From contig JAIBBZ010000019.1 in assembly GCA_019694435.1 (NCBI GenBank), forward strand, positions 1-64,000: 64,000 nucleotides of DNA, written 5' to 3'. Source of the DNA: Pirellulales bacterium (GTDB lineage Bacteria > Planctomycetota > Planctomycetia > Pirellulales > JAEUIK01). How positions within the stretch are numbered: position 1 is the first letter of the stretch; the number at the start of each line of letters is the position of its first letter. Under the pieces are notes generated by a model. That model saw only the letters and a list, made by a program, of their open reading frames with translations. It did not search any database and was not told where the DNA came from. The position numbers and the translations under genes are program-made. This document shows, piece after piece, positions 1 to 64,000 of the stretch.

Positions 1-24
1 GTGGAGAGGGGCCAAAACCCCGGC

Positions 25-60
25 GGCCCGGCGAACCGCACGAGCGCGGTTCGCCGGGCC
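25..60 (-). terminator. Rho-independent terminator of the chemoreceptor gene
   Basis: A perfect 15-bp inverted repeat (arms 25-39 and 46-60, 6-nt loop) lies just downstream of the stop codon of the minus-strand receptor gene. On the minus strand it is followed by GGGGTTTTGG, a short T run. The strength and perfection of the stem make termination likely. Confidence 0.75.
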
Positions 61-82
61 AGGGTTGGCCGCGGGCGTGGGT

Positions 83-1831
83 CTACTCGGTCTTGAAGCG
101 GCTGACCATGTCGCGAAGGCCGGCGGCCTGGGCCCCGAGTTCTTCGCTGCTGGACGCCATCTCCTCGCTGCCGGCGGCGGATTGCTCCGTCACCTGGGCG
201 ATGTTCTGGATGGCGCAGGCCACTTCCTTGGCGTTGCGGGCCTGTTCGACGGTCGAGGTCGCGATCTCCGAGATCTTCTTGGCCGTCGATTCGACGCCCT
301 GGATGATCTTCTGCAGCGCGGCACCGGTCTGCGTGCTCAGCGTGGAGCCTTCCTCGACGCGGCGGGTCGATTCCTTGATCAGCGACGAGATTTGCTTGGT
401 CGCCTCGCTGGCCCGTTCCGCCAGCTTGCGAACTTCGTCGGCCACGACGGCAAAGCCCAGGCCGTGCTCGCCGGCGCGGGCCGCTTCGATGGCGGCGTTC
501 AAGGCCAGCAGGTTCGTCTGGCTGGCGATCTCCGAGATCACCTGAATGATCTCGCTGATCTGCTCCGAGCTGTTCTTGATCAGGCCCATGGCCTCGATCG
601 ACTTCTGCACGGCGGTGCCGCCTTCCTCGGCCAGGCGGTTCGTGTCGCGGGCGACGGTGTCGGCCTCGACGGCGTTGTTCTTGACATTGTCGATCGAGCG
701 GCTGAGCTCTTCGATCGAGGCAGTCATTTCCTCGACGGCCGAGCTCTGCGTCTGGGCGCCTTGCGCCAGCGACTGCGAGCTCTCCGCGATGACGCGGGCG
801 CCTTCGGTGAACTGGGCAGCGCTCTCGATGATCTGACGGATCATCTGCTGCAAGCTGGTCAAGGTCGTGCCCAACGCACCGGCCAGTTGGCCGACGGCGT
901 CGTCGCTGTGGATGGTGATCGGCCGGGTCAGGTCACCATCGGCAGCCGCGTTCACCACGACCAGCAGCGCGTCGATCTTGTCGCTCAGGTCTTGCTTGGC
1001 CCGACGCTCGCGCTCCTGGGCTTCGGCAATCTCGCGACGTTGCCGGACGGCATTGGTGATGTCGCTGGCGTACTTGACGACCTTGTACGGCTTGCCCTGC
1101 TCGTCAAGCAGCGAGCTGTAGCGGGCCTCGATCCAGATTTCTTTGCCGCCCTTGCCGAAGCGTTGGAACTCGCCTTGCTGCGACTCGCCGTCACGGAGGC
1201 GTTCCCAGAAGCGGCGGTAGTCCGACGACTTCGAGTATTCGAGATCGACGAACATGCTGTGATGCTTGCCGCGAATCTCGGGCAGCGAATAGCCCATCGC
1301 CGAAAGGAAGTTCTGGTTGGCGTTGACGATCGTGCCATCGAGCTCGAATTCGATCACCGCTTGAGCGGCGCTGATGGCCTCGATTTGGTTGGCAAAGTCG
1401 CGGTTCTTCGCCTGCATGGCGAGCTTCTCGGTCACGACTTCCCAGGTGACCATGGGACCGAGATAGTTGCCGGCTTCGTCGTAGACCGCGCTGACCAGCA
1501 GGTCGAGCTTCTCGGAGGCGAGCGAAATCACGGCACGGTGCGGCAGGTTCCGCGGGTTGGCAAGCAACCGGCGTTGGGCGCTGGGGTCTTTGTGGAACAA
1601 GTCGATCGACTTGCCCACCACTTGGTCGGCCTTGCACGGCAGCAAGTGTTCGATCTGGCGCAGCGTCCGGATGCTCGCCGGGTTGGCATAGGTGACGACC
1701 AAGTCGGTGTTGGCCATCATGATGTTGATCGGTGAGTTCTCGCTCAACGCCCGACTGATCGTCAGCTCGCGCTGGATCTGCTCGATGTCGGCGACATTCG
1801 AAACCGGTGTGGCAGTGTCAGCCATGGTCAT
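83..1831 (-). CDS. Cytosolic methyl-accepting chemotaxis protein with two PAS domains
   Basis: This is a 582-residue chemoreceptor that should form CheA/CheW signalling arrays. No hydrophobic membrane span is visible, so it is probably a soluble, cytoplasmic receptor. Two PAS-type sensor domains lie at about residues 35-135 and 155-262 (the second resembles Aer-type PAS, with [20 protein letters not shown]). A charged helical linker and a HAMP-like segment (about 285-345) follow, then the antiparallel signalling domain. The conserved hairpin tip is at about 428-470 ([20 protein letters not shown]). The ATG at 1831 is preceded by GGAG with 5-nt spacing. cheW lies 70 bp upstream on the same strand and a strong terminator follows. 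The ligand is unknown; PAS domains suggest redox, haem/flavin or small-molecule sensing. Confidence 0.95.
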
Positions 1832-1901
1832 TCAATCTCCGCAGGAAGGAAGGTGGAAGGCAGGGTAATGAGGTGGGGGTGGTTCACGCAGATGGGAGGG
1901 T

Positions 1902-2411
1902 TCAGTTCGCAACCGCTTCCAAGGCGGCGTTTTCTTGGCCGCCGAGGATCTGGTCGATGTCGAGCATGATCAGCAGGCGGCTTTCGAGCTTGACCAGGCC
2001 CGTGAGGTATTCACGGCCCAGGCCGGCCACGGTCGGTGGCGGCGGGGCAATCTGGTCTTTCGAGATGCGCAGCACCTCGCTCACGGCGTCGACGATGATC
2101 CCGATCGTCTTGCCGGCCACGTTGACGACCATGATCCGGGTCTCGTCCGTATTGGCCTCCGTACTCAGGCCAAAACGCAGCCGCAGGTCGACGATCGGAA
2201 TGACCGTGCTGCGGAGATTGATCAGGCCCTTGATGAACGGCGGCGTTTGGGGAACGCGCGTGATTTCGCCCATCAGGATGATTTCCTGAACCTTGGTGAT
2301 CTCGACGCCATACTCCTCCTGGCCGAGACGGAAACTGACCAGCTGCATGCTGCCCATGGCTTCGACGCCGTGGCGTTCGAGCGTAGGCGACTCCGCGGTA
2401 ACGGTGCTCAA
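1902..2411 (-). CDS. cheW: Chemotaxis coupling protein CheW
   Basis: This 169-residue CheW-family adaptor couples chemoreceptors to the histidine kinase CheA. Family signatures include VSFRLGQEEYGVEI near the N-terminus, GLINLRSTVIPIVDLRLRFG in the middle, and GIIVDAVSEVLRI toward the end. The start codon is TTG at 2411: AGGAG sits 8 nt upstream, better placed than for the internal ATG codons. The gene precedes the chemoreceptor in the same direction and probably forms an operon with it. No cheA, cheB or cheR lies in the window, so the rest of the pathway is beyond the left edge or elsewhere. Confidence 0.95.
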   Translation of the reverse strand: MSTVTAESPTLERHGVEAMGSMQLVSFRLGQEEYGVEITKVQEIILMGEITRVPQTPPFIKGLINLRSTVIPIVDLRLRFGLSTEANTDETRIMVVNVAGKTIGIIVDAVSEVLRISKDQIAPPPPTVAGLGREYLTGLVKLESRLLIMLDIDQILGGQENAALEAVAN

Positions 2412-3038
2412 GGGTTAGACTCCTGGCGAATCGAGATTAAGGCGTGAGTTTGGGCGACCAGCGAGCAACATGGCCGCGCGGGATCCGGGTCGAGAGCCTC
2501 TTCCGCGTTGCGCAACAAGCTCTCCCTTGGTGATCTAGCTCGCGGTACGGCGCTGCGCGGTAAAGCTCACAGTTTTTCTTCCTGGCACTCATTCCGTGCT
2601 CACGGTGCACACCGGCACGGCGAGCAACGGTGCCTACATCACCAAGGATTCGGGCAGCCCGGTCCGCACAGTTCAGCGGGTTTACGCCTTTTTCGAAAAC
2701 CGCATAATTTGCCCGCGCGTTAACATCCGCGCGATCGGCGCCCTCGCGCGCCAACATCGTCCACGGTAGCGGTCCTGAGGAAGAAACCGCCGCCAAGGGC
2801 GCTTTCCCGCGTGCGGCTTGGTGCCTGTGCGCCCGATTCGCTCATCTTTTCGAGGAAGTTCCCGGACGAGCGCCCGGCGTCTTTGACTCCCAGCCACCGG
2901 CGTCTTTGACTCCCAGCCAGTGGAACCTAGGTTTGCGTGCCGATCGGCGAAGGTCGGTACGCTCGGGCGGCGACGCACACGTCGCTTCGCCCGGAGTGGT
3001 AACCGTTTCCCCGCTGTGAATTCCGGGAAGTATCCGTC
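2412..3038. other. Intergenic region between divergent cheW and cheY
   Basis: About 630 bp separate the divergently transcribed cheW and cheY. Possible reading frames here have no recognisable family features. The only clear structure is a 23-bp tandem duplication at 2875-2920. Promoters for both genes must lie here, but I could not identify convincing -35/-10 pairs. Confidence 0.5.
2875..2920. repeat. 23-bp tandem duplication upstream of cheY
   Basis: Two adjacent 23-bp copies (2875-2897 and 2898-2920) begin CGGCGTCTTTGACTCCCAGC and differ only at the last base. They lie about 120 bp before the cheY start codon. The repeat could be a duplicated protein-binding site or a replication-slippage product; the sequence does not decide. 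Confidence 0.8.
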
Positions 3039-3401
3039 ATGAGCCTGCGAGTGCTGGTTGCCGACGACTCGAGCACAATGCGCAAGATCATTATCCGTTC
3101 GTTGCTGGCGGTAGGCGCCAGTGACACGACCGAGGCAGCCGACGGCGCCGAGGCGATCAATCTGTTCAAGCCAGGCTCTTTCGACCTGGTGCTGACCGAC
3201 TGGAACATGCCGGCCAAGAACGGCCTCGAAGTGGTCCAGGCGATTCGCGCTCAGGACGCCAGCGTGCCGATCATCATGGTCACGACCGAAGCCGAAAAGC
3301 AGCGCGTGCTGCAGGCCATCGAGGCCGGCGTGTCGGACTATCTGGTCAAGCCGTTCACGGCCGAAACGCTCCGCGAGAAGCTCGAGAAGCACGGTTGCTA
3401 G
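3039..3401 (+). CDS. cheY: CheY-type response regulator receiver protein
   Basis: This single-domain receiver protein of 120 residues has no output domain, as expected of CheY. The acidic pocket (D9, D10), phospho-acceptor Asp54 (in LTDWNMP), switch Thr82/Thr83 and Lys104 (in LVKPF) are all present. Tyr101 stands next to the lysine-loop region. GGGAAG lies about 8 nt upstream of the ATG. The gene is divergent from cheW and the chemoreceptor, and a strong terminator follows. It probably carries the phosphoryl signal from CheA to the motor or another target. Confidence 0.95.
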   Translation: MSLRVLVADDSSTMRKIIIRSLLAVGASDTTEAADGAEAINLFKPGSFDLVLTDWNMPAKNGLEVVQAIRAQDASVPIIMVTTEAEKQRVLQAIEAGVSDYLVKPFTAETLREKLEKHGC

Positions 3402-3432
3402 TTTTCCAGCAACCGGCTCGCCGCGGTCGATT

Positions 3433-4683
3433 TCAATTCACACGCCCGGGCGCCGACGAAGAGTCGGCGTCCGGGCTTTTTTGCGCTGGTTGCAGCGTGA
3501 TTTCTGCGCCGGCACGCTTGAACTCGAGGCCCCGCGGGCGGCAGACGGCCTCGAGGAGTTGTTCGTCGTCGGCCTCGCTCACATCGACGGTGATCGGGTC
3601 GGTAAGTTTGATGCCGGCACGATCCAGTGCAGCGGCGTCGTAAACGAACTTCCAGCCGAGGCGAGTTTGCAGCTCTTCGAGCACGCGGCCCAACGGCATG
3701 GAGCGGACGACAAACCGATGCCGCACCGCGGCCGCCTCGTGCCGAGCGGTCCGCCGCGGCGGTGCCGAGGTCCCCGCGAGTCTTTCCAGTTCTTCGAGCA
3801 AGGCGCGGACGACGACCGTGTCGCCGTCGCGCCGCGCCGTCGCCGAAGGCGTGTCGCTGAGCCATCGCTCGAGGCGCTCGGCGCTGAGCTGCTGTGCTCG
3901 GAAGGTACGCTCCACGGCAACCTCGGCAGGCCACGGCGCGAGCTGCAGACCGTCATTCCCTGCGGCTCGAACCAACCGCAGGTCGAACTCGGCAGCGACG
4001 AGCGTCACGCGGTCGGCCAGCGTCAGGGGCGGTGCGCGAAAAGCCGGCCACAAGTCGAGCGGCAGTTGTTCGAGACCGGTCAGCCGGGCTTGGGCCGCAA
4101 CCGCCCATTGCTCGATCAACGGGCGCGGCTCGGCGAGTTCTGACCAGGAAAACTCGGCCCGCTGCTGCCAGGCGCGGCGCGGCGCCTCGGCAAGCTGGCG
4201 GACCTCTTCGGCATTCATGGCTGCAATCGTCCGCAGCCGGGTGGCGGTCGCCACGGGACCTAGATAGAGCACGTCGGCCAGCCGCGCCACCGCGGCGCCG
4301 CGGTCTTGAGCGACGCTGCGCAGCACGGCTTCCAGCGACTGGTCCGCGGCCGTGTAGCGGACCAACTGGTCTGGATCGATGCGTCGATCGAGCAAGATGG
4401 CGACGTGATACGCCGTGGAAATGCCGGCCAGCGCCTGGCGGAGCGGCACGTCGGACCACTTGACGCTGACGGTCCCTTGCAGCCGCCGGCCAAGGGCGGT
4501 GCCCGTGAGCAGCGGTGCGGGCGTGTCGGCGGCGATCTCCCCGGCGGCCCCGGTCAGCACCAGCAGCAGCACGGCTACGCCGGGCGTCCAGGCCCTGCGT
4601 CGGCACGATCGATGCGGCAAATCCGTTGCAGTCGGCACGCGTATTGTCCGGTCAGCGAACCAATTCGTCGCCACAAGCGGCAC
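3433..4683 (-). CDS. Exported protein with STN (secretin/TonB N-terminal)-like domains
   Basis: This is a protein of up to 416 residues. A basic, hydrophobic N-terminal stretch (about residues 29-52, VAVLLLVLTGAAGEIAA) looks like a signal peptide. Two regions resemble the short STN fold: about residues 75-125 (WSDVPLRQALAGISTAYHVA then a YTAADQSLEAVL stretch) and again near the C-terminus (SMPLGRVLEELQTRLGW, then a DVSEADDEQLLEAV stretch). STN domains occur in secretins, TonB receptors and planctomycete-specific exported proteins. No secretin barrel is present. The listed start is GTG at 4683; an internal GTG at 4638 is equally plausible and would leave room for promoters facing the divergent gene. 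The exact role is unknown. Confidence 0.7.
   Translation of the reverse strand: MPLVATNWFADRTIRVPTATDLPHRSCRRRAWTPGVAVLLLVLTGAAGEIAADTPAPLLTGTALGRRLQGTVSVKWSDVPLRQALAGISTAYHVAILLDRRIDPDQLVRYTAADQSLEAVLRSVAQDRGAAVARLADVLYLGPVATATRLRTIAAMNAEEVRQLAEAPRRAWQQRAEFSWSELAEPRPLIEQWAVAAQARLTGLEQLPLDLWPAFRAPPLTLADRVTLVAAEFDLRLVRAAGNDGLQLAPWPAEVAVERTFRAQQLSAERLERWLSDTPSATARRDGDTVVVRALLEELERLAGTSAPPRRTARHEAAAVRHRFVVRSMPLGRVLEELQTRLGWKFVYDAAALDRAGIKLTDPITVDVSEADDEQLLEAVCRPRGLEFKRAGAEITLQPAQKSPDADSSSAPGRVN
3444..3482 (+). terminator. Rho-independent terminator of cheY, inside the opposing coding sequence
   Basis: A 14-bp stem (3444-3457 with 3463-3476, one G-U pair, 5-nt loop) is followed directly by TTTTTT (3477-3482). 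It begins 43 bp after the cheY stop. The same bases encode the last residues of the convergent STN-like gene (stop at 3433), so this DNA has both roles. Confidence 0.9.
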
Positions 4684-4758
4684 CGGTGATTACACTCGGG
4701 ATTGGCCCGCGGCGGCAAGGCCCTGACGCTTTTGGCCCCCCAGCATCGGCGTACCCTA

Positions 4759-5418
4759 GTGAACGACCTGGACCGACAACCGACGCTCGTCCCGCTTTAC
4801 GAGCGGTATCTCGACGACCTGCGCACGGCCGATTTCATCGAGGCCGTCTCGGCGCGCTACCGGCTGGGCACTCTGGCCCGCCTGACCGAACACCCGCTGC
4901 GCCAGGTGCGCCGTGCGGCGGTGTTGGCCATCGGGTTCCTGGGCAATTACGAGCAGAACGGCATTGTCGGCCGGCGGCTGAACGACGCCGACCGCACGGT
5001 CCGGACCATCGCCGAGAACACGATTCGCCAGCTTTGGCTGCGCGACGGTGAGCCGCAGCACCAGGCCGAGTTGGCGGCGATTGCCCGGCTCAATCATGAC
5101 GGGCACTCCGCGAAAGCCATCGAACGAGCGACCGCCCTGCTCCGGCACGCCCCCTGGCTGGCCGAAGCCTGGAACCAAAGGGCCATCGCACATAGCCAGC
5201 AAGAGCGATGGACCGCGGCGATCGCCGATTGCCACCAGGCGTTGGAGATTAACCCCTATCATTTTGCCGCGGCGGCGGGGATGGGGCAGTGCTACCTGAA
5301 GCTCGAACGCTATGCCCGCGCCCTCGAGTGCATGCAGCGGGCCCTCAAGCTGAACCCCGACCTGATGACCGTTCGGGCCTGCGTGCAGTATTTGCAGCGG
5401 GTCTTGAAGGCCGACTGA
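4759..5418 (+). CDS. HEAT-repeat and TPR protein
   Basis: This 219-residue protein probably scaffolds protein-protein contacts. The N-terminal half has HEAT-like helices (HPLRQVRRAAVLAIGFLGNY, then LNDADRTVRTIAENTIRQLW). The C-terminal half has about three TPR units (AIERATALLRHAPWLAEAWN, AIADCHQALEINPYHFAAAA, ALECMQRALKLNPDLM). No signal peptide or membrane span is visible. I prefer the GTG at 4759 over an in-frame TTG at 4702, because the TTG start leaves almost no space for the divergent gene; TACACT at 4691-4696 could serve as a -10 box. Function is unknown. Confidence 0.8.
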   Translation: MNDLDRQPTLVPLYERYLDDLRTADFIEAVSARYRLGTLARLTEHPLRQVRRAAVLAIGFLGNYEQNGIVGRRLNDADRTVRTIAENTIRQLWLRDGEPQHQAELAAIARLNHDGHSAKAIERATALLRHAPWLAEAWNQRAIAHSQQERWTAAIADCHQALEINPYHFAAAAGMGQCYLKLERYARALECMQRALKLNPDLMTVRACVQYLQRVLKAD

Positions 5419-5793
5419 CGACGAGCGGACCGCGACATTGCCCCGCAGATTGACGGCCGTGATTCGTGAGACTAGGATCGGCCCTCGACCTGTCACAATG
5501 CGTAGTTCGCGTTGGTGGCACCTTTTCTGCGAGGGACGCTCGTGAGCCGTAGGCTCGGGGAATTGACCTGCCGCATCGCGCAACCGGTTTGAGCGCGACA
5601 TTGCAAGTCAGGCGTCGCGCCCTCGCGACGACGCCCTGTCTCTAGCTCCCCGATCTTTTTCCGGTCGTTGCGCTCGCTGCGCATCGCGATCGTTCCCGTA
5701 ACCCTCCGCGCACGGCTTGGTGCGCTTACCGCACAAATTCGGGCTTCACGGTGGCAGGGGTGCCGGCTGAAGCCAGAGAACTAGGGTCCCATC
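5419..5793. other. Intergenic region before the haloperoxidase-like gene
   Basis: This 375-bp stretch has no coding signature on either strand. A few short inverted repeats occur (for example GAGCCGTAGGCTC near 5543), but none has the form of a terminator with a T run. I see nothing else to support. Confidence 0.4.
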
Positions 5794-7161
5794 ATGTCGC
5801 ATCGTGTCCTGACCTGTCTGGCTGGGCTTGTGCTTTGTCTACCCAGCCAGGTGTTCGCCGCCGACGTAGTTACCGCGTGGAATGCCTTGCTCGCCCAAGG
5901 GATTCGCAACGATACGACGATGGTCAATCCCGGTTGGTCTTCGCGGGCGCTGGCCTTGATGAACGGCGCGATGTACGACTCACTGATGGCGATCGAACGC
6001 ACGCACGTCCCGTTTCTCGTGGATACGAGCGCGGGCGATCCTTCTTCGGTGCACGCCGCGCTGGCGACTGCCGCGCACGACATTGCACTGGCCGTTTATC
6101 CCGGGCAGCAAGCCCTGTTTGACAACGCTTACAACGCGCAGATGGCAGCGATCGCCGCGTCGCCGAAAAAGGTGAATGGCATCGCGCTGGGACAATTCAT
6201 CGCCAACGAGTATCTGGCCGCGCGCGCGATGGACGGGTCGGACGTGATGGCCGCCTACGGCCAGAACCCGGATCCAGGTCATTGGCGCCCGGATCCGTTG
6301 CACTCAGACCAGCAGGCATGGGGGCCGGGCTGGGGCGCGGTCGATCCGTTCACCTATGCGACGCACAACGATTTTCCCGCGGTCCCAGTCGTGCCCGACA
6401 TGACCAGCGCCGAGTACACGGCGTCGTTCGACGAGGTGAAATCGCTCGGCGAAAAGAACAGCATGACCCGGACGGCCGATCAGACCGAAATCGGCATCTT
6501 TTGGGGCTACGACCGCCAGGGGATGGGACCGCCGCCGGTGCTGTATACGCGGAACCTGCTGGAGATCTCTGAGCAGCAGGGGAACTCGCTGCAGGAGAAC
6601 GCCCTGCTGTTCGCGCAGGGGGCAGTTGCCATGGCCGACGCGGCCATCGCTGCCTGGGACGTCAAGTACCGCGACGATTTCTGGCGCCCGATCAGCGGCA
6701 TTCGCGAAGCCGACACCGATGGCAACCCGCTGACGGTGGCCGACGAGTCTTGGGAGCCGTTGGGCGCGCCGTCGAGCGATCCGTTCACGCCCCCCTTCCC
6801 TGCCTATGTCTCCGGGCATGCAACCTTCGGGGGCGCACTGTACTCAGTCCTGGAGAGTTTCTACGGCACAGATAACGTTTCTTTCGACCTGACTTCGCAG
6901 GAGTTGCCCGGCGTCACGCGGCACTTCACCAGCTTCAGCCAGGCCGAACTCGAGAACGCCGAAAGCCGCATCTTCCTGGGCATTCACTGGCGCTTCGATG
7001 CCGTCGAAGGGATCAATTTGGGAAACAACGTTGCCGCGCACGTGACCGGCACCTACTTCCAGCCCGTTCCCGAGCCGAGCAGTTTCGTGCTGGCGCTGGC
7101 GGCGATCGCGCTGGGCGGATGCCATTGGGCAGCACGGCGCCGGACCGGCAAGCGGAGCTGA
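5794..7161 (+). CDS. PEP-CTERM vanadium-dependent haloperoxidase-like enzyme (PAP2 fold)
   Basis: This 455-residue exported protein has a signal peptide (about 1-22, ending VFAAD). Its C-terminal sorting signal has PEP followed by a hydrophobic helix and RRR. The vanadate/phosphate-binding residues of the vanadium haloperoxidase/PAP2 superfamily are all visible: Lys291 and Arg298 (KYRDDFWRP), Ser340-Gly341-His342 (YVSGHATF), and Arg392 with His398 (SRIFLGIHW). K-to-R spacing of 7 and R-to-H spacing of 6 match the fungal chloroperoxidase pattern. Family members oxidise halides with peroxide or act as acid phosphatases; sequence alone does not separate these. The PEP-CTERM tail implies exosortase-dependent surface anchoring or release. 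No exosortase gene is in the window. Confidence 0.85.
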   Translation: MSHRVLTCLAGLVLCLPSQVFAADVVTAWNALLAQGIRNDTTMVNPGWSSRALALMNGAMYDSLMAIERTHVPFLVDTSAGDPSSVHAALATAAHDIALAVYPGQQALFDNAYNAQMAAIAASPKKVNGIALGQFIANEYLAARAMDGSDVMAAYGQNPDPGHWRPDPLHSDQQAWGPGWGAVDPFTYATHNDFPAVPVVPDMTSAEYTASFDEVKSLGEKNSMTRTADQTEIGIFWGYDRQGMGPPPVLYTRNLLEISEQQGNSLQENALLFAQGAVAMADAAIAAWDVKYRDDFWRPISGIREADTDGNPLTVADESWEPLGAPSSDPFTPPFPAYVSGHATFGGALYSVLESFYGTDNVSFDLTSQELPGVTRHFTSFSQAELENAESRIFLGIHWRFDAVEGINLGNNVAAHVTGTYFQPVPEPSSFVLALAAIALGGCHWAARRRTGKRS

Positions 7162-7204
7162 GCCGATTGCCGTGCTGGCCTACTAGCGACACTCGATCGC
7201 GCGA

Positions 7205-7217
7205 TATATTGACCGCG
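7205..7217 (+). promoter_or_regulatory. Candidate -10 element giving a leaderless glpD transcript
   Basis: TATATT at 7205-7210 places the expected transcription start (seven bases after the hexamer) at 7217, the first base of the glpD GTG. No Shine-Dalgarno sequence precedes that GTG. No good -35 hexamer is visible at 16-18 bp spacing, so the call rests on the -10 match and its position. Confidence 0.4.
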
Positions 7218-8989
7218 TGACTACCGCGTCGTCGCCTGTGTTGATCCTCGGTGCCGGCATCAATGGGGCCGCCCTGGCCCGCGAGTTGGTGCTGAATCAG
7301 ATACCGGTCTGCCTGGTCGACACGGCGGATATCGGCTTTGGGGCGACCGCCTACTCGTCGCGACTGATCCACGGCGGCTTGCGCTACCTGGAGCACGGCG
7401 AGTTCGACCTGGTGCGCGAATCACTCGCCGAGCGCAACCGCCTGGTGGCGCTCGCCCCGCACCTGGTCCGGCCGCTACGGCTGTATATTCCCGTCGCGGG
7501 GCGCTGGGGTGGGCTCTTCGATTCGGCGCGGCGCTTCCTGGGCTTCGAACGCCCCGCGCGCAAGGCCAATGTGCAGCAGCAGCGCGGGCTGTGGCTCGTG
7601 CGCCTGGGCTTGGGCTTTTACGACGCCTATGCCGGCACGCATGCCTTGGAGCGTTATCGCGTCTATCGCGTGGAACAGGCCGCGGCGTCTCCGATTCCGC
7701 GCGTGGATGCGCAGCGTTTTCACTGGCTATGCGCATATTCCGACGCGCAGGTGCAGTTTCCCGAGCGCTTTACGCTGGCCTTGTTGGCCGATGCACAGCG
7801 GCTCGCCAAGGCCGGCGGGGTGCCGTTCGAGGTGCATACCTATCGTCGTGCCGAACTGCACGGAGACGAGGTTCGCCTTGCGCCGGTGGCCGGATTGTAC
7901 CGCCGGGAAGCATCGCCCAGCGTGACGCTGCGGCCGGCGGCCATCGTCAACGCGACAGGCGCGTGGGTCGACTTCACGCTCAGCGAGCTGCGGATCACAC
8001 AACGCAAGTTCATGGGGGGCACCAAGGGGAGCCATTTTCTCACCTATCACCCCGGGTTACGCGCGGCCTTGGGAGACGGAGCCATCTATGCCGAGGCTCC
8101 CGACGGCCGGCCCGTGTTCATCATGCCCTTCGACGACGGTACCCTGGTCGGCACCACCGATTTGCCCTACAGCGATCGGCCGGAGACGGCCGTGGCGTCG
8201 CCCGACGAGCTGCAATACCTGGTCGAGACGGTCAACGCGATTATCGCCGGCGTGCGACTGACCTTGGACGACATCGTCCTTCACTACAGCGGCATCCGCC
8301 CGCTGCCCGCTACCGGCGCGGGCGTACCCGCGGCCATCACGCGCAGGCACTGGATGGAGGAACATGCGGACGCCGCGGTACCGTGTTATTCGATCATCGG
8401 CGGAAAGTTGACCACGTGCCGGTCCTTGGCCGAGTCGGCCACCGCCATGCTGTTGGCGCGGTTAGGACGGCCGCGCATGCAAACGTCTCAAGACCGCCCG
8501 CTACCGGGCGCCGAGGATTATCCGGCCAGCCCCGACGCTTTGGTCGCAGAGCAACAGGTGCTCGCCTCGAGCCATGGGCTCAGGCCGGCGCAGGTCGCCG
8601 CGATGTGGCGGCTGTGCGGCACTCAGGTGCGCGAGATCCTCGCCGCAGAGGGCACCTGCGGTGGTGAGTCGCTCGTCGGTACCGAGTTGCCGGTGGAGTT
8701 TTGCCGCTGGTCGATGCTCGAGGAATGGACAGTCACGCTGGCCGACCTGGTCGAGCGCCGGTTGATGCTGCTCTACGAGCCGGGGCTCAGCGAGGCCACG
8801 CTGCGGCAATTGGGCCAGATCATGGTCGCCGCCGGCCGCGCCTCGCCCGACGAGCTCGAGCGACAACTCGGCGAAACGCGCGCACGCCTGGCTCAGCATT
8901 TTGGCCGCACCGTCCCGACCGATCCCTTGCCGCGGGGCAACGGACGCCCTGCGCCAACGCCGGGGCCCCGTGCTGCCGCCGGCAGTTGA
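7217..8989 (+). CDS. glpD: Aerobic glycerol-3-phosphate dehydrogenase
   Basis: This 590-residue FAD enzyme oxidises sn-glycerol 3-phosphate to dihydroxyacetone phosphate and passes electrons to quinone at the inner membrane. The N-terminal dinucleotide-binding motif (LILGAGINGAALARELVL) and GlpD-family signature (SSRLIHGGLRYLEHGEFDLV) are clear. FMPFDDGTLVGTTDLPY and HYSGIRPLPATG are further family motifs. It is longer than typical GlpD (about 500-560 residues) because of a C-terminal extension ending in a proline-rich tail. The start is GTG with no Shine-Dalgarno and a -10-like box directly before it. glpF and glpK follow on the same strand, giving the full pathway from glycerol import to triose phosphate. 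Confidence 0.93.
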   Translation: MTTASSPVLILGAGINGAALARELVLNQIPVCLVDTADIGFGATAYSSRLIHGGLRYLEHGEFDLVRESLAERNRLVALAPHLVRPLRLYIPVAGRWGGLFDSARRFLGFERPARKANVQQQRGLWLVRLGLGFYDAYAGTHALERYRVYRVEQAAASPIPRVDAQRFHWLCAYSDAQVQFPERFTLALLADAQRLAKAGGVPFEVHTYRRAELHGDEVRLAPVAGLYRREASPSVTLRPAAIVNATGAWVDFTLSELRITQRKFMGGTKGSHFLTYHPGLRAALGDGAIYAEAPDGRPVFIMPFDDGTLVGTTDLPYSDRPETAVASPDELQYLVETVNAIIAGVRLTLDDIVLHYSGIRPLPATGAGVPAAITRRHWMEEHADAAVPCYSIIGGKLTTCRSLAESATAMLLARLGRPRMQTSQDRPLPGAEDYPASPDALVAEQQVLASSHGLRPAQVAAMWRLCGTQVREILAAEGTCGGESLVGTELPVEFCRWSMLEEWTVTLADLVERRLMLLYEPGLSEATLRQLGQIMVAAGRASPDELERQLGETRARLAQHFGRTVPTDPLPRGNGRPAPTPGPRAAAGS

Positions 8990-9097
8990 ATTGCCCGCGC
9001 TGCGCGGTGAGAATCGTCGGTCCCTCGGGGGCGGGCATTCTGGCGCTGGGGCCAGGCGCCCGCGAGTGTTAGGGGGTTCAACGCGAAAGGCGGCAAG

Positions 9098-9856
9098 ATG
9101 TCGCGCGAAACGTGGCGGGAAGTGGCGGCGGAGTTCCTGGGCACCTTTGTGCTCGTGACGTTCGGCGTGGCGGTCGTGGCCCAGGTGCTGTTGGGCAACA
9201 AGGCCAATGGCGATTACCTGTCGATCAACCTCGGCTGGGGCCTGGCCGTGACGATGGGAATCTACGTCGCCGGCGGCGTGACTGGTGCGCATCTCAACCC
9301 GGCCGTGACGCTGGCCATGGCGGTCTTGCGCGACTTCGGTTGGGGACGCGTGATTCCCTACATCGCTGCGCAGGTCGCCGCGGCCTTTGTGGCTTCGGCC
9401 GTGGTCTATGCCGTGTATCACGAGGCCCTCGCCCGTCACCCGCGCGATCTGTCGACCGCGGGCATTTGGGCCACGTACCCCAACACGGCCTTTCCGCTGA
9501 GTAACGTGCCCGGGGGGCTGGTCGATCAGATCGTCGGTACGGCCCTGCTGGTCGGCGTGATCTTCGGCATCTCGGACAAGCGCAACCTGTCGCCCGAAAG
9601 CAACCTGGGCCCGGTGATCGTCGGCGCGCTGGTGTTGCTGATCGGCATGACGTTCGGCTTGAACTGCGGCTATGCGATCAATCCGGCCCGAGATTTCGGC
9701 CCCCGGCTGTTCACCTATTTCGCCGGCTGGGGTGGGAAGGTGTTCGAGGCCCACGACGGTTGGTGGTGGGTGCCCATCATCGGGCCGCTGATCGGCGGTG
9801 TCGTCGGTGGAGCGGTTTACGATCTGTTCATCACGCGGCTGCATCCGCGGCGCTAA
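9098..9856 (+). CDS. glpF: Glycerol uptake facilitator (aquaglyceroporin)
   Basis: This 252-residue channel of the MIP family has six predicted membrane helices. It allows passive glycerol entry across the inner membrane. Both pore motifs are intact: Asn67-Pro-Ala (GAHLNPAVTLA) and Asn195-Pro-Ala (YAINPARDFGPR). The Asp directly after the second NPAR is typical of glycerol facilitators rather than water-specific aquaporins. It lies 108 bp after glpD and 27 bp before glpK, so the three genes probably form an operon. Confidence 0.95.
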   Translation: MSRETWREVAAEFLGTFVLVTFGVAVVAQVLLGNKANGDYLSINLGWGLAVTMGIYVAGGVTGAHLNPAVTLAMAVLRDFGWGRVIPYIAAQVAAAFVASAVVYAVYHEALARHPRDLSTAGIWATYPNTAFPLSNVPGGLVDQIVGTALLVGVIFGISDKRNLSPESNLGPVIVGALVLLIGMTFGLNCGYAINPARDFGPRLFTYFAGWGGKVFEAHDGWWWVPIIGPLIGGVVGGAVYDLFITRLHPRR

Positions 9857-9883
9857 CTTCTGGCTAACGGATCTCGACGAACG

Positions 9884-11377
9884 ATGAGCAAATACATCCT
9901 GGCGCTCGATCAAGGTACGACCTCGAGCCGGGCTATCGTGTTTCAACGCGACGGCCGCGCCGTGGCCATGGCCCAGCGCGAGTTTGAACAGTTGCTGCCC
10001 ACGCCTGGACACGTCGAGCATCGACCCGAGGAGATCTGGTCGAGCCAATTGCAAGTCGCGCAAGAGGCGCTGGCGCAGGCCGGGCTCACGGCGGCCGACA
10101 TTGCCGCGCTGGGCATTACCAATCAGCGCGAAACGACGATCCTCTGGGAACGGGCGACCGGAAAACCGATTGCCAACGCCATCGTCTGGCAGAGCCGCAT
10201 CACCGCCCCCATCTGTGATCGGCTGCAGGCCCAGGGGCTGGCCGACACCTTTCGCAGCAAGACGGGTCTGGTGGTCGATGCGTATTTTTCCGGTACCAAG
10301 ATCAAGCACCTGCTCGACACGATCGAGGGCGCACGCGCTAAGGCCGAACGTGGAGAGGTCCTGTTCGGCACGGTCGACAGCTACCTGATCTGGCGGCTGA
10401 CTGGCGGGCGCTGCCATGTGACCGACTACAGCAACGCCAGCCGTACGCTGATCTTCAACATTCATACGCTCGACTGGGATGACGAGCTGCTGGCCATCCT
10501 CGAGATCCCACGCGCGATGCTGCCCGAGGTGCGACCCTCGAGCGAGGTCTACGGCTCGACCAGCCCCGAGCTGTTCGGCGCGGCGATTCCCGTGGCAGGG
10601 TGCGCCGGCGATCAACAGGCCGCCACCTTCGGCCAGGCCTGCTTCGAGCCCGGCGCCGCGAAGAACACCTATGGCACCGGATGTTTCATGCTGCTCAACA
10701 CGGGCACCAAGGCCGTGCCGTCGAACAACCGGCTGCTGACGACGATCGGCTGGGGGTTGGGGGGCGAGGTGACCTACTGCCTCGAAGGCTCGGTGTTTAT
10801 CGCCGGTGCCGTCGTGCAATGGCTCCGCGACGGGCTGGGCGTGATCCAAAGCTCCATCGACGTCGAAAAGCTGGCCGCCAGCGTGCCCGATTCCGAGGGC
10901 GTGTATCTCGTGCCGGCGTTTGTCGGTTTGGGAGCGCCGCACTGGGACCCTTACGCTCGTGGCGCGATCTTCGGTCTGACGCGCGGTACACGGCTAGGGC
11001 ATATTGCCCGGGCCGCCGTCGAGTCGATGGCCTATCAGACGCGCGACTTGCTCGACGCGATGCAGAAAGACGCGGGCATCCGCTTGGCCGAGTTGAAAGT
11101 CGACGGCGGGGCCAGCGTCAACAACGCCCTGATGCAGTTCCAGGCCGATTTGTTGGGCACCCGGGTGCTGCGACCGGTGGTGGCCGAAACGACGGCGCTT
11201 GGCGCGGCCTATCTGGCGGGCCTGGCCGTCGGCTACTGGCAGGACCAGCAAGACGTGGCGCGGAATTGGGCCCTGGAGCGCCAATTCGAACCACAAATGC
11301 CGGCCAGCGAACGCGAGGCGAAATACGCGCTATGGCAGCGGGCCGTGTCGCGCTCGCTGGATTGGCAACCGCACTAA
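9884..11377 (+). CDS. glpK: Glycerol kinase
   Basis: This 497-residue FGGY-family kinase phosphorylates glycerol to sn-glycerol 3-phosphate with ATP, trapping glycerol imported by GlpF and feeding GlpD. The phosphate-binding loop ([14 protein letters not shown]), [14 protein letters not shown], the [17 protein letters not shown] segment, and [18 protein letters not shown] near the C-terminus match GlpK closely. Length is standard for the family. It directly follows glpF. No glpR-type regulator is nearby. Confidence 0.97.
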
Positions 11378-11519
11378 CGGTCGCACCACATCGCACCGCG
11401 GACCGCTCTCGGGTACGCTGAGAGGGCTGGCCGACGGCCGGGCTCGCCGTTGAGCGCAGGCGCGGAATGCCTGCCGCCGGGCCATCTGCCGCAGCCGCCA
11501 GCGCTGCCCATCGATTGTC

Positions 11520-13271
11520 ATGACGCAAGTGACCACCAGCCGGCTGGCGAACGTCATCGCCCGCGCCATCCGCCGCGCCTTCGACCTCTATCAGCACGAG
11601 TTTGGCGAGATTACGCGCCGCGCGCGGCAGCGGTTCGTCGACCGCGATTGGCACGGCATGCAGGCCGATAGCGCCGAGCGGCTCGACGTTTACGAGGCCG
11701 AGGTCGCGCACATCGGACAGCGCGTCATCGAGCTGCTGGAAGACCGCGTGCACGATCGGATGGTGTGGGGCAGCATCAAGGCCGTGTTTTCCAGCTTGAT
11801 CGCCGATCGCGACGACTGGGAGATCGCCGAGACGTTCTACAACTCGGTCACACGGCGGATCTTTACGACGGTCGGTGTCGACAACGAGATCGAATTCGTC
11901 CACACCGATTTTGACAGCCCGCCGCACCTGGCGAGCCAGCCGGTGTATCGCACCTACGGCCGGGGCGAGTCCGTGCAGAAGTTGCTTCAGGCCATTTTGA
12001 CCGAGTACGAGCTGCCGCTGCGCGGGCCGCAGCTCGACCATGAAACCCGGCTGGCGGCCCGGTGCATCGAGGATCGTCTCCGGGCGATCGGCGCGCTGCG
12101 GGTCGTCGAGCGGACCGAGATCGTCAAGTCGATTTTCTATCGGGGCGAGTACGCGTATGTGATTGGCCGCATGTCGAGCGGCTCGCACATGCTGCCGCTG
12201 GCGCTGTGCCTGAAGCACGACGAGCGCGGGATCACGATCGACGCGGTCTTGACCGATGAAAACGACCTGAGCCTGTTGTTCAGCTTTGCCCGCTCGTATT
12301 TCCACGTCGAGGTCGAACGCCCCTACGACCTCGTGGCATTCATTAATTCGATCATCCCGCGGAAACGTGCGGCCGAAATCTACATCTCGATCGGCTACAA
12401 CAAGCACGGCAAGACGGAGCTGTATCGCAATGCCCTGAGGCACCTGGCCGCCTCGGACGATCAGTACGAATTGGCGCAAGGCCTGCGGGGCATGGTGATG
12501 ATCTGCTTTACCATGCCGTCGTACGCCGTGGTGTTCAAGATCATCAAGGACCGCTTCGACTACCCGAAGACCTGCACGCGGCATTCGGTGATTGACAAGT
12601 ATCATTTCGTGTTCAAGCACGATCGCGCCGGGCGGCTGGTCGATGCGCAGGAGTACAAGTACCTCGAGCTCGACCGGCACCGCTTCAAGCAGGAATTGCT
12701 CGACGAATTGCTGGCCGTCGCGGCCGAAACGGTGTTTGTGCGCGGCGACCGCGTCGTCATTCGCCACTGCTACGCCGAACGGCGGGTCGTGCCGTTGAAC
12801 GTGTTTCTCCAGGAAGCCGACGACGCGGCGGCCCGGGCCGCGGTGATCGACTATGGCCAGGCGATCAAGGACCTGGCCTGGACCAATATTTTTCCCGGCG
12901 ACTTGATGCTCAAGAACTTCGGCGTCACGCGGCACGGGCGGGTCGTGTTCTACGACTACGACGAGATCAGCGAAGTTACCGAGTGCAACATCCGCCGCTT
13001 GCCCGAGGACTATGGCATGCTGGGCGAGCCGTCGCACGGCGTCGGCCTGCACGACATGTTTCCCGAGGAGTTCCTGTACTTCATTGGGCTGTCCGGCCCC
13101 TTGCGCGACGTGTTCCTCGAGCATCACGGCGACTTGTTCACCGTGGAATTCTGGCAAGAGGTGCAGCGTCGCTTGCGTGCGCGGCAGATCATTCACATCG
13201 CGCCCTACGGGGCGGATCAGCGGCTGCCGCGTGAGGAAGAATCAGCGGCGCGCCTGGCCCGGCCGGCCTAG
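11520..13271 (+). CDS. aceK: Isocitrate dehydrogenase kinase/phosphatase
   Basis: This 583-residue bifunctional enzyme phosphorylates and dephosphorylates isocitrate dehydrogenase, setting the split between the TCA cycle and the glyoxylate shunt. AceK signatures are strong: PRKRAAEIYISIGYNKHGKT, GMVMICFTMPSYAVVFKIIK and FKHDRAGRLVDAQE. The kinase-site residues are intact: Asp461 (NIFPGD), Asn466 (LKNFG) and Asp479 (VFYDYDE), with the same 457/462/475 spacing as the E. coli protein. The gene lies 142 bp after glpK on the same strand. No aceA, aceB or icd is in the window. Its last 30 bp overlap the convergent PEP-CTERM gene. Confidence 0.95.
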   Translation: MTQVTTSRLANVIARAIRRAFDLYQHEFGEITRRARQRFVDRDWHGMQADSAERLDVYEAEVAHIGQRVIELLEDRVHDRMVWGSIKAVFSSLIADRDDWEIAETFYNSVTRRIFTTVGVDNEIEFVHTDFDSPPHLASQPVYRTYGRGESVQKLLQAILTEYELPLRGPQLDHETRLAARCIEDRLRAIGALRVVERTEIVKSIFYRGEYAYVIGRMSSGSHMLPLALCLKHDERGITIDAVLTDENDLSLLFSFARSYFHVEVERPYDLVAFINSIIPRKRAAEIYISIGYNKHGKTELYRNALRHLAASDDQYELAQGLRGMVMICFTMPSYAVVFKIIKDRFDYPKTCTRHSVIDKYHFVFKHDRAGRLVDAQEYKYLELDRHRFKQELLDELLAVAAETVFVRGDRVVIRHCYAERRVVPLNVFLQEADDAAARAAVIDYGQAIKDLAWTNIFPGDLMLKNFGVTRHGRVVFYDYDEISEVTECNIRRLPEDYGMLGEPSHGVGLHDMFPEEFLYFIGLSGPLRDVFLEHHGDLFTVEFWQEVQRRLRARQIIHIAPYGADQRLPREEESAARLARPA

Positions 13272-14328
13272 TCGGCGCAGATTCTGTCGCGCAAGCGCCA
13301 ACGTCAACCCGGCCGAAAGCGCCAGTGCCAGCGTCGAGGGCTCGGGCACTGGGGCGAACACGGCCAGCCGCAGATGTTCGGCAAGCCCAAACGCGTCCTG
13401 CGCCTTCACCGCCAACAAGTTCGTGCCCGGGACCAGGTACTGGGTCACATCCAGGGGGCCCAGGTCGCTCGACGAACTGTCGACGTCCGCAAGCACTTCG
13501 ACGCCGTTGATGTAGACGATGGCATCGTCGTCGACCGACATCAGCAGCTCGGTGCCCGGGCGCACCACGTCGAGGGAAAAGGTCTTGCGGAAGTAGGCCG
13601 GCGATGCGCCGGCGGGCGCCCAAATCTCCGACGGTGCGATCAGGTCCGCCGTTTGCCAGGCCATGTCGTCGTACTCCAGGTCGCTGTTCCAGCCGGGGTT
13701 TGCCGCCTCCCATGCTGCGCCGACGCTCTGAATCGGTTGGCCCTCTTGGTTGCCCACCGGGCCGATGGCCTTCCAGGTGTCGTCGGTCGCGACGACCAAT
13801 GCAGGCGCGATCACATCCGGATCGAATTCGACGACACCCTGGAACGGCAGGCCATTCGGGTCGTCAAACCGGGTTGCCCAGTCGTTCCACTGTCCTTGTG
13901 CAGAATGTCCAGGGTAGTACATGGCAACATAGTCTTCCGTGCCCCCTGCGTCGTTGGGCTCACCAGGGGTCCAGTTTGTATAGCCAGCCCAGCGGTTTGC
14001 CGTTGGTCCACTCCATCAGGCCGGGTGTTTGCGCGTCGTTCAGCCCGATCCACAACAAGCGCGCCTGGCCGCCGTAGTGACCGAAAGTGTCAAACACCCA
14101 AGCTTGTTCCTGTGGATCGTCGATGCTGGTCAGATAGCCTCCGAGAGTTCGAGCCGCGATCTCCGAGTTGGCCCACGACTGCCGGCCCAATAATACGTAT
14201 TCGTGGCCGTTGCCGGGATTCGTGGCCAGCGCGACTAGCCCTTGAGCGGCAGCGAACTCGGAGGTAAACGTCAGCGGAAGAGCCATCGTCAGAGCGACGA
14301 GCACCGAGGTAAGCGTTGTGGATTGCAT
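13242..14328 (-). pseudogene. Frameshifted C-type-lectin-like PEP-CTERM protein gene
   Basis: Two reading frames together make one exported protein of about 360 residues. The 5' part (start 14328) has a signal peptide (ending EFAAAQ) and the first half of a C-type lectin-like domain (GHEYVLLGRQSWANSEIAAR, LWIGLNDAQTPGLMEW). It runs into a stop at 13960. The second frame continues the same domain with YTNWTPGEPNDAGGTEDYVA, then a galactose-binding-like beta-sandwich (FRKTFSLDV, VYINGVEVL) and a PEP-CTERM tail (VPEPSTLALALS). Removing one base of the GGG run at 13988-13990 restores a continuous frame reading KPLAGYTNWTPGEPND. This is either a real recent mutation or an assembly error. A sugar-binding surface role is likely if the gene is intact. 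Confidence 0.8.
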
Positions 14329-14685
14329 CGGGGGCCCCTAGAGTCGCGGTTGAGGCTCGGTTGTCTCCGCTCGAATCTGGTCTCTGCAAATCGTCACTGG
14401 GCCAACGCCTAGGCAAGGTACGCAGCGCAAGGCGCGCGACTGAACGCAAGACTTGCTGGGCGCCGGCTCGAGAGCAAGGCGGCTGCTGCGGTTCTCAGAC
14501 GCCGGCGTCGAACGCCGGCGAGAGCAGCGAGAAAGCCGACATGGAGTGACGATTCACTGGCGCAGCGATCGGATAAGAGATCCGGACCAAACTAAACGTA
14601 AGCTTTGCGGCTCCGACGATAACTACGGCGGCAGCGCCAGTCAACCAATGCGCCGCGGCAGCGTTGATTGTCAGTCGGGAACAAC
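14329..14685. other. Intergenic region with a short perfect hairpin
   Basis: No coding sequence is evident in these 357 bp. A 9-bp perfect inverted repeat with a 3-nt loop lies at 14500-14520. No T run follows on either strand, so I do not call it a terminator, although it sits between two genes reading leftward. Confidence 0.4.
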
Positions 14686-15675
14686 TTACCGCTGCGAGCT
14701 GGTATTCCGCGGAATTGCAGCCTGCATGCCCCGGGCCGCGGCGGCATAGCGTTCCGGATCGCCGTAGAACTTGGCCAGCGACTGTTCGCTCGAGAATAGA
14801 TAGATGCGGTCGCCGTAATAGACACCGTGGCGGCGCTGGCCGGGCACCTGCTGCCCTTCGTCGAGTGCGACGACGGCATCGTTGCCGACTGCGGCCGGCG
14901 AATAACGGTCGGGGTTATTCCAAAACATCTGCTGCGCCTCGGCCGAGGCAAAGTAGAACAATTGCCCTTGGTAGGTCGCCGTGAACTGCGGGTCGCCGGC
15001 GGCCCAGACGCGATTCTCCATCAGTTGCACGGGGCAATAGCCGTCGATCGCCAGCCGCGCCGCTGCCGGAGCCGCCACTTCGGCGGTCGGCGGCGCCACC
15101 GGCGGTTGTGCGTTGATCGCGGCGGCCGGAGGCGCTGGCGCTTGTGGAGGTGCCGGGGCCTGATGTGGCTCGGCCACCATTTGTTGCTGCGTGTATTGCG
15201 GCTGCACGGCCGCCGGCCGCGGCGTCGCGGCTGCGATGGCCGCTGACTGCTTGGCGCGGTACGCGGTCGCCACTTGCGTGATTACGCCGGCATACTGGTC
15301 GGCGGTCTGCGGGCTCTGCATCACTTTGACGATGCGGCCATCGGGCGAGAGGATGACGTCCGATGGCAGCGATCGAACGCCGAATTGCTGCAAGTCGGTC
15401 TGGTGATCGTCGGCATTGAATTTTACGAGCACGAAGTTGCTGCCGAGGGCTTCGTCGAGCCCTGGCTGAGTGAAGACTTCGCGTTCCATCCGCATGCAGG
15501 GTCCGCACCAGGGCGCCCAGCAATGCACCAGGACCAGGCGGTTGGATTGCGCTGCGGTGGCCAGCGCAGCCGGCAAGCTCTGCTGCCAGGCGATTTCCGC
15601 GGCTTGGCTGGACAAAGTGGCCGTGACGAACAGCGATGCCGTCACGAATCGCAAGGTGCGCGCCGCCGTCAACAT
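14686..15675 (-). CDS. Exported thioredoxin-fold protein with two YHS-like domains
   Basis: This is a 329-residue protein with a signal peptide (about 1-26, SLFVTATLSSQAAE). A thioredoxin-like domain follows, with redox-active Cys57 and Cys60 (HCWAPWCGPCMRME). The cis-Pro region is present as VRSLPSDVIL. A linker rich in Ala, Pro and Gln (about residues 145-205) leads to two related YHS-type segments: DGYCPVQLM...YFASAEAQQMFWNNPDRY and YYGDRIYLFSSEQSLAKFYG. The start at 15675 is chosen because it directly precedes the signal peptide; an in-frame start at 15753 would add 26 unlikely residues. The fusion suggests a periplasmic thiol or metal-handling role, which is inference. Confidence 0.8.
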   Translation of the reverse strand: MLTAARTLRFVTASLFVTATLSSQAAEIAWQQSLPAALATAAQSNRLVLVHCWAPWCGPCMRMEREVFTQPGLDEALGSNFVLVKFNADDHQTDLQQFGVRSLPSDVILSPDGRIVKVMQSPQTADQYAGVITQVATAYRAKQSAAIAAATPRPAAVQPQYTQQQMVAEPHQAPAPPQAPAPPAAAINAQPPVAPPTAEVAAPAAARLAIDGYCPVQLMENRVWAAGDPQFTATYQGQLFYFASAEAQQMFWNNPDRYSPAAVGNDAVVALDEGQQVPGQRRHGVYYGDRIYLFSSEQSLAKFYGDPERYAAAARGMQAAIPRNTSSQR

Positions 15676-15974
15676 GCCAGGCCCTCGTGAGCAAGATCCG
15701 GGGGGGAGCATCGGCGATCTGCCTGATGCCGGTTCCTGCTTGATATCGGCCACTGCTGCACGGGAAATCGTGTTAAACTATTCCGATTGCAGTGGTTCGA
15801 GGGATCGTGCGGCCTTGCTGCAAGGCGTTTGGAGAACTGGGGAAACCTTGGCTAGCCTTGGCCGGCACAGGCGCCATCTTGGTGGCGTAGCAGGCAGCTA
15901 AAAGTATCGGTGGGATCGCAGCAGGTTGCCGGGGGGAGTAACTTTCGCAATCCTTGCCGCCTGATTCTTTGCAC

Positions 15975-16002
15975 TTGACAGCAAGGTGGTTGCAGGTAAA
16001 CT
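15975..16002 (+). promoter_or_regulatory. Orphan promoter-like sequence
   Basis: A consensus -35 hexamer TTGACA (15975-15980) and TAAACT (15997-16002) are separated by 16 bp. No recognisable coding sequence starts within the next 300 bp, so it could drive a small RNA or be a chance match. Confidence 0.3.
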
Positions 16003-16329
16003 TTTGGGTAGTTTAAGCTTTCGCACGTCCAAACATGCGGCCCCGAAGGGGCTCAGCTGGGACGGGCGATTTATGGCCCACGCGAGCGTCTTTGGGCCGC
16101 CCCGCTGCAAAGTGGCTCTGACAACCAGGCTTCGGTTCGACAACCGCCTGTCTCTGGCAGAACCCCTCTAGGGGCCGGATTTCTTAGACCAAACTCGTTT
16201 GCTCGGCTACAGGACTGGCCGGATGCGCCCTCGCGGGGGCGCTGCTTGGCGGTAGCCGGGGCGGGCGACCCAAATGCGGTTGAGTCGGGCAAAGGGGTTG
16301 CTCTTTGCACGCCTGAACCGCGGGACTGG

Positions 16330-16364
16330 TTTTGCCAGGGTCTGACTTTTTGCCAGGACCTGAC
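16330..16364. repeat. 17-bp imperfect tandem repeat
   Basis: TTTTGCCAGGGTCTGAC (16330-16346) and TTTTGCCAGGACCTGAC (16348-16364) match at 15 of 17 positions. They are spaced 18 bp apart in otherwise featureless DNA. Such short repeats occur at ends of REP or transposon remnants, but nothing else here confirms that origin. Confidence 0.6.
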
Positions 16365-16650
16365 ATGGGGACGCAGTCGCTTGGCGGCATGAGTGGATGC
16401 CGCGACGCTGCGCCTGTGTTTGCTGATCTGAGCGCCGGTGGGAAATCGTGTCCCCTTGGCTCGGCGTGCGTGGCGATCGCACGGCAAGCAAGACAACGTT
16501 GCGCGCAGCGAACAACACTTCGCGCGCGCTGGGAGCAACAGTGAAACGCCGGTCGGCGAGAGCACTCGCCAGCCGTTGGTTGAGGCGGAAGCTCGGCCCT
16601 GGGTCGAGCCGTCGGACAAGCGCATGACAATTGCACCTTTTGCAGTCTTT

Positions 16651-16688
16651 CAGCGGGGAATTGCTGGCTTACAGCGGGGAATCGCTGG
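16651..16688. repeat. 17-bp tandem repeat about 70-105 bp before rho
   Basis: CAGCGGGGAATTGCTGG (16651-16667) and CAGCGGGGAATCGCTGG (16672-16688) differ at one base, with a 21-bp period (two helical turns). They lie in the rho upstream region and could be paired binding sites for a regulator; this is a guess from spacing only. Confidence 0.6.
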
Positions 16689-16756
16689 GTCGAAATGGGT
16701 CGGGACTCTTGGCCCGACTGTTCTTTACTGAGCTACGCTCATTCTTCAGGTGACCA

Positions 16757-18046
16757 ATGGGAAAGAAAAAGGGAGGCCGGCCGCGCGGTCGCGGGGGACC
16801 AGGCGGCTACGGTGGCGGGCATTTTCACGGACGTCCGCGGCATCATCATCCATATCCGCGCCAGGATGGCCCGCGGCCGCAGACGACCGAGGCCGAACCT
16901 AGCGAAAACGGCGAACCGCTGCCTCTGGAGCCGGCCTCGGGCGTGCTCGAACTGCACCCCAATGGCTACGGCTTCTTGCGCGATCCGAAGAACAACTACG
17001 TCCGCGAGCGGACCGATCCGTTCGTCCCGGGCGCGATGATCGACCGCTTCTGTCTGCGTGAAGGTGTGCTCATCAACGGGATGGTTCAGCCGAATCGCAA
17101 GCAGCAGGGTCCGCGGTTGCGCGAAATCATCGATATCGACGGCTGCAAGGCCGAAGACTATCCGAACGTCAAGACGTTCGACGTGCTCACGCCGATCAAC
17201 CCTGAGACGTGGTTGCGCCTGGAGACGGGCCCCGAACCGCTGAGCACGCGGATCATGGACCTGCTCACGCCGCTGGGCAAAGGCCAGCGCGCGCTGATCG
17301 TCGCCCCGCCGCGCACCGGCAAGACGGTGATGCTGCAGCAGATCGCTCAGGCCATCTCGCAGAACTGGCCCGACATCAAGCTGATCTTGCTGCTCATCGA
17401 CGAACGGCCTGAGGAAGTGACCGACATGCGCCGCGTGGTCGTCAATGGCGAGGTCGTGGCCAGCAGCCTCGATCGCGACGTGGAAAGTCACGTCCGGCTG
17501 TCGCAGTTGGTCGTCGAACGCTGCAAGCGGCTGGTCGAACTGGGCAAGGACGTGTTCCTCGTCATGGACTCGATCACCCGCATGGCCCGCGCCTTCAACA
17601 AGTGGGTCGGGAATACCGGCCGGACGATGTCCGGCGGCGTCGACATCAAGGCCATGGACATTCCCAAGAAACTGTTCGCCACCGCGCGGCAATTCGAAGA
17701 AGGCGGCTCGCTGACGATCGTCGCGACGGCGCTGGTCGACACCGGCAGCCGCATGGACGAGCTGATCTTCCAGGAGTTCAAGGGTACCGGCAACATGGAA
17801 GTGGTGCTCGACCGCAAGCTGGCCGACCGCCGCGTTTGGCCGGCGATCGATATCAGCCAGTCGGGTACCCGGAAGGAAGAAAAGTTGCTCGAGCCTGACA
17901 CGCTACACGCGGTGACGATGTTGCGGCGCACGTTGAGCTCGATGCATCACGTCGACGCGATGGAGCAGCTGACCAAGCAGTTGAGCAAGTTCCCGACCAA
18001 CCGGGACTTCGTTAAGCTGATCTCCGGCGTCCAGGCCCGCGACTAG
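16757..18046 (+). CDS. rho: Transcription termination factor Rho
   Basis: This 429-residue hexameric RNA helicase ends transcription at Rho-dependent sites. The RNA-binding cold-shock-like region begins near residue 60 (SGVLELHPNGYGFLRDPKNN). The ATPase core has Walker A with Lys189 (APPRTGKTVM), LIDERPEEVTDM, a Walker B-type VFLVMDSITRMARA, and the Q-loop region GRTMSGGVDIKAMDIPKK. EEGGSLTIVATALVDTGSRM and FKGTGNMEVVLDRK match Rho closely. The N-terminal helical domain found in E. coli is replaced by about 55 residues rich in Gly, Arg, His and Pro. AGGTG lies just upstream of the ATG. The gene is monocistronic; tRNA-Ser follows. Confidence 0.97.
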   Translation: MGKKKGGRPRGRGGPGGYGGGHFHGRPRHHHPYPRQDGPRPQTTEAEPSENGEPLPLEPASGVLELHPNGYGFLRDPKNNYVRERTDPFVPGAMIDRFCLREGVLINGMVQPNRKQQGPRLREIIDIDGCKAEDYPNVKTFDVLTPINPETWLRLETGPEPLSTRIMDLLTPLGKGQRALIVAPPRTGKTVMLQQIAQAISQNWPDIKLILLLIDERPEEVTDMRRVVVNGEVVASSLDRDVESHVRLSQLVVERCKRLVELGKDVFLVMDSITRMARAFNKWVGNTGRTMSGGVDIKAMDIPKKLFATARQFEEGGSLTIVATALVDTGSRMDELIFQEFKGTGNMEVVLDRKLADRRVWPAIDISQSGTRKEEKLLEPDTLHAVTMLRRTLSSMHHVDAMEQLTKQLSKFPTNRDFVKLISGVQARD

Positions 18047-18232
18047 ACGCTCGCGGACCGGTCATGGAACACGACTCTCAGTGCAGCGCGGGGGCCGCGA
18101 GGTCTCCGCACGGCAGGCTCGCAGGCAACGCGCATCCGCGCGAGCCGGCAAAGAGTGAGCCGCACGCAGGTCGTCCGAGATCGACGCACGACGCGTTGCC
18201 ACACATGAACCGCGGCCACCGCGCCGCGGCAT

Positions 18233-18316
18233 CGGAGGGTATGCGAATTGGTGAGCAGCCTGACTGGAATTCAGGTGCCCCGCAAGGGGTTGCGGGTTCG
18301 AGTCCCGTGCCCTCCG
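18233..18316 (+). tRNA. tRNA-Ser(GGA)
   Basis: The sequence folds as a class II tRNA. The acceptor stem pairs GGAGGG with CCCTCC. The anticodon stem is CCTGA/TCAGG with loop CTGGAAT, placing anticodon GGA at 18266-18268. A long variable arm with a CCCC/GGGG stem follows (TGCCCCGCAAGGGGTT). The T arm is GCGGG-TTCGAGT-CCCGT. The last base before the tail is G, as expected of the serine discriminator. CCA is not encoded. The D arm is short and the exact 5' base (18233 or 18234) is ambiguous. Confidence 0.9.
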
Positions 18317-18324
18317 CCTGCTGA

Positions 18325-18375
18325 AAACCCTGCGTCCCAACGGGCCCTGTGATAGGCAGTTGCGACGCGGGGTTT
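18325..18375 (+). terminator. Possible terminator after tRNA-Ser
   Basis: AAACCCTGCGTC (18325-18336) can pair with GACGCGGGGTTT (18364-18375), with one imperfect pair and a 27-nt loop. CTTGTTG follows. The large loop and weak T run lower confidence, but its position 9 bp after the tRNA supports it. Confidence 0.45.
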
Positions 18376-18533
18376 CTTGTTGCGCACTTGCTGGTCCCAG
18401 TTTTGTCCAAGTGCACGGCCTGCTTCATCGTGCCGGGTGTTCGCACGTACTCATTGCGTGTCCGATTTCAGGCTGGAATGCGCTGGGTTGGACGGCGTGG
18501 GGTGTGACCATTCCTGGCGCCTGACCGGTCGAC

Positions 18534-20327
18534 TCATGTTCGTAGTTGCCGGTCCTTGCTGCTTAGCAGCGGGGACTCGGGCAAGGCGCTACCAGGGGCA
18601 CTTCTGACGAACCCTGCTGGCGATCGTCGCCGAGCAATTGCCAGCAGACCGACCAGCGCCAGGCTGGCCAGGAAGGCGCCCGCAGGTTCGGGGACCACCG
18701 TCGTAAACAATCCTGAGCTGCCGTCGGTAAAGGTCACGGACAGGACCAACTTGCCATGCTCGTTAAAGAACCGCGGCAACCCATCGGCTCCGGTGGACTG
18801 TGGGCCATTGGGAGTGTCGAAAAGGCTGACCTGTCGCAGGTCGAGACCAGGACCTGGATCGACGTCGAGCACGTCCCCTTTGCGAATCAGCACCGAGAGA
18901 GACCCGTCCATCCAGAGCAAGGAGGCAATGTTGTTGTCGAACGTCACTCCAGTTCCTTGCAACCGCACGCCCAGCAGGACGCCGTGTTCCAAGGTGATCG
19001 AGCCCAGGACATTCTGGATGACGACGCCCGAGGGCAGACTCGAAATCGTCGGATAGTTCCCTTCGCGCATGACGAGGTCGATCCCGTCGTCCGTCACTCG
19101 CAACACCGCTTGGTCGTTCGCGCCCGTCACGCCGGCGCCGGCCAATTCGGTAATCGCGTACAGCTCGCCCGTGTTCGATCGCAAGCCCTGGAACGGCAGA
19201 GTGAAGCTCGAGATGGTCACGCCCGCCCCCAGCCCGGGCCCCAGCGGACCATCGGTACCTGAGAGGATCATGGGTTGTGGCGATCCGCCCGGCTCGATCT
19301 TCCAAGCGCCGCGGATGGTGTTATTCACCTGTCCGATAAAGCTCAGTTCGCCGTCGTCGTTGATCAAGACCGGCGACATGCTGTTGAACGTGCCAGGGAT
19401 TCCTGGTCCGAGCGGGCCCGTCATGCCCGTCTGCTGAACGACTTGAGCGGCGTTGTAATCCTTTACCTGCCACGCGCCATTTTGGGTGAAAAACGTGACG
19501 TCGCCGCCGGTAACGAGGGCGCGAAAGGCAACGTCCCCTGCCCCGCTGGCGGCCAGCCATTCGCCACTGGGAAACCCGGCGAAGACGGCGCTCGAGGGGA
19601 GGCCAGGGCCCAGCGCTCCGACCACGCCACTGCGGGCGATCGGCGTTACACCGGCGGCGGATGCTTGAAACAGCCCCAGGCGATTCGCAGAGTCTACGCC
19701 GGCGCCCTGCAGCGGCGAGACCCACGTGAAGACCCCATCGGCCGTGAATTGCGTGATGTTGTCGGTGTGATCGTTGAGCGGGAAAAGATCGAACTCAACT
19801 CCAGGCCCGAGATTCGGGCCGAGGGGACCATCGGTATCGAGTAGCGCAACAGCTTGCGGAGCGGTCATATCGGTGTCGATAAACAATCCGGTACCGTTGA
19901 CGCCAGGTCCGTTGTAGTGACCGCTAAAGCCAACGGCGCCGTTTTCACTCAAGATCGGTCGCCCCAGGCCAGTGAAGGTCGCGCCGGCGATGTCGGGTCC
20001 AATCGTCCCGCCGGCTCTTTCGCTTGCGACCAGGCTGATTTCGCCGCCGGGAGCAACCTTCCAGATGGCGTTATCGACGCGGTCTTCGGCCGTCCTGGTT
20101 GAAGCGCGAAAGGCAATCTCACCGTTGTTGTTGATCGTCGGAAACGACAGTTCCGGCAAGAACTCAGTCCCTGGTCCGAGGTTCGGACCGAGCGGACCGT
20201 CCGTACGCGTGAGCGCTATGGGCGTAAACTCGTATTCGGAAGCCGCGGCGGTTGAAGTCAGAGCCGACAAACACATGACGACGTGCGACCAAGCGAGGCA
20301 CCGGCAATCGAATCGTTTCACGAGCAA
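18534..20327 (-). CDS. Repeat-containing PEP-CTERM surface protein
   Basis: This 597-residue exported protein has a signal peptide (about 1-29). It contains about six repeats of 56-68 residues, starting near residues 41, 105, 165, 233, 301 and 357. Each opens with a G-[PT]-[LI]-G-P-x-[LI] motif (TDGPLGPNLGPG, VVGALGPGLPSS, MTGPLGPGIPGT) and usually contains a polar NxxGEIxF-like strand (NNNGEIAFRA, NDDGELSFIG). This resembles a planctomycete and cyanobacterial family of tandem-repeat surface proteins probably forming a propeller or solenoid; function is unknown. The PEP signal (VVPEPAGAFLAS, then RRR) is followed by about 29 extra residues, which is unusual. The gene stands alone and reads toward the tRNA. 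Confidence 0.75.
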   Translation of the reverse strand: MLVKRFDCRCLAWSHVVMCLSALTSTAAASEYEFTPIALTRTDGPLGPNLGPGTEFLPELSFPTINNNGEIAFRASTRTAEDRVDNAIWKVAPGGEISLVASERAGGTIGPDIAGATFTGLGRPILSENGAVGFSGHYNGPGVNGTGLFIDTDMTAPQAVALLDTDGPLGPNLGPGVEFDLFPLNDHTDNITQFTADGVFTWVSPLQGAGVDSANRLGLFQASAAGVTPIARSGVVGALGPGLPSSAVFAGFPSGEWLAASGAGDVAFRALVTGGDVTFFTQNGAWQVKDYNAAQVVQQTGMTGPLGPGIPGTFNSMSPVLINDDGELSFIGQVNNTIRGAWKIEPGGSPQPMILSGTDGPLGPGLGAGVTISSFTLPFQGLRSNTGELYAITELAGAGVTGANDQAVLRVTDDGIDLVMREGNYPTISSLPSGVVIQNVLGSITLEHGVLLGVRLQGTGVTFDNNIASLLWMDGSLSVLIRKGDVLDVDPGPGLDLRQVSLFDTPNGPQSTGADGLPRFFNEHGKLVLSVTFTDGSSGLFTTVVPEPAGAFLASLALVGLLAIARRRSPAGFVRSAPGSALPESPLLSSKDRQLRT

Positions 20328-21152
20328 AACCCCTTATTGAGTGCGAGGCAAGTGGCCATGCCGCGCAGCCAAGACGCGCGGCAAAAGGCAAAGGCAAAAG
20401 GTTTGAATCGCCGAGCGTCCGCGAACGCTCACGGGCAAGAGGCAGACCAGGCGCCGAGCAAGAAGTGCGTGTCGCCAACGACACGCAGAAATGGCGCTAG
20501 AATCAGTTCACGAGCGGCCCCTAACGCATACTCGTTTCAGATCACAAACCCTAGTTTGCGTGTGCAGCGTAGGACAGCGCTGGCTGGGCTGTCAACAAAA
20601 AACTCTTTCGGCTGTCTTGTTTCTGGGGCTTGGTTCGTGCCGCCGAATGAAACATCTTGCGAAGCAGGTGATGCGCCACCGAATCTGGCTCGTCGAGGTG
20701 CGGTCCTGCAATCATTGCGAGGGCCCTGACCGGCATTGCGAGGGCCCTGACCGGAGCGAAACATTGATCCGTGTCCTGATCCGTCTTGCTCACAACGACT
20801 CTCGAACCATTGAGTTGACGTGACCGGTAACAGGATTCAAACACGGACGACTTGCCTGGCCGGGGCGGTTCGTAGACGCGGCGTCGGCGAGCCACGCTGG
20901 TCTCGCTCCCGTCGCCGAAAGCTGTGCGATTGTCACCTTCGATTCGGATCGATTGCCAAACAGGGGCGGTCCAGCTTCGAGCAATTCGGGGCCATGGGAT
21001 TGAGGATCGAGTGGTCCTTTAGGTCTGCTGAAACACGAAGGGCTCATGCGCCGGGCCGCGGCGCGGACAGTGCAAACGGGGCGCAGGGCGACGGATCGTC
21101 TCAGGATCGTGTATATTGACCACAACTGACGAGATTAGGCCTCGGTTGGGAC
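20328..21152. other. Intergenic region before the DUF1501 gene
   Basis: About 825 bp separate two divergent genes. I see no supportable coding sequence. A 21-bp perfect tandem duplication lies at 20713-20754. TATATT at 21112-21117 could be the -10 box of the DUF1501 gene; it shares the string TATATTGACC with the glpD upstream region. Confidence 0.45.
20713..20754. repeat. 21-bp perfect tandem duplication
   Basis: Two identical adjacent copies of a 21-bp unit beginning CATTGCGAGGGCCCTGACCG occupy 20713-20733 and 20734-20754. They lie in non-coding DNA. The 21-bp period equals two helical turns, so paired binding sites are possible, but slippage is an equally good explanation. Confidence 0.75.
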
Positions 21153-21182
21153 TTGCAGGGAGAACCTTCCTTGAGTGGCCCG

Positions 21183-22556
21183 ATGCGCAATCTGATCTGC
21201 TCCGAGGCGCAGAGCGCACTTTCGCTCAGTCGGCGGGCTTTCTTGCAAGTCGGAGCCATCGGCTCGGCCGGATTGACTCTGGCCGACGTCCTGCGCGCCG
21301 ACGCACGCGCCGCGGCATCGGGTGCGGCGAGCGCTCGTAAGAGCGTCATCATCCTGTGGTTGCGCGGCGGTCCAAGTCAGCACGACATGTGGGACCCCAA
21401 GCCCGAGGCCCCCAGCGAGATTCGCGGCGAGTTTGCGCCCATTGCCACTGCGGTACCGGGCGTCCAGGTTTGCGAGTTGTTGCCGCAATGCGCCCGGATC
21501 ATGCACAAGTGGTCGCTCATCCGCAGCCTGCACCACCGCCCCGAAGACGGTGACGTAGGCCATTCGAACGGCGACCAGATTTGTTTCACAGGCTACGCAT
21601 CGGGGCCGAATCCCGATATCAACATCATGCCCAGCTGCGGCTCGATCGTCGCGCGACAGCAACAACGGCTGGATCCGAGCTTGCCGGCCTATGTGGTGAT
21701 TCCGAAAGTTGCGCCCGGCATGGGGGCTGCTTATTTGGGCGCCGCCTGCAATCCATTCGAGACCGTCGCCGATCCGGCGATCGATTCGCCTTTTCGTGTT
21801 CGCGACTTTGCCCTGGCCGAAGGCCTGACGTCGGCACGCGTGCAGCAGCGCGGCATGTTGCGCAGCGCGCTGGATCGCATGCGGCCCATCGGCGCGACTG
21901 CTGAGACGGACAAGTTTCACGCCCAGGCGTTGGACATCGTCGCCGGCGGCGCGGCGAGCGCGGCGTTTGATCTGGAAAGCGAGCCGCAACACGTTCGCGA
22001 ACGTTACGGCATGATGCCGACCTTCGATCCGGGCGATCCTATGCGGTGCGGCTCGAAGAATTGGGCACAGCGGATGCTCTTGGCGCGGCGGCTGATCGAG
22101 GCTGGCGTGCGGATCGTGACGGTCGAAATGCGCTGGTGGGATTTCCACAAGCAGGGATTCGACTCGCAGCGTCGCGGGTTCTTGCCCCGCTTCGATCAGG
22201 CCTATTCCGCCTTGATCGAAGATCTTGAGCAGCGCGGGTTGCTGGAGTCGACCTTGGTGGTCGCTTGGGGAGAAATGGGGCGGACGCCGCGCGTCAACAA
22301 GGACGCAGGTCGCGACCATTGGCCGCAAGTGTTTTCGGCGGCTCTGGCCGGGGGTGGCGTGCAAGGGGGCCGCGTCATCGGCGCGTCTGATCGCACCGGA
22401 TCGATCCCCAAGGACAATCCCAAATTGCCGCACGACGTGCTGGCCACGATCTATCAGCATCTGGGCGTCGACACGCGCGCCCAATACACCGACACGTCAG
22501 GCCGTCCGCACGTCGTCTTGCCGCAGGGCGAACGCGTTGCGGAGCTATTCTCTTGA
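21183..22556 (+). CDS. Tat-exported DUF1501 protein
   Basis: This is a protein of about 457 residues of the DUF1501 family, which belongs to the alkaline phosphatase/sulfatase superfamily and is expanded in planctomycetes. It has a Tat-type signal (LSRRAFLQVGAIGSAGLTLA). Family motifs include VIILWLRGGPSQHDMWDPKP, RSLHHRPEDGDVGHSNGDQ, VAWGEMGRTPRVN and GRDHWPQ. These correspond to metal-binding and active-site regions of the fold. The ATG at 21183 is listed; TTG at 21171, preceded by AGGGAG at good spacing, is a real alternative. DUF1501 genes are usually paired with DUF1549/DUF1553 cytochrome-like genes; none is adjacent here. Substrate is unknown. Confidence 0.85.
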   Translation: MRNLICSEAQSALSLSRRAFLQVGAIGSAGLTLADVLRADARAAASGAASARKSVIILWLRGGPSQHDMWDPKPEAPSEIRGEFAPIATAVPGVQVCELLPQCARIMHKWSLIRSLHHRPEDGDVGHSNGDQICFTGYASGPNPDINIMPSCGSIVARQQQRLDPSLPAYVVIPKVAPGMGAAYLGAACNPFETVADPAIDSPFRVRDFALAEGLTSARVQQRGMLRSALDRMRPIGATAETDKFHAQALDIVAGGAASAAFDLESEPQHVRERYGMMPTFDPGDPMRCGSKNWAQRMLLARRLIEAGVRIVTVEMRWWDFHKQGFDSQRRGFLPRFDQAYSALIEDLEQRGLLESTLVVAWGEMGRTPRVNKDAGRDHWPQVFSAALAGGGVQGGRVIGASDRTGSIPKDNPKLPHDVLATIYQHLGVDTRAQYTDTSGRPHVVLPQGERVAELFS

Positions 22557-23310
22557 GCGGCCATCACGCCGGACCGCCGATGCAAGTCGTTGCTGAGACG
22601 CCCTGTGCGCAATGCGTTGCGAGGCCGATTTCGACGATTTATGAAGCGCTGTGAATCGTCCTGAGCTGGGAGATCGTGAACGGCTGGAAAGTCACCCCGA
22701 TCTCGCCTCGGCGCATTTGGGACGAACAATGGTCGGCCTCGAGCCGCTCGGCCTTGGCGTTATCGGTTTGGCCGCTGCCAAATTGTCCCCCGAGTAGGAA
22801 TCGACCAAGTGGTGGCGCAAGGTTGGCCGGTCACCGCTTCGATAGCTCGACAGATCCCAGACGGTCGCTATAGCTCGATGGCCTGCTCCGCGCTCGTGAG
22901 CCATGCGTGAATCCCCTGGATGGTCCCGGAGCGAGCGGATAGCAGATTCGACGCGGACCGAGGTCTTAAGAGGCAGCCTCGCGGTCAGGCCCAATGGGTT
23001 AGCGCTTGGTTCTCCTGCGATACTGTCGCACGGAGCAACGCCCGGCGCGCGCTTCGCGTCGGTTGGACGGAGCGACTTCTGGACGCGGCGCACCGCGAAC
23101 TCGGGGGGGCATTCGCGCGCAATACCTGCACTGTCACCCTGTTTCGATGCGTGCACAAGCGCACCTGCCGGCTGTTGTGGAAGCCTGCTGCGTGATCGGC
23201 GGGCAACCAAGTTAAGGGAACTTCAGTCTAGCCGTGTTGGGTGGCCGGGGTGTGCGAGCTAGAATTTCGGTATCCGCCGAGAACACGGCGGACCCCACCT
23301 CCTCCTCCGC
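22557..23310. other. Intergenic region before dabA
   Basis: This 754-bp stretch shows no convincing gene. Frames on both strands are short on hydrophobic cores and rich in Arg and Ser. A promoter-like element for dabA lies at its right end. No repeats or RNA structures stood out. Confidence 0.4.
23237..23265 (+). promoter_or_regulatory. Candidate promoter of the dab locus
   Basis: TTGGGT (23237-23242) and TAGAAT (23260-23265) are separated by 17 bp. This would give a transcript starting near 23272, about 39 nt before the dabA GTG. The -35 match is only partial. Confidence 0.4.
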
Positions 23311-26300
23311 GTGACTGAAGCCCCAGCCGTGCAAGAAGCCTCGAAGCTCGCTTCTGGCCATGTATCGTCAGAAGCTCATTCCCTGCAGGCGCATTCGCTG
23401 TCTGAGCTGATCGAACATGCGACGCATGTTCTGCCAAGCCAGGGCCCCATTTCCGTCTTCGTCCACCACAACACGCTGCACGCCTTGGAGCAACTGCGCT
23501 TCGATCAGGCGGTGTTGGAAGGGTTGAAGGTCTACGGCGGCCAGCCCTATCTGCCGGAAAGCGCGTACCGGCAGATGGTTGCCCAAGGGCGCATTCGCAC
23601 GACCGACATCGCGGCTGTGTTGCTCGACGACCTGCAGGATTCGGCCGACGAATTGATCGGCTTCATGGGCACGCGCTATGCCTTGCGCCGCGCGATGCTC
23701 GAGTATCCGCTCCTGTTCGGTTCCGATGCCGAGACCCGCTGGCTGATTGCCGAAGGCGACGCACTGCGGTGTTTCCGGCCGGAGACGCCCGAGCCGCTGC
23801 GCCGGCAGGCGATCGAGGAGGCCCGGGGCTGGGTCATGGTGTATCTGCACGCGGGCCGCGAGCAGGTCGACCATCACATTCGCGGCGCGGTCGACGAGCT
23901 GCTGCACACCTTCGGCACGGCATCGATCGAGTCGTGGAGCGAGGATCGCTGGGAATCGCTCACGCTGCATCTGTTGTGGCGGATCTGCATGCATGGCGTG
24001 CACGGCGTGCCGCGGATCGAGACCCACCAGCCGCTGGTCCGTCACCGCGATGTGCTCTGGCAGGCGCGGGGGCGCGATATTGACCTGCTGGTCAACCCGT
24101 TGCTGATCCAGTTTTGCGCCGCATTTCTCGATCAAGGTTTCGCCATTTGGCAGGTTCCCCGGCGCGACGCCGGATTCCTGGAATCGTTCAAGGCGGTGCA
24201 CGGCCATTCGCGCTGGTTCGATGCGGGCTGGCTGCGAGACTTGCCGGCCGAGTTGGCCCAGATCGAGTCGTCGCGTGAGGGTGCACTGGCCTCGATCAAA
24301 CGCTCGCTCGAGCTGCTGGGAGTCGAGCCGGGCGAGGCAGGTGACTACATCCAAGAGACGCTGCTCGCGCTGCCGGGCTGGGCCGGCATGCTGTGGCAGA
24401 TGGAAACTAACGCGGAATGGACAGTGCGTCCTGCTCCGCCTGGCAGCCTGGTCGAATATCTCGCGGTGCGGCTGGTTCTGGAACGCCTGGCCCTGCGGCA
24501 TTATGTGCCGGAAGCGCGGCGGGGCGCGATCGAATTGCGGCGCTTGCGCAAGTATCTGCGCCGGACACAGCCGCGCGAGCCGCGTGTGCACGTCGAGCAA
24601 CGCGCGCATCTGGTTTTCCAGTTGGCCCAGTTGCGCGGGTGGAGCCTGCGCGAATTGCTCAGCATGTCGAAGCCGCAATGGACGTGCCTGGTGCAGGAGA
24701 TCGAGTCGTTCCCCGGCTTGGAGCGGCGGCGAATTCTGCACCTGGCGTTCGAGCGTCGCTATCGAACTCAGGCGCTCGACGCGCTGTACATGCACAGTTC
24801 GCGCCCGCTGCCACCCGTCGAACAGCCGACTTCGTTTCAACTGGTGACCTGCATCGACGATCGCGAAGAATCTTTCCGCCGGCATTTGGAGGAAGTCGAT
24901 CCGCGTTGCGTGACCTACGCCATGGCCGGCTTTTTCGCCGTGGCCATGTACTATCGCGGCGCGGCCGACGCCCACTATCGCCCCTTGTGTCCCGTCGTGA
25001 TCAAGCCCAAGCACTTCGTTCGCGAAGAGCCGGCGTACTCGTTAAGGGCCGCCAATCGGCAGCGAGCCCAGACGCGGCGCGTGCTGGGCACCGCGTCGCA
25101 CCGCTGGCACCTGCAGAGCCGCAGCTTCTTGGGCGGTTTCCTCACGGCGCTGTTCGGCTCGTTGGCGTCGATGCCGTTGGTGGCCCGGATCATGTTTCCC
25201 CGGATTACGGCCCAGCTGCGGCGCGCGTTCGGCGAATTCGTGCAGCCGCCGCCGGTCACCGAGCTGACGCTGCTGCGCTATCAGGACCCGCCCAACCAGG
25301 AGCCCGAACATCATGGCTATTCGTGCGACGAGATGGTGGCGTGCGTCGAGCGCGTGTTGCGTGACATCGGCCTGACTCACGATTTCGCGCGGATTGTGAT
25401 TGTCCTGGGGCACGGTTCGTCGAGCCTGAATAACCCGCACGAATCGGCGTATAACTGCGGCGCGTGCAGCGGCGGTCTGGGCGGCCCGAACGCGCGGGCG
25501 ATCACCAAGATGGCGAACGATCCGGTGGTTCGCGAGCGGCTCGCCGAGCACGGGCTGTTGATTCCGGACGATACGGTCTTCGTCGGCGGCTTCCATAACA
25601 CCTGCACCGACGAAGTGACGTACTTCGACCTGGACAGCATTCCTGTGCCGCATCGGGCCGAATTCGAGGCAGCCACTGCGGCGATCGACGAAGCTCGGGC
25701 CCGCAATGCGCACGAACGGATTCGGCGTTTCGTCTCGGCCGACCTCTCCTTGACCTCTGCGCATGCGCTCGACCACGTGCACGAACGGTCGGAAGACCTG
25801 TCGCAGGCGCGGCCGGAATACAATCACGCCACGAATGCCATGTGCATCGTCGGCCGCCGGTCGCGCACGCGCGGCCTATTCCTCGATCGCCGTGCCTTCT
25901 TGAGCGATTACGATCCGACGCAGGATGACGAACAGGCGTCGATCCTGGCCCGGATTTTGGCGCCCGCGATTCCGGTTTGCGCAGGCATTAGCCTGGAATA
26001 CTACTTTTCGTGCGTCGATCCGGCGGTCTATGGCTGTGGTTCGAAACTGCCGCACAACATCGTCTCGCTGCTGGGCGTCATGGAGGGGGCCGCGACAGAC
26101 CTACGGCCCGGCTTGTCGCAACAGATGATCGAGATCCACGAGCCGTTGCGGATTTTGTTCGTCATCGAGACGACGCCCGAGGTGATGCTGCGGCTGATCG
26201 ACGCGAACCCCGTGATTGGCCAGTTGATTCGCAACGAGTGGGTTCAATTGGCCACGCTGTCGCCCGATGGGCCGACGATTCACGTTTATGAACGAGGCGT

Positions 26301-26460
26301 GTTCAAGGAATACGAGGTCGAAGACGGGGAACTGCCCAAGGTGGCGCGATCGCTCGATTGGTATCGCGGGCGCCGCGGTCACCTGGGCATTGCCGTGATC
26401 GAACCCGAGCCGGAAAATCGCGGTAACGGCGTGACGGAAGGAGCGTTGCATGGATCTTGA
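23311..26460 (+). CDS. dabA: DabA-type inorganic carbon transporter subunit (DUF2309)
   Basis: This 1049-residue protein is the large cytoplasmic subunit of DAB-type inorganic carbon pumps. These couple CO2 hydration to an ion-translocating membrane partner and accumulate bicarbonate. The zinc-site residues known from Halothiobacillus DabA (Cys351, Asp353, His524, Cys539) correspond to Cys514-X-Asp516 ([11 protein letters not shown]), His701 ([11 protein letters not shown]) and Cys716 (YNCGACSGG). C-to-D (2) and H-to-C (15) spacings are identical. About 160 extra residues precede the site. [13 protein letters not shown] near residue 920 is another family motif. The start is GTG at 23311. The stop overlaps the next gene by 11 bp, indicating translational coupling. 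Homology is clear; transport activity is inferred. Confidence 0.9.
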
Positions 26461-27835
26461 CCTGATCTTCAACTGGCTGGGGATCGTCGTCGTTGGCGCA
26501 CCGACGCTGTTGATGGCGTTGATGGGGCTCAGCTACCTGGTCAATCAACCGCTCAGCGAACACGCCTTGTCGCGCAGCACGCAGATTGCGGTGATGACCG
26601 GTCTGGTCGCGGCGATTGCCGTGCTCGTGTTGATGCTGGTGACAGGAGTCCGCTTTGTGCCGATCGAATTCGGCAATTGGGTGGTGATTCCCCAGGAGCA
26701 TTTTCATTTTCATTTGAAGATCGTCTTCGATCGCCTGTCGGTGCCCTTTTGCATCCTGATTTTCGTGCTGGTCGCCACGACCGGCGCGTTTGCCAATCGG
26801 TATCTGCACCGCGAGCCCGGCTATGGTCGGTTCTTCATGCTCTACTCGTTCTTCCTGCTGGGCATGGTGCTCGCGGCGCTGGCCGGCACGATCGAGACCT
26901 TGTTCCTCGGCTGGGAACTGGTGGGGCTGTCGTCGGCGCTGCTAGTGGCCTATTTCCACGAACGCCGGTCGCCGGTCGTCAACGGGCAGCGTGTCTGGTC
27001 GGTCTACCGCGTCGCGGATGCGGCCTTTCTCGGGGCCGCCGTGCTGCTGCACCACCTGCGCGGAGAGGGCGACTTCATGGCGCTGATGGGCACCGGGCCA
27101 TGGCCCGAGGGTGCCGCGACGCTGTCGCCCCGGGCAGCGCTGCTCGTCGGCTCGCTGCTGTTGCTGGCAGCCGCGGGCAAATCGGCATTGGTGCCTTTTT
27201 CCGGCTGGTTACCGCGCGCCATGGAAGGTCCGACGCCGTCCAGCGCGATTTTCTACGGCGCTCTATCGGTCCACCTGGGCGTGTATCTGCTGCTGCGCGT
27301 CAGCCCGCTGCTCGATCTTTCGCCGACGCTGCGCGCGATGGTCATTATCCTGGGCCTGGCGACGGCGCTGTTCGCTTCGGGCGCGGCGAGCGTGCAAAGC
27401 GATATCAAGACGGGCCTGGCCTTTGCCTCGCTCACGCAGGTCGGCATCATCACCGTCGAGATCGGCCTGGGGTTCCGCTACCTGGCCTTGGTGCACATCA
27501 TCGGTCACGCCTGCCTGCGGATGCTGCAATTGTTGCGGGCCCCGACGTTGATCCGCGACTACCACTCTCTGGAAAACGCCATTGGCGGGCGGCTGCAGCA
27601 TCGGCCCAGCCGGTGGCTGCTCTGGTTGCCCGAACCGCTGCAGTTGCGGCTCTATCGCTTGTTCATCGAGCGCGGTGAGCTCGACGCGCTGCTCGACCAG
27701 ATCGTGGCGGTCTGGGTCGGCATGTTCCGCTTTTTCGACACCTGGGAGCGGCGCTGGACCGACTGGCTGTCGGGCACGCGCTCGCGCGAATCGGATCGCA
27801 TCGCCAGCGGACGCCCGGTTGAGGACCTGCGATGA
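26450..27835 (+). CDS. dabB: DabB-like membrane subunit (NuoL/MrpA antiporter-like)
   Basis: This 461-residue integral membrane protein has about a dozen predicted helices. It belongs to the proton-translocating family shared by NuoL, MrpA and DabB. Key charged residues appear conserved: Glu in [20 protein letters not shown] (helix 5) and Lys in [20 protein letters not shown] (helix 7), followed by the family motif [15 protein letters not shown]. In DAB systems this subunit carries cation flux that powers DabA. The ATG lies inside the end of dabA (11-bp overlap) and the stop overlaps the next gene (ATGA), so all three are translationally coupled. The C-terminal tail (about 380-461) is soluble and charged. 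Confidence 0.88.
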
Positions 27836-29424
27836 TTCAACTGCATCTGCCCTGGCTCGAGTTGTCGATCCTGTTGCCGCTGGTGGGCGCGCTGGCGGTA
27901 TTGCGACTGCGCGATCCTGACGATGCGCGCCGCGTGAGCCTGGTATTCAGCGGCCTGTGCCTGCTGACATCGTGCGGCGCCTGGCAGGACTTTGCTCTGC
28001 TGCATACCTACGAGGCACACGACCGCTGGGACGTCATCGAGCGGGTCTTCGGCGAAGACCTGCTAGTGATCGACGAGCTGAGCGCGCCGCTCTTGTCGCT
28101 GGGGGCCTTGATCTATTTTCTCACGTTGCTGGCGACCATGCGGACGAAGATTCGCCGCTTCTCGTTTGCCAGCACGTTGCTGTCCGAAACCATCTTGTTG
28201 ATGATCTTTTCGTGCCGGCAGCCCTGGGCAGTCGTCGCGATGCTGGTCGTCGGTACGATTCCGCAATACTTCGAGCTTCGGCGCCGGCTGAAGCCCACGC
28301 GCGTGTATGTCGTCCACATGGTGGCGTTTGCCGGGCTGCTGCTAGGCGGTCAAACGCTGGTGACGATCTCGAGCCAGGGTTCCTACTGGAACACGGCGGG
28401 CATCATCGCGTTGACGTTGGCCGTGTTGCTGCGCAACGGCGTCGTGCCCGTGCACTGCTGGATAACCGATCTGTTCGAACACGCCAGCTTCGGCGGGGCG
28501 CTGCTGCGGGTGACGCCGATGGTCGGCGCCTATGGCGCCATGCGGCTGGTGTTTCCCATCGCGCCCGATTGGGTGTTGCATAGCATCTCGATCCTCTCGT
28601 TGGCGACGGCCATCTACGCCGCGGGTATGGCCCTTGTCCAGATCGAGGCGCGGCGGTTTTTTACCTACGTATTCCTCAGCCATTCGTCGCTCGTGCTGGT
28701 GGGGCTGGAACTGGCCACCCCCATCGGTCTGACCGGCGCGCTCTGCGTGTGGCTCTCGGTGGGACTGTCGCTGACCGGCTTCGGTCTGACGCTCCGGTCG
28801 ATCGAGGCTCGCACCGGACGGCTTTCGCTGGCCGAATTCCACGGGCTCTATGCCCAGGCACCCGTCCTCGCGACGTTTTTTCTGTTGACGGGGCTGGCGA
28901 GTATCGGATTTCCGGGCACGGTCGGATTCGTGGGCACCGAGATGCTGGTCGAAGGTGCGGTGATGGCCGCGCCCTGGATCGGCGCGATCGTCGTGGCGAC
29001 CGCCGCGTTGAACGGCCTGGCGATGCTGCACGCTTACTTCCGCGTGTTCACGGGCGCGACCCATCCGGCGACCATCGACCTGAACGGCCGGGCGCCGGAA
29101 CGCTTCGCCATTTTGATGCTCACGCTGTTAATCCTGGGCGGCGGGTTGTGGCCCCAGCCCGGTGTCGTGTCGCGCTATCACGCCGCCGCCGAGTTGGTGG
29201 CGGCGCGGCAGCGGCACAACGGAACCTCGGCTCCTCAGCACGTCGCCCAAAACGCCGACGCGGAGCCGAAGGGGCAGGCCACTGGCGCCGAATCAGTCGT
29301 GCATCAGCTTCCAAACGATCTCGGACAACACGGCGACGAGCAGGTGATCGCGCTCGGGCGAGGCCTCGCCGACCTCTTGATGCATGAAACGCTCGCCCGA
29401 CCAGACGATAAACCAGCTGAGTAG
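27832..29424 (+). CDS. Second antiporter-like membrane subunit of the dab locus (NuoM/MrpD-like)
   Basis: This 530-residue multi-helix membrane protein resembles the NuoM/MrpD/NuoN branch ([40 protein letters not shown]). It is clearly different from the preceding subunit. The helix-5 Glu expected in pumping subunits is not evident: the corresponding region reads [16 protein letters not shown]. The helix-7 Lys position appears to be Arg ([10 protein letters not shown]). The start overlaps the previous stop as ATGA. After about residue 450 the sequence becomes a hydrophilic, low-complexity tail. The final 132 bp are antisense to the 3' end of the convergent TetR gene. It may be a structural or second ion-conducting partner; this is inferred. 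Confidence 0.8.
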
Positions 29425-29907
29425 CTCGGTCTTCTCAGGCGGCAGTTGCGATCGCCGCTGTTGCAGGCTCTGGCCGATGATCTGGGCGATGCCGGCGAGC
29501 GTGTCGCGCCACGCCTGGCGCATGTCGAGATCATACTCGGCCAACTCGATGATCGCCGCCACGACCGCGCGGTGCTGTCGCCACAGGACAAGAATCCGGT
29601 GGAGCCCCTGCTCCAGGTCGTCGCGGCTGGCCAGCGGATCGGTCAGGAACGGTGCGGCGATCTCGGTCCAGGCGGCGGTGATGTCCTGTGCGAGCGCCGC
29701 GATCAGCTCGCGCTTGGTGTGGAAGTGCAGGTAGAATGTCGCGCGGGACACGCCCGCGGCGACGGCGATCCGCTGGATGCTGAGCTTGGCGAAGGCTTCT
29801 CCGCCGGCGAGCAGCCGTTCGGTGGCGTTGAGAATGTGCTGGCGGGTCTGGGCGCGGCGATCGGGATCGCTCGAAGAAGTGACCGTGACGCTACGAGGAT
29901 TTGCCAT
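29293..29907 (-). CDS. TetR-family transcriptional regulator
   Basis: This 204-residue regulator has an N-terminal helix-turn-helix ([20 protein letters not shown], then [19 protein letters not shown]). A helical ligand-binding C-terminal half follows ([33 protein letters not shown]). The start at 29907 is chosen because it directly precedes the DNA-binding domain; the frame is open far upstream, but that part is antisense to the GH2 gene. It is convergent with the dab locus and overlaps it by 132 bp. It is divergent from the GH2 gene 129 bp away, which is its most likely target besides itself. Confidence 0.9.
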
Positions 29908-30036
29908 GGAAGCGGGAAGCAGTTGCTTCCGATCGAACACTAGAGGAATATGCTCATCCACCGAACGGCTGGACGGCGCGTCATACTGTTGAGCCCCCGT
30001 CGCCTGCCGCAGCTGCGCATCCCAGGAACTGCCGAC

Positions 30037-31872
30037 ATGAGATGGCGTGAACCCGCATGGCTGTTGTTGCTCGTCGCTGTTGCAGGCCCAGGGCTGTTTC
30101 AGCCCGCTGGAGCCGCGGTCCGCGCAGCCGAGCCTTTCAAGACTCGCATGCTCACGGCCTGGGGAGCCGAAGTCAGGGCGGACAACGCCTGGACTGAGTA
30201 TCCCCGACCTGCGCTGGTGCGCGAAGGGTGGAAATGCCTGAATGGCGCTTGGGATTACGCCGTCACCGCCGATTCCGAGACCCAGACGCCCGCGCATTGG
30301 CTGGGCCAATTGCTCGTGCCGTTCGCGCTCGAATCGCGGTTGGGCGGCGTGCAGCGGCTGCTCGAAGCCACCGAGGCGCTCTGGTACCGGCGCACGGTGT
30401 CGTTGACCCCGCAGCCTGGCCGCCGGGTGCTGCTGAATTTCGAAGCGGTCGACTACCGTTGCGACGTCTATGTCAACGGCGAACAAGTCGGATCGCACCA
30501 GGGCGGCTTCACACCTTTCTCGTTCGACATCACCCAGGCAGCGCGGCAGGGCGATAACGAAATCGTCGTGCGCGTGACGGACAAGACCGAAGACTGGCAG
30601 TTGCGCGGCAAACAGGTCCGTAAGCCCGAGGGAATCTGGTATACGCAAGTTTCGGGCATCTGGCAGACAGTTTGGCTGGAAGAGGTCGCGCCGACGTACC
30701 TGGTCGAGTTGAACGTCGACACGGACGCCGCGGCCGGCACGATCACTGTCCGGCCCGAGCTGGCCGGCGACGCGACCGGCACCAGGTTGCGGCTGCAGGT
30801 CAAGGACGGCGACCGGGTCGTGGCCGAGGCCCAGGGCAGCGCTCAGGAACTGGCGGTCCACGTCGCCGACGCCCAACTCTGGTCGCCGCAATCACCCCAC
30901 CTCTACGATCTGGAGGTGGCGCTGATCGATGGCCAGGGGCAGGTGCTCGACCAGGTGCAGGGCTATGCAGGGATTCGCGATGTGGGCAAGGTTCGGGACG
31001 CTGCCGGCAAATGGCGGTTCACGCTCAACGGCAAACCGTTGTTCCACTGGGGCACGCTCGATCAGGGCTGGTGGCCCGACGGACTGCTGACGCCTCCATC
31101 CGACGCGGCGATGCGGTCCGACATCGAATTCTTGAAGGCCGCCGGCTTCAACATGATCCGCAAGCACATCAAGGTCGAGCCGCGGCGATACTATTACCAT
31201 TGTGACCGCCTGGGGATGCTCGTCTGGCAGGACCAGGTGAGCGGCGGCGAGAATCCTCCGTGGACCCGGCTGAAACCAGATCCGGTCGACGCCAACTGGC
31301 CCGAAGCCGAGCATGCGCAGTACATGACCGAACTGGAGCGGATGATCGATCTGCTCGAAGAGCATCCGTGCATCGTGGTCTGGGTGCCCTTCAACGAGGC
31401 CTGGGGACAGCACCGCACCCTCGAGGTCGGGCATTGGGTTGCCCGGCGCGATCCCTCGCGGCTGGTGAATATTGCCAGCGGCGGCAATTTCTGGCCGGTC
31501 GGCGACGTGGTCGACGCGCACAACTATCCCCATCCAGGCGAGGATTTCGGCGACCGTTATCCCGAATACATTGAAGTAATCGGCGAGTTTGGCGGTCATG
31601 GCTGGCCGGTCGAGGGGCATCTTTGGGACCCGGATCGGCGCAACTGGGGCTATAGTTTGGCCAAATCGAAAGCCGCGCTGCTCGAACGCTACGGCCAGTC
31701 GATCGAGCGGCTGAACCGGTTGCGCAAACAGGGCGTGGCCGCGGGCGTGTATACCCAGACGACCGACGTCGAAGGCGAGGTCAACGGTCTGCTGACTTAC
31801 GATCGCCAACAGGCCAAGCTGTCGGCCGAGGAACTGGCCAAACTGCATCAGGTGTTGTTCAACGATAACTAG
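30037..31872 (+). CDS. Secreted glycoside hydrolase family 2 protein
   Basis: This 611-residue enzyme has a signal peptide (about 1-25, ending AGAAVRA). The GH2 layout is complete: sugar-binding domain (ALWYRRTVSLTPQPGRRVLL; NGEQVGSHQGGFTPFSFDIT), immunoglobulin-like domain, and TIM barrel. The predicted acid/base is Glu454 (PFNEAWGQH) and the nucleophile Glu517 (VIGEFGG). GH2 covers beta-galactosidases, glucuronidases and mannosidases; the sequence read by eye does not fix the substrate. The start is ATG 30037, next to the signal peptide. The lyase gene follows after 21 bp, suggesting an operon. Confidence 0.88.
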   Translation: MRWREPAWLLLLVAVAGPGLFQPAGAAVRAAEPFKTRMLTAWGAEVRADNAWTEYPRPALVREGWKCLNGAWDYAVTADSETQTPAHWLGQLLVPFALESRLGGVQRLLEATEALWYRRTVSLTPQPGRRVLLNFEAVDYRCDVYVNGEQVGSHQGGFTPFSFDITQAARQGDNEIVVRVTDKTEDWQLRGKQVRKPEGIWYTQVSGIWQTVWLEEVAPTYLVELNVDTDAAAGTITVRPELAGDATGTRLRLQVKDGDRVVAEAQGSAQELAVHVADAQLWSPQSPHLYDLEVALIDGQGQVLDQVQGYAGIRDVGKVRDAAGKWRFTLNGKPLFHWGTLDQGWWPDGLLTPPSDAAMRSDIEFLKAAGFNMIRKHIKVEPRRYYYHCDRLGMLVWQDQVSGGENPPWTRLKPDPVDANWPEAEHAQYMTELERMIDLLEEHPCIVVWVPFNEAWGQHRTLEVGHWVARRDPSRLVNIASGGNFWPVGDVVDAHNYPHPGEDFGDRYPEYIEVIGEFGGHGWPVEGHLWDPDRRNWGYSLAKSKAALLERYGQSIERLNRLRKQGVAAGVYTQTTDVEGEVNGLLTYDRQQAKLSAEELAKLHQVLFNDN

Positions 31873-31893
31873 CGCGCAAGCCAAGGTCTTTCC

Positions 31894-33324
31894 ATGTCGC
31901 AGGACGGCAGCAGCCCGTTTGGCAATTTGTTTCCCTATGCCAGCCGCTTTGGCGTGGCCACGCGCTTGCCCGAGCGGGGGCTGGCGCAAGCGGCGATTCT
32001 CGATCAGTTGCGGCAGATGAGCCGCGAAGAAAACGCCTGCTGGCAGCAAGGCAAGTGCTCGGGCACGATGTACGGCGGCGACGCCGAGCATTTTCGCTTT
32101 CTGAACGAGGTATTCGCGTTGTTTTCGCACATGAACGCCATTCAGCGCGACATGTGCCCCAGCGCGACTCGATTCGAAAGCGAGATCGCCGCGATGACGC
32201 TCGACTTGATGCACGCCGGCGCCGTAGCCGACGGCAGCGAGCCTTGCGCGGCAGTCACCTCGGGCGGCACCGAGAGCATCCTTTCGGCGCTGCTGGTCTA
32301 TCGCGAACGAGGCCGCGAGCGCGGGATCACTGCCCCGGAAATCATCCTACCCACCACGGCGCACGCGGCGTTCGAAAAGGGGGCCTGGATGTTCGGGCTC
32401 AAGGTGGTGCCGGCCCCCATCGATGCGGCGACAACGCTGGTCGATATCGATTTCGTTCGCGATCAGATCAACGATCGCACCGTCGCCTTGATCGGTTCGG
32501 CCGGCAACTATCCCTATGGCACGATCGACCCGATCGACGAGCTGTCGAGCCTGGCCGTTGAACATGGCATCGGGCTGCACGTCGACGCGTGCCTGGGCGG
32601 GTTCATCCTGCCGTTCGGCGAAGAGTTGGGCTACGACATCCCGGCGTTCGACTTTCGCCTGCCGGGCGTGACGAGCATTTCGGCCGACACGCACAAGTTT
32701 GGCTTTGCCCTCAAGGGTTCGAGCGTCGTGCTGTATCGCGACCGCTCGTTGCGCCGGCACCAGTATTTCACCAGCGAGGCCTGGTCGGGCGGCAAGTACC
32801 ACTCGCCGGGCATCCAGGGCAGCCGCTCGGTCGGCATCCTGGCCGCCACGTGGGGGGCGATGATGAGCCTGGGCCGCCCGGGCTATTTGCAGCAAGCGCA
32901 GGCCATTTTCGAGACGAGCTTTGCGATGCAGGACGTGGTGCGGCGGCACGCCGAATTGCGGATCCTGGGCAAACCGTCGTTCTGTTTCACGTTTAATTCG
33001 GAGCCGTTCGACATCTACCACATCAACGACTTCATGAAGCAGCGCGGCTGGCGGTTCAACGGCCAGCAGTACCCCAACGCCATTCACATGTGCGTCACGC
33101 GCCCGCAGGCCCAGCCCGGCGTCGTCGAAGCGTTCGAGCGCGACCTGGCCGAAGCCGTGGCCTACGGCCACGCGCACGCCGACCAGATGCCCGCATCGGC
33201 GGCCGTCTACGGCGGACTCCCCGGCGGCGACCTGCCCGAAATGCGCGAGTTCGTGCAGGAAGCCTTGTTCGTGCTCATGGACTCGATGATGGAAGTGCCC
33301 CAGAACGAACGCGTCGCGCCCTGA
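31894..33324 (+). CDS. PLP-dependent lyase, sphingosine-1-phosphate-lyase-like
   Basis: This 476-residue fold-type I pyridoxal-phosphate enzyme is of the group II decarboxylase/sphingosine-phosphate lyase family. The PLP lysine is Lys268 in SISADTHKFGFALKGSSVVL, close to the eukaryotic lyase pattern. TSGGTESILSALL binds the cofactor phosphate, and HVDACLGGFILPF holds the conserved Asp. Characterised relatives split long-chain-base phosphates into a fatty aldehyde and phosphoethanolamine. No membrane anchor is visible. It follows the GH2 gene by 21 bp. Whether the host makes sphingolipids cannot be read here; an amino-acid decarboxylase role is possible. Confidence 0.82.
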   Translation: MSQDGSSPFGNLFPYASRFGVATRLPERGLAQAAILDQLRQMSREENACWQQGKCSGTMYGGDAEHFRFLNEVFALFSHMNAIQRDMCPSATRFESEIAAMTLDLMHAGAVADGSEPCAAVTSGGTESILSALLVYRERGRERGITAPEIILPTTAHAAFEKGAWMFGLKVVPAPIDAATTLVDIDFVRDQINDRTVALIGSAGNYPYGTIDPIDELSSLAVEHGIGLHVDACLGGFILPFGEELGYDIPAFDFRLPGVTSISADTHKFGFALKGSSVVLYRDRSLRRHQYFTSEAWSGGKYHSPGIQGSRSVGILAATWGAMMSLGRPGYLQQAQAIFETSFAMQDVVRRHAELRILGKPSFCFTFNSEPFDIYHINDFMKQRGWRFNGQQYPNAIHMCVTRPQAQPGVVEAFERDLAEAVAYGHAHADQMPASAAVYGGLPGGDLPEMREFVQEALFVLMDSMMEVPQNERVAP

Positions 33325-33871
33325 ATGGCGCACATGTGATGTGCGGGAATCGGCGCGCCCGGTCCTGGCGGGTGTGTCGATTGATCGGCGCCTTCAACTG
33401 CGAAGTCAAGGTAGCCAAGGCCGTTCGGTAACGCAATCCCGCGGACTGCAGCGGCAGATGCTGGCCGTCCCAGATCTGCTTGCGGGTGGTCGCGCCCTGC
33501 TGATACTGGGTCATCAGCCCATCGCCGTTGTAGGTGAACGTCGTCCGGGACACTGGCAGCGTCAGCAGCTAGTCGCATCACAGGTCTTCCGGCAGTAGTC
33601 GTCCCAGGCGAGATTCGTGCGATAGACGGCGGCCTTTTCCGTCCGCCTGTCGCCGGCCATGTCGATGAGCAGTCCTGCTGCTCGTCAGTTTTCCTTTCAC
33701 TCTTCGCTGCTTTGAGTGAAACTACAGTTTAATTCAGCATGCATGCGTGACGGTAAGAGAAACGCCACGGACCAGCATCTGCGCGAGCCGGAACTGCACG
33801 TTCGTCGAGGAGCGCATCGCGGCCGTGCTTGAATTGTTGCGAACCGTGCGCAGACCGAAAGGGAGCAAGTC
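33325..33871. other. Intergenic region with an Rhs remnant
   Basis: The 547-bp stretch carries a decayed YD-repeat fragment on the minus strand (listed separately). Just upstream of it on the same strand is a short out-of-frame peptide (VYRTNLAWDDYCRK) ending at a stop. The remaining part before 33872 holds no recognisable gene. Confidence 0.5.
33446..33568 (-). pseudogene. Rhs/YD-repeat gene fragment
   Basis: About 40 codons on the minus strand read TTFTYNGDGLMTQYQQG then KQIWDGQHLPLQ. This matches the TYNGDGLR...IWDG pattern of RHS/YD-repeat proteins. A stop lies just upstream (33569-33571), and downstream the family resemblance is lost. It is a remnant of a much larger polymorphic-toxin or wall-associated gene, probably left by rearrangement. 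Confidence 0.65.
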
Positions 33872-34546
33872 ATGCGAACGAATAGGCGCACGGAGGTCTT
33901 CCAATTAATCATCATCTTGTGCATGTTCGCCGCTTCGGCGGTGCTGTGGACTCGTGCCCCCGTGCGCATGCCGGTGCATTGGAACCTGGCGGGCGAGCCG
34001 GATCGCTACGCCGGAAAGGTCGAGGGATTGCTGCTTATGCCATTCATGGCGCTGTTGAGTTACGGGTTGCTGCTGCTGCTCCCGCGGATCGACCCGAACC
34101 GCATCGCCTACGATGCCTTTGCCCATGCCTATCAGGTAATCCGCGTGGCGCTGGTCGCGTTTTTCGCGGCGCTCCACGCGATGCTCCTGCTCGTTGCTTT
34201 TGGTTACCCGGTCAACGTCTCGCTCGTGGTCCCGTTGGGTATCGGCATTCTGTTCTGCCTGCTGGGCCACTTCATGGGCACGTTCAGGCCGAACTGGTTT
34301 GTCGGAGTGCGCACCCCGTGGACGTTGTCGAGCGAGACGAGTTGGAACAAGACCCACCGACTGGCCGGCTGGCTGTTCATGGTGACTGGTTTCGCGATGT
34401 TCCTCTTGGCAGTGCTGCACAACGCCTGGACGCTGGCGATCGTGCTGGGGCTCGTGGCCCTGATGGTGATCGGGCTGCCGGTCTACTCGTATTTCGTCTG
34501 GCGAGACGACCCGCAGCGCAAGACGAATCCGACCATGCGGACCTGA
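33872..34546 (+). CDS. DUF1648/SdpI-family membrane protein
   Basis: This 224-residue integral membrane protein has about six helices. The N-terminal part fits DUF1648 (PVRMPVHWNLAGEPDRYAGK). The C-terminal part fits the SdpI/YfhL family (NWFVGVRTPWTLSSETSWNK then THRLAGWLF). In Bacillus subtilis SdpI gives immunity to the SdpC toxin and signals through SdpR; in most other genomes the role is unknown. No sdpC-like toxin or ArsR-type repressor is adjacent. The next gene starts 19 bp downstream, probably the same transcript. Confidence 0.82.
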   Translation: MRTNRRTEVFQLIIILCMFAASAVLWTRAPVRMPVHWNLAGEPDRYAGKVEGLLLMPFMALLSYGLLLLLPRIDPNRIAYDAFAHAYQVIRVALVAFFAALHAMLLLVAFGYPVNVSLVVPLGIGILFCLLGHFMGTFRPNWFVGVRTPWTLSSETSWNKTHRLAGWLFMVTGFAMFLLAVLHNAWTLAIVLGLVALMVIGLPVYSYFVWRDDPQRKTNPTMRT

Positions 34547-34565
34547 CCAACAGCGAGGTACCCGT

Positions 34566-35090
34566 ATGCCGGACAACGACGCGAAGCAACCGCAGAAGTT
34601 TCAGTTCACCCTGCTGCAAGCGCTGGTCGCGACGACCTGGCTGGCGATTGGGTTCTTGTGGTTGCCGGTGCTGCCGGTGCTGCTGTGGCTGGGGCTATTC
34701 TTGGGTCCGCCGGCCGAGCGCCGCAGAAACGTGCGGTCTGTGCTGTGTCTTGCGGCCGCGTTCTACCTGCCGGCCCCGCTATGCATCATGGCCAGCCAGC
34801 AAAGTCACTGGGACCCGCACTGGGCCTGGGATCAAGTGGCGCGGGATTACCTCTGGGACGCGCCTTGCCTGCCAGGCTTTCTTGCGGCAGCGCCGATCAC
34901 GGCCATCTGGCATGTCGACTTGATGCACCCTGTGTGCCAGGTAGCGATGGGCGTAGCGACGCTGATGGTGCTTTCGCTGGTGACGCTTCTGGCGCGCATC
35001 CAGATCGCCATTCTCATCGGGCTCGCCGTGCTGGCGTTCGGCTACTCGCTGTTTATGTCGGTTGCGATTCCGGCAGGAATGCGCATGTAG
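34566..35090 (+). CDS. Small multi-helix membrane protein of unknown function
   Basis: This 174-residue protein has four to five hydrophobic segments (ALVATTWLAIGFLWLPVLPV; VLCLAAAFYLPAPLCIM; VAMGVATLMVLSLVTLLARI; AILIGLAVLAFGYSLFM). The N-terminal KFQFTLLQALVATTWLA recalls the RFSLRTLL-type opening common in planctomycete membrane proteins of unknown role. No catalytic motif is visible. It follows the SdpI-like gene by 19 bp and probably shares its transcript. I do not recognise the family further. Confidence 0.65.
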   Translation: MPDNDAKQPQKFQFTLLQALVATTWLAIGFLWLPVLPVLLWLGLFLGPPAERRRNVRSVLCLAAAFYLPAPLCIMASQQSHWDPHWAWDQVARDYLWDAPCLPGFLAAAPITAIWHVDLMHPVCQVAMGVATLMVLSLVTLLARIQIAILIGLAVLAFGYSLFMSVAIPAGMRM

Positions 35091-35155
35091 TTTCGACGTG
35101 GGTTACTGAGATCCGCCTGAGGGCAGGGACGCAACGCAAGCCTGGGCGCACAGGA

Positions 35156-35647
35156 TCAGAACAGCGGTGCGCGGCCCAGCTTGCGGCGGACGATGGCCCA
35201 TTGGCCGGCGTGCATGAGCCAGTGCCCCGAGATGAACAAGAGCGTGTCGCCCACGGTCTGCAAGAACGGTGGGCCTCCTTGGCCCGCCGACTTGTCCGCG
35301 TCGCCCTCGGCCAGCTTTTCGACAACCTCGAGGGTGTTGGCACGCACGCTCTCGGCCAGGCGCAAGTACTCGGCCTTCGTCAGAAAATCGGCCGGGTTGT
35401 CACTTCCGGCGGTGCTTTTCTTGTGCCGCTCGGCGAAGCCCTCGGGCAACGGCCGCATCGAGCCCGGAACCGCCTTCTCGACGAGCATCCGCTCGGCAGC
35501 GATCAGGTGGCCCAATTGCCAGGCGATGTGGTTCGTGCCCGGCACGGGGCGAATCAGCAGATCGCCATCGGAGAGATCGGCCAGATAGCCGTTCACGAGG
35601 TAGTTCGAGCTGTTCAGATTGAACTTGATGGCCTGCTTGATATCCAC
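35156..35647 (-). CDS. DinB-family four-helix protein
   Basis: This 163-residue protein is of the DinB/YfiT superfamily, metal-binding four-helix bundles often linked to thiol-dependent or detoxifying transfer reactions. The likely metal ligands are the histidines of HIAWQLGHLIAAE and the HWLMHAGQW pair (HxxxH). The start is GTG at 35647, directly before DIKQAIKFNLN. The frame stays open further upstream but that part has no family character. It is divergent from the ECF sigma gene. Substrate is unknown. Confidence 0.8.
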   Translation of the reverse strand: MDIKQAIKFNLNSSNYLVNGYLADLSDGDLLIRPVPGTNHIAWQLGHLIAAERMLVEKAVPGSMRPLPEGFAERHKKSTAGSDNPADFLTKAEYLRLAESVRANTLEVVEKLAEGDADKSAGQGGPPFLQTVGDTLLFISGHWLMHAGQWAIVRRKLGRAPLF

Positions 35648-35779
35648 GTGGTTGCCCTTTTGAAAAGCCGTGACCAGGGTCGGTCTTGGTGGTCGCTTCG
35701 TTGTAATCTGCGCGACCTCGCCAGGCAATCTCCGCGCGCCTGCGACGCAGGCCGAGCGCGCAACGAGCCGCGCACCCGT

Positions 35780-35785
35780 TACAAT
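35780..35785 (+). promoter_or_regulatory. Candidate -10 box of the ECF sigma gene
   Basis: TACAAT at 35780-35785 would start a transcript about 39 nt before the sigma-factor ATG. No clear -35 hexamer is present at standard spacing. Confidence 0.3.
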
Positions 35786-35830
35786 CAATCGGTGCTCGCC
35801 TGGCGTGGTCCCCGACTGCGGATAAGGCCG

Positions 35831-36451
35831 ATGGATCGCTCGCACTCCGAATTGCCCGATGACACGGCAGACGCTGTCGCCGCATGGCTAGGCCGCCTGC
35901 GCGCGGGCGACGATGCGGCCTATGAGTGGTTGGTGCGGACCTACGGTGGGCGGATGCTGGCCGTCGCCCGGCGGCTGCTGCCCGACGAGAATGATGCGGC
36001 CGACGCCGTGCAAGACGCGTTCATTTCGGCGTTCCGGTCGATCGGCGCGTTTGCCGGCCAATCGCAGGTCGGCACCTGGCTGCACCGAATCGTCGTCAAC
36101 GCCTGCCTGATGAAGCTGCGCGGGGCGAAAAACCGCAGGCCAGCCTCGCTCGACGAATTGCTCCCCACGTTCGACGAGACCGGACATCATGCCCGGGGCG
36201 TACGGCCGTGGGCCGCCGGGCCCGTCGAGCAGTTGGCCCAGGCCGAGCTGCAGGCGCAGGTGCGTACATGCATCGACCAGCTGCCGGAAGGCTACCGCGA
36301 AATCCTGCTCCTGCGCGACATCGAGGAACTCGACACGGCGCAAGCCGCTGACCTGTTGGGCATTTCCCCCGGCGCGGTCAAGACGCGCTTGCACCGTGCG
36401 CGGCTCGCCCTGCGGGCACTGCTCGAACCGCTGTTTGCCCGCCCGGGGTGA
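35831..36451 (+). CDS. ECF-type RNA polymerase sigma factor
   Basis: This 206-residue sigma-70 family protein has only regions 2 and 4. Region 2 spans about residues 30-95 (YEWLVRTYGGRMLAVARRLL; DAADAVQDAFISAFRSIGAF; VGTWLHRIVVNACLMKLR). Region 4 lies at about 142-195 (LPEGYREILLLRDIEELDTA; AADLLGISPGAVKTRLHRAR). AAGG precedes the ATG at 35831. No zinc anti-sigma gene follows, unlike most RpoE-type pairs: the next gene is convergent. Control must come from an unlinked anti-sigma factor or another route. Its regulon is unknown. Confidence 0.92.
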   Translation: MDRSHSELPDDTADAVAAWLGRLRAGDDAAYEWLVRTYGGRMLAVARRLLPDENDAADAVQDAFISAFRSIGAFAGQSQVGTWLHRIVVNACLMKLRGAKNRRPASLDELLPTFDETGHHARGVRPWAAGPVEQLAQAELQAQVRTCIDQLPEGYREILLLRDIEELDTAQAADLLGISPGAVKTRLHRARLALRALLEPLFARPG

Positions 36452-36488
36452 ACATGCACGCGAGCGGCCTGCATGGCGTCCGGCGTGC

Positions 36489-37664
36489 TTAGCGCGGCGT
36501 TTCCAACGGGAGGAACTTCACGCATACCGCCATCGGCACCTGGACGACCGATCCGGTCGGCGTGAGTGCACCTGTCGCTGCGTCCACGCGAAAGACCACG
36601 ACATTCCCCGAGTCTTGATTGGCGGCCAGGAGGAAGGCACCGGTCGGGTCGATGCCGAAATTACGCGGAATTTCGCCGCCCGAAAGCGTATGTCCGCTGG
36701 GCGTCAATTTTCCTGTGTCGGCGTCGATCTTGAACGCCGCCAGCGAATTGTGGCCACGGTTCGACACGTACAGAAACTTACCAGAGGGGTGCACCTGGAT
36801 CTCGGCGGGCGTGTTGTCGGCGGCGGCGGCCTGCGGCGGCAACGTGGACAGCGTCTCGATCAGCGACAACACGCCCAGTTTGCCGTCGTAGCGGAATCCG
36901 GTGACGGTAGAGTTCAGCTCGTTGTTGGTGAAGGCAAATCGCCCCGAAGGATGAAAGGCGAAGTGCCGGGGTCCACTGCCCGGTGGAACCTCGGCTGCAG
37001 GCGGATCGTTGGCGGTCAGCCGGCCCGATGGCACGTCGAGCCGGTAGACCATGATGCGGTCGATGCCCAGGTCCGCCGCCATGGCAAAGCGATTGTTCAG
37101 ATCGACGTTGAACGAGTGGGCGTGGGGGCCTTCTTGGCGCTGCGCGTTGGGGCCCTGGCCCGTGTGCTGAATGAATGAAGCGATGGGCTGAAGTAGCCCG
37201 TCGTCGTCGATGGGCAGGCTGGCCACGCTGCCGCCGCCGTAATTCGCAACCAGCGCCACGCGCCCCGTGCGATCGAGCGAGACGTGGCATGGCCCGGCCC
37301 CTCCGGACGTCTGTTGATTGAGCTTGCGCAACGCACCGCCGGGGCGTTCGATCGCAAACGCACACACGCCACCGGCGCGCTGGCCGTCGAGCGTTTCCAC
37401 TTCGGCCACGCTGTACAGATGTTGGCCGTCGGGCGCGATGGCCAAGAACGACGGGTTCTTCACTCCCTTGGTCACGCCAGCTGGCTCGAGCTGACCGCTG
37501 CGCATGTCGAACCGGAAGTGATAGATGCCCTCGCTCCCGCGGGTCGTGTAGGTGCCGACGTACACCAGCATTTCTGGACCTGCTGCGCGGACCGTGGAGA
37601 GTTGCGTAAGGGCAAGGCTGACGACGGCGAATGCCGCCACCGGGGCAAAGAGTCTGGCCTTCAT
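36489..37664 (-). CDS. Exported seven-bladed beta-propeller lactonase (YbhE/Pgl family)
   Basis: This 391-residue protein has a signal peptide (LFAPVAAFAVVSLALTQLST). It shows the repeated propeller blades of the lactonase/6-phosphogluconolactonase (YbhE) family: MLVYVGTYTTRGSEGIYHF, NPSFLAIAPDGQHLYSV, GPCHVSLDRTGRVALVANYG, GPRHFAFHPSGRFAFTNNEL, and IQVHPSGKFLYVSNRGHNS. An exported member cannot serve cytosolic 6-phosphogluconolactone, so it probably acts on other sugar lactones or has a binding role. The start at 37664 is chosen for the signal peptide. It lies 77 bp after the BlaI-type gene on the same strand. Confidence 0.85.
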   Translation of the reverse strand: MKARLFAPVAAFAVVSLALTQLSTVRAAGPEMLVYVGTYTTRGSEGIYHFRFDMRSGQLEPAGVTKGVKNPSFLAIAPDGQHLYSVAEVETLDGQRAGGVCAFAIERPGGALRKLNQQTSGGAGPCHVSLDRTGRVALVANYGGGSVASLPIDDDGLLQPIASFIQHTGQGPNAQRQEGPHAHSFNVDLNNRFAMAADLGIDRIMVYRLDVPSGRLTANDPPAAEVPPGSGPRHFAFHPSGRFAFTNNELNSTVTGFRYDGKLGVLSLIETLSTLPPQAAAADNTPAEIQVHPSGKFLYVSNRGHNSLAAFKIDADTGKLTPSGHTLSGGEIPRNFGIDPTGAFLLAANQDSGNVVVFRVDAATGALTPTGSVVQVPMAVCVKFLPLETPR

Positions 37665-37741
37665 CGTGGCGATTCCCAGGGTGCGGGCCAAGGGCCCGGG
37701 GGTGAAGAACGCCACTATGTTGCCTGCGCGCCGCGCGAAAG

Positions 37742-38185
37742 TCACGCGCCGCCGGCATTCAGGCTCGGGGTGCCGAGTTGCAGGTCGATCCCGCGCCTCA
37801 ATTCCTCGAGCTGATCGGCGGGAAACTCCTCCAGGCCGATCAATTCGCGAGCCAGGTTCAAATAAGACCCGCCGGCGAAGGACGTGACGAGGTGCTGCAC
37901 GCGCAGACGAAAGGCCGAAGTCCGCGCCGTCTGTGCCTGGTAGTAGAAGACTTTGCCGCGCTTCGTCCGCGTCACATGACCTTTCCCGACCAGGTCCGTC
38001 AAGAAAGTGCGCAACGTGGAATTGCTGATCTCGCGTGGATGATGCTGCAAGACTTCTTGCGGCTTGAGTTCACCGAACTCCCAAAGGATTTGCATCACTT
38101 CAAGTTCGGCAGCGGTCAAATCGTCCAAGGCCTCTCGTCCGCAAATCTCAACTACCTTGCCCCGCTGAGGAGCTGGCCCCAACAC
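37742..38185 (-). CDS. BlaI/MecI-family transcriptional repressor
   Basis: This 147-residue winged-helix protein matches the BlaI/MecI/CopY family: LTAAELEVMQILWEFGELKP, then a recognition region REISNSTLRTFLTDLVGKGH and wing VTRTKRGKVFYYQ. The C-terminal dimerisation helix region is also present. No BlaR1-type sensor protease is adjacent, which is common for planctomycete members. The start is GTG at 38185 with AGGAG 3 nt away (close). TATGAT at 38203-38208 may be the -10 box. The lactonase gene downstream may be a target. Confidence 0.82.
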   Translation of the reverse strand: MLGPAPQRGKVVEICGREALDDLTAAELEVMQILWEFGELKPQEVLQHHPREISNSTLRTFLTDLVGKGHVTRTKRGKVFYYQAQTARTSAFRLRVQHLVTSFAGGSYLNLARELIGLEEFPADQLEELRRGIDLQLGTPSLNAGGA

Positions 38186-38202
38186 CGGCTCCTATCTTTT
38201 GA

Positions 38203-38208
38203 ATCATA
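38203..38208 (-). promoter_or_regulatory. Candidate -10 box of the BlaI-type gene
   Basis: TATGAT on the minus strand (38203-38208) would start transcription near 38196, giving a leader of about 11 nt that still contains AGGAG. The -35 match is poor. Confidence 0.35.
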
Positions 38209-38256
38209 TGCGCTACCCTGAGTGATTGCTAGGCAAGACGTGCCGTTTCGCGCGCT

Positions 38257-39558
38257 TCAACGGCGCGCAGGCTCGGCTGCCATGCGTCGAACGATGCTTT
38301 CCGCCAGAGTTTGCACCAGCGCTACACAACCGGCGTCGTTCAGATGGAAGTCGTCGTAGAAGCAACGCTCGTGACCGTTGATCGCAGCGGCCCCGTCGAC
38401 CAGCTCACAGCCCTGTTCGCGCGCCGCGCGAACCACCTCGGCGTTGAAGGCATCGGCCACTCGCCGCAAGTCTCGCGAGTTTAAGAACTCCCAGGGCCGC
38501 GGGGTGGGCACAGCCCGCGCCCAGAGCAGTCGTTTCACGCCTTGCGGCGTGAGCTGTTGGTCCCAGAGATAAGGTTGAGTAACCAGGAAGAGTCGGGGCT
38601 TTCGGTGTTTTGCTGCGACACACAGGTTGACTAGGCGCTGCGCATAGTGGGTCGTTTCAGCTTGCCAATCAATCGGCCGCGCAGGGATCGCGCGACCCAG
38701 TCGCAGCACGCCTTGCAGCCGTTGTCCTGTCTCGTCGGCCCAGAAACCATTTTGACGATCGACGTTCCAATAGTTCTTGGACACTTGGACAAATTGGAGT
38801 CCATACCAGGTAGGTACGCGCGCATCCCCCTGATCGAGACCCAGCAGTATGCGCACCAGATCATTGGCGCCGGGCATCACGACGAGACAATCGACCTCGT
38901 CGACGAGCGGCGACGTGGCGATGAAGCGGGCATGATGCCCCGACGCCATTTCGCTGACCGCCGCTGCGCCAACCCAGCACGGCTCATTCAATCGGGCCGT
39001 CAGTTCCTGTGCCAGGACATTGGTCCAGGCGTCCTGGTCGTCCACGTAATAGCATTCGGTCGTGCTGCCCCCGATGCAGAGCACCCGCAAACGCTCGCGC
39101 CGCGCAGACCAGTCGGGGCCCCGCAGCCCCTGCGCGTTGTAACTCGACCGAGTACGCGGCGCCACGCCGAAGATGATCTTGGGATCGGGGGCGAATCGAT
39201 AGGCGGTCTCCGGCGAGCGCAAATGAAAGGGAGCCGCGGGTCGGGCCCACTGAATCAGGCTCTCGGCGCCGGCGAGCCCCGCGATGGCTCCGCAGGTGCC
39301 CAGCGCCAGGCCACGGCGGCGGCAACCCAACCATCGGCGACCGCGCCGCGTGGCGAACATGACCAGGCCCATCGCGGCCCAGGCGAGACAACCGACAGGA
39401 ATCAGTGCAAAGGCACCCAGCGACCGTAGTGGAAGGCCGCTGGCGAGCGATAACCCCTGGTCGAGAACCACGATCGACGGCAAGGCGACGAAGGCCAGAA
39501 ACCCGCGCCGGGCCGCGGTCGACGATTCGCGGGCGGCTTCTGCGTCGCGTTGATTCAT
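38257..39558 (-). CDS. Membrane-anchored SGNH/GDSL-family hydrolase
   Basis: This 433-residue protein has about three N-terminal hydrophobic segments (residues 20-105). A periplasmic-type SGNH esterase domain follows. Catalytic blocks are visible: Ser165 in LCIGGSTTE, the Gly-Asn-Asp block in VVMPGANDLVR, and the Asp-His block DDFHLNDAGC near the C-terminus. SGNH enzymes act on acyl or acetyl esters of sugars and lipids; membrane anchoring suggests modification of an exported polysaccharide. A 54-residue membrane protein gene lies 66 bp upstream on the same strand. No MBOAT acyltransferase is adjacent within the window. Confidence 0.8.
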   Translation of the reverse strand: MNQRDAEAARESSTAARRGFLAFVALPSIVVLDQGLSLASGLPLRSLGAFALIPVGCLAWAAMGLVMFATRRGRRWLGCRRRGLALGTCGAIAGLAGAESLIQWARPAAPFHLRSPETAYRFAPDPKIIFGVAPRTRSSYNAQGLRGPDWSARRERLRVLCIGGSTTECYYVDDQDAWTNVLAQELTARLNEPCWVGAAAVSEMASGHHARFIATSPLVDEVDCLVVMPGANDLVRILLGLDQGDARVPTWYGLQFVQVSKNYWNVDRQNGFWADETGQRLQGVLRLGRAIPARPIDWQAETTHYAQRLVNLCVAAKHRKPRLFLVTQPYLWDQQLTPQGVKRLLWARAVPTPRPWEFLNSRDLRRVADAFNAEVVRAAREQGCELVDGAAAINGHERCFYDDFHLNDAGCVALVQTLAESIVRRMAAEPARR

Positions 39559-39624
39559 GAATCGGTCCGACGGCCCCGGGCCGAGCGGCGGAATGGAATC
39601 GTCTGCCGGTAGGGTTCCACGTGG

Positions 39625-39789
39625 TCAGAAATCGACCGGCAGCCGCGGCTGTGCGCCCCAGGTGGCCCAGATCAACGCCAACGCCGTCCCGAGCAGGAGC
39701 ACCAGCGGCAGAAAAAACGCCCAGGCGTCGCTGCGCAGTGCGGGGCGCGCGTTGGAATCAACGGTCGACAATTCGCGAGATTCTTCCAC
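39625..39789 (-). CDS. 54-residue single-span membrane protein
   Basis: A short frame starting GTG at 39789 encodes 54 residues. It has a polar N-terminus (VEESRELSTVDSNARP), one strong hydrophobic span (AWAFFLPLVLLLGTALALIW), and a short tail ending PRLPVDF. The clear amphipathic-to-membrane pattern, same strand and 66-bp distance to the SGNH hydrolase gene suggest a co-transcribed accessory subunit. I recognise no family. No strong Shine-Dalgarno is visible, so the exact start is uncertain. Confidence 0.55.
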   Translation of the reverse strand: MEESRELSTVDSNARPALRSDAWAFFLPLVLLLGTALALIWATWGAQPRLPVDF

Positions 39790-39939
39790 AGGGCCCGAGT
39801 CTAACTTGCTGTTTTCGTCCTCACAACGCGGAAGCCGGCGTGCGACAAGCGCTCCGCAGAGCGGGTCTTGGTAAGATCGGAGTCCGCCGGGCTGGCAAGC
39901 CCCGGTTCCCCGGGGAAGTTGTGCCGAGGAGAGACCCGC

Positions 39940-41310
39940 ATGTCGGCATTGCCACGAGTTTGCATCATCGGTGCCGGATCGTCCGGAGTGGCCACGGCCA
40001 AGGCGCTCAAGGAGCGCGGGATTCCCTACGACTGCTTCGAAAAAAGCGACGACGTCGGTGGGAACTGGTACTACAACAACCCCAACGGCGTTTCGTCAGC
40101 CTACCGGATGTTGCACATCGACACCTCGAAGGTGCGAATGCAGTATCCCGATTTTCCGATGCCGGCCGAGTGGCCGAATTTCTGCCATCACTCGCAGGTG
40201 TTCCAGTATTTCCGTGACTATGCCGACCATTTCGGCCTGCGCGAGACGATCACCTTTCGCACGGCGGTCCAGCGGGCACAACGCGCCGACGACGGCACCT
40301 GGCAAATCGACTTGAGCACCGGCGAGCAGCGTCAATACGACGCATTGTTCGTCTGCAACGGGCATCATTGGGACCCGCGCTGGCCCGAGCCCCCCTTCCC
40401 TGGCCAGTTTGCCGGGCGCGTACTGCATTCGCACAATTACCGCGACGCCGAGCAATTCCGCGGCCAGCGAGTGCTTGTGCTGGGGATGGGCAACAGCGCG
40501 ATGGATATCGCGGTCGAGTGCAGCTACGTCGCGGCAAAGGTGTACCTGGCCGCGCGGCGGGGGGCCTACATCATTCCCAAGTACCTCTGGGGCCGGCCGA
40601 TCGACCAGTGGAATAACCCTTGGCTTCCCTGGCGAGTGCAACGGGTGATCCTGCGCTTCATGCTCGGCGTGCAGGTCGGCAAAATGCAAGACTACGGGCT
40701 GCAGCCGCCCGACCACGACCTGTTCGAGGCCCACCCCAGCGTCTCGTCGACGATTCTCGACCGGATCGCGCACGGTGACATCGTGCCGAAGCCGAACATC
40801 GATCGTTTTGACGACCACCAGGTGCGGTTCGTCGACGGGACCACGGCCGAGGTCGACGCCGTCATCTATTGCACCGGCTACAAGGTCAGTTTCCCGTTCT
40901 TCGACGCTCAGTTTCTGGCCGCACCCGGCAACGATCTGCCGCTGTTTTTACGCGTGTTCAAGCCGGGCCTGCCGAACCTGTTCTTCATCGGGCTGTTGCA
41001 ACCGTTGGGGGCGATCTTTCCGCTGGCCGCGCTGCAAGCGGGCCTGGCGAGCGACTACTTGCTGGGCCGATATGCCCTGCCCTCGGTCGGAGCGATGCAA
41101 GAACAGATGCAGGGCGAGCGCCAACGCATGTTTACCCGGTACGTCAGATCGCCGCGGCATACGATGCAAGTCGACTTCGACACCTACGTGCGGCAACTCG
41201 CGCGGGAACGCAAGCGAGGTGCGCGACGCGCTGCCGAACAGGGCAATTGCCTGCCTGTGCCGCCGCGGGCCGCGTCAACTCCGGCGCCGGCTGCGGTGAC
41301 GGCGCATTGA
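39940..41310 (+). CDS. Flavin-containing monooxygenase
   Basis: This 456-residue class B flavoprotein monooxygenase has the FAD motif CIIGAGSSGVATAKAL at the N-terminus. The NADPH motif VLVLGMGNSAMDIAVE lies near residue 185. An FMO fingerprint-like FAGRVLHSHNYRD precedes it. These enzymes oxygenate nitrogen, sulfur or ketone groups of small molecules. GAGGAGAG lies 6 nt before the ATG at 39940, fixing the start. An SDR gene follows after 32 bp, making a likely operon for a catabolic or detoxifying pathway. Substrate is unknown. Confidence 0.9.
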   Translation: MSALPRVCIIGAGSSGVATAKALKERGIPYDCFEKSDDVGGNWYYNNPNGVSSAYRMLHIDTSKVRMQYPDFPMPAEWPNFCHHSQVFQYFRDYADHFGLRETITFRTAVQRAQRADDGTWQIDLSTGEQRQYDALFVCNGHHWDPRWPEPPFPGQFAGRVLHSHNYRDAEQFRGQRVLVLGMGNSAMDIAVECSYVAAKVYLAARRGAYIIPKYLWGRPIDQWNNPWLPWRVQRVILRFMLGVQVGKMQDYGLQPPDHDLFEAHPSVSSTILDRIAHGDIVPKPNIDRFDDHQVRFVDGTTAEVDAVIYCTGYKVSFPFFDAQFLAAPGNDLPLFLRVFKPGLPNLFFIGLLQPLGAIFPLAALQAGLASDYLLGRYALPSVGAMQEQMQGERQRMFTRYVRSPRHTMQVDFDTYVRQLARERKRGARRAAEQGNCLPVPPRAASTPAPAAVTAH

Positions 41311-41342
41311 ATCGACCAGGTTTTTCCCCAAGGAGTAGCGGC

Positions 41343-42107
41343 ATGCAGTTGGCTGGCAAGAAAGCGCTCGTGACCGGAGCGGCACGCGGGATCGGCGCCG
41401 GCTGCGCGCTCGAAATGGCGCGCGCCGGCGCGGACGTGGCGCTCAACGATCTCCGGCAGAGCGACGCATTGGCCGAAGTGGCCGCGGAGATTCGCGGCAT
41501 GGGGCGCGAGGCGCACCTTGTAACCGGCGATGCGTTTGCCCGCGCGTCTTGCGAGCAGATCGTGGCCGACGCGATCGCCGCCATGTCGCGGATCGACATC
41601 CTGGTCAGCAATCCCGCGCTCAACGCTCGACTGCCGTTCTTGGAGATCGCTCCCGAGACGTTCGAGCGGGTGCTCGATGCCGTGCTGGTGGGCGGCTTTC
41701 ACATGAGCCAACTCGTCGCGCGGCACATGGTCGAGCGCGGCGGCGGGGGCAAGATCGTGTTCATCTCGAGCGTCCATGCGCGGATCCCCTACGCTCGCAG
41801 CGTGGCCTACAACGCGGGCAAGGCGGGGCTGATGGGCATGGCCTTCACGATCGCCAACGAATTGACCGGGCACCGGATCAACGTCAACGTGATCGAGCCC
41901 GGTTGGATCGAGACCCCCGGCGAACACGAGGCGTTTGGCGCCGCGGCGCTCGCCGTGGCCGCACAACAGATGCCCTGGGGGCGTCTCGGCCGGCCGAGTG
42001 ACATCGGTCGTGCGGCCGTGTTCCTGGCGTCGGACGCCGCTGATTACATCACCGGCACCACGCTCTTGGTCGACGGCGGCCAGTGGCTCAAACCGGCGCA
42101 AGAGTGA
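41343..42107 (+). CDS. SDR-family NAD(P)-dependent oxidoreductase
   Basis: This is a 254-residue classical short-chain dehydrogenase. The cofactor motif is TGAARGIGAG near residue 12. The usual NNAG is SNPA here. The catalytic residues are the serine in FISSVHARIPY and Tyr156/Lys160 (AYNAGK). The C-terminal YITGTTLLVDGGQW is typical of glucose-1-dehydrogenase/FabG-like members. It follows the monooxygenase gene by 32 bp and probably oxidises an alcohol in the same route. Substrate cannot be assigned. Confidence 0.9.
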   Translation: MQLAGKKALVTGAARGIGAGCALEMARAGADVALNDLRQSDALAEVAAEIRGMGREAHLVTGDAFARASCEQIVADAIAAMSRIDILVSNPALNARLPFLEIAPETFERVLDAVLVGGFHMSQLVARHMVERGGGGKIVFISSVHARIPYARSVAYNAGKAGLMGMAFTIANELTGHRINVNVIEPGWIETPGEHEAFGAAALAVAAQQMPWGRLGRPSDIGRAAVFLASDAADYITGTTLLVDGGQWLKPAQE

Positions 42108-42144
42108 CACAGTTGCGTGCTTCGCCCCGCAGTCAGCGGCCGCG

Positions 42145-43014
42145 TCACTCCCGCGAGCTGGCGCGCTCGGCCGTGGGAAAATCGGGCGGGATCGGGATCG
42201 TCACCTGTCCGGTCGCTGCCCACTGGGTGCCGCGCTGATAGGTCGTGATGAAGCCCACGCAGCGCAACGAGTAGTCGGCATGCCCCATCGGCGTGTGAAA
42301 CACGCGGCCGCGCCCCTGGGTGACCGTCCAGATCATCGGCTCGTGGCGCCCTGATCCGCCCTGAGCCGGATTGGAGTAGGCGGTCGCCAGAATCGTCATG
42401 TTGCCTGCCGGTCCGCGGAGCCGATCGTAGAGCTCGTCCTGCGCGTGCAGCCAGGCGCGCGGCATGCCGGCCGTGATCGGATGCTGTGGGTCCCGTACGA
42501 CGACTTCGAACGGGTGCTGGGCCCCGTGGCTGCCGCCGCCGCCCGGTTGCGGATCGCGCACGACCTGGTCGTCCTGGAAATAAACGTAGGGTCCCGACTT
42601 CTCGTCGCGTCCCCCCCAGCCGCCGAGCCCGATCAACTCGTTCCACTCGGGCCAATCGCCGAAGGCATTGTTTGCGGCATGCACGATGACCAGGCCGCCT
42701 CCGCCGCGCACGTAGTTGATCAGGCCCTGTCGCATCCGCTCGGGCCAGGCTTCACCGTTGTAGTTCGACACGACGACCGCGTAGCGGCCGAAATCGACGT
42801 CGAACCGGCTCATGTCTTCGCCAGGCGCGGGCGAAGTGGCCACATCGACGGTGAACAGGCCCGTCTCTTCGAGCCAGCGTTTGAGCAACGGCGAGGTGGC
42901 GCGCCAGTCGTGGTTGTTCTGGCCGTCGATCAACACGGCCTTGATCGGCTCGGCCCGGGTGTACGAGGCCAGCCCGAGAACCGTGACCAGCGCGATGAGC
43001 TGTGGGCGCCACAT
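42145..43014 (-). CDS. Exported ThuA-like domain protein
   Basis: This 289-residue protein has a signal peptide (about 1-21, ending SYTRAEP). A ThuA-like (trehalose utilisation, class I glutamine amidotransferase-like fold) domain follows: KAVLIDGQNNHDWRATSPLL, VVVSNYNGEAWPERM, INYVRGGGGLVIVHAANNAF, and HAQDELYDRLRG. ThuA-like proteins are numerous in planctomycetes, often beside sugar dehydrogenases; the biochemical function is poorly known. The start is ATG 43014. It lies 32 bp after the dehalogenase-like gene on the same strand. Confidence 0.85.
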   Translation of the reverse strand: MWRPQLIALVTVLGLASYTRAEPIKAVLIDGQNNHDWRATSPLLKRWLEETGLFTVDVATSPAPGEDMSRFDVDFGRYAVVVSNYNGEAWPERMRQGLINYVRGGGGLVIVHAANNAFGDWPEWNELIGLGGWGGRDEKSGPYVYFQDDQVVRDPQPGGGGSHGAQHPFEVVVRDPQHPITAGMPRAWLHAQDELYDRLRGPAGNMTILATAYSNPAQGGSGRHEPMIWTVTQGRGRVFHTPMGHADYSLRCVGFITTYQRGTQWAATGQVTIPIPPDFPTAERASSRE

Positions 43015-43046
43015 GGAATGTTGTCTCGTCCTGTCGCGAAAGTCGG

Positions 43047-43952
43047 CTATGCCGGTACCGGGCGGCGAGCAATAAACAAGTCGATCTGCCGGGCCAGCTC
43101 TTCGCCTTGATCCTCTTGCAGAAAATGACCGGCCTTTTCGATCAGGGCCTCGGGTTCGTCGGCCGCGGTTGGAACCAGCTTGCGAAACCACTTGTAGCCG
43201 GGGCCCGTGATCGGATCGCTGTCGCCGAACATCACCAAACAGGGTTTGCGCCACTCGGCCAGCCGGCGGCGGGTTTCTTTCATCGTGGGCGTGGCGGGGT
43301 TGTCGGTCGAAGTGGGCACCAACAGCGGGAACTGCGCCGCGCCGGCCTTGTAGCTGGCATCGGGGTACGGGGCCTCGTATGCCGCTAGGACGGCCGGGTC
43401 GGTGTCGTCGCCGGTCTGAAACGTCCGCTGCATCAGGAAGGCGATCGGCAGATCGGGAGTCCGCCGGGCAAATTCCTGCCACTGCAAGAAGGCTGGAGTC
43501 GCGGGCTCTTCGCCGGTGGGCACGCCAGTGTTCATGATCACCAACCGCGCGAAACGGTTGGGGTGGTGCATGGCCACGGGCAGGCCGATCAAGCCACCCC
43601 AATCCTGGCACACCAGCGTGACGCCGCGCAGGTCGAGTCGTTCGAGGAACTCGACCAGGCTGTCGAAGTGCATCTGAAACGTGTAGTCTTCGCGCGCGGC
43701 ATATTTGTCCGAACGGCCGAAGCCGAAGAAATCCGGCGCGACGACCCGATGGCGCTCGGCCAGAATCGGGATCATCTTGCGATAGAGATACGACCAGGTC
43801 GGCTCGCCGTGCAGGCAGAGCACCACCTCGCCAGCGCGGGGGCCCTCGTCGACGTAGTGCATCCGCCGGCCGCCGAGCTCGACGTAGTGCGGAGCGTATG
43901 GAAATCCCGGCAAGCTGGCAAAACGCTCGTCAGGTGTGCGCAACAGGGTCAT
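43047..43952 (-). CDS. Haloalkane dehalogenase-like alpha/beta hydrolase
   Basis: This 301-residue enzyme closely resembles subfamily-I haloalkane dehalogenases, which cleave carbon-halogen bonds through an aspartyl ester. The oxyanion/halide motif is HGEPTWSYLYRKM. The nucleophile is Asp117 in VCQDWGGLIG. The catalytic acid region is MFGDSDPITG and the His lies in GHFLQEDQG. PDFFGFGRSDK is also typical. An Asp (not Ser) nucleophile excludes ordinary esterases; epoxide hydrolase is the main alternative. GGGAG lies 7 nt before the ATG at 43952. It is first in an apparent operon with the ThuA-like gene. Confidence 0.85.
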   Translation of the reverse strand: MTLLRTPDERFASLPGFPYAPHYVELGGRRMHYVDEGPRAGEVVLCLHGEPTWSYLYRKMIPILAERHRVVAPDFFGFGRSDKYAAREDYTFQMHFDSLVEFLERLDLRGVTLVCQDWGGLIGLPVAMHHPNRFARLVIMNTGVPTGEEPATPAFLQWQEFARRTPDLPIAFLMQRTFQTGDDTDPAVLAAYEAPYPDASYKAGAAQFPLLVPTSTDNPATPTMKETRRRLAEWRKPCLVMFGDSDPITGPGYKWFRKLVPTAADEPEALIEKAGHFLQEDQGEELARQIDLFIARRPVPA

Positions 43953-44008
43953 GACGTTTCTCCCGGGGCGGTGCAAGACGCCACCCCGGGGCGCGTCGCG
44001 ACCGGACG

Positions 44009-45589
44009 CTACTTATACCGCCGCCGGAACAAGACTGCCAAACCGATGGCTCCCAGCGCGCCGAGAACCAGGCTCGATGGCTCGGGAATCGGCACGATCT
44101 TCAACCGCACGTCTTCGGGGTTGTAGATCACGTCCCAGGCCAGGCCATCGGGCAAGGCTGGGAAGCTCTTCGTGTCGAATTCGCCGCTGACGCTGTTCGG
44201 TTCGCTCGAGAGCAGGAAGGCGAACTCGTCGCCCAGGACGGGTACAAACCCGCCGAACAGTGATACTTGGAGGGCTCCGCCCAGTTCGACGCTGCCGCGC
44301 AAGATCGAAAGCAGGTCGAAGTTCACGCCAGGGTTGTAGCCGCCGATCTCAATCTTGAGGGTGCCGTCCGTCGTTTGAGCATAGTTGCCCACGACGTGCA
44401 GCGTGCCGGGCGACAAGCCGGGCGAAAGCAGGCCGTCGTTGGCAAACCCATTCTCGCTCTGGATCGTACCGATGCCTTCGATGGTCCCGAAATTGACCAC
44501 GGTTCCGCCGCTGGCAAAGCTGCCGCCGTTGAGCGTGATCTTGCCGTCGGCAAAGGTGCCGGCCGCGCCGACCGACGTGCGCGACACCTCGGCGCCGCTG
44601 TTGATGATCAGGTGACCCATGCCTCCGGGACCAACGCCCGAGCCGCCGACGACCAGGTCGTTGGCGACCGTCACGCTGGTGTCGGTTCCGGTCACCGTCA
44701 TTTCGCCCGTCGAGCCGGCGAGCGCGGCGATGAACAGTTTATCGGTGCTGAGTGCGGTCGCGTTCTTGATTTCGACCGTACCATCGCCGCTTTCGCCGAC
44801 GACGAAGTTGCCGGTATTCGTCCAGGTGGGCACCGCGTCGGCCGTGCCTTGACCGCTGACACCGTCGTTCTGGCCAAACACGACGCCGTGGGTGATGGCC
44901 TCGGCAAAATTGCTCACACTGAGCGAAGCAGCGCCGGCCTTGCCGACCGTCGTCGTGCCGCCCACGTTGAGCGTGCTGTCGCTGCCCTCGACGGTCACCG
45001 AGCTGCCTGCAGCGCCAGATTGGTTGCCGATGACCAGGTTGTCGACGACGGAAAACTCGCCGCTGGCCACCGCGACCTGCCCGACCGATTGGTCGCCCAC
45101 CGTAGCGTCATCGAGCATTTCCAAGACGGCCGTATTGAGCACGTTGACCGTGCCACCCAGGTTCGCGTCGCGGCCGACGATCAGGTCGAACGCCCGCAAG
45201 GTGCCATTGCTGATGTTGAGTAGCGCACCGTTGGAGGTGCCGCCAACGACGACTCCTTCGGTGGCGCCCGTGAGGCTGTACGTGTTCGTCGCCAGATTGA
45301 ACGTTACGTCGTTCTTGCCGACGAGTAGTTGGTTGTTCACGCGGCCGATCAGGAAATTGACGTTGTACGTACCGTCCACCGCGAAGACGGCCCGGTCCGT
45401 GTTTCCGGCGACCAGGCCCAGCGTCCAGCGATTCACATCGCCGAAGCTGCCTGAGACAGCGTTCTTCCACAGGCGGTCATCGCCGCGGGAATCGTCGGTC
45501 AGACCGGTCAACAACAACAGACTGAAGAACAACCAACCGCAGCAGCGTCGAGCTGCGCAAGCGTGCGGATCTCGCAAATGCGTAAACAT
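44009..45589 (-). CDS. PEP-CTERM protein with beta-helix/autotransporter-type repeats
   Basis: This 526-residue exported protein has a signal segment (CGWLFFSLLLLTGLTDD). A long series of beta-strand repeats follows, rich in Gly, Val and Asn, of the kind NLVIGNQSGAAGSSVTV, TVGKAGAASLSVSN and FVVGESGDGTVEIKN. These resemble planctomycete and autotransporter-associated beta-helix repeats. FANDGLLSPGLSPGTLHVVG begins the conserved C-terminal region. It ends with IPEPSSLVLGALGAIG and RRRYK, a textbook PEP-CTERM signal. The start at 45589 is next to the signal peptide. It is likely a surface or matrix structural protein. Confidence 0.8.
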   Translation of the reverse strand: MFTHLRDPHACAARRCCGWLFFSLLLLTGLTDDSRGDDRLWKNAVSGSFGDVNRWTLGLVAGNTDRAVFAVDGTYNVNFLIGRVNNQLLVGKNDVTFNLATNTYSLTGATEGVVVGGTSNGALLNISNGTLRAFDLIVGRDANLGGTVNVLNTAVLEMLDDATVGDQSVGQVAVASGEFSVVDNLVIGNQSGAAGSSVTVEGSDSTLNVGGTTTVGKAGAASLSVSNFAEAITHGVVFGQNDGVSGQGTADAVPTWTNTGNFVVGESGDGTVEIKNATALSTDKLFIAALAGSTGEMTVTGTDTSVTVANDLVVGGSGVGPGGMGHLIINSGAEVSRTSVGAAGTFADGKITLNGGSFASGGTVVNFGTIEGIGTIQSENGFANDGLLSPGLSPGTLHVVGNYAQTTDGTLKIEIGGYNPGVNFDLLSILRGSVELGGALQVSLFGGFVPVLGDEFAFLLSSEPNSVSGEFDTKSFPALPDGLAWDVIYNPEDVRLKIVPIPEPSSLVLGALGAIGLAVLFRRRYK

Positions 45590-45898
45590 GGGACTCCCTG
45601 CAAACACCAGAAGCCGGATCGTTGCCAAATCACAGAAGGAAGACGCAGCAGCCGCAATGGGGCTGCGTGGGGCCAGGACAGGCACGGGTGCCTGTCAGGC
45701 GCCGCTGGGCCTAGAGTTGGCCCAACGAGATGCATGTCTTCACGGGCAACTTCCGCGGGGAGTCGCGAAATACTCCGAAAAAAATGAGCCCCCAAACGAC
45801 GCGTCTTATCCTAATCCGCACACCACCCGTGTCAAGGATTTTGCCCACTGGGCCGCCAGAGGTGCTGCGGCACGGGGTTCTTCCCGCTTGGCGGTGGG
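45590..45898. other. Leader and promoter region of the beta-repeat PEP-CTERM gene
   Basis: These 309 bp between two leftward genes have no coding sequence. They hold a promoter-like pair (45809-45836, minus strand). On the minus strand a run of seven T follows GGGGCTCA near 45780-45786, without a clear stem before it. Confidence 0.45.
45809..45836 (-). promoter_or_regulatory. Candidate promoter of the beta-repeat PEP-CTERM gene
   Basis: On the minus strand TTGACA (45831-45836) and TAGGAT (45809-45814) are 16 bp apart. This predicts a leader of roughly 210 nt before the ATG at 45589. The -35 box is a full consensus match. Confidence 0.5.
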
Positions 45899-48382
45899 CT
45901 AAAACCGCACGTGGCGCTCGATGGATTCGTGCGCCGTATGGACCGAAGAAACCGGCCGAGTGGTCACTTTCTTGGCCGGCGAATCGGCGCCGTCGTGTGC
46001 TGTCCCCTCGGCTTTGACCAGGGCCTGTCGCTCACGTTGGAGCCTCTTGACCAGGCCCCGGCCGAACAAGGCCCCGACCGGACTGGCCAGGATGGCCGGC
46101 AGCAGCACCAGGTTGCCGACCAGGGCCGCGGACAGGAGCGTGATCATCATCATCCCGAATCGCTGAGTGGGCGTGAACGGGCTCAGGGCGAAGACCGACA
46201 GCCCCAGGCCGATGACCCCCCAGCTTTGATACATGGCCTGTGCACAGCCGCGGTAGGCCGACATGATGGCCTCCTTCCGCGTGGCCCCTTCGGCCAGGGC
46301 CGAACGGTGGCGCAGCATGAAGTGGACGACGTCGTCAATCGTCACGCCAAGGGCGACGGCCGGCGTCATGACGGTACCGATATCGACAATCGTGCCGGTC
46401 CAGCCCATCAGGCCAAACACGACCGCGCAAGGGAAGATGGCCGGGAAGAGCATGATCAGGCCGGCCGACCAGTCACGGACGGCGATCATCAGCACGACCA
46501 CCACGAGGGCCACGTCGGTCACGAAGCCGAAGATCAGGCCTTCGAGTAGCGAGCGCTGCGCCTTGTAGACTAGTGGTACCAGGCCCGTGTAGACGGCCGT
46601 GACCTGTTTCTTCGGGTCGTTGCCCACGGTGCCGTTGTATTCGGCCAGGATCGGGTCAACCCGGTCGCGCAACTGGCCTACGAACAGGCCGTAATCGACG
46701 TCTTCGAGCGCGGCGACGCGGGCGCTGATGCGCCACAGGTCTGTTTCGTCCTCTTCCTCGACCGAGAGGTAATCGTTGTCGATAAACTGCTGGCGGTTCG
46801 ACTCGAGGCGCTTGTTGAGCGTCTTGCGCCGCAAGACGGTCTGGCTGCGGCCGCCGAGCCCGAACTTTTCCTTCGAGGCCGCCACGATGCCCTTGGCCGT
46901 TTCTTGCTGCTTGCCCAGGTTGGGGGCAAACGTGACGGCCGACATGGCGTTGCCAACCACGTCGATTCCTTCGACGCGCCGCTGCACCAGGTCGATCAAC
47001 TGCAGCCGGCCCACCGCGTCGAGTTCACAGTCTTTCGGGAACCGCAGCACCACTTCCATGGGCACCAGCGGGCCGAGGTTCTTTTCGAGCCAGGCATAGT
47101 CGTGAATGATCTTGGCCCCCGGTGGGAACAGCCGCATCAGCTGCACCGAGGTTTGAATCGCGGTCGTGCCCCAGGCGCAGGCCCCCATCACCACGAGCGA
47201 GCCGAGGCCGGCCTGATACGGATGGCCGATGACCCATTCGGCGGCCTTTTTCCAAAACCCATAATCGAGCGGGTTCTTGACGTCATCGACGGGCTTGTCG
47301 TCGCCGCCGCGCTTCGGACGTAGTGGGAACAGCTCGAGGGTCGAGGGGAGATACAACACCAGAATCAACGTCGCAGCGACCACGCCGGCCGCCGAAAAGA
47401 CGCCGAACTGTTGAATCGGCACCAGTTCGCTGTAGGCCAAGGTCACCAGGCCCGCGGCCGTGGTGCCGGTCGCCAAGGACAGCGGCAGCGCGGCATGCGA
47501 CAGGGCCCTGGTCGGTGCGCCCTCGACGCCCTCTTCGTAAACCGTCTCGCGGTAGAAGTTGGCCAGGTGAATTGCGGCCGAGATCGCGGCCACATAGACC
47601 AGCGACGGCATGGTGAGCGTGATCGCGTTGACCGAATGGCCCGTGTACCAGACGATCGCCAGGCTGGCCGCGGCCGACATCAGGCCGGCCATGAACACCA
47701 TGATCACCAGACGCGGGCTGCGCAGGCACCACCAGGAGACGGCCAGGCCGATCACGCCGGCCAGGCCTGCCAGGCGGAACAGGCTCTGCTGCCCGGCTTC
47801 GTCGAGCGCGACATTATCAACCGGCGGACCGCCCATGTGGATCGTCGCCGCCGGCACGGCGCACTCTTCGATCGCGATCCGCTTGATTTCGGTCAGCGGT
47901 TTGAGCGGGGACGCAGGCTCGTTGAGCAACTTGCGGGCCGCTTCGGTCAGCGTGATCACCGCGCAAGTCTGCTTGTGGTCGGGGCCGATCAGCAGGCCTT
48001 CGAGCCGCTTGAACGCCTCGGCGGCTTCGAGCCGCGTCGGGTCGGATTGCAGGCGATCGAGCAGCGCTTTGCCGGTGATCACTTCCTGGCAGATTTTGAC
48101 CTCGCCGGGCTCGACGTGCGTCAGCTTCTTGACGAACGTGTCGAGCCGGGTGTCGTCGATCGTGCAGCCTTCCCAGGAGATCATCACGAACTGCTGGCCG
48201 GCGAAGTGCTTGAGGAACCAATTAAAATCGACGGTTTCCTGGTAGCCTGCCGGCAACCATTCCTTGACGTCGTTGTGATTGGTCATCAGGGCGCGCCGCG
48301 CGCCGCCCAAGATGAGCGGCGAGAGAAAAGCGACGAGCACCAGAATCGGCAGGGCGAACCGGCTGTAGAACGTGCGCTTCAT
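45899..48382 (-). CDS. RND-superfamily exporter (MMPL-like)
   Basis: This 827-residue membrane protein shows the duplicated RND layout. Each half has one helix, a large extracytoplasmic loop, then a cluster of five helices. Half one has its cluster near residues 205-355 (LAGLAGVIGLAVSWWCL; ITLTMPSLVYVAAISAAIHL). Half two starts near 390 and has its cluster near 625-790 (TVMTPAVALGVTIDDVVHFM with the typical DDxxH-like motif). Members move lipids, hopanoids or hydrophobic drugs. A charged tail of about 45 residues ends the protein. No membrane-fusion or outer-membrane partner is adjacent. The gene is divergent from the first MFS gene. Cargo is unknown. Confidence 0.85.
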   Translation of the reverse strand: MKRTFYSRFALPILVLVAFLSPLILGGARRALMTNHNDVKEWLPAGYQETVDFNWFLKHFAGQQFVMISWEGCTIDDTRLDTFVKKLTHVEPGEVKICQEVITGKALLDRLQSDPTRLEAAEAFKRLEGLLIGPDHKQTCAVITLTEAARKLLNEPASPLKPLTEIKRIAIEECAVPAATIHMGGPPVDNVALDEAGQQSLFRLAGLAGVIGLAVSWWCLRSPRLVIMVFMAGLMSAAASLAIVWYTGHSVNAITLTMPSLVYVAAISAAIHLANFYRETVYEEGVEGAPTRALSHAALPLSLATGTTAAGLVTLAYSELVPIQQFGVFSAAGVVAATLILVLYLPSTLELFPLRPKRGGDDKPVDDVKNPLDYGFWKKAAEWVIGHPYQAGLGSLVVMGACAWGTTAIQTSVQLMRLFPPGAKIIHDYAWLEKNLGPLVPMEVVLRFPKDCELDAVGRLQLIDLVQRRVEGIDVVGNAMSAVTFAPNLGKQQETAKGIVAASKEKFGLGGRSQTVLRRKTLNKRLESNRQQFIDNDYLSVEEEDETDLWRISARVAALEDVDYGLFVGQLRDRVDPILAEYNGTVGNDPKKQVTAVYTGLVPLVYKAQRSLLEGLIFGFVTDVALVVVVLMIAVRDWSAGLIMLFPAIFPCAVVFGLMGWTGTIVDIGTVMTPAVALGVTIDDVVHFMLRHRSALAEGATRKEAIMSAYRGCAQAMYQSWGVIGLGLSVFALSPFTPTQRFGMMMITLLSAALVGNLVLLPAILASPVGALFGRGLVKRLQRERQALVKAEGTAHDGADSPAKKVTTRPVSSVHTAHESIERHVRF

Positions 48383-48925
48383 GGGGTATGCCGCCAGTTC
48401 CGGACGCGCGCCCGAGCGTCGCGAGGACGCGCGTTTGCGCGCACGACGAGGTCGCGTGCGATCGTGCCGGAGGCCGTTAAAGGGTGGGATGTGTTGCGTG
48501 CGACTTGCATCTGCCTAAGTGCTTGCAGTGCAAGGAGCACGCGTTCAAGCCTATCGGGTGGCGTCTCCCTCGTCTACTCAGTTCGGAGACCGGCCGGCGT
48601 TAACTCCAGTGCACTCGTTTGAACCGTCGTTCCTTGTGCAACCGGAAAGGTCGTGCGTATCGCTCCGTGGCCGCAGGGTCGATCCAGCTTGCCATGTTGC
48701 GCGCCGCACGCGTCGGCCGTGTGCTTTCTCCGCGATTGAGCAGCAGTCCGCCCAAGGCAGGCTTGCCGTCTGCTTGTTCCAGCGTAATTGGCGGCGCGCT
48801 GTTACGCGCGCTGCCCACTTTGCCGCGATCGCTGGCCTGGCGCGGCTTGCTGGCGTCCGGCGGCACTTCTATCCTGGGCCGGGTTCTTGGGACTCTCCGA
48901 CGCGGTGTGCAAGGGTGGACAAGCA
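48383..48925. other. Divergent intergenic region between RND and MFS genes
   Basis: About 540 bp with no convincing gene. Open frames here continue into the MFS gene in other frames and lack family character. Promoters of both flanking genes should lie here; I found no clear hexamer pair. Confidence 0.4.
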
Positions 48926-50290
48926 ATGAGCGAAGCGGCATCGAAGCGACCTTGGTGGCACGAGCTGAACCGCTATCACTGGTTCGTACTGGTCGTTGCC
49001 GCGCTCGGCTGGCTGTTCGACACGATGGACCAGCAGTTGTTCGCCCTGGCCCGCACGCCGGCGATGCAAGAGCTCCTTTCGACCGCTTCGCCGGGTGGGC
49101 GCGTGCCGGCGGCCAAATCCGTGGTGGATGCCGCAGCGGCCAATGCCACGGCAGTGTTTCTGATCGGGTGGGCCACCGGCGGTATCGCGTTCGGCATTCT
49201 CGGGGACCGCATCGGCCGCGCCCGGACGATGTTGTTGACCATCCTTGTCTACTCGGTCTGTACAGGATTCAGCGCGCTATCGAGCGGCTATTACGACTTC
49301 TTGGCGTGGCGGTTTCTGACCGGGCTCGGTGTCGGCGGCGAATTCGCTGTCGGTGTGTCGCTCGTGGCCGAGGTGATGCCTGCCCGCGCGCGGCCTTACG
49401 CCTTGGGCTTGCTCCAGGCCCTGTCGGCTGTCGGCAATATCTCCGCGGCGCTCATCAATATTGGGCTGGGCTACCTCGACAAGAGCGGGCAATTAGGTGA
49501 ATTTTCGGCCTGGCGCGTGATGTTCGTAATTGGCACGGTGCCGGCCCTCCTGGCGCTCGTCATCCGCCGGCGACTCAAAGAGCCCGAGGCCTGGCAAACG
49601 TCCGTGGGTAAACACCAAGATCGTGGCAACCTGGGAGAACTGTTTGGCCCCCAATGGCAGCGACGCGCCGTGGGGGGCGTGTTCTTGGCGTCGGCGGGCG
49701 TGATCGGGTTGTGGGGTATCGGGTTCTTTAGTTTTGACCTGCTGCGCAGCGTGTTTACCAAGCAGCTCGAGGCTCAGGGCATTGATCCCGTGCAGGCCAA
49801 GGGGCAGGTGTCGATCATGGTCGGCGTGACATCCATCATGCAGAACCTCGGCGGGTTCCTGGGGATCTATGCGTTTACCTACCTGACCGGAGTGATGGGG
49901 CGGCGCCCCGCGTTTGCGTTGTCGTTTGTCGCCGCCACGGGCGCCACGGCGCTGGTGTTCAGCTCGATCAATGATTTCTATTGGGACGTGTTCTGGATGA
50001 TCCCGTTGATGGGCTTCTGCCAGTTGGCGCTCTTCGGCGGCTACGCGATTTACTTTCCCGAGCTGTTTCCCACGCGGCTGCGCAGCACGGGCACGTCGTT
50101 CTGCTACAACGTGGGCCGCTTCGTGGCGGCCGTGGGTCCCTTTGTGTTCGGCACGCTGACCAGTAGCGTGTTTGCCGACAAGGCCGAGCCGGCGCGCTGG
50201 GCCGGCGTGACGATGTGCTCGGTGTTCCTGCTCGGGCTGCTCGTGCTGCCGCTGTTGCCCGAGACCAAGGACCGGCCGCTGCCGGAATGA
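48926..50290 (+). CDS. MFS transporter, organic acid:H+ symporter-like
   Basis: This 454-residue carrier has about 12 predicted helices. It shows the family loop motif GDRIGRARTM between helices 2 and 3, FLTGLGVGGEFAVGVSLVAE, and a C-terminal ELFPTRLRSTGTSFCYNVGR. These fit the aromatic/organic-acid and sugar-acid symporter branch. WLFDTMDQQLFALA in helix 1 carries the Asp typical of proton-coupled members. The start is ATG at 48926. It is clearly related to the MFS gene at 53896 (shared C-terminal motif and PETxxRPLP ending). A MITE-like element begins 4 bp after its stop. Substrate is unassigned. Confidence 0.88.
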   Translation: MSEAASKRPWWHELNRYHWFVLVVAALGWLFDTMDQQLFALARTPAMQELLSTASPGGRVPAAKSVVDAAAANATAVFLIGWATGGIAFGILGDRIGRARTMLLTILVYSVCTGFSALSSGYYDFLAWRFLTGLGVGGEFAVGVSLVAEVMPARARPYALGLLQALSAVGNISAALINIGLGYLDKSGQLGEFSAWRVMFVIGTVPALLALVIRRRLKEPEAWQTSVGKHQDRGNLGELFGPQWQRRAVGGVFLASAGVIGLWGIGFFSFDLLRSVFTKQLEAQGIDPVQAKGQVSIMVGVTSIMQNLGGFLGIYAFTYLTGVMGRRPAFALSFVAATGATALVFSSINDFYWDVFWMIPLMGFCQLALFGGYAIYFPELFPTRLRSTGTSFCYNVGRFVAAVGPFVFGTLTSSVFADKAEPARWAGVTMCSVFLLGLLVLPLLPETKDRPLPE

Positions 50291-50293
50291 GGC

Positions 50294-50448
50294 TAACAGC
50301 TCGTTGAAGAATGCCGTCAGGGCATTCTTCAACCTCGCCAGGCGCGGAGCTGAGCTCCGCGCGGCTCGCAAAACAGCGACTTACGTCGCCAATTGGCGAT
50401 CGCATCCTTGCGATCCAGCAGCCCGCTGATGACTTCAACGGGCTGCTA
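50294..50448. mobile_element. MITE-like element with terminal inverted repeats
   Basis: A 155-bp element has 16-bp terminal inverted repeats: TAACAGCTCGTTGAAG (50294-50309) and, on the minus strand, TAGCAGCCCGTTGAAG (50433-50448), matching at 14 of 16 positions. Inside are a 12-bp perfect hairpin (50304-50332), a 10-bp palindrome (50342-50362) and a 9-bp inverted repeat (50417-50447). It has no coding capacity. It fills the gap between two convergent genes. Its right end supplies the TAG stop codon of the DAACS gene. The hairpins may also stop transcription from both sides. No clear target duplication beyond a possible CTA is seen. Confidence 0.55.
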
Positions 50449-51798
50449 GGCGGCCGGCGCAGGTTCCGGTTCCGGCTCTTCGGCGGCGACGCACGCCGCG
50501 AGCGTCAGGTCGCCGGTCACGTTGAGTACCGTGCGGCACATGTCCAACACGCGATCGACCCCCAGGATGATCGCGATGCCTTCGCCTGGCACGCCGATCG
50601 AGCGCAGGACGACGACGATCAAGGGGAGCGATCCGCCCGGTACGCCGGCCGTCCCTACGCCGGCCAGGACCGACATCAGCACGACGGTCAACTGCTGCGG
50701 CAGCGTTAGCTCGACGCCGAACACCTGGGCCAGGAACAGCACCACGACCCCTTCGTACAAAGCCGTGCCGTTTTGATTGGCGGTCGAGCCGACGGTGAGC
50801 ACGAACCGGGCGATCTCCGGCGGGATGCGCAGGTTCTCCTGCGCCACGCGCAAGGCCGTCGGCAGCGTGGCGTTCGACGACGACGTGGCAAAGGCCGTGA
50901 GCATCGCGTCCGAGGCTTCGCGGAAGAACTGGCGCGGGCTGCGACGCGCGAAGATCCACAGCGTCAGCGAGTAGACGACGAACAACTGGATCGACAGCCC
51001 GATGAGCACCGTGGCCACGAACCAGATCAAGGTGACGAGCACTTCGCCGCCGATTCGCAGGACGAGCGCGAACATCAGGCAGGCCACGCCATAGGGCGCC
51101 AGCCACATGGCCCAGCCGATGATCGTCATGGTGACGTCGAAGATCCCTTCGAGCACGGCCACCAAGGGCATCCGGCGCTCGTCGGACAAGGTCGACAGCG
51201 CCACCCCGCACAACAGCGCGAAGCACATCACGGCCAGCATGCCGTTGCCCTTCGAGCTGCCGTCGAGGGCGCCGACCATTTCCTGCAAGGGATTCTCGGG
51301 AATCAGGTCGAGCAAGATCTGCGAGAGCGGCTTGGCCTTTTTGGCGCTTTCGACCGCGCCGGTCGCCGAGGCTGAATAGAGCGTCTGCAATTGCTCGCGG
51401 CGCTCGGGCGCGAGCCGATCGCCGGGGCGAATCAGATTCACGGCCGTCAGTCCGATGACGACCGACAGCCCGGAGAGCAACAGCGTGAACAAAAGCGAGC
51501 GAATCCCGACGCGCCCCAGTCGGCGGACGTCGCCCAGGCCGAGTACGCCGAGCACCAGCGCCGAGAACACCAGGGGGACGACGACCGACAACACCAGTCG
51601 CAAGAACACCTTCCCCAACGGTTCGGCGACGTTGGCCGCAAACCATTCGAGTCGCGTCGGTTCGTCCGTCGCCGCCGCGGACTGGGCGTCCCAGGCATTC
51701 GCCGCGACGCCCAGCAAGGCGCCGACGACGAGGCCCAAGAGGATTTTCGTGTGCAGCGGCATGCCGCGACGTGGTGATGAGGTCGTGACTTCAGTCAT
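50446..51798 (-). CDS. Dicarboxylate/amino acid:cation symporter (DAACS family)
   Basis: This 450-residue symporter imports dicarboxylates or acidic amino acids with Na+ or H+. Signature motifs are complete: serine-rich SSSNATLP (hairpin 1), the helix-7 TVGSTANQNGTALYE corresponding to the NMDGT sodium site, AGVGTAGVPGGSLPL (hairpin 2), and GVDRVLDMCRTVLNVTGD (helix 8). The ATG at 51798 directly precedes the conserved part; an in-frame TTG at 51870 could add 24 residues. The protein ends in a Glu/Pro/Ala-rich tail. Its stop codon lies within the terminal repeat of a MITE-like element. Confidence 0.92.
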   Translation of the reverse strand: MTEVTTSSPRRGMPLHTKILLGLVVGALLGVAANAWDAQSAAATDEPTRLEWFAANVAEPLGKVFLRLVLSVVVPLVFSALVLGVLGLGDVRRLGRVGIRSLLFTLLLSGLSVVIGLTAVNLIRPGDRLAPERREQLQTLYSASATGAVESAKKAKPLSQILLDLIPENPLQEMVGALDGSSKGNGMLAVMCFALLCGVALSTLSDERRMPLVAVLEGIFDVTMTIIGWAMWLAPYGVACLMFALVLRIGGEVLVTLIWFVATVLIGLSIQLFVVYSLTLWIFARRSPRQFFREASDAMLTAFATSSSNATLPTALRVAQENLRIPPEIARFVLTVGSTANQNGTALYEGVVVLFLAQVFGVELTLPQQLTVVLMSVLAGVGTAGVPGGSLPLIVVVLRSIGVPGEGIAIILGVDRVLDMCRTVLNVTGDLTLAACVAAEEPEPEPAPAA

Positions 51799-51950
51799 GC
51801 GCGGCTCGACATCGGGCGGACAAAGACGCTCACGGTGCTCGATTGTGGCCGGGTTGGCCGGCTGACTCAACCGCGAGTTGTCCGGACATCCTTTGCGAGC
51901 GGCGCCACGAGGGGCTATCCTGCTGCCGCCACGAGCCCTGAGCAGTTGTC

Positions 51951-52259
51951 ATGAGCGAGCCGCGCGAAGATCCCGTTGTTACGCAAGGACGTCGCGAGAT
52001 GCTGTTCTCGCTGGTGATGACCTTTGCGGCGATGGGCTACTCGATCACCTACTGTGTGCGCCATGGGTACCGGCGTTCGATCGATGATTTGACGTTTGTG
52101 CTGGGCTTTCCCGATTGGGTGTTCTGGGGCATCGTCGTGCCTTGGCTCGTCTGCGTGGCCGTGGGCATCTGGATGGCGTTCTTTTTCATCGGCGATGCGC
52201 CGTTCGAGGACGGCGAAGTGATCGGCGACGAGAAGTCCGGCGAGGCGCCCCGGCAATGA
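51951..52259 (+). CDS. DUF997/YhdT-like small membrane protein
   Basis: This 102-residue protein has two membrane spans (MLFSLVMTFAAMGYSITYCV; WVFWGIVVPWLVCVAVGIWM) separated by a short loop containing LTFVLGFPDWVF. This fits the DUF997/YhdT family, which sits next to sodium:solute symporters (as yhdT with panF) and is thought to be a small partner. Its stop overlaps the symporter start as ATGA, so the pair is translationally coupled. Confidence 0.8.
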   Translation: MSEPREDPVVTQGRREMLFSLVMTFAAMGYSITYCVRHGYRRSIDDLTFVLGFPDWVFWGIVVPWLVCVAVGIWMAFFFIGDAPFEDGEVIGDEKSGEAPRQ

Positions 52260-53896
52260 ACGATCCCCAGATGACCGGCGGCGTCGGTACCCTGGCAGCG
52301 CTGGGTGTCGTGATCCTGGCCTCGATCTGGCTGGGTGCCATGGCGCAACGGGCCGTCGAACGCGGCTCGTTTCTCAGCGGCTATTTTCTCGGCAACCGGG
52401 GGTTGGGGGCCTGGGCGATGGCGCTGACGGCCACCGTGCAAAGCGGGGGCACCTTCATGGGGTTCCCCTCGTTTGTCTATGCCCACGGCTGGATCGTCGC
52501 CCTGTGGATTGCCGGCTACATGATGGTGCCGATTACGGGCTTTGCGGTGATTGGCAAACGCATGGCCCAGCTCTCGCGCCGCAGCGGTGCGCTGACCGTC
52601 CCCGACCTGCTGCGCGAACGCTTCGCCAGCCCCATCGTGGGCCTGGCCGCGTCGCTGTTGATCATGCTGTTTCTCTCGTTCGTCATGATCGCCCAGTTCA
52701 AGGCGGGGGCGCTGGTGATGAAGCTCTCCTGGCCGGGTACGGGCGCCATGGCTCTGAACGAGGCCGAGGGCCAGATCGACTTGCCCTATTACATCGGGCT
52801 GGCCGTGTTCTCGCTGACCGTGATCGGCTACACGATGTTCGGCGGCTTCCTGGCTTCGGTCTGGACCGACCTGTTCCAGAGCGTGCTGATGGGGATCGGC
52901 GTGGTGATCTTGTTGGTGCTCGTCGTGCCGGCGGCCGGCGGGCTCGAACACGCGACGCGCGTGGCGGTCGAACATACCGGCCCGGAATACGCCTGCGGGC
53001 CTGGCTACGATCCACACCCGCAGGCCGGCGTCTCGCGGCAGTTTCTCACGCCGGGGTTGGCCATCTCGATGTTCTGTCTGTGGGTGTTCAGCGGGGTGGG
53101 CGCGCCGGCCGGCATCGTCCGTGTCATGGCGACCCGCGACACGCAAACCTTGCGGCGCAGCGTGTTCCTGTTGTCGCTGTACAACCTGCTGATCTACCTG
53201 CCGCTGATTGCGATTTGCATTTGCGCGCGGTCCGTCATGCCCGACTTGGCCAAGAGCGACGAAGTGATTCCGCGCATGGCGCTGTGGGCGACACGCGACT
53301 TGCCGGCCGGGTCGTTCGTGGCGGGCCTGATCCTGGCTGCGCCGTTTGGCGCCGTGATGGCCACGGTCAGCTCGTACCTCGTCGTGATCAGCTCGGGACT
53401 GGTACGCGACATCTATCAGCGATTCGTGCATCACGAGGCCAACGAAGAGACGATTCGCCGGCTGACCTATGCGACGATGATCGTCGTCGGCACGATTGCC
53501 ATCGTGGCCAATATCCGCCCGGTCGAATACCTGCAAGCGATCGTCGTGTTCAGCGGCGGCGGCATGGGCGCGTCGTTCCTCGTGGCGGCGCTGATGGCCG
53601 CCTATTGGCGCCGCGCGACGGCCGCCGGCGTGTTGGCGGCCATGCTGGCCGGTGCCGGCAGCGTAATCGCGCTGACCGCCATGGGCTGGTTTCGCCCGGA
53701 CCCCTTGATCGGCGCCGTGACCAAGTTTCGGCCGTACTTTTGGTGCGGCTTCGATCCGGTTGTCTGGGGATTGCTGTTCTCGCTGGCCGCGGGCGTCGTC
53801 GTGAGCATGCTGACCCGGCCCCCTGCGCCGGCACACGTGGCGCGGTTCTTCGATCGGCTCGATGCGCCTCCGTCTCCTGCTGCGAGCGACTTGTAA
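52256..53896 (+). CDS. Sodium:solute symporter family protein
   Basis: This 546-residue carrier has about 13 helices and belongs to the SSS family (pantothenate/proline/acetate type). The N-terminal FLSGYFLGNRGLGAWAMALT and TVQSGGTFMGFPSFVYAHGW match the conserved first helices. GYTMFGGFLASVWTDLFQSV and APFGAVMATVSSYLVVISSG match the sodium-site region. It starts by ATGA overlap with the DUF997 gene and ends by TAATG overlap with the following MFS gene. The organisation resembles yhdT-panF, but the substrate is not fixed by sequence. Confidence 0.9.
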   Translation: MNDPQMTGGVGTLAALGVVILASIWLGAMAQRAVERGSFLSGYFLGNRGLGAWAMALTATVQSGGTFMGFPSFVYAHGWIVALWIAGYMMVPITGFAVIGKRMAQLSRRSGALTVPDLLRERFASPIVGLAASLLIMLFLSFVMIAQFKAGALVMKLSWPGTGAMALNEAEGQIDLPYYIGLAVFSLTVIGYTMFGGFLASVWTDLFQSVLMGIGVVILLVLVVPAAGGLEHATRVAVEHTGPEYACGPGYDPHPQAGVSRQFLTPGLAISMFCLWVFSGVGAPAGIVRVMATRDTQTLRRSVFLLSLYNLLIYLPLIAICICARSVMPDLAKSDEVIPRMALWATRDLPAGSFVAGLILAAPFGAVMATVSSYLVVISSGLVRDIYQRFVHHEANEETIRRLTYATMIVVGTIAIVANIRPVEYLQAIVVFSGGGMGASFLVAALMAAYWRRATAAGVLAAMLAGAGSVIALTAMGWFRPDPLIGAVTKFRPYFWCGFDPVVWGLLFSLAAGVVVSMLTRPPAPAHVARFFDRLDAPPSPAASDL

Positions 53897-55413
53897 TGCG
53901 CACCACTTCGGCTGAGGGCCCGGCGGCGAACGCGTTTGGCAAATGGATGGCCCTGCTGGCGGCGCTGTTGGGCTGGATGTTCGACGGTCTCGAAATGGGG
54001 CTGTTTCCGCTGGTCGCCAAGCCGGCGCTCGGTGAACTGCTCGGCGACGACAGTCCCGAACGCGTCGGTTTTTGGCTCAGCGGCGTGACCGCGGCCTTCT
54101 TGATCGGCGCGGCGACGGGCGGAGTCCTGTTCGGCTGGCTGGGTGATCGCTGGGGGCGTGTGCGGGCCATGATGGCCAGCGTGTTGGTCTACGCCTTGTT
54201 TACCGGGGCCTGTGCCTTCGCGCAGTCGCCCGAACAACTCGCGGCCATTCGCTTTGGAGCTGCCCTGGGGATGGGCGGCGAGTGGGCCCTGGGCGTGGCG
54301 CTGGTGATGGAAGTCTGGCAGGTGCAATCGCGCGGGCTCTTGGCCGGGTTGATCGGCGCCGCGGCGAACGTGGGCTACTTGTTGATCGCCTTCGTCGGCC
54401 TGCAACTGACGCCCGTGCTGGGCAGTCTGCACGACGGTCTGCTCGATCTGGGTGTCTCGACGGCCTGGGCCGAGACGCTGACGGCGCATTCCGGTTGGCG
54501 ATTGCTGATGCTCATCGGCGCTACACCGGCGCTGCTGACCGCGTTCATCCGCGTGTTTGTGCCCGAATCGGAGCAGTGGCTGCGCGACCAGGGGCAGGGA
54601 CTGGTTTCCCATTGGTCGTCGCGCGATTTACTGGCCGTGGGTTTGGGAGCGTTAGGTCCCGGCTTGATCGTCTATCTCTGGGCGACCGAACGAAGCCTGG
54701 TCGTACAGGTCGTGGGCATCGTGGTGGGACTGGCCGTGGCGCTGGCGGGCTATATGTACCCTGTCTTGCGATTCGTCCAGCGCGGCGATGCGGTCGGCAA
54801 CGGCACGGCCATCGCCCGAGAGACGATCACGCGGATGCTGATCGGGGCGCTGTTGGCGAGCATCGCGCTGCTGGGCACTTGGGGCGCCATTCAATTCGCC
54901 CCATCGTGGGCCGCGCAGTTGACGGCCGATCAAGATACGCAGGCGCAAGGGGCAGCGCGGGCCTGGACGCAGATCTGGTCGAGTTGCGGCGCCGTGGTGG
55001 GCACGATCTTGGGGGCCCTGGCGGGCGACTGGCTGGGCCGGCGGCGCACCTACTCGCTGCTGTGCGCCCTGTCGCTGGTGGCGAGCCTGACGTTCTACCA
55101 ATTCAACGACGCGTACACGTCGCGCTTCTTGGGCATGATGTTCCTGGCCGGGATGTGCACGGCGTCGTTCTACGGCTGGTTGCCGCTGTACCTGCCCGAG
55201 TTGTTCCGCACGCGCGTGCGCGCCACGGGGCAAGGTTTTTGCTTCAACTTTGGCCGCATCATCGCCGCGGTCGGGGCGCTGCAGACCGGTTCGCTGATGG
55301 GCAAACAGTGGTCCTATTCCGATGCCTGTTCGGCCATCAGCCTGATTTACGTCGTGGGCATGTTTGTCGTCTGGCTGGCACCCGAAACCCACGGCCGACC
55401 GCTGCCGGATTGA
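53896..55413 (+). CDS. MFS transporter, second copy
   Basis: This 505-residue, roughly 12-helix carrier is of the same MFS branch as the gene at 48926. Shared features are WMFDGLEMGLFPLVAKPAL in helix 1, GDRWGRVRAMM, GAALGMGGEWALGVALVMEV, LPELFRTRVRATGQGFCFNF and the ending PETHGRPLPD. The loop between helices 6 and 7 is longer than in the paralogue. The start ATG shares a base with the TAA of the SSS gene, so three transport genes form one coupled operon. The substrate is probably an organic acid, by family only. Confidence 0.88.
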   Translation: MRTTSAEGPAANAFGKWMALLAALLGWMFDGLEMGLFPLVAKPALGELLGDDSPERVGFWLSGVTAAFLIGAATGGVLFGWLGDRWGRVRAMMASVLVYALFTGACAFAQSPEQLAAIRFGAALGMGGEWALGVALVMEVWQVQSRGLLAGLIGAAANVGYLLIAFVGLQLTPVLGSLHDGLLDLGVSTAWAETLTAHSGWRLLMLIGATPALLTAFIRVFVPESEQWLRDQGQGLVSHWSSRDLLAVGLGALGPGLIVYLWATERSLVVQVVGIVVGLAVALAGYMYPVLRFVQRGDAVGNGTAIARETITRMLIGALLASIALLGTWGAIQFAPSWAAQLTADQDTQAQGAARAWTQIWSSCGAVVGTILGALAGDWLGRRRTYSLLCALSLVASLTFYQFNDAYTSRFLGMMFLAGMCTASFYGWLPLYLPELFRTRVRATGQGFCFNFGRIIAAVGALQTGSLMGKQWSYSDACSAISLIYVVGMFVVWLAPETHGRPLPD

Positions 55414-55463
55414 CGTCGCGGATCGTCCTTTTCACTGGCGCAGTCGCCGCGGCCTGTGAGCGT

Positions 55464-56237
55464 TTAGAAGACCCGCTCGAGGAACTGACGCGTGCGCTCG
55501 GTTTGCGGGTGATCGAGCACTTCGCCGGGCGGGCCGGCTTCGATGATCTGACCGCCCGCCAGCACCACGACCCGGTCGGCCGCGCGGCGGGCAAACCCGA
55601 TCTCATGAGTCACCATCAGCAGCGAGATTCCCTGCTCGCGCAACGCCAGCAGTACGTCGAGCACTTCGCCTTTAAGCTCCGGATCGAGGCTGCTGGTGAT
55701 CTCGTCGCACAGCAGTCCTTGGGGCTGCATGGCCAAGGCCCGGGCGATGGCGACACGCTGTTTCTGCCCGCCCGAAAGCTGCGCCGGATAGGCCGTGGCC
55801 CGATCGGCCAGACCCACGCGCTCCAAGAGCGCCAGCCCGCGCTCGCGGGCCGCGCGCGCGTCGAGGCCGAGCACATAGCGCGGGGCGGCGGTCACGTTGT
55901 CCAGCGCCGTCAGATGGGGAAACAACTGGAAGTCCTGAAAGATCATGCCCACCAGCAGCCGCGCCGCCCGGACTGCGTCGGACGGGGGCTCCTTGCCCGC
56001 GGTAAACACGTGCGGGCCGACTTCGATGCTGCCGGCGTCGAAACGGTGCAGCGCCGTGATGCAGCGCAGGAGAGTCGACTTGCCGCCGCCGCTGGGCCCT
56101 ATGATGGTGACCGTCTCGCCGCGCGCCACGTCGAGCGAGACGCCGTCGAGAATCGAGCGCGAACCATAACGCTTGGCCACCTCGCACAAGCGCAGCAGCG
56201 GCTGCCGGTCATCGGGCTGCGCAGGTGTGGGCGTCAT
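55464..56237 (-). CDS. Polar amino-acid ABC transporter ATP-binding protein
   Basis: This 257-residue ATPase is of the GlnQ/HisP type. Walker A is GPSGGGKSTLLR, the Q-loop is GMIFQDFQLFPHLT, and the signature is LSGGQKQRVAIARAL. Walker B is LLCDEITSSLDP (Ile replaces the usual Pro) and the switch His is in MVTHEIGFA. It powers import through the permease fusion encoded directly upstream. The ATG at 56237 overlaps the permease stop by 4 bp (ATGA), so they are coupled. Confidence 0.93.
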   Translation of the reverse strand: MTPTPAQPDDRQPLLRLCEVAKRYGSRSILDGVSLDVARGETVTIIGPSGGGKSTLLRCITALHRFDAGSIEVGPHVFTAGKEPPSDAVRAARLLVGMIFQDFQLFPHLTALDNVTAAPRYVLGLDARAARERGLALLERVGLADRATAYPAQLSGGQKQRVAIARALAMQPQGLLCDEITSSLDPELKGEVLDVLLALREQGISLLMVTHEIGFARRAADRVVVLAGGQIIEAGPPGEVLDHPQTERTRQFLERVF

Positions 56238-57820
56238 GCGTTGCCTCCGTGCCAGCGCTGCTCCAAGTAGCGCGACAGGTACCCCAACGGAATCGACATG
56301 GCCAGATAGAGCGCGGCCGTCAGCAACCCCAGCTCGACGAACTTCAAGCTGCTCCGCGCCAGGATCAGGTACTCCTTGGTCAGTTCGTGCACGGCAATCA
56401 CGCTGACCAGGCTCGTTTCCTTGAACAGCGCGACGAAATCGTTGGTCATCGGGCCTGCGGCCATGCGCATGGCCTGCGGCAAGATCACGCGAAAGAACAC
56501 GGTCGTGTCGGCCATTCCCAGCGAACGGCCCGCCTCCCATTGGCCGCGCGGGACGTTCAGCAGCGAGGTGCGATAGATCTGGGCCTCGTAGGCTGCATAG
56601 TTCATGCCGAGCCCCAGAATGGCGGTCGCCACGGCCGGCAGTTGCAAACCGTAGCTTGCCAGTCCGAAGTAGAGAAAGAACAGCAGCATCAGCAGCGGGA
56701 TGCCGCGGAAGATCTCGACATAGGCCAGCGCCAGTCCGCGCACGATCTTGGGGCCATAGAGCCCCGCGGAACACACGAGCAACCCCAGCAACATGGCAAA
56801 CGCCATACTCGCCGCGCTCAACAACACGGTCATGCCGGCCGCGCTGATCAGCGTCGGCGCATAATCGCGAAAGGTCCAACTCTGCGCCGAAGCGGCGATG
56901 ATGTTGATGTCGACCGGCGGTGGCGCGGTGTCCGGCGCCGGACCCAGAGCGAGCGTCTGCGGATCGAAGCCCAATCCGGCCAGTTCCGCTGCGCGCTGCG
57001 GCGGCGCGGCGAGGCCGGCTTGGGCCGCGTTGAGGAGATGCCAGCGGCGATAGATCTCGGCCAGCCGGCCGGAGGTCATCAACGCCGAGAGTTCGTCGTC
57101 GATCGCGTCGGTCAGCCCGCTGTCGTCCTGGCGGAAGGCCAACCCGTAATGGCCCGGCTCGCCCACGGTGCCGGCCGAACGAAGCTTGGGATTGGTATAC
57201 GCATAGTAGGCCGTGATCGGCGTGTCGAGCACGACGGCGTCGACGCGCCCCAGCTCCAGGTCGAGAAACGGTTCGACCTGTCCGTCGAACGAGGTGATCT
57301 GGCGCACGCCCGCGCGCGTCAGCAATCGCTCGGCCGCGGTGCCTGCCATCGTGCCGACCGGCGACTGGCGACAATCGTCGAGCGTGCGAATGCGCCGCTC
57401 GTCGGCACGCACGATCAGCTCTTCCTGATACACGTAATAGGGGCGCGAAAAGCGCACCGCGGCACGGGCTTCGGGCGTGATCTCCAGGCCGCTGGCGATC
57501 AGGTCGAAATCGCCCTTCTGTAGCCCGGGGATGAGGCTGACCCATTCGTATTGCACGAATTGGGCGTGCACGGCGCGGCCGATGCGCTGCGAGAGCCGTT
57601 CGGCCAGGGCTTCGACCAGCTCGACCTCGAAGCCGATGACGCGATCGGGTCGCTCGGGATCGCGGACCTGGAAGGGAGCGCCGCCTTCGGCGTCGCCGCC
57701 CCAACGCAGCGTGCCGTGGGATAATCGGTCCGCCAGGGGGGCGATCTGCGGCTGCGCTCGCGCCCTCGCCGGCAACACCGCGAGCAGCACGCAGATCAGC
57801 GGCCAGACCAGGTGTTTCAT
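56234..57820 (-). CDS. Fused substrate-binding protein and permease of a polar amino-acid ABC importer
   Basis: This 528-residue fusion starts with a signal peptide (LICVLLAVLPARARAQ). A family-3 solute-binding domain covers about residues 25-270 (GFEVELVEALAERLSQRIG; SLIPGLQKGDFDLIASGLEI). A linker follows, then a HisM/GlnP-type permease from about 320 with several helices. The permease includes VEIFRGIPLLMLLFFLYFGL and the ATPase-contact loop EAGRSLGMADTTVFFRVILP. Fusion of receptor and permease is known in some bacteria and leaves no free binding protein. The start is ATG 57820, next to the signal peptide. The ATPase gene follows with ATGA overlap. Confidence 0.9.
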   Translation of the reverse strand: MKHLVWPLICVLLAVLPARARAQPQIAPLADRLSHGTLRWGGDAEGGAPFQVRDPERPDRVIGFEVELVEALAERLSQRIGRAVHAQFVQYEWVSLIPGLQKGDFDLIASGLEITPEARAAVRFSRPYYVYQEELIVRADERRIRTLDDCRQSPVGTMAGTAAERLLTRAGVRQITSFDGQVEPFLDLELGRVDAVVLDTPITAYYAYTNPKLRSAGTVGEPGHYGLAFRQDDSGLTDAIDDELSALMTSGRLAEIYRRWHLLNAAQAGLAAPPQRAAELAGLGFDPQTLALGPAPDTAPPPVDINIIAASAQSWTFRDYAPTLISAAGMTVLLSAASMAFAMLLGLLVCSAGLYGPKIVRGLALAYVEIFRGIPLLMLLFFLYFGLASYGLQLPAVATAILGLGMNYAAYEAQIYRTSLLNVPRGQWEAGRSLGMADTTVFFRVILPQAMRMAAGPMTNDFVALFKETSLVSVIAVHELTKEYLILARSSLKFVELGLLTAALYLAMSIPLGYLSRYLEQRWHGGNA

Positions 57821-58000
57821 GCGCCGAGTCCTCTCCGGGGGGCGGCAGCCACCTTGCGGCGCCGCACGATAGCGCAATCGCCACACTAGGAAGGTACACT
57901 ACCAACGTTCCTGGGGGGAACCGCATCCGTGCCGGCGCTCGCCCCGACAGAATGCAACCTGACCATCCTTGATCCCTCGAAGTTCACCTGAGGTGTCCCG

Positions 58001-58723
58001 ATGCAACGTCTCGTGGAGTCCGCAGTCGACCGCCGCCGCTTCTTGCAAGGTGCCGCCGTTGTGACGGCCGCGGCCGCATGGCCCAACGTCTGGAGCAAGG
58101 TCGCACTGGCGGCCGACACGAAGCACAGCCTGCCTCCCCTGCCCTATCCATATGACGCGCTGGAGCCGCACATCGACGCCCGGACCATGGAGATCCACCA
58201 CGACAAGCACCATCAGGCGTATGTCGACAATTTGAACAAGGCCCTCGACGGCCACCCCGACCTTGCCAAGCTGCCGGTCGACGAGCTGCTGGCCGATTTG
58301 AGCAAGGTGCCCGAGGCGATCCGGATGGCCGTGCGCAACAACGGCGGAGGGCACGCCAACCACACGCTGTTCTGGACGCTGATGTCGAAGCAGGGCGGCG
58401 GCGAACCGAAGGGCAAGTTGGCCGACGCGATCAAGGAATCCTTGGGCGGTTTCGCCAAGTTCAAGGAAGATTTTACGAAGGCGGCCATGACGCGGTTCGG
58501 CAGCGGCTGGGCGTGGCTCGTGGCCGGCAACGGCAAACTGGAAATCATCAGCACCGCCAACCAAGACACTCCGGTGAGCGAAGGCAAGCTGCCACTCCTG
58601 GGCTTGGACGTGTGGGAACACGCGTATTACCTCAAGTACCAGAATCGCAGGGCCGACTATGTGGCCGCCTGGTGGAACGTGGTGAATTGGGACGCGGTGT
58701 CCGAACGGTACAAGTCGGTCTAG
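58001..58723 (+). CDS. Tat-exported Fe/Mn superoxide dismutase
   Basis: This 240-residue enzyme disproportionates superoxide to oxygen and peroxide. It has a twin-arginine signal ([18 protein letters not shown]), placing it outside the cytoplasm, unlike most Fe/Mn enzymes. Metal ligands are visible: His66 ([13 protein letters not shown]), His121 ([10 protein letters not shown]), and the Asp and His of [28 protein letters not shown] and the surrounding residues lean toward the Mn type. The gene is divergent from the ABC importer and monocistronic. Confidence 0.93.
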
Positions 58724-58868
58724 TTCGGGTTGACTTGCCCCCACGCAAGCCACTGAAATTGGGTTTTCGTATCGGCCGTTTCTGCTGCCTGCCCGCAATC
58801 GAGGCGATGAGTCGAGCACCGTGGCTTCCGGTCGTTCAGGGCGAACCGCTGAGCGTTTGCTTCCAACC

Positions 58869-60320
58869 ATGCCAGCAGGCACGCGCCGCGCGAGCGCCGG
58901 CATGATCTTGCACGCAAGCGTCGCTGCGCTGATCGTTCTGGCGTGCCTCGGTCGCGTCGAGGTGTTGAACGCGGCAGCGCCTCGGCCCTTGAATGTCGTG
59001 GTCATCTTGATCGACGATTTGGGCTGGCGCGACGTCGGCTACAACGGTAGCCGTTTCTATGAAACACCCAACATCGACGCCCTTGCCCAGCAAGGGGCGG
59101 TGTTCAACTGGGCGTATGCGGCCGCGCCGCTTTGCTCGCCGACGCGAGCCGCGCTGCTGACAGGCAAGTCTCCGGCACGGCTCCAGCTTACGGCTGCCAT
59201 CGGGGCTCCGGAGCAGAAACCGCGTGCGGTCGAACTGGATGACGGCCGACGCCTGATGCAGGCCCCCACGCGCGACGCCTTAGCTTTTACCGAGACGACC
59301 TTGGCCCAGCGGCTCGAGGCCGCCGATTATGCAACGGGGTTGATCGGCAAATGGCACTTGGGCTCCGGCCAGCGTTCGCCGAGTAATTCCGGTTTTCTGC
59401 TGAATATCGGGGGGAACTACTCGTCCCACCCCTTGCGGTATTTCTCTCCTTACTTCAACGAAACCATTCAAGACGGTCCCAAGGGCGAGTATCTCACCGA
59501 TCGCCTGACCGACGAAGCGATTGGTTTTCTGCGCAGGAACAAGGATAAGCCGTTTTTCCTGTATTTATCTCACTACGCCGTGCACTTTCCTTGGGAAGCT
59601 AAGCCTGATTTGGTTGCCCGATTTCGCGACCGCGTGCGCGCCGACGAACCGCAGAACAATCCCGTCTATGCCGGGATGGTGGCCAGCGTGGACGAAAGCG
59701 TCGGGCGGGTTTGGGCAGCCCTGCGTGAGCTCCAGTTGTTGGAGACGACGGCGATCATCCTGACCTCCGACAATGGCGGCGTCACGCGGTTCAACGGTAG
59801 CCAATACCCGCACACGGCCTATCCCCCGCCGCTTGGGACGGCGATCACTTCGAATCTTCCGCTGCGTGGCGGCAAGGGGAATCTGTACGAAGGTGGGTTG
59901 CGGGTGCCGCTCGTCGTGCACTGGCCGGGGGTCACGCGAGCCGGAACCGAGTATGAGCTGCCCGTCGTCACGATGGACCTTTATCCGACGATCCTCAGGA
60001 TGGCGAACGTGAGCCCCCGTCCTGGCGAATCGCCGGATGGCAAAAGCCTGGAACCGCTGTTCTTCGGCGCGAGCACCCTGTCACGCGAAACGCTCTGCTT
60101 TCACCTGCCGAATGGGAATCGACCGGCTTCGGCAATGCGGCAGGGGCGATACAAGCTGATTCATTGGTACGAAGGCTTGGACGAGCTGTTCGACTTGACG
60201 TCGGACGTCGGCGAACGCACCAATCTCGCCGCGCAGGAGCCCGAGCGGGTGGTCCAAATGCGCGAAGAATGCTTGCGGCAGCTGCGCGACCAAGGCGCCG
60301 CTTTTCCAACGATTCGCTGA
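58869..60320 (+). CDS. Exported sulfatase
   Basis: This 484-residue arylsulfatase-family enzyme hydrolyses sulfate esters, probably of algal or host polysaccharides. A signal peptide covers about the first 37 residues (HASVAALIVLACLGRVEVLN). The metal-site Asp pair is in VILIDDLGW. The formylglycine site is Cys89 in PLCSPTRAALLTGK (C-x-P-x-R). Further family motifs are GKWHLG and LTSDNGG. The start is uncertain between ATG 58869, ATG 58902 and GTG 58821. No formylglycine-generating enzyme is adjacent. Planctomycetes carry many such genes. Confidence 0.9.
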   Translation: MPAGTRRASAGMILHASVAALIVLACLGRVEVLNAAAPRPLNVVVILIDDLGWRDVGYNGSRFYETPNIDALAQQGAVFNWAYAAAPLCSPTRAALLTGKSPARLQLTAAIGAPEQKPRAVELDDGRRLMQAPTRDALAFTETTLAQRLEAADYATGLIGKWHLGSGQRSPSNSGFLLNIGGNYSSHPLRYFSPYFNETIQDGPKGEYLTDRLTDEAIGFLRRNKDKPFFLYLSHYAVHFPWEAKPDLVARFRDRVRADEPQNNPVYAGMVASVDESVGRVWAALRELQLLETTAIILTSDNGGVTRFNGSQYPHTAYPPPLGTAITSNLPLRGGKGNLYEGGLRVPLVVHWPGVTRAGTEYELPVVTMDLYPTILRMANVSPRPGESPDGKSLEPLFFGASTLSRETLCFHLPNGNRPASAMRQGRYKLIHWYEGLDELFDLTSDVGERTNLAAQEPERVVQMREECLRQLRDQGAAFPTIR

Positions 60321-60478
60321 GTTTGGTCCCAGCCCCGGGGTCGCGGCCCGTCGAGAGGGCCTTTCGCGAGGGGCGTTGGCCCCGTAGATTGAGGCCTCGT
60401 CCAGGCGGATGACGTCGAGCGGCGCCGGCTGCGCCTGCGCGCTCTGCCAAGCAGGGAAGTCACCACCGTCGAGAGGCC

Positions 60479-63400
60479 ATGAAACCGATTCGCAAGCTGC
60501 TCGTCGCCAACCGCGGCGAGATCGCCATCCGTGTTTTCCGCAGCGCGCACGAATTGGGCATCCGCGCTTACGGCATTTATTCGCACGAAGACCGTTTCGC
60601 GCTGCACCGCTTCAAGGCCGATGAGGCCTACCAGGTGGGCCGGCAAGGCGAGCCCATCCGCGCCTACCTCGATATCGATGCCATCCTGGCCATCGCCAAG
60701 CAGCACGAGATCGACGCGATCCACCCAGGCTACGGGTTCCTCTCGGAAAACCCCGAGCTGGCGCGCGCCTGCGACCGGGCCGGTGTCATCTTCGTCGGCC
60801 CGCGCGCCGAAGTGCTCGACAACCTGGGCGACAAGATCGCTGCCCGCCAGATGGCAATCTCGCTGGGGGTTCCCGTACTGCCGGGCAGTTCGGCGCCGCT
60901 GACCAGTGCGGCCGAAGCGGGCAAGCTCGCTGAATCGCTGGGCTATCCCGTGTTGCTCAAGGCAGCCAAGGGGGGCGGCGGGCGCGGCATGCGCGTCGTC
61001 CGCGAGCCCGATCAACTGGCCGGGGCGCTCGAGCAGGCGCAGCGCGAAAGCCTGTCGGCGTTTGGCTCGAGCGATGTGTTTCTCGAACGGTACATCGCGC
61101 GGCCGCGGCACATCGAGGTGCAGTTGCTCGGCGATCGCTACGGCAATCTCCTGCATCTCTACGAGCGCGATTGCTCGGTGCAGCGGCGCCATCAAAAAGT
61201 CGTCGAGATCGCGCCCGCGCCCAAGCTCGACCGTCGCTTGCGCGACGAGATTTGCGCGTCGGCCGTCGCGCTGGGGCGCAAAGTCGGCTATGTCAGCGCT
61301 GGGACGGTCGAGTTTCTGCTCGACTCGGAACGGGACGAATACTACTTCATCGAAGTCAATCCGCGGATCCAGGTCGAGCACACCGTGACCGAGGTGGTGA
61401 CCGGGGTCGACATCGTCAAGAGCCAACTGCTGATTGCCCAAGGGGTGTCGCTGGCCGACGAACGAATCGGTCTCTATGGTCAAGCGGCCGTCACCGTGCG
61501 CGGTTTTGCGCTGCAGTGCCGAGTGACGACCGAGGACCCCGAGAACGGTTTTCAGCCCGACTACGGGCGCATCTCCTCCTATCGGTCGCCGGGCGGCATG
61601 GGCGTGCGGCTCGACGCGGGCACGGCGTTTTCCGGCGCCGTCGTAACGCCGTTTTACGACTCGCTACTGGTCAAGGTAACCACATCGGCCGCGCGGTTCA
61701 GCGACACGGCCGAGCGCATGGAGCGCTGCCTGCACGAGTTCCGCGTGCGCGGCGTCAAGACGAACATCCAGTTCCTGATCAACCTGATTTCGCACCCGAC
61801 CTTCCTGGCCGGCGAGTGCACGACGCGGTTCATCGACGAGACGCCCGAGCTGTTCCAGCAGGCCAAGTCGCTGGATCGGGCGACGAAGATTCTGACCTAC
61901 CTGGCCGACGTGATCGTCAACGGCAACCCGCTCGTGGGCGAGCGGCCCGCCGTGGTCTGTCGCGAACCGGCGCCGCGGCCGGTGGTCGACAAGCGCTCGC
62001 CGATCCCGCCGGGTACGCGCGACAAGTTCAAGCAGCTCGGCGCCGACGGTTTCAAACAGTGGATCCTCGACCAACGGCGGCTGCTGATCACCGACACGAC
62101 GATGCGCGACGCGCACCAGTCGCTGCTGGCCACGCGGGTGCGCACACACGACATGTTGCTGATCGCGCCGTATTACGCCCGCGAGCATGCCGAGCTGTTC
62201 TCGGTCGAAATGTGGGGCGGCGCGACGTTCGACACGGCGATGCGGTTTCTCAAGGAATGCCCCTGGGACCGGCTTGCTCAGTTGCGCGAGGCGATTCCCA
62301 ACATCTTGTTCCAGATGTTGCTCCGGGCCAGCAACGCCGTCGGCTATGCCAACTACCCGGACAACGTCGTCCGGGCGTTCGTCGAGGAATCGGCCGCCGC
62401 GGGCATGGACATCTTCCGCGTGTTCGATTCGCTGAACAGCTTGCCGAACATGAAGGTGGCCATCGATGCGGTGCTGCATACCGGCGCCCTGTGCGAGGCG
62501 GCCATCTGTTACACGGGCGACCTGCTCGATCCTGCGCGGCCAAAATACGACCTGAAGTATTACGTCGACATGGCCAAAGAGCTGGAGCGGATGGGCGCAC
62601 ACCTGTTGGCCATCAAGGACATGGCCGGATTGTGCAAGCCCTATGCGGCGGTCACGCTGGTCCGCGCGCTCAAGCAGGAGATCGGCATCCCAATCCATTT
62701 CCACACGCACGACACGGCGGGCGTGCAGGCCGCGGCCATTTTGCAGGCCGCGGATGTTGGGCTCGATATCGCCGATGCGGCCTTTGCCCCACTGTCGGGA
62801 CTGACCTCGCAGCCGAACCTGAACTCGATCGTCGAGGCGCTGCGGTTCACCCAGCGCGAGACGGGCCTGGCGGCGCACCCGCTCCAGCAAACGGCCGACT
62901 ATTGGGAGGCCGTGCGCGAGTTTTATTCACCGTTCGAGGCCAATCTCAAGGCCAGCACCGCCGAGGTCTATCATCACGAAATGCCTGGCGGCCAGTACAC
63001 GAACCTGTACCAGCAAGCGCAGGCCATTGGCCTCGGTCACCGCTGGCACGAAGTGTGCAAGAAGTACGCCGACGTCAACCAGATGCTGGGCGACATCGTC
63101 AAGGTGACTCCCAGCTCGAAGGCCATCGGCGACATGGCGCTGTTCATGGTCACTAACGATCTGACGGTCGACGACGTCCTCGATCCCAACCATGAATTGG
63201 CCTTTCCCGAGTCGATCATCGACCTCGTTTCGGGGCGCATGGGCAAGCCGCCAGGAGGCTTCCCCGCCCGCGTGCGTGCGCGCGTTCTCCGCGGGCGCGA
63301 ACAGGTCAAGGGGCGTCCGGGGGCCAGCATGGAGCCGGCTGACCTCGAAGGCACGGCCGACGAGCTGACGGCGAAGCTGGCGCGGCCCATCGCCCGGCGC

Positions 63401-63922
63401 GACGTGGTTTCGCATTTGATGTTTCCGCGCGTCTTCGCCGATTGGGTCCAGCACAACGAACGCTACGGCCAGACGGACGTGTTGCCGACGCCGGAATTCT
63501 TCTTCGGCTTGGACCTCAACCAGGAGGTGTCGATCGACCTCGAGCCCGGCAAGGCGTTGATCTTCAAGTACCTGGCCAAGGGCGAGGCCCATGCCGAAGG
63601 ATTGCGGACGATCTTCTTCGAGGTTAACGGTCAGCCGCGCAGCGTGACGGTGCAGGACCGCTCGCTCGAGGGCGAAGTACGGCGGCGCGAAAAGGCCGAA
63701 CCGAACGACCCGAAGCAGATCGGCGCCCCGATGCCGGGCCTGGTCGTGGTGGTGGCTGTCAGCGCCGGCGATTCGGTCGCCCAGGGACAGAAGCTGGTGA
63801 TGATGGAAGCCATGAAGATGCAGACCACGCTCACCGCCGAGCGCGCCGGCAGGGTCGCCGAAGTCGTCGTCAAACCGGGCACCCAGGTCGAAACGGGTGA
63901 CCTGCTGCTCAAGTTCGAATAG
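60479..63922 (+). CDS. pyc: Pyruvate carboxylase
   Basis: This 1147-residue biotin enzyme makes oxaloacetate from pyruvate, bicarbonate and ATP, refilling the TCA cycle. Domains in order: biotin carboxylase (KLLVANRGEIAIRVFRSAHE; AAKGGGGRGMRVV; FIEVNPRIQVEHTVTE), carboxyltransferase (DTTMRDAHQSLLATRVRTHD near residue 539; HFHTHDTAG), and the C-terminal biotinyl domain with Lys1113 (MEAMKMQT). Length is standard for the single-chain form. GAGAGG precedes the ATG. The gene is monocistronic as far as seen. It consumes bicarbonate, which the distant dab locus might supply, but no linkage is evident. Confidence 0.97.
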   Translation: MKPIRKLLVANRGEIAIRVFRSAHELGIRAYGIYSHEDRFALHRFKADEAYQVGRQGEPIRAYLDIDAILAIAKQHEIDAIHPGYGFLSENPELARACDRAGVIFVGPRAEVLDNLGDKIAARQMAISLGVPVLPGSSAPLTSAAEAGKLAESLGYPVLLKAAKGGGGRGMRVVREPDQLAGALEQAQRESLSAFGSSDVFLERYIARPRHIEVQLLGDRYGNLLHLYERDCSVQRRHQKVVEIAPAPKLDRRLRDEICASAVALGRKVGYVSAGTVEFLLDSERDEYYFIEVNPRIQVEHTVTEVVTGVDIVKSQLLIAQGVSLADERIGLYGQAAVTVRGFALQCRVTTEDPENGFQPDYGRISSYRSPGGMGVRLDAGTAFSGAVVTPFYDSLLVKVTTSAARFSDTAERMERCLHEFRVRGVKTNIQFLINLISHPTFLAGECTTRFIDETPELFQQAKSLDRATKILTYLADVIVNGNPLVGERPAVVCREPAPRPVVDKRSPIPPGTRDKFKQLGADGFKQWILDQRRLLITDTTMRDAHQSLLATRVRTHDMLLIAPYYAREHAELFSVEMWGGATFDTAMRFLKECPWDRLAQLREAIPNILFQMLLRASNAVGYANYPDNVVRAFVEESAAAGMDIFRVFDSLNSLPNMKVAIDAVLHTGALCEAAICYTGDLLDPARPKYDLKYYVDMAKELERMGAHLLAIKDMAGLCKPYAAVTLVRALKQEIGIPIHFHTHDTAGVQAAAILQAADVGLDIADAAFAPLSGLTSQPNLNSIVEALRFTQRETGLAAHPLQQTADYWEAVREFYSPFEANLKASTAEVYHHEMPGGQYTNLYQQAQAIGLGHRWHEVCKKYADVNQMLGDIVKVTPSSKAIGDMALFMVTNDLTVDDVLDPNHELAFPESIIDLVSGRMGKPPGGFPARVRARVLRGREQVKGRPGASMEPADLEGTADELTAKLARPIARRDVVSHLMFPRVFADWVQHNERYGQTDVLPTPEFFFGLDLNQEVSIDLEPGKALIFKYLAKGEAHAEGLRTIFFEVNGQPRSVTVQDRSLEGEVRRREKAEPNDPKQIGAPMPGLVVVVAVSAGDSVAQGQKLVMMEAMKMQTTLTAERAGRVAEVVVKPGTQVETGDLLLKFE

Positions 63923-64000
63923 CGCGTGTTCTCGGGGGCCAGCCGCGCTCACGCCCTGCCGAAATGAGGCGGGGACGGCCAATTTCACGCACTGCCGGGC

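Follow-up and report, generated by a model that had tools for sequence, protein, structure and literature searches.

A type-2 DabA operon with two antiporter-like membrane subunits in a Pirellulales genome: a candidate DAB complex with a second subunit split over two proteins

Within the window, the 64,000-nucleotide stretch of a Pirellulales genome analysed here, a dabA gene forms a single tight unit on a common strand with the genes of a NuoL-like subunit (B) and a NuoM-like subunit (C; Table 1). On balance, and with modest confidence, we favour an explanation of the whole as a type-2 DAB complex for proton motive force (pmf)-driven CO2 hydration, in which C supplies in trans the half-channel that is missing from B. 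A cytoplasmic, zinc-containing DabA resembling beta-carbonic anhydrases (beta-CAs) would sit on a membrane domain divided between B, contributing NuoL TM1-11 with the cytoplasmic half-channel, and C, contributing a second half-channel through its TM9-13 bundle and E370. In type 1 the second half-channel would consist of DabB TM12-13 and the finger residue Glu444 of DabA, and in type 2 it would come from C, which would replace a lost part and add no second path. Protons would pass through B and then C, and their motive force would drive the one-way hydration of CO2 to HCO3-, which could feed carboxylases in a bacterium that does not use the CBB cycle. No earlier description of such a split of roles between two membrane proteins appears to exist.

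The three open reading frames, their positions and their overlaps of 11 bp and ATGA, as given in a sequence-only reading of this DNA, were confirmed by reading the letters directly. The dabA product matches the Pfam profile PF10070 over its full length (1-747 of 747; 790.7 bits at a cut-off of 25), and the top NCBIfam match of C is NuoM, over residues 9-448. DabA, B and C are each 46-70% identical to their counterparts in other planctomycetes, and a type-2 dabA followed by two antiporter-like genes was found at 51 loci; the three-gene arrangement is therefore far beyond chance. The operon holds no redox arm, and the genes around it within 21153-33324 are unrelated by Pfam. The gene of a TetR-family regulator on the minus strand (29293-29922) converges on C, and the two share about 130 bp at their 3' ends.

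Table 1. Positions in the window of the dab operon, its diagnostic sites and its Pfam-assigned neighbours.
Feature	Position	Strand	Details and basis
DUF1501 protein	21153-22556		Pfam
dabA, type 2 (PF10070)	23311..26460	+	GTG start, 1049 aa
Codons C514 to R518 (DabA2 C351, D353, R355)	24850..24864	+	alignment
DabA membrane 'finger' segment, residues 605-629	25123..25197	+	alignment, approximate inside finger
Codons H701 to C716 (DabA2 H524, C539)	25411..25458	+	alignment
H839, at DabA2 Leu658	25825..25827	+	true beta-CAs have Gln/His there
dabA/B overlap, 11 bp	26450..26460	+	read directly
B, NuoL-like subunit	26450..27835	+	461 aa; PF00361 131 bits, and PF00662
B C-terminal tail helices, residues 395-441	27632..27772	+	match NuoL region after TM12-14 (lateral-helix region)
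B/C overlap, ATGA, 4 bp	27832..27835	+	read directly
C, NuoM-like subunit	27832..29424	+	530 aa; PF00361 82.5 bits
C TM9-13 bundle, residues 251-410	28582..29061	+	better-conserved half; within part fused to B in f45 group
C E370, TM12 acid at NuoL D400 position	28939..28941	+	alignment
GH2 glycosidase	29950-31872		Pfam
PLP decarboxylase	31894-33324		Pfam

The gene set had been put forward as novel in the sequence-only reading; however, it was already published in 2017. In its parts on these operons, the COGNAT report (PMC5700660) states that operons in which a DUF2309 gene precedes nuoL frequently include COG1008 (NuoM) and COG0659 (SulP), and it puts forward the idea that how many ions are moved depends on how many membrane genes are present. 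Its 'clade C' ybcC operons have the same DUF2309-nuoL-NuoM arrangement as the window and often, although not universally, include SulP, which does not adjoin the window operon. What these parts report are gene neighbourhoods, whereas the truncation of B, the residue exchanges, the fusions and the five-gene array come from the present analysis. The homologous system with a known structure is DAB2 of Halothiobacillus neapolitanus (DabA2/DabB2; PDB 9rd0, 2026; PMC13144422). A further relative, MpsAB(C) of Staphylococcus aureus, is a DAC homologue supplying inorganic carbon; it is described as MpsAB and not as a complex with two antiporter-like subunits, and is set apart from the window operon by this description.

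DabA loci with their flanks were collected from genome samples and by a search for relatives, all open reading frames in them were called, and 156 DabA proteins were aligned; many of the loci are MAG contigs. After removal of near-duplicates 148 proteins remained, 39 of type 1 (the DAB2 kind) and 109 of type 2 (window included), in proportions favouring type 2 since the search for relatives started from the DabA of the window itself; the Pfam-based genome samples are free of that bias, but the loci fetched from them were hand-picked. In the DabA tree, from which the fragment L104 was omitted, the two types are fully separated (support 1.0, branch 0.70). They also differ in gene order. Type 1 is a two-gene B-A unit in 35/35 complete contexts, whereas type 2 occurs as A-B-C in Planctomycetota and Myxococcota-type genomes and as a five-gene array, U-A-B-C-D, in Gammaproteobacteria and Magnetococcales. 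The complete type-2 contexts comprise 39 A-B-C, 24 U-A-B-C-D, 9 A-B, those of the two DabA in a tandem Thiothrix locus (U-A-B-A-B-C-D) and a handful of odd ones. The claim of a coupled unit with two antiporter-like subunits thus holds across phyla, and absence of the third gene from most orthologous loci, for which these contexts were checked, was not seen. Type-2 loci with no visible C are L270 (truncated B), L103 and L238 (dabA alone) and L100 (only U and dabA). Among type-2 loci a SulP permease adjoins 25/47 with three genes and 10/28 with five, compared with 1/36 type-1 loci, which fits a role in inorganic carbon supply; none was found within 8 kb of the window operon.

The window DabA has the full-length PF10070 domain and a beta-CA-like zinc site formed by C514, D516, R518, H701 and C716, at the positions of the zinc ligands C351, H524 and C539 and the D353-R355 dyad of DabA2 (PMC13144422). 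The zinc-site Cys, Asp, His and Cys are kept in 156/156 aligned DabA proteins and the Arg in 155/156. The spacing had been called identical to that of DabA2, which is correct locally (C514-x-D516-x-R518; H701-x14-C716), but the Cys and His motifs lie 187 residues apart compared with 173 in DabA2. Homology with DabA2, indicated at E 2e-71 and accompanied by the same ligands, the same dyad and a NuoL-like partner, rests on sequence: a Foldseek search of the AlphaFold model of DabA (pLDDT 82.6) against the PDB returned only noise (best E 0.19), with the DAB2 entries not among the matches.

Three further sites separate the window DabA from DAB2. Firstly, position 356, Ser in type 1, is Glu in the window and in 113/117 type-2 rows. 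Secondly, the finger segment is free of acidic residues, whereas that of DabA2 carries Glu444, a residue that stands in for NuoL K399/D400 (PMC13144422). Position 444 is acidic (Glu/Asp) in 38/39 type-1 rows compared with 7/117 type-2 rows; Methylococcales and L263 retain an acid near this position. Thirdly, Leu658, strictly conserved in 150 DabA2 homologues (PMC13144422) and present in 39/39 type-1 rows, is His839 in the window and His or Asn in 117/117 type-2 rows. With His, the site again holds the kind of residue on which true beta-CAs rely in the transition state; according to the DAB2 Leu658 mutants, however, this site alone is insufficient for free carbonic anhydrase (CA) activity (PMC13144422).

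The resemblance of this His to freely reversible beta-CAs, together with the frequent SulP neighbours of type-2 loci, could point to the reverse mode, in which DabA dehydrates HCO3- imported by SulP, and B and C export ions, powered by the accompanying energy or charge change. An exergonic reaction driving ion export was proposed in the COGNAT report, in its parts on these operons (PMC5700660), and the NuoL ion pair E144/R175, lost in DabB2, is still present in B. However, the window operon lacks an adjacent SulP, for DAB2, the relative with a known structure, the proposed mode is pmf-consuming hydration of CO2 (PMC13144422), and DAB2 with Gln at 658 had no free CA activity in vitro (PMC13144422). 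We therefore regard reverse operation as improbable and, because the zinc site is intact and SulP neighbours are common, we infer hydration of CO2 as the reaction of the favoured type-2 DAB complex.

According to hydropathy and one model, B consists of TM1-11 and an amphipathic tail and lacks TM12-15. DabB2, with 15 TM, follows NuoL in TM1-11 (PMC13144422). At 47/48 three-gene loci no further TM follows TM11 of B by hydropathy, whereas nearly all type-1 DabB proteins have 3-4 TM beyond it. With 11 TM and a C-terminal helix, the model of the window B (pLDDT 83) superimposes on E. coli NuoL residues 1 to ~570 with Z 38-43 and an rmsd of 3.3-5.0 A over 408-422 of 461 residues, and its tail aligns to the NuoL region just past the missing helices. 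The window operon hence departs from the DAB2 type, a single 15-TM DabB whose gene precedes dabA in the sampled type-1 loci, in having the order A-B-C instead of B-A, a B with 11 TM downstream of dabA, and an added third subunit. The window B keeps E156, R187, D190, K244, H349 and H353, and three-gene B proteins keep NuoL E144, R175, D178, K229, H334 and H338; E144, K229, H334 and H338 are conserved in 48/48, 48/48, 48/48 and 47/48 rows, respectively. Tyr replaces NuoL H254 and Arg replaces NuoL K342, in the window as in three-gene B generally, and E144 is lost in nearly every type-1 DabB row. B thus retains the catalytic group of a proton-pumping NuoL, but is devoid of the TM12-15 region including the TM12 Lys, K399.

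C is a full-length NuoM homologue with about 14 TM by hydropathy, but its N-terminal half is degenerate: the TM5 Glu, TM7 Lys and TM8 Lys positions are occupied by Val, Arg201 and Val, the Arg for Lys exchange being shared by 42/46 three-gene C rows. Together with the displacement of the TM12 acid by one residue, to E370, these three changes distinguish C from proton-pumping NuoM/MrpD. Conservation of C is highest in TM8-13 (0.61-0.62), lower in TM3-7 (0.49) and lowest in TM1-2 (0.39), and the last ~70 residues are unconserved. An acid at position 370 is present in 45/45 three-gene C homologues (35 Glu, 10 Asp), a count that omits an unrelated 676-aa protein at L200.

These features bear on two other roles for C. 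A second ion path had been proposed in the sequence-only reading; taken as independent, so that two ions would cross per CO2 hydrated, it would agree with the full-length homology to NuoM, with the COGNAT proposal, made in its parts on these operons, that more membrane genes entail more ions (PMC5700660), and with the two fully competent NuoM-like subunits of the five-gene relatives. Given the loss of the TM5 Glu, TM7 Lys and TM8 Lys from C, the proposal is unsupported; the conservation peak in TM8-13 and the missing last four helices of B likewise count against it, and we consider it unlikely. A scaffold or assembly subunit outside the proton path would suit the loss of most antiporter catalytic residues and the unconserved C-terminal tail, but the conservation of a membrane acid at a known functional position, retained even where B is fused to a C-like segment in the planctomycete group f45, makes such a purely accessory role doubtful.

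Natural fusions of B with C, or with part of C, are of two kinds. At L086 (8994-12023) and L267 (3684-7172, minus strand) B and C are fused in one open reading frame. In a planctomycete group, f45, the operon is a two-gene A-B unit whose B is 657-669 aa long and carries a C-matching segment after the B tail; 8 of the 9 type-2 A-B contexts are of this kind. In one f45 family the segment matches C residues 219-420 with an HHalign probability of 97.3% (E 1.6e-11), so the part of C that is retained is the C-terminal helix bundle; a second fusion family matches C weakly (26% probability). HHalign found no match of the fused segment to B or to type-1 DabB. The f45 fusions carry an acid at the E370 position (FVGED, LAWEYLL). 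Contrary to an early idea, loss of Glu444 and a separate C gene do not strictly go together: f45 two-gene loci lack Glu444 and have the C-like half on B, and some five-gene loci keep an acid. In one planctomycete group (L196, L197, L198), two divergent type-2 dabA-B pairs lie back to back, each with a long B bearing a C-like half. A type-1 DabB-DabA fusion also exists in nature, as a 1367-aa open reading frame at L228 (3835-7935).

For C acting in trans we count the absence of TM after TM11 in B, the loss of the 444 acid, the invariant acid at E370, the B-C fusions and the conservation of TM8-13; against it we count the loci without C, the 444 acid in Methylococcales and L263, and the His at position 370 of five-gene C. 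Moreover, B retains its own TM9-11, and C therefore need not complete B exactly as proposed. That A, B and C assemble together is likewise our inference. The matter is of wider interest since ideas on how DAB couples proton flow to CO2 hydration draw on a single structure and a single key glutamate. Here nature offers an experiment on this coupling, in a branch from which that glutamate and the partner's last helices have been lost and which seems to have regained both from another protein.

The five-gene relatives combine one DabA with four antiporter-like subunits and occur in Methylococcales, Thiotrichales, Magnetococcales and Rhodocyclaceae (L080, L089-L092, L095, L098, L106, L108, L109 and many of L237-L254). 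At each of the four NuoM catalytic positions the residue is retained in both U (27/27) and D (23/23), and C has His instead of an acid at position 370 in 24/25 rows. A Thiothrix locus (L236, 1333-15417) has a tandem U-A-B-A-B-C-D order, with two DabA-B pairs in one run of antiporter genes. A literature search of incomplete coverage found no earlier description of the array, so it may have been noticed before. The sequence-only reading had placed the window operon as intermediate between DabAB and Mrp/Complex I. Compared with NuoL and NuoM of complex I, however, B lacks TM12-15, C lacks the catalytic NuoM Lys and Glu, and the operon lacks a redox arm; a better description is a DabAB whose second subunit has been split. 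The five-gene type is a closer fit to such an intermediate because U and D keep every NuoM catalytic residue, and it is possibly a complex-I-like carbonic anhydrase pump. More tentatively than the trans arrangement itself, and with slightly less than even confidence, we propose that type-2 DAB is a separate branch of pmf-driven carbonic anhydrases whose channel spans two proteins and whose key acid has moved from the finger to the third subunit, and which in gamma-proteobacteria has grown into a complex-I-like array of four antiporter-like subunits on one CA, two of them with all catalytic residues of a functional pump. If so, multi-antiporter arrays resembling complex I would count among the DAB-type pumps, and such arrays could allow a pump to sustain a higher bicarbonate gradient.

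The genome (6.13 Mb, 98% complete) encodes one DabA and five PF00361 proteins, namely B, C and three clustered on another contig that are presumably NuoLMN. It is heterotroph-like, as had been claimed, with no RuBisCO large subunit found by Pfam. The only beta-carbonic anhydrase found by PF00484 lies away from the dab operon, beside a SulP permease (G000:C18:22-1129, minus strand). Elsewhere in the window (18534-20327, minus strand), a large secreted-looking protein has a C-terminal end resembling a PEP-CTERM sorting signal (VPEPAGAFLASLALVGLLAIARRR).
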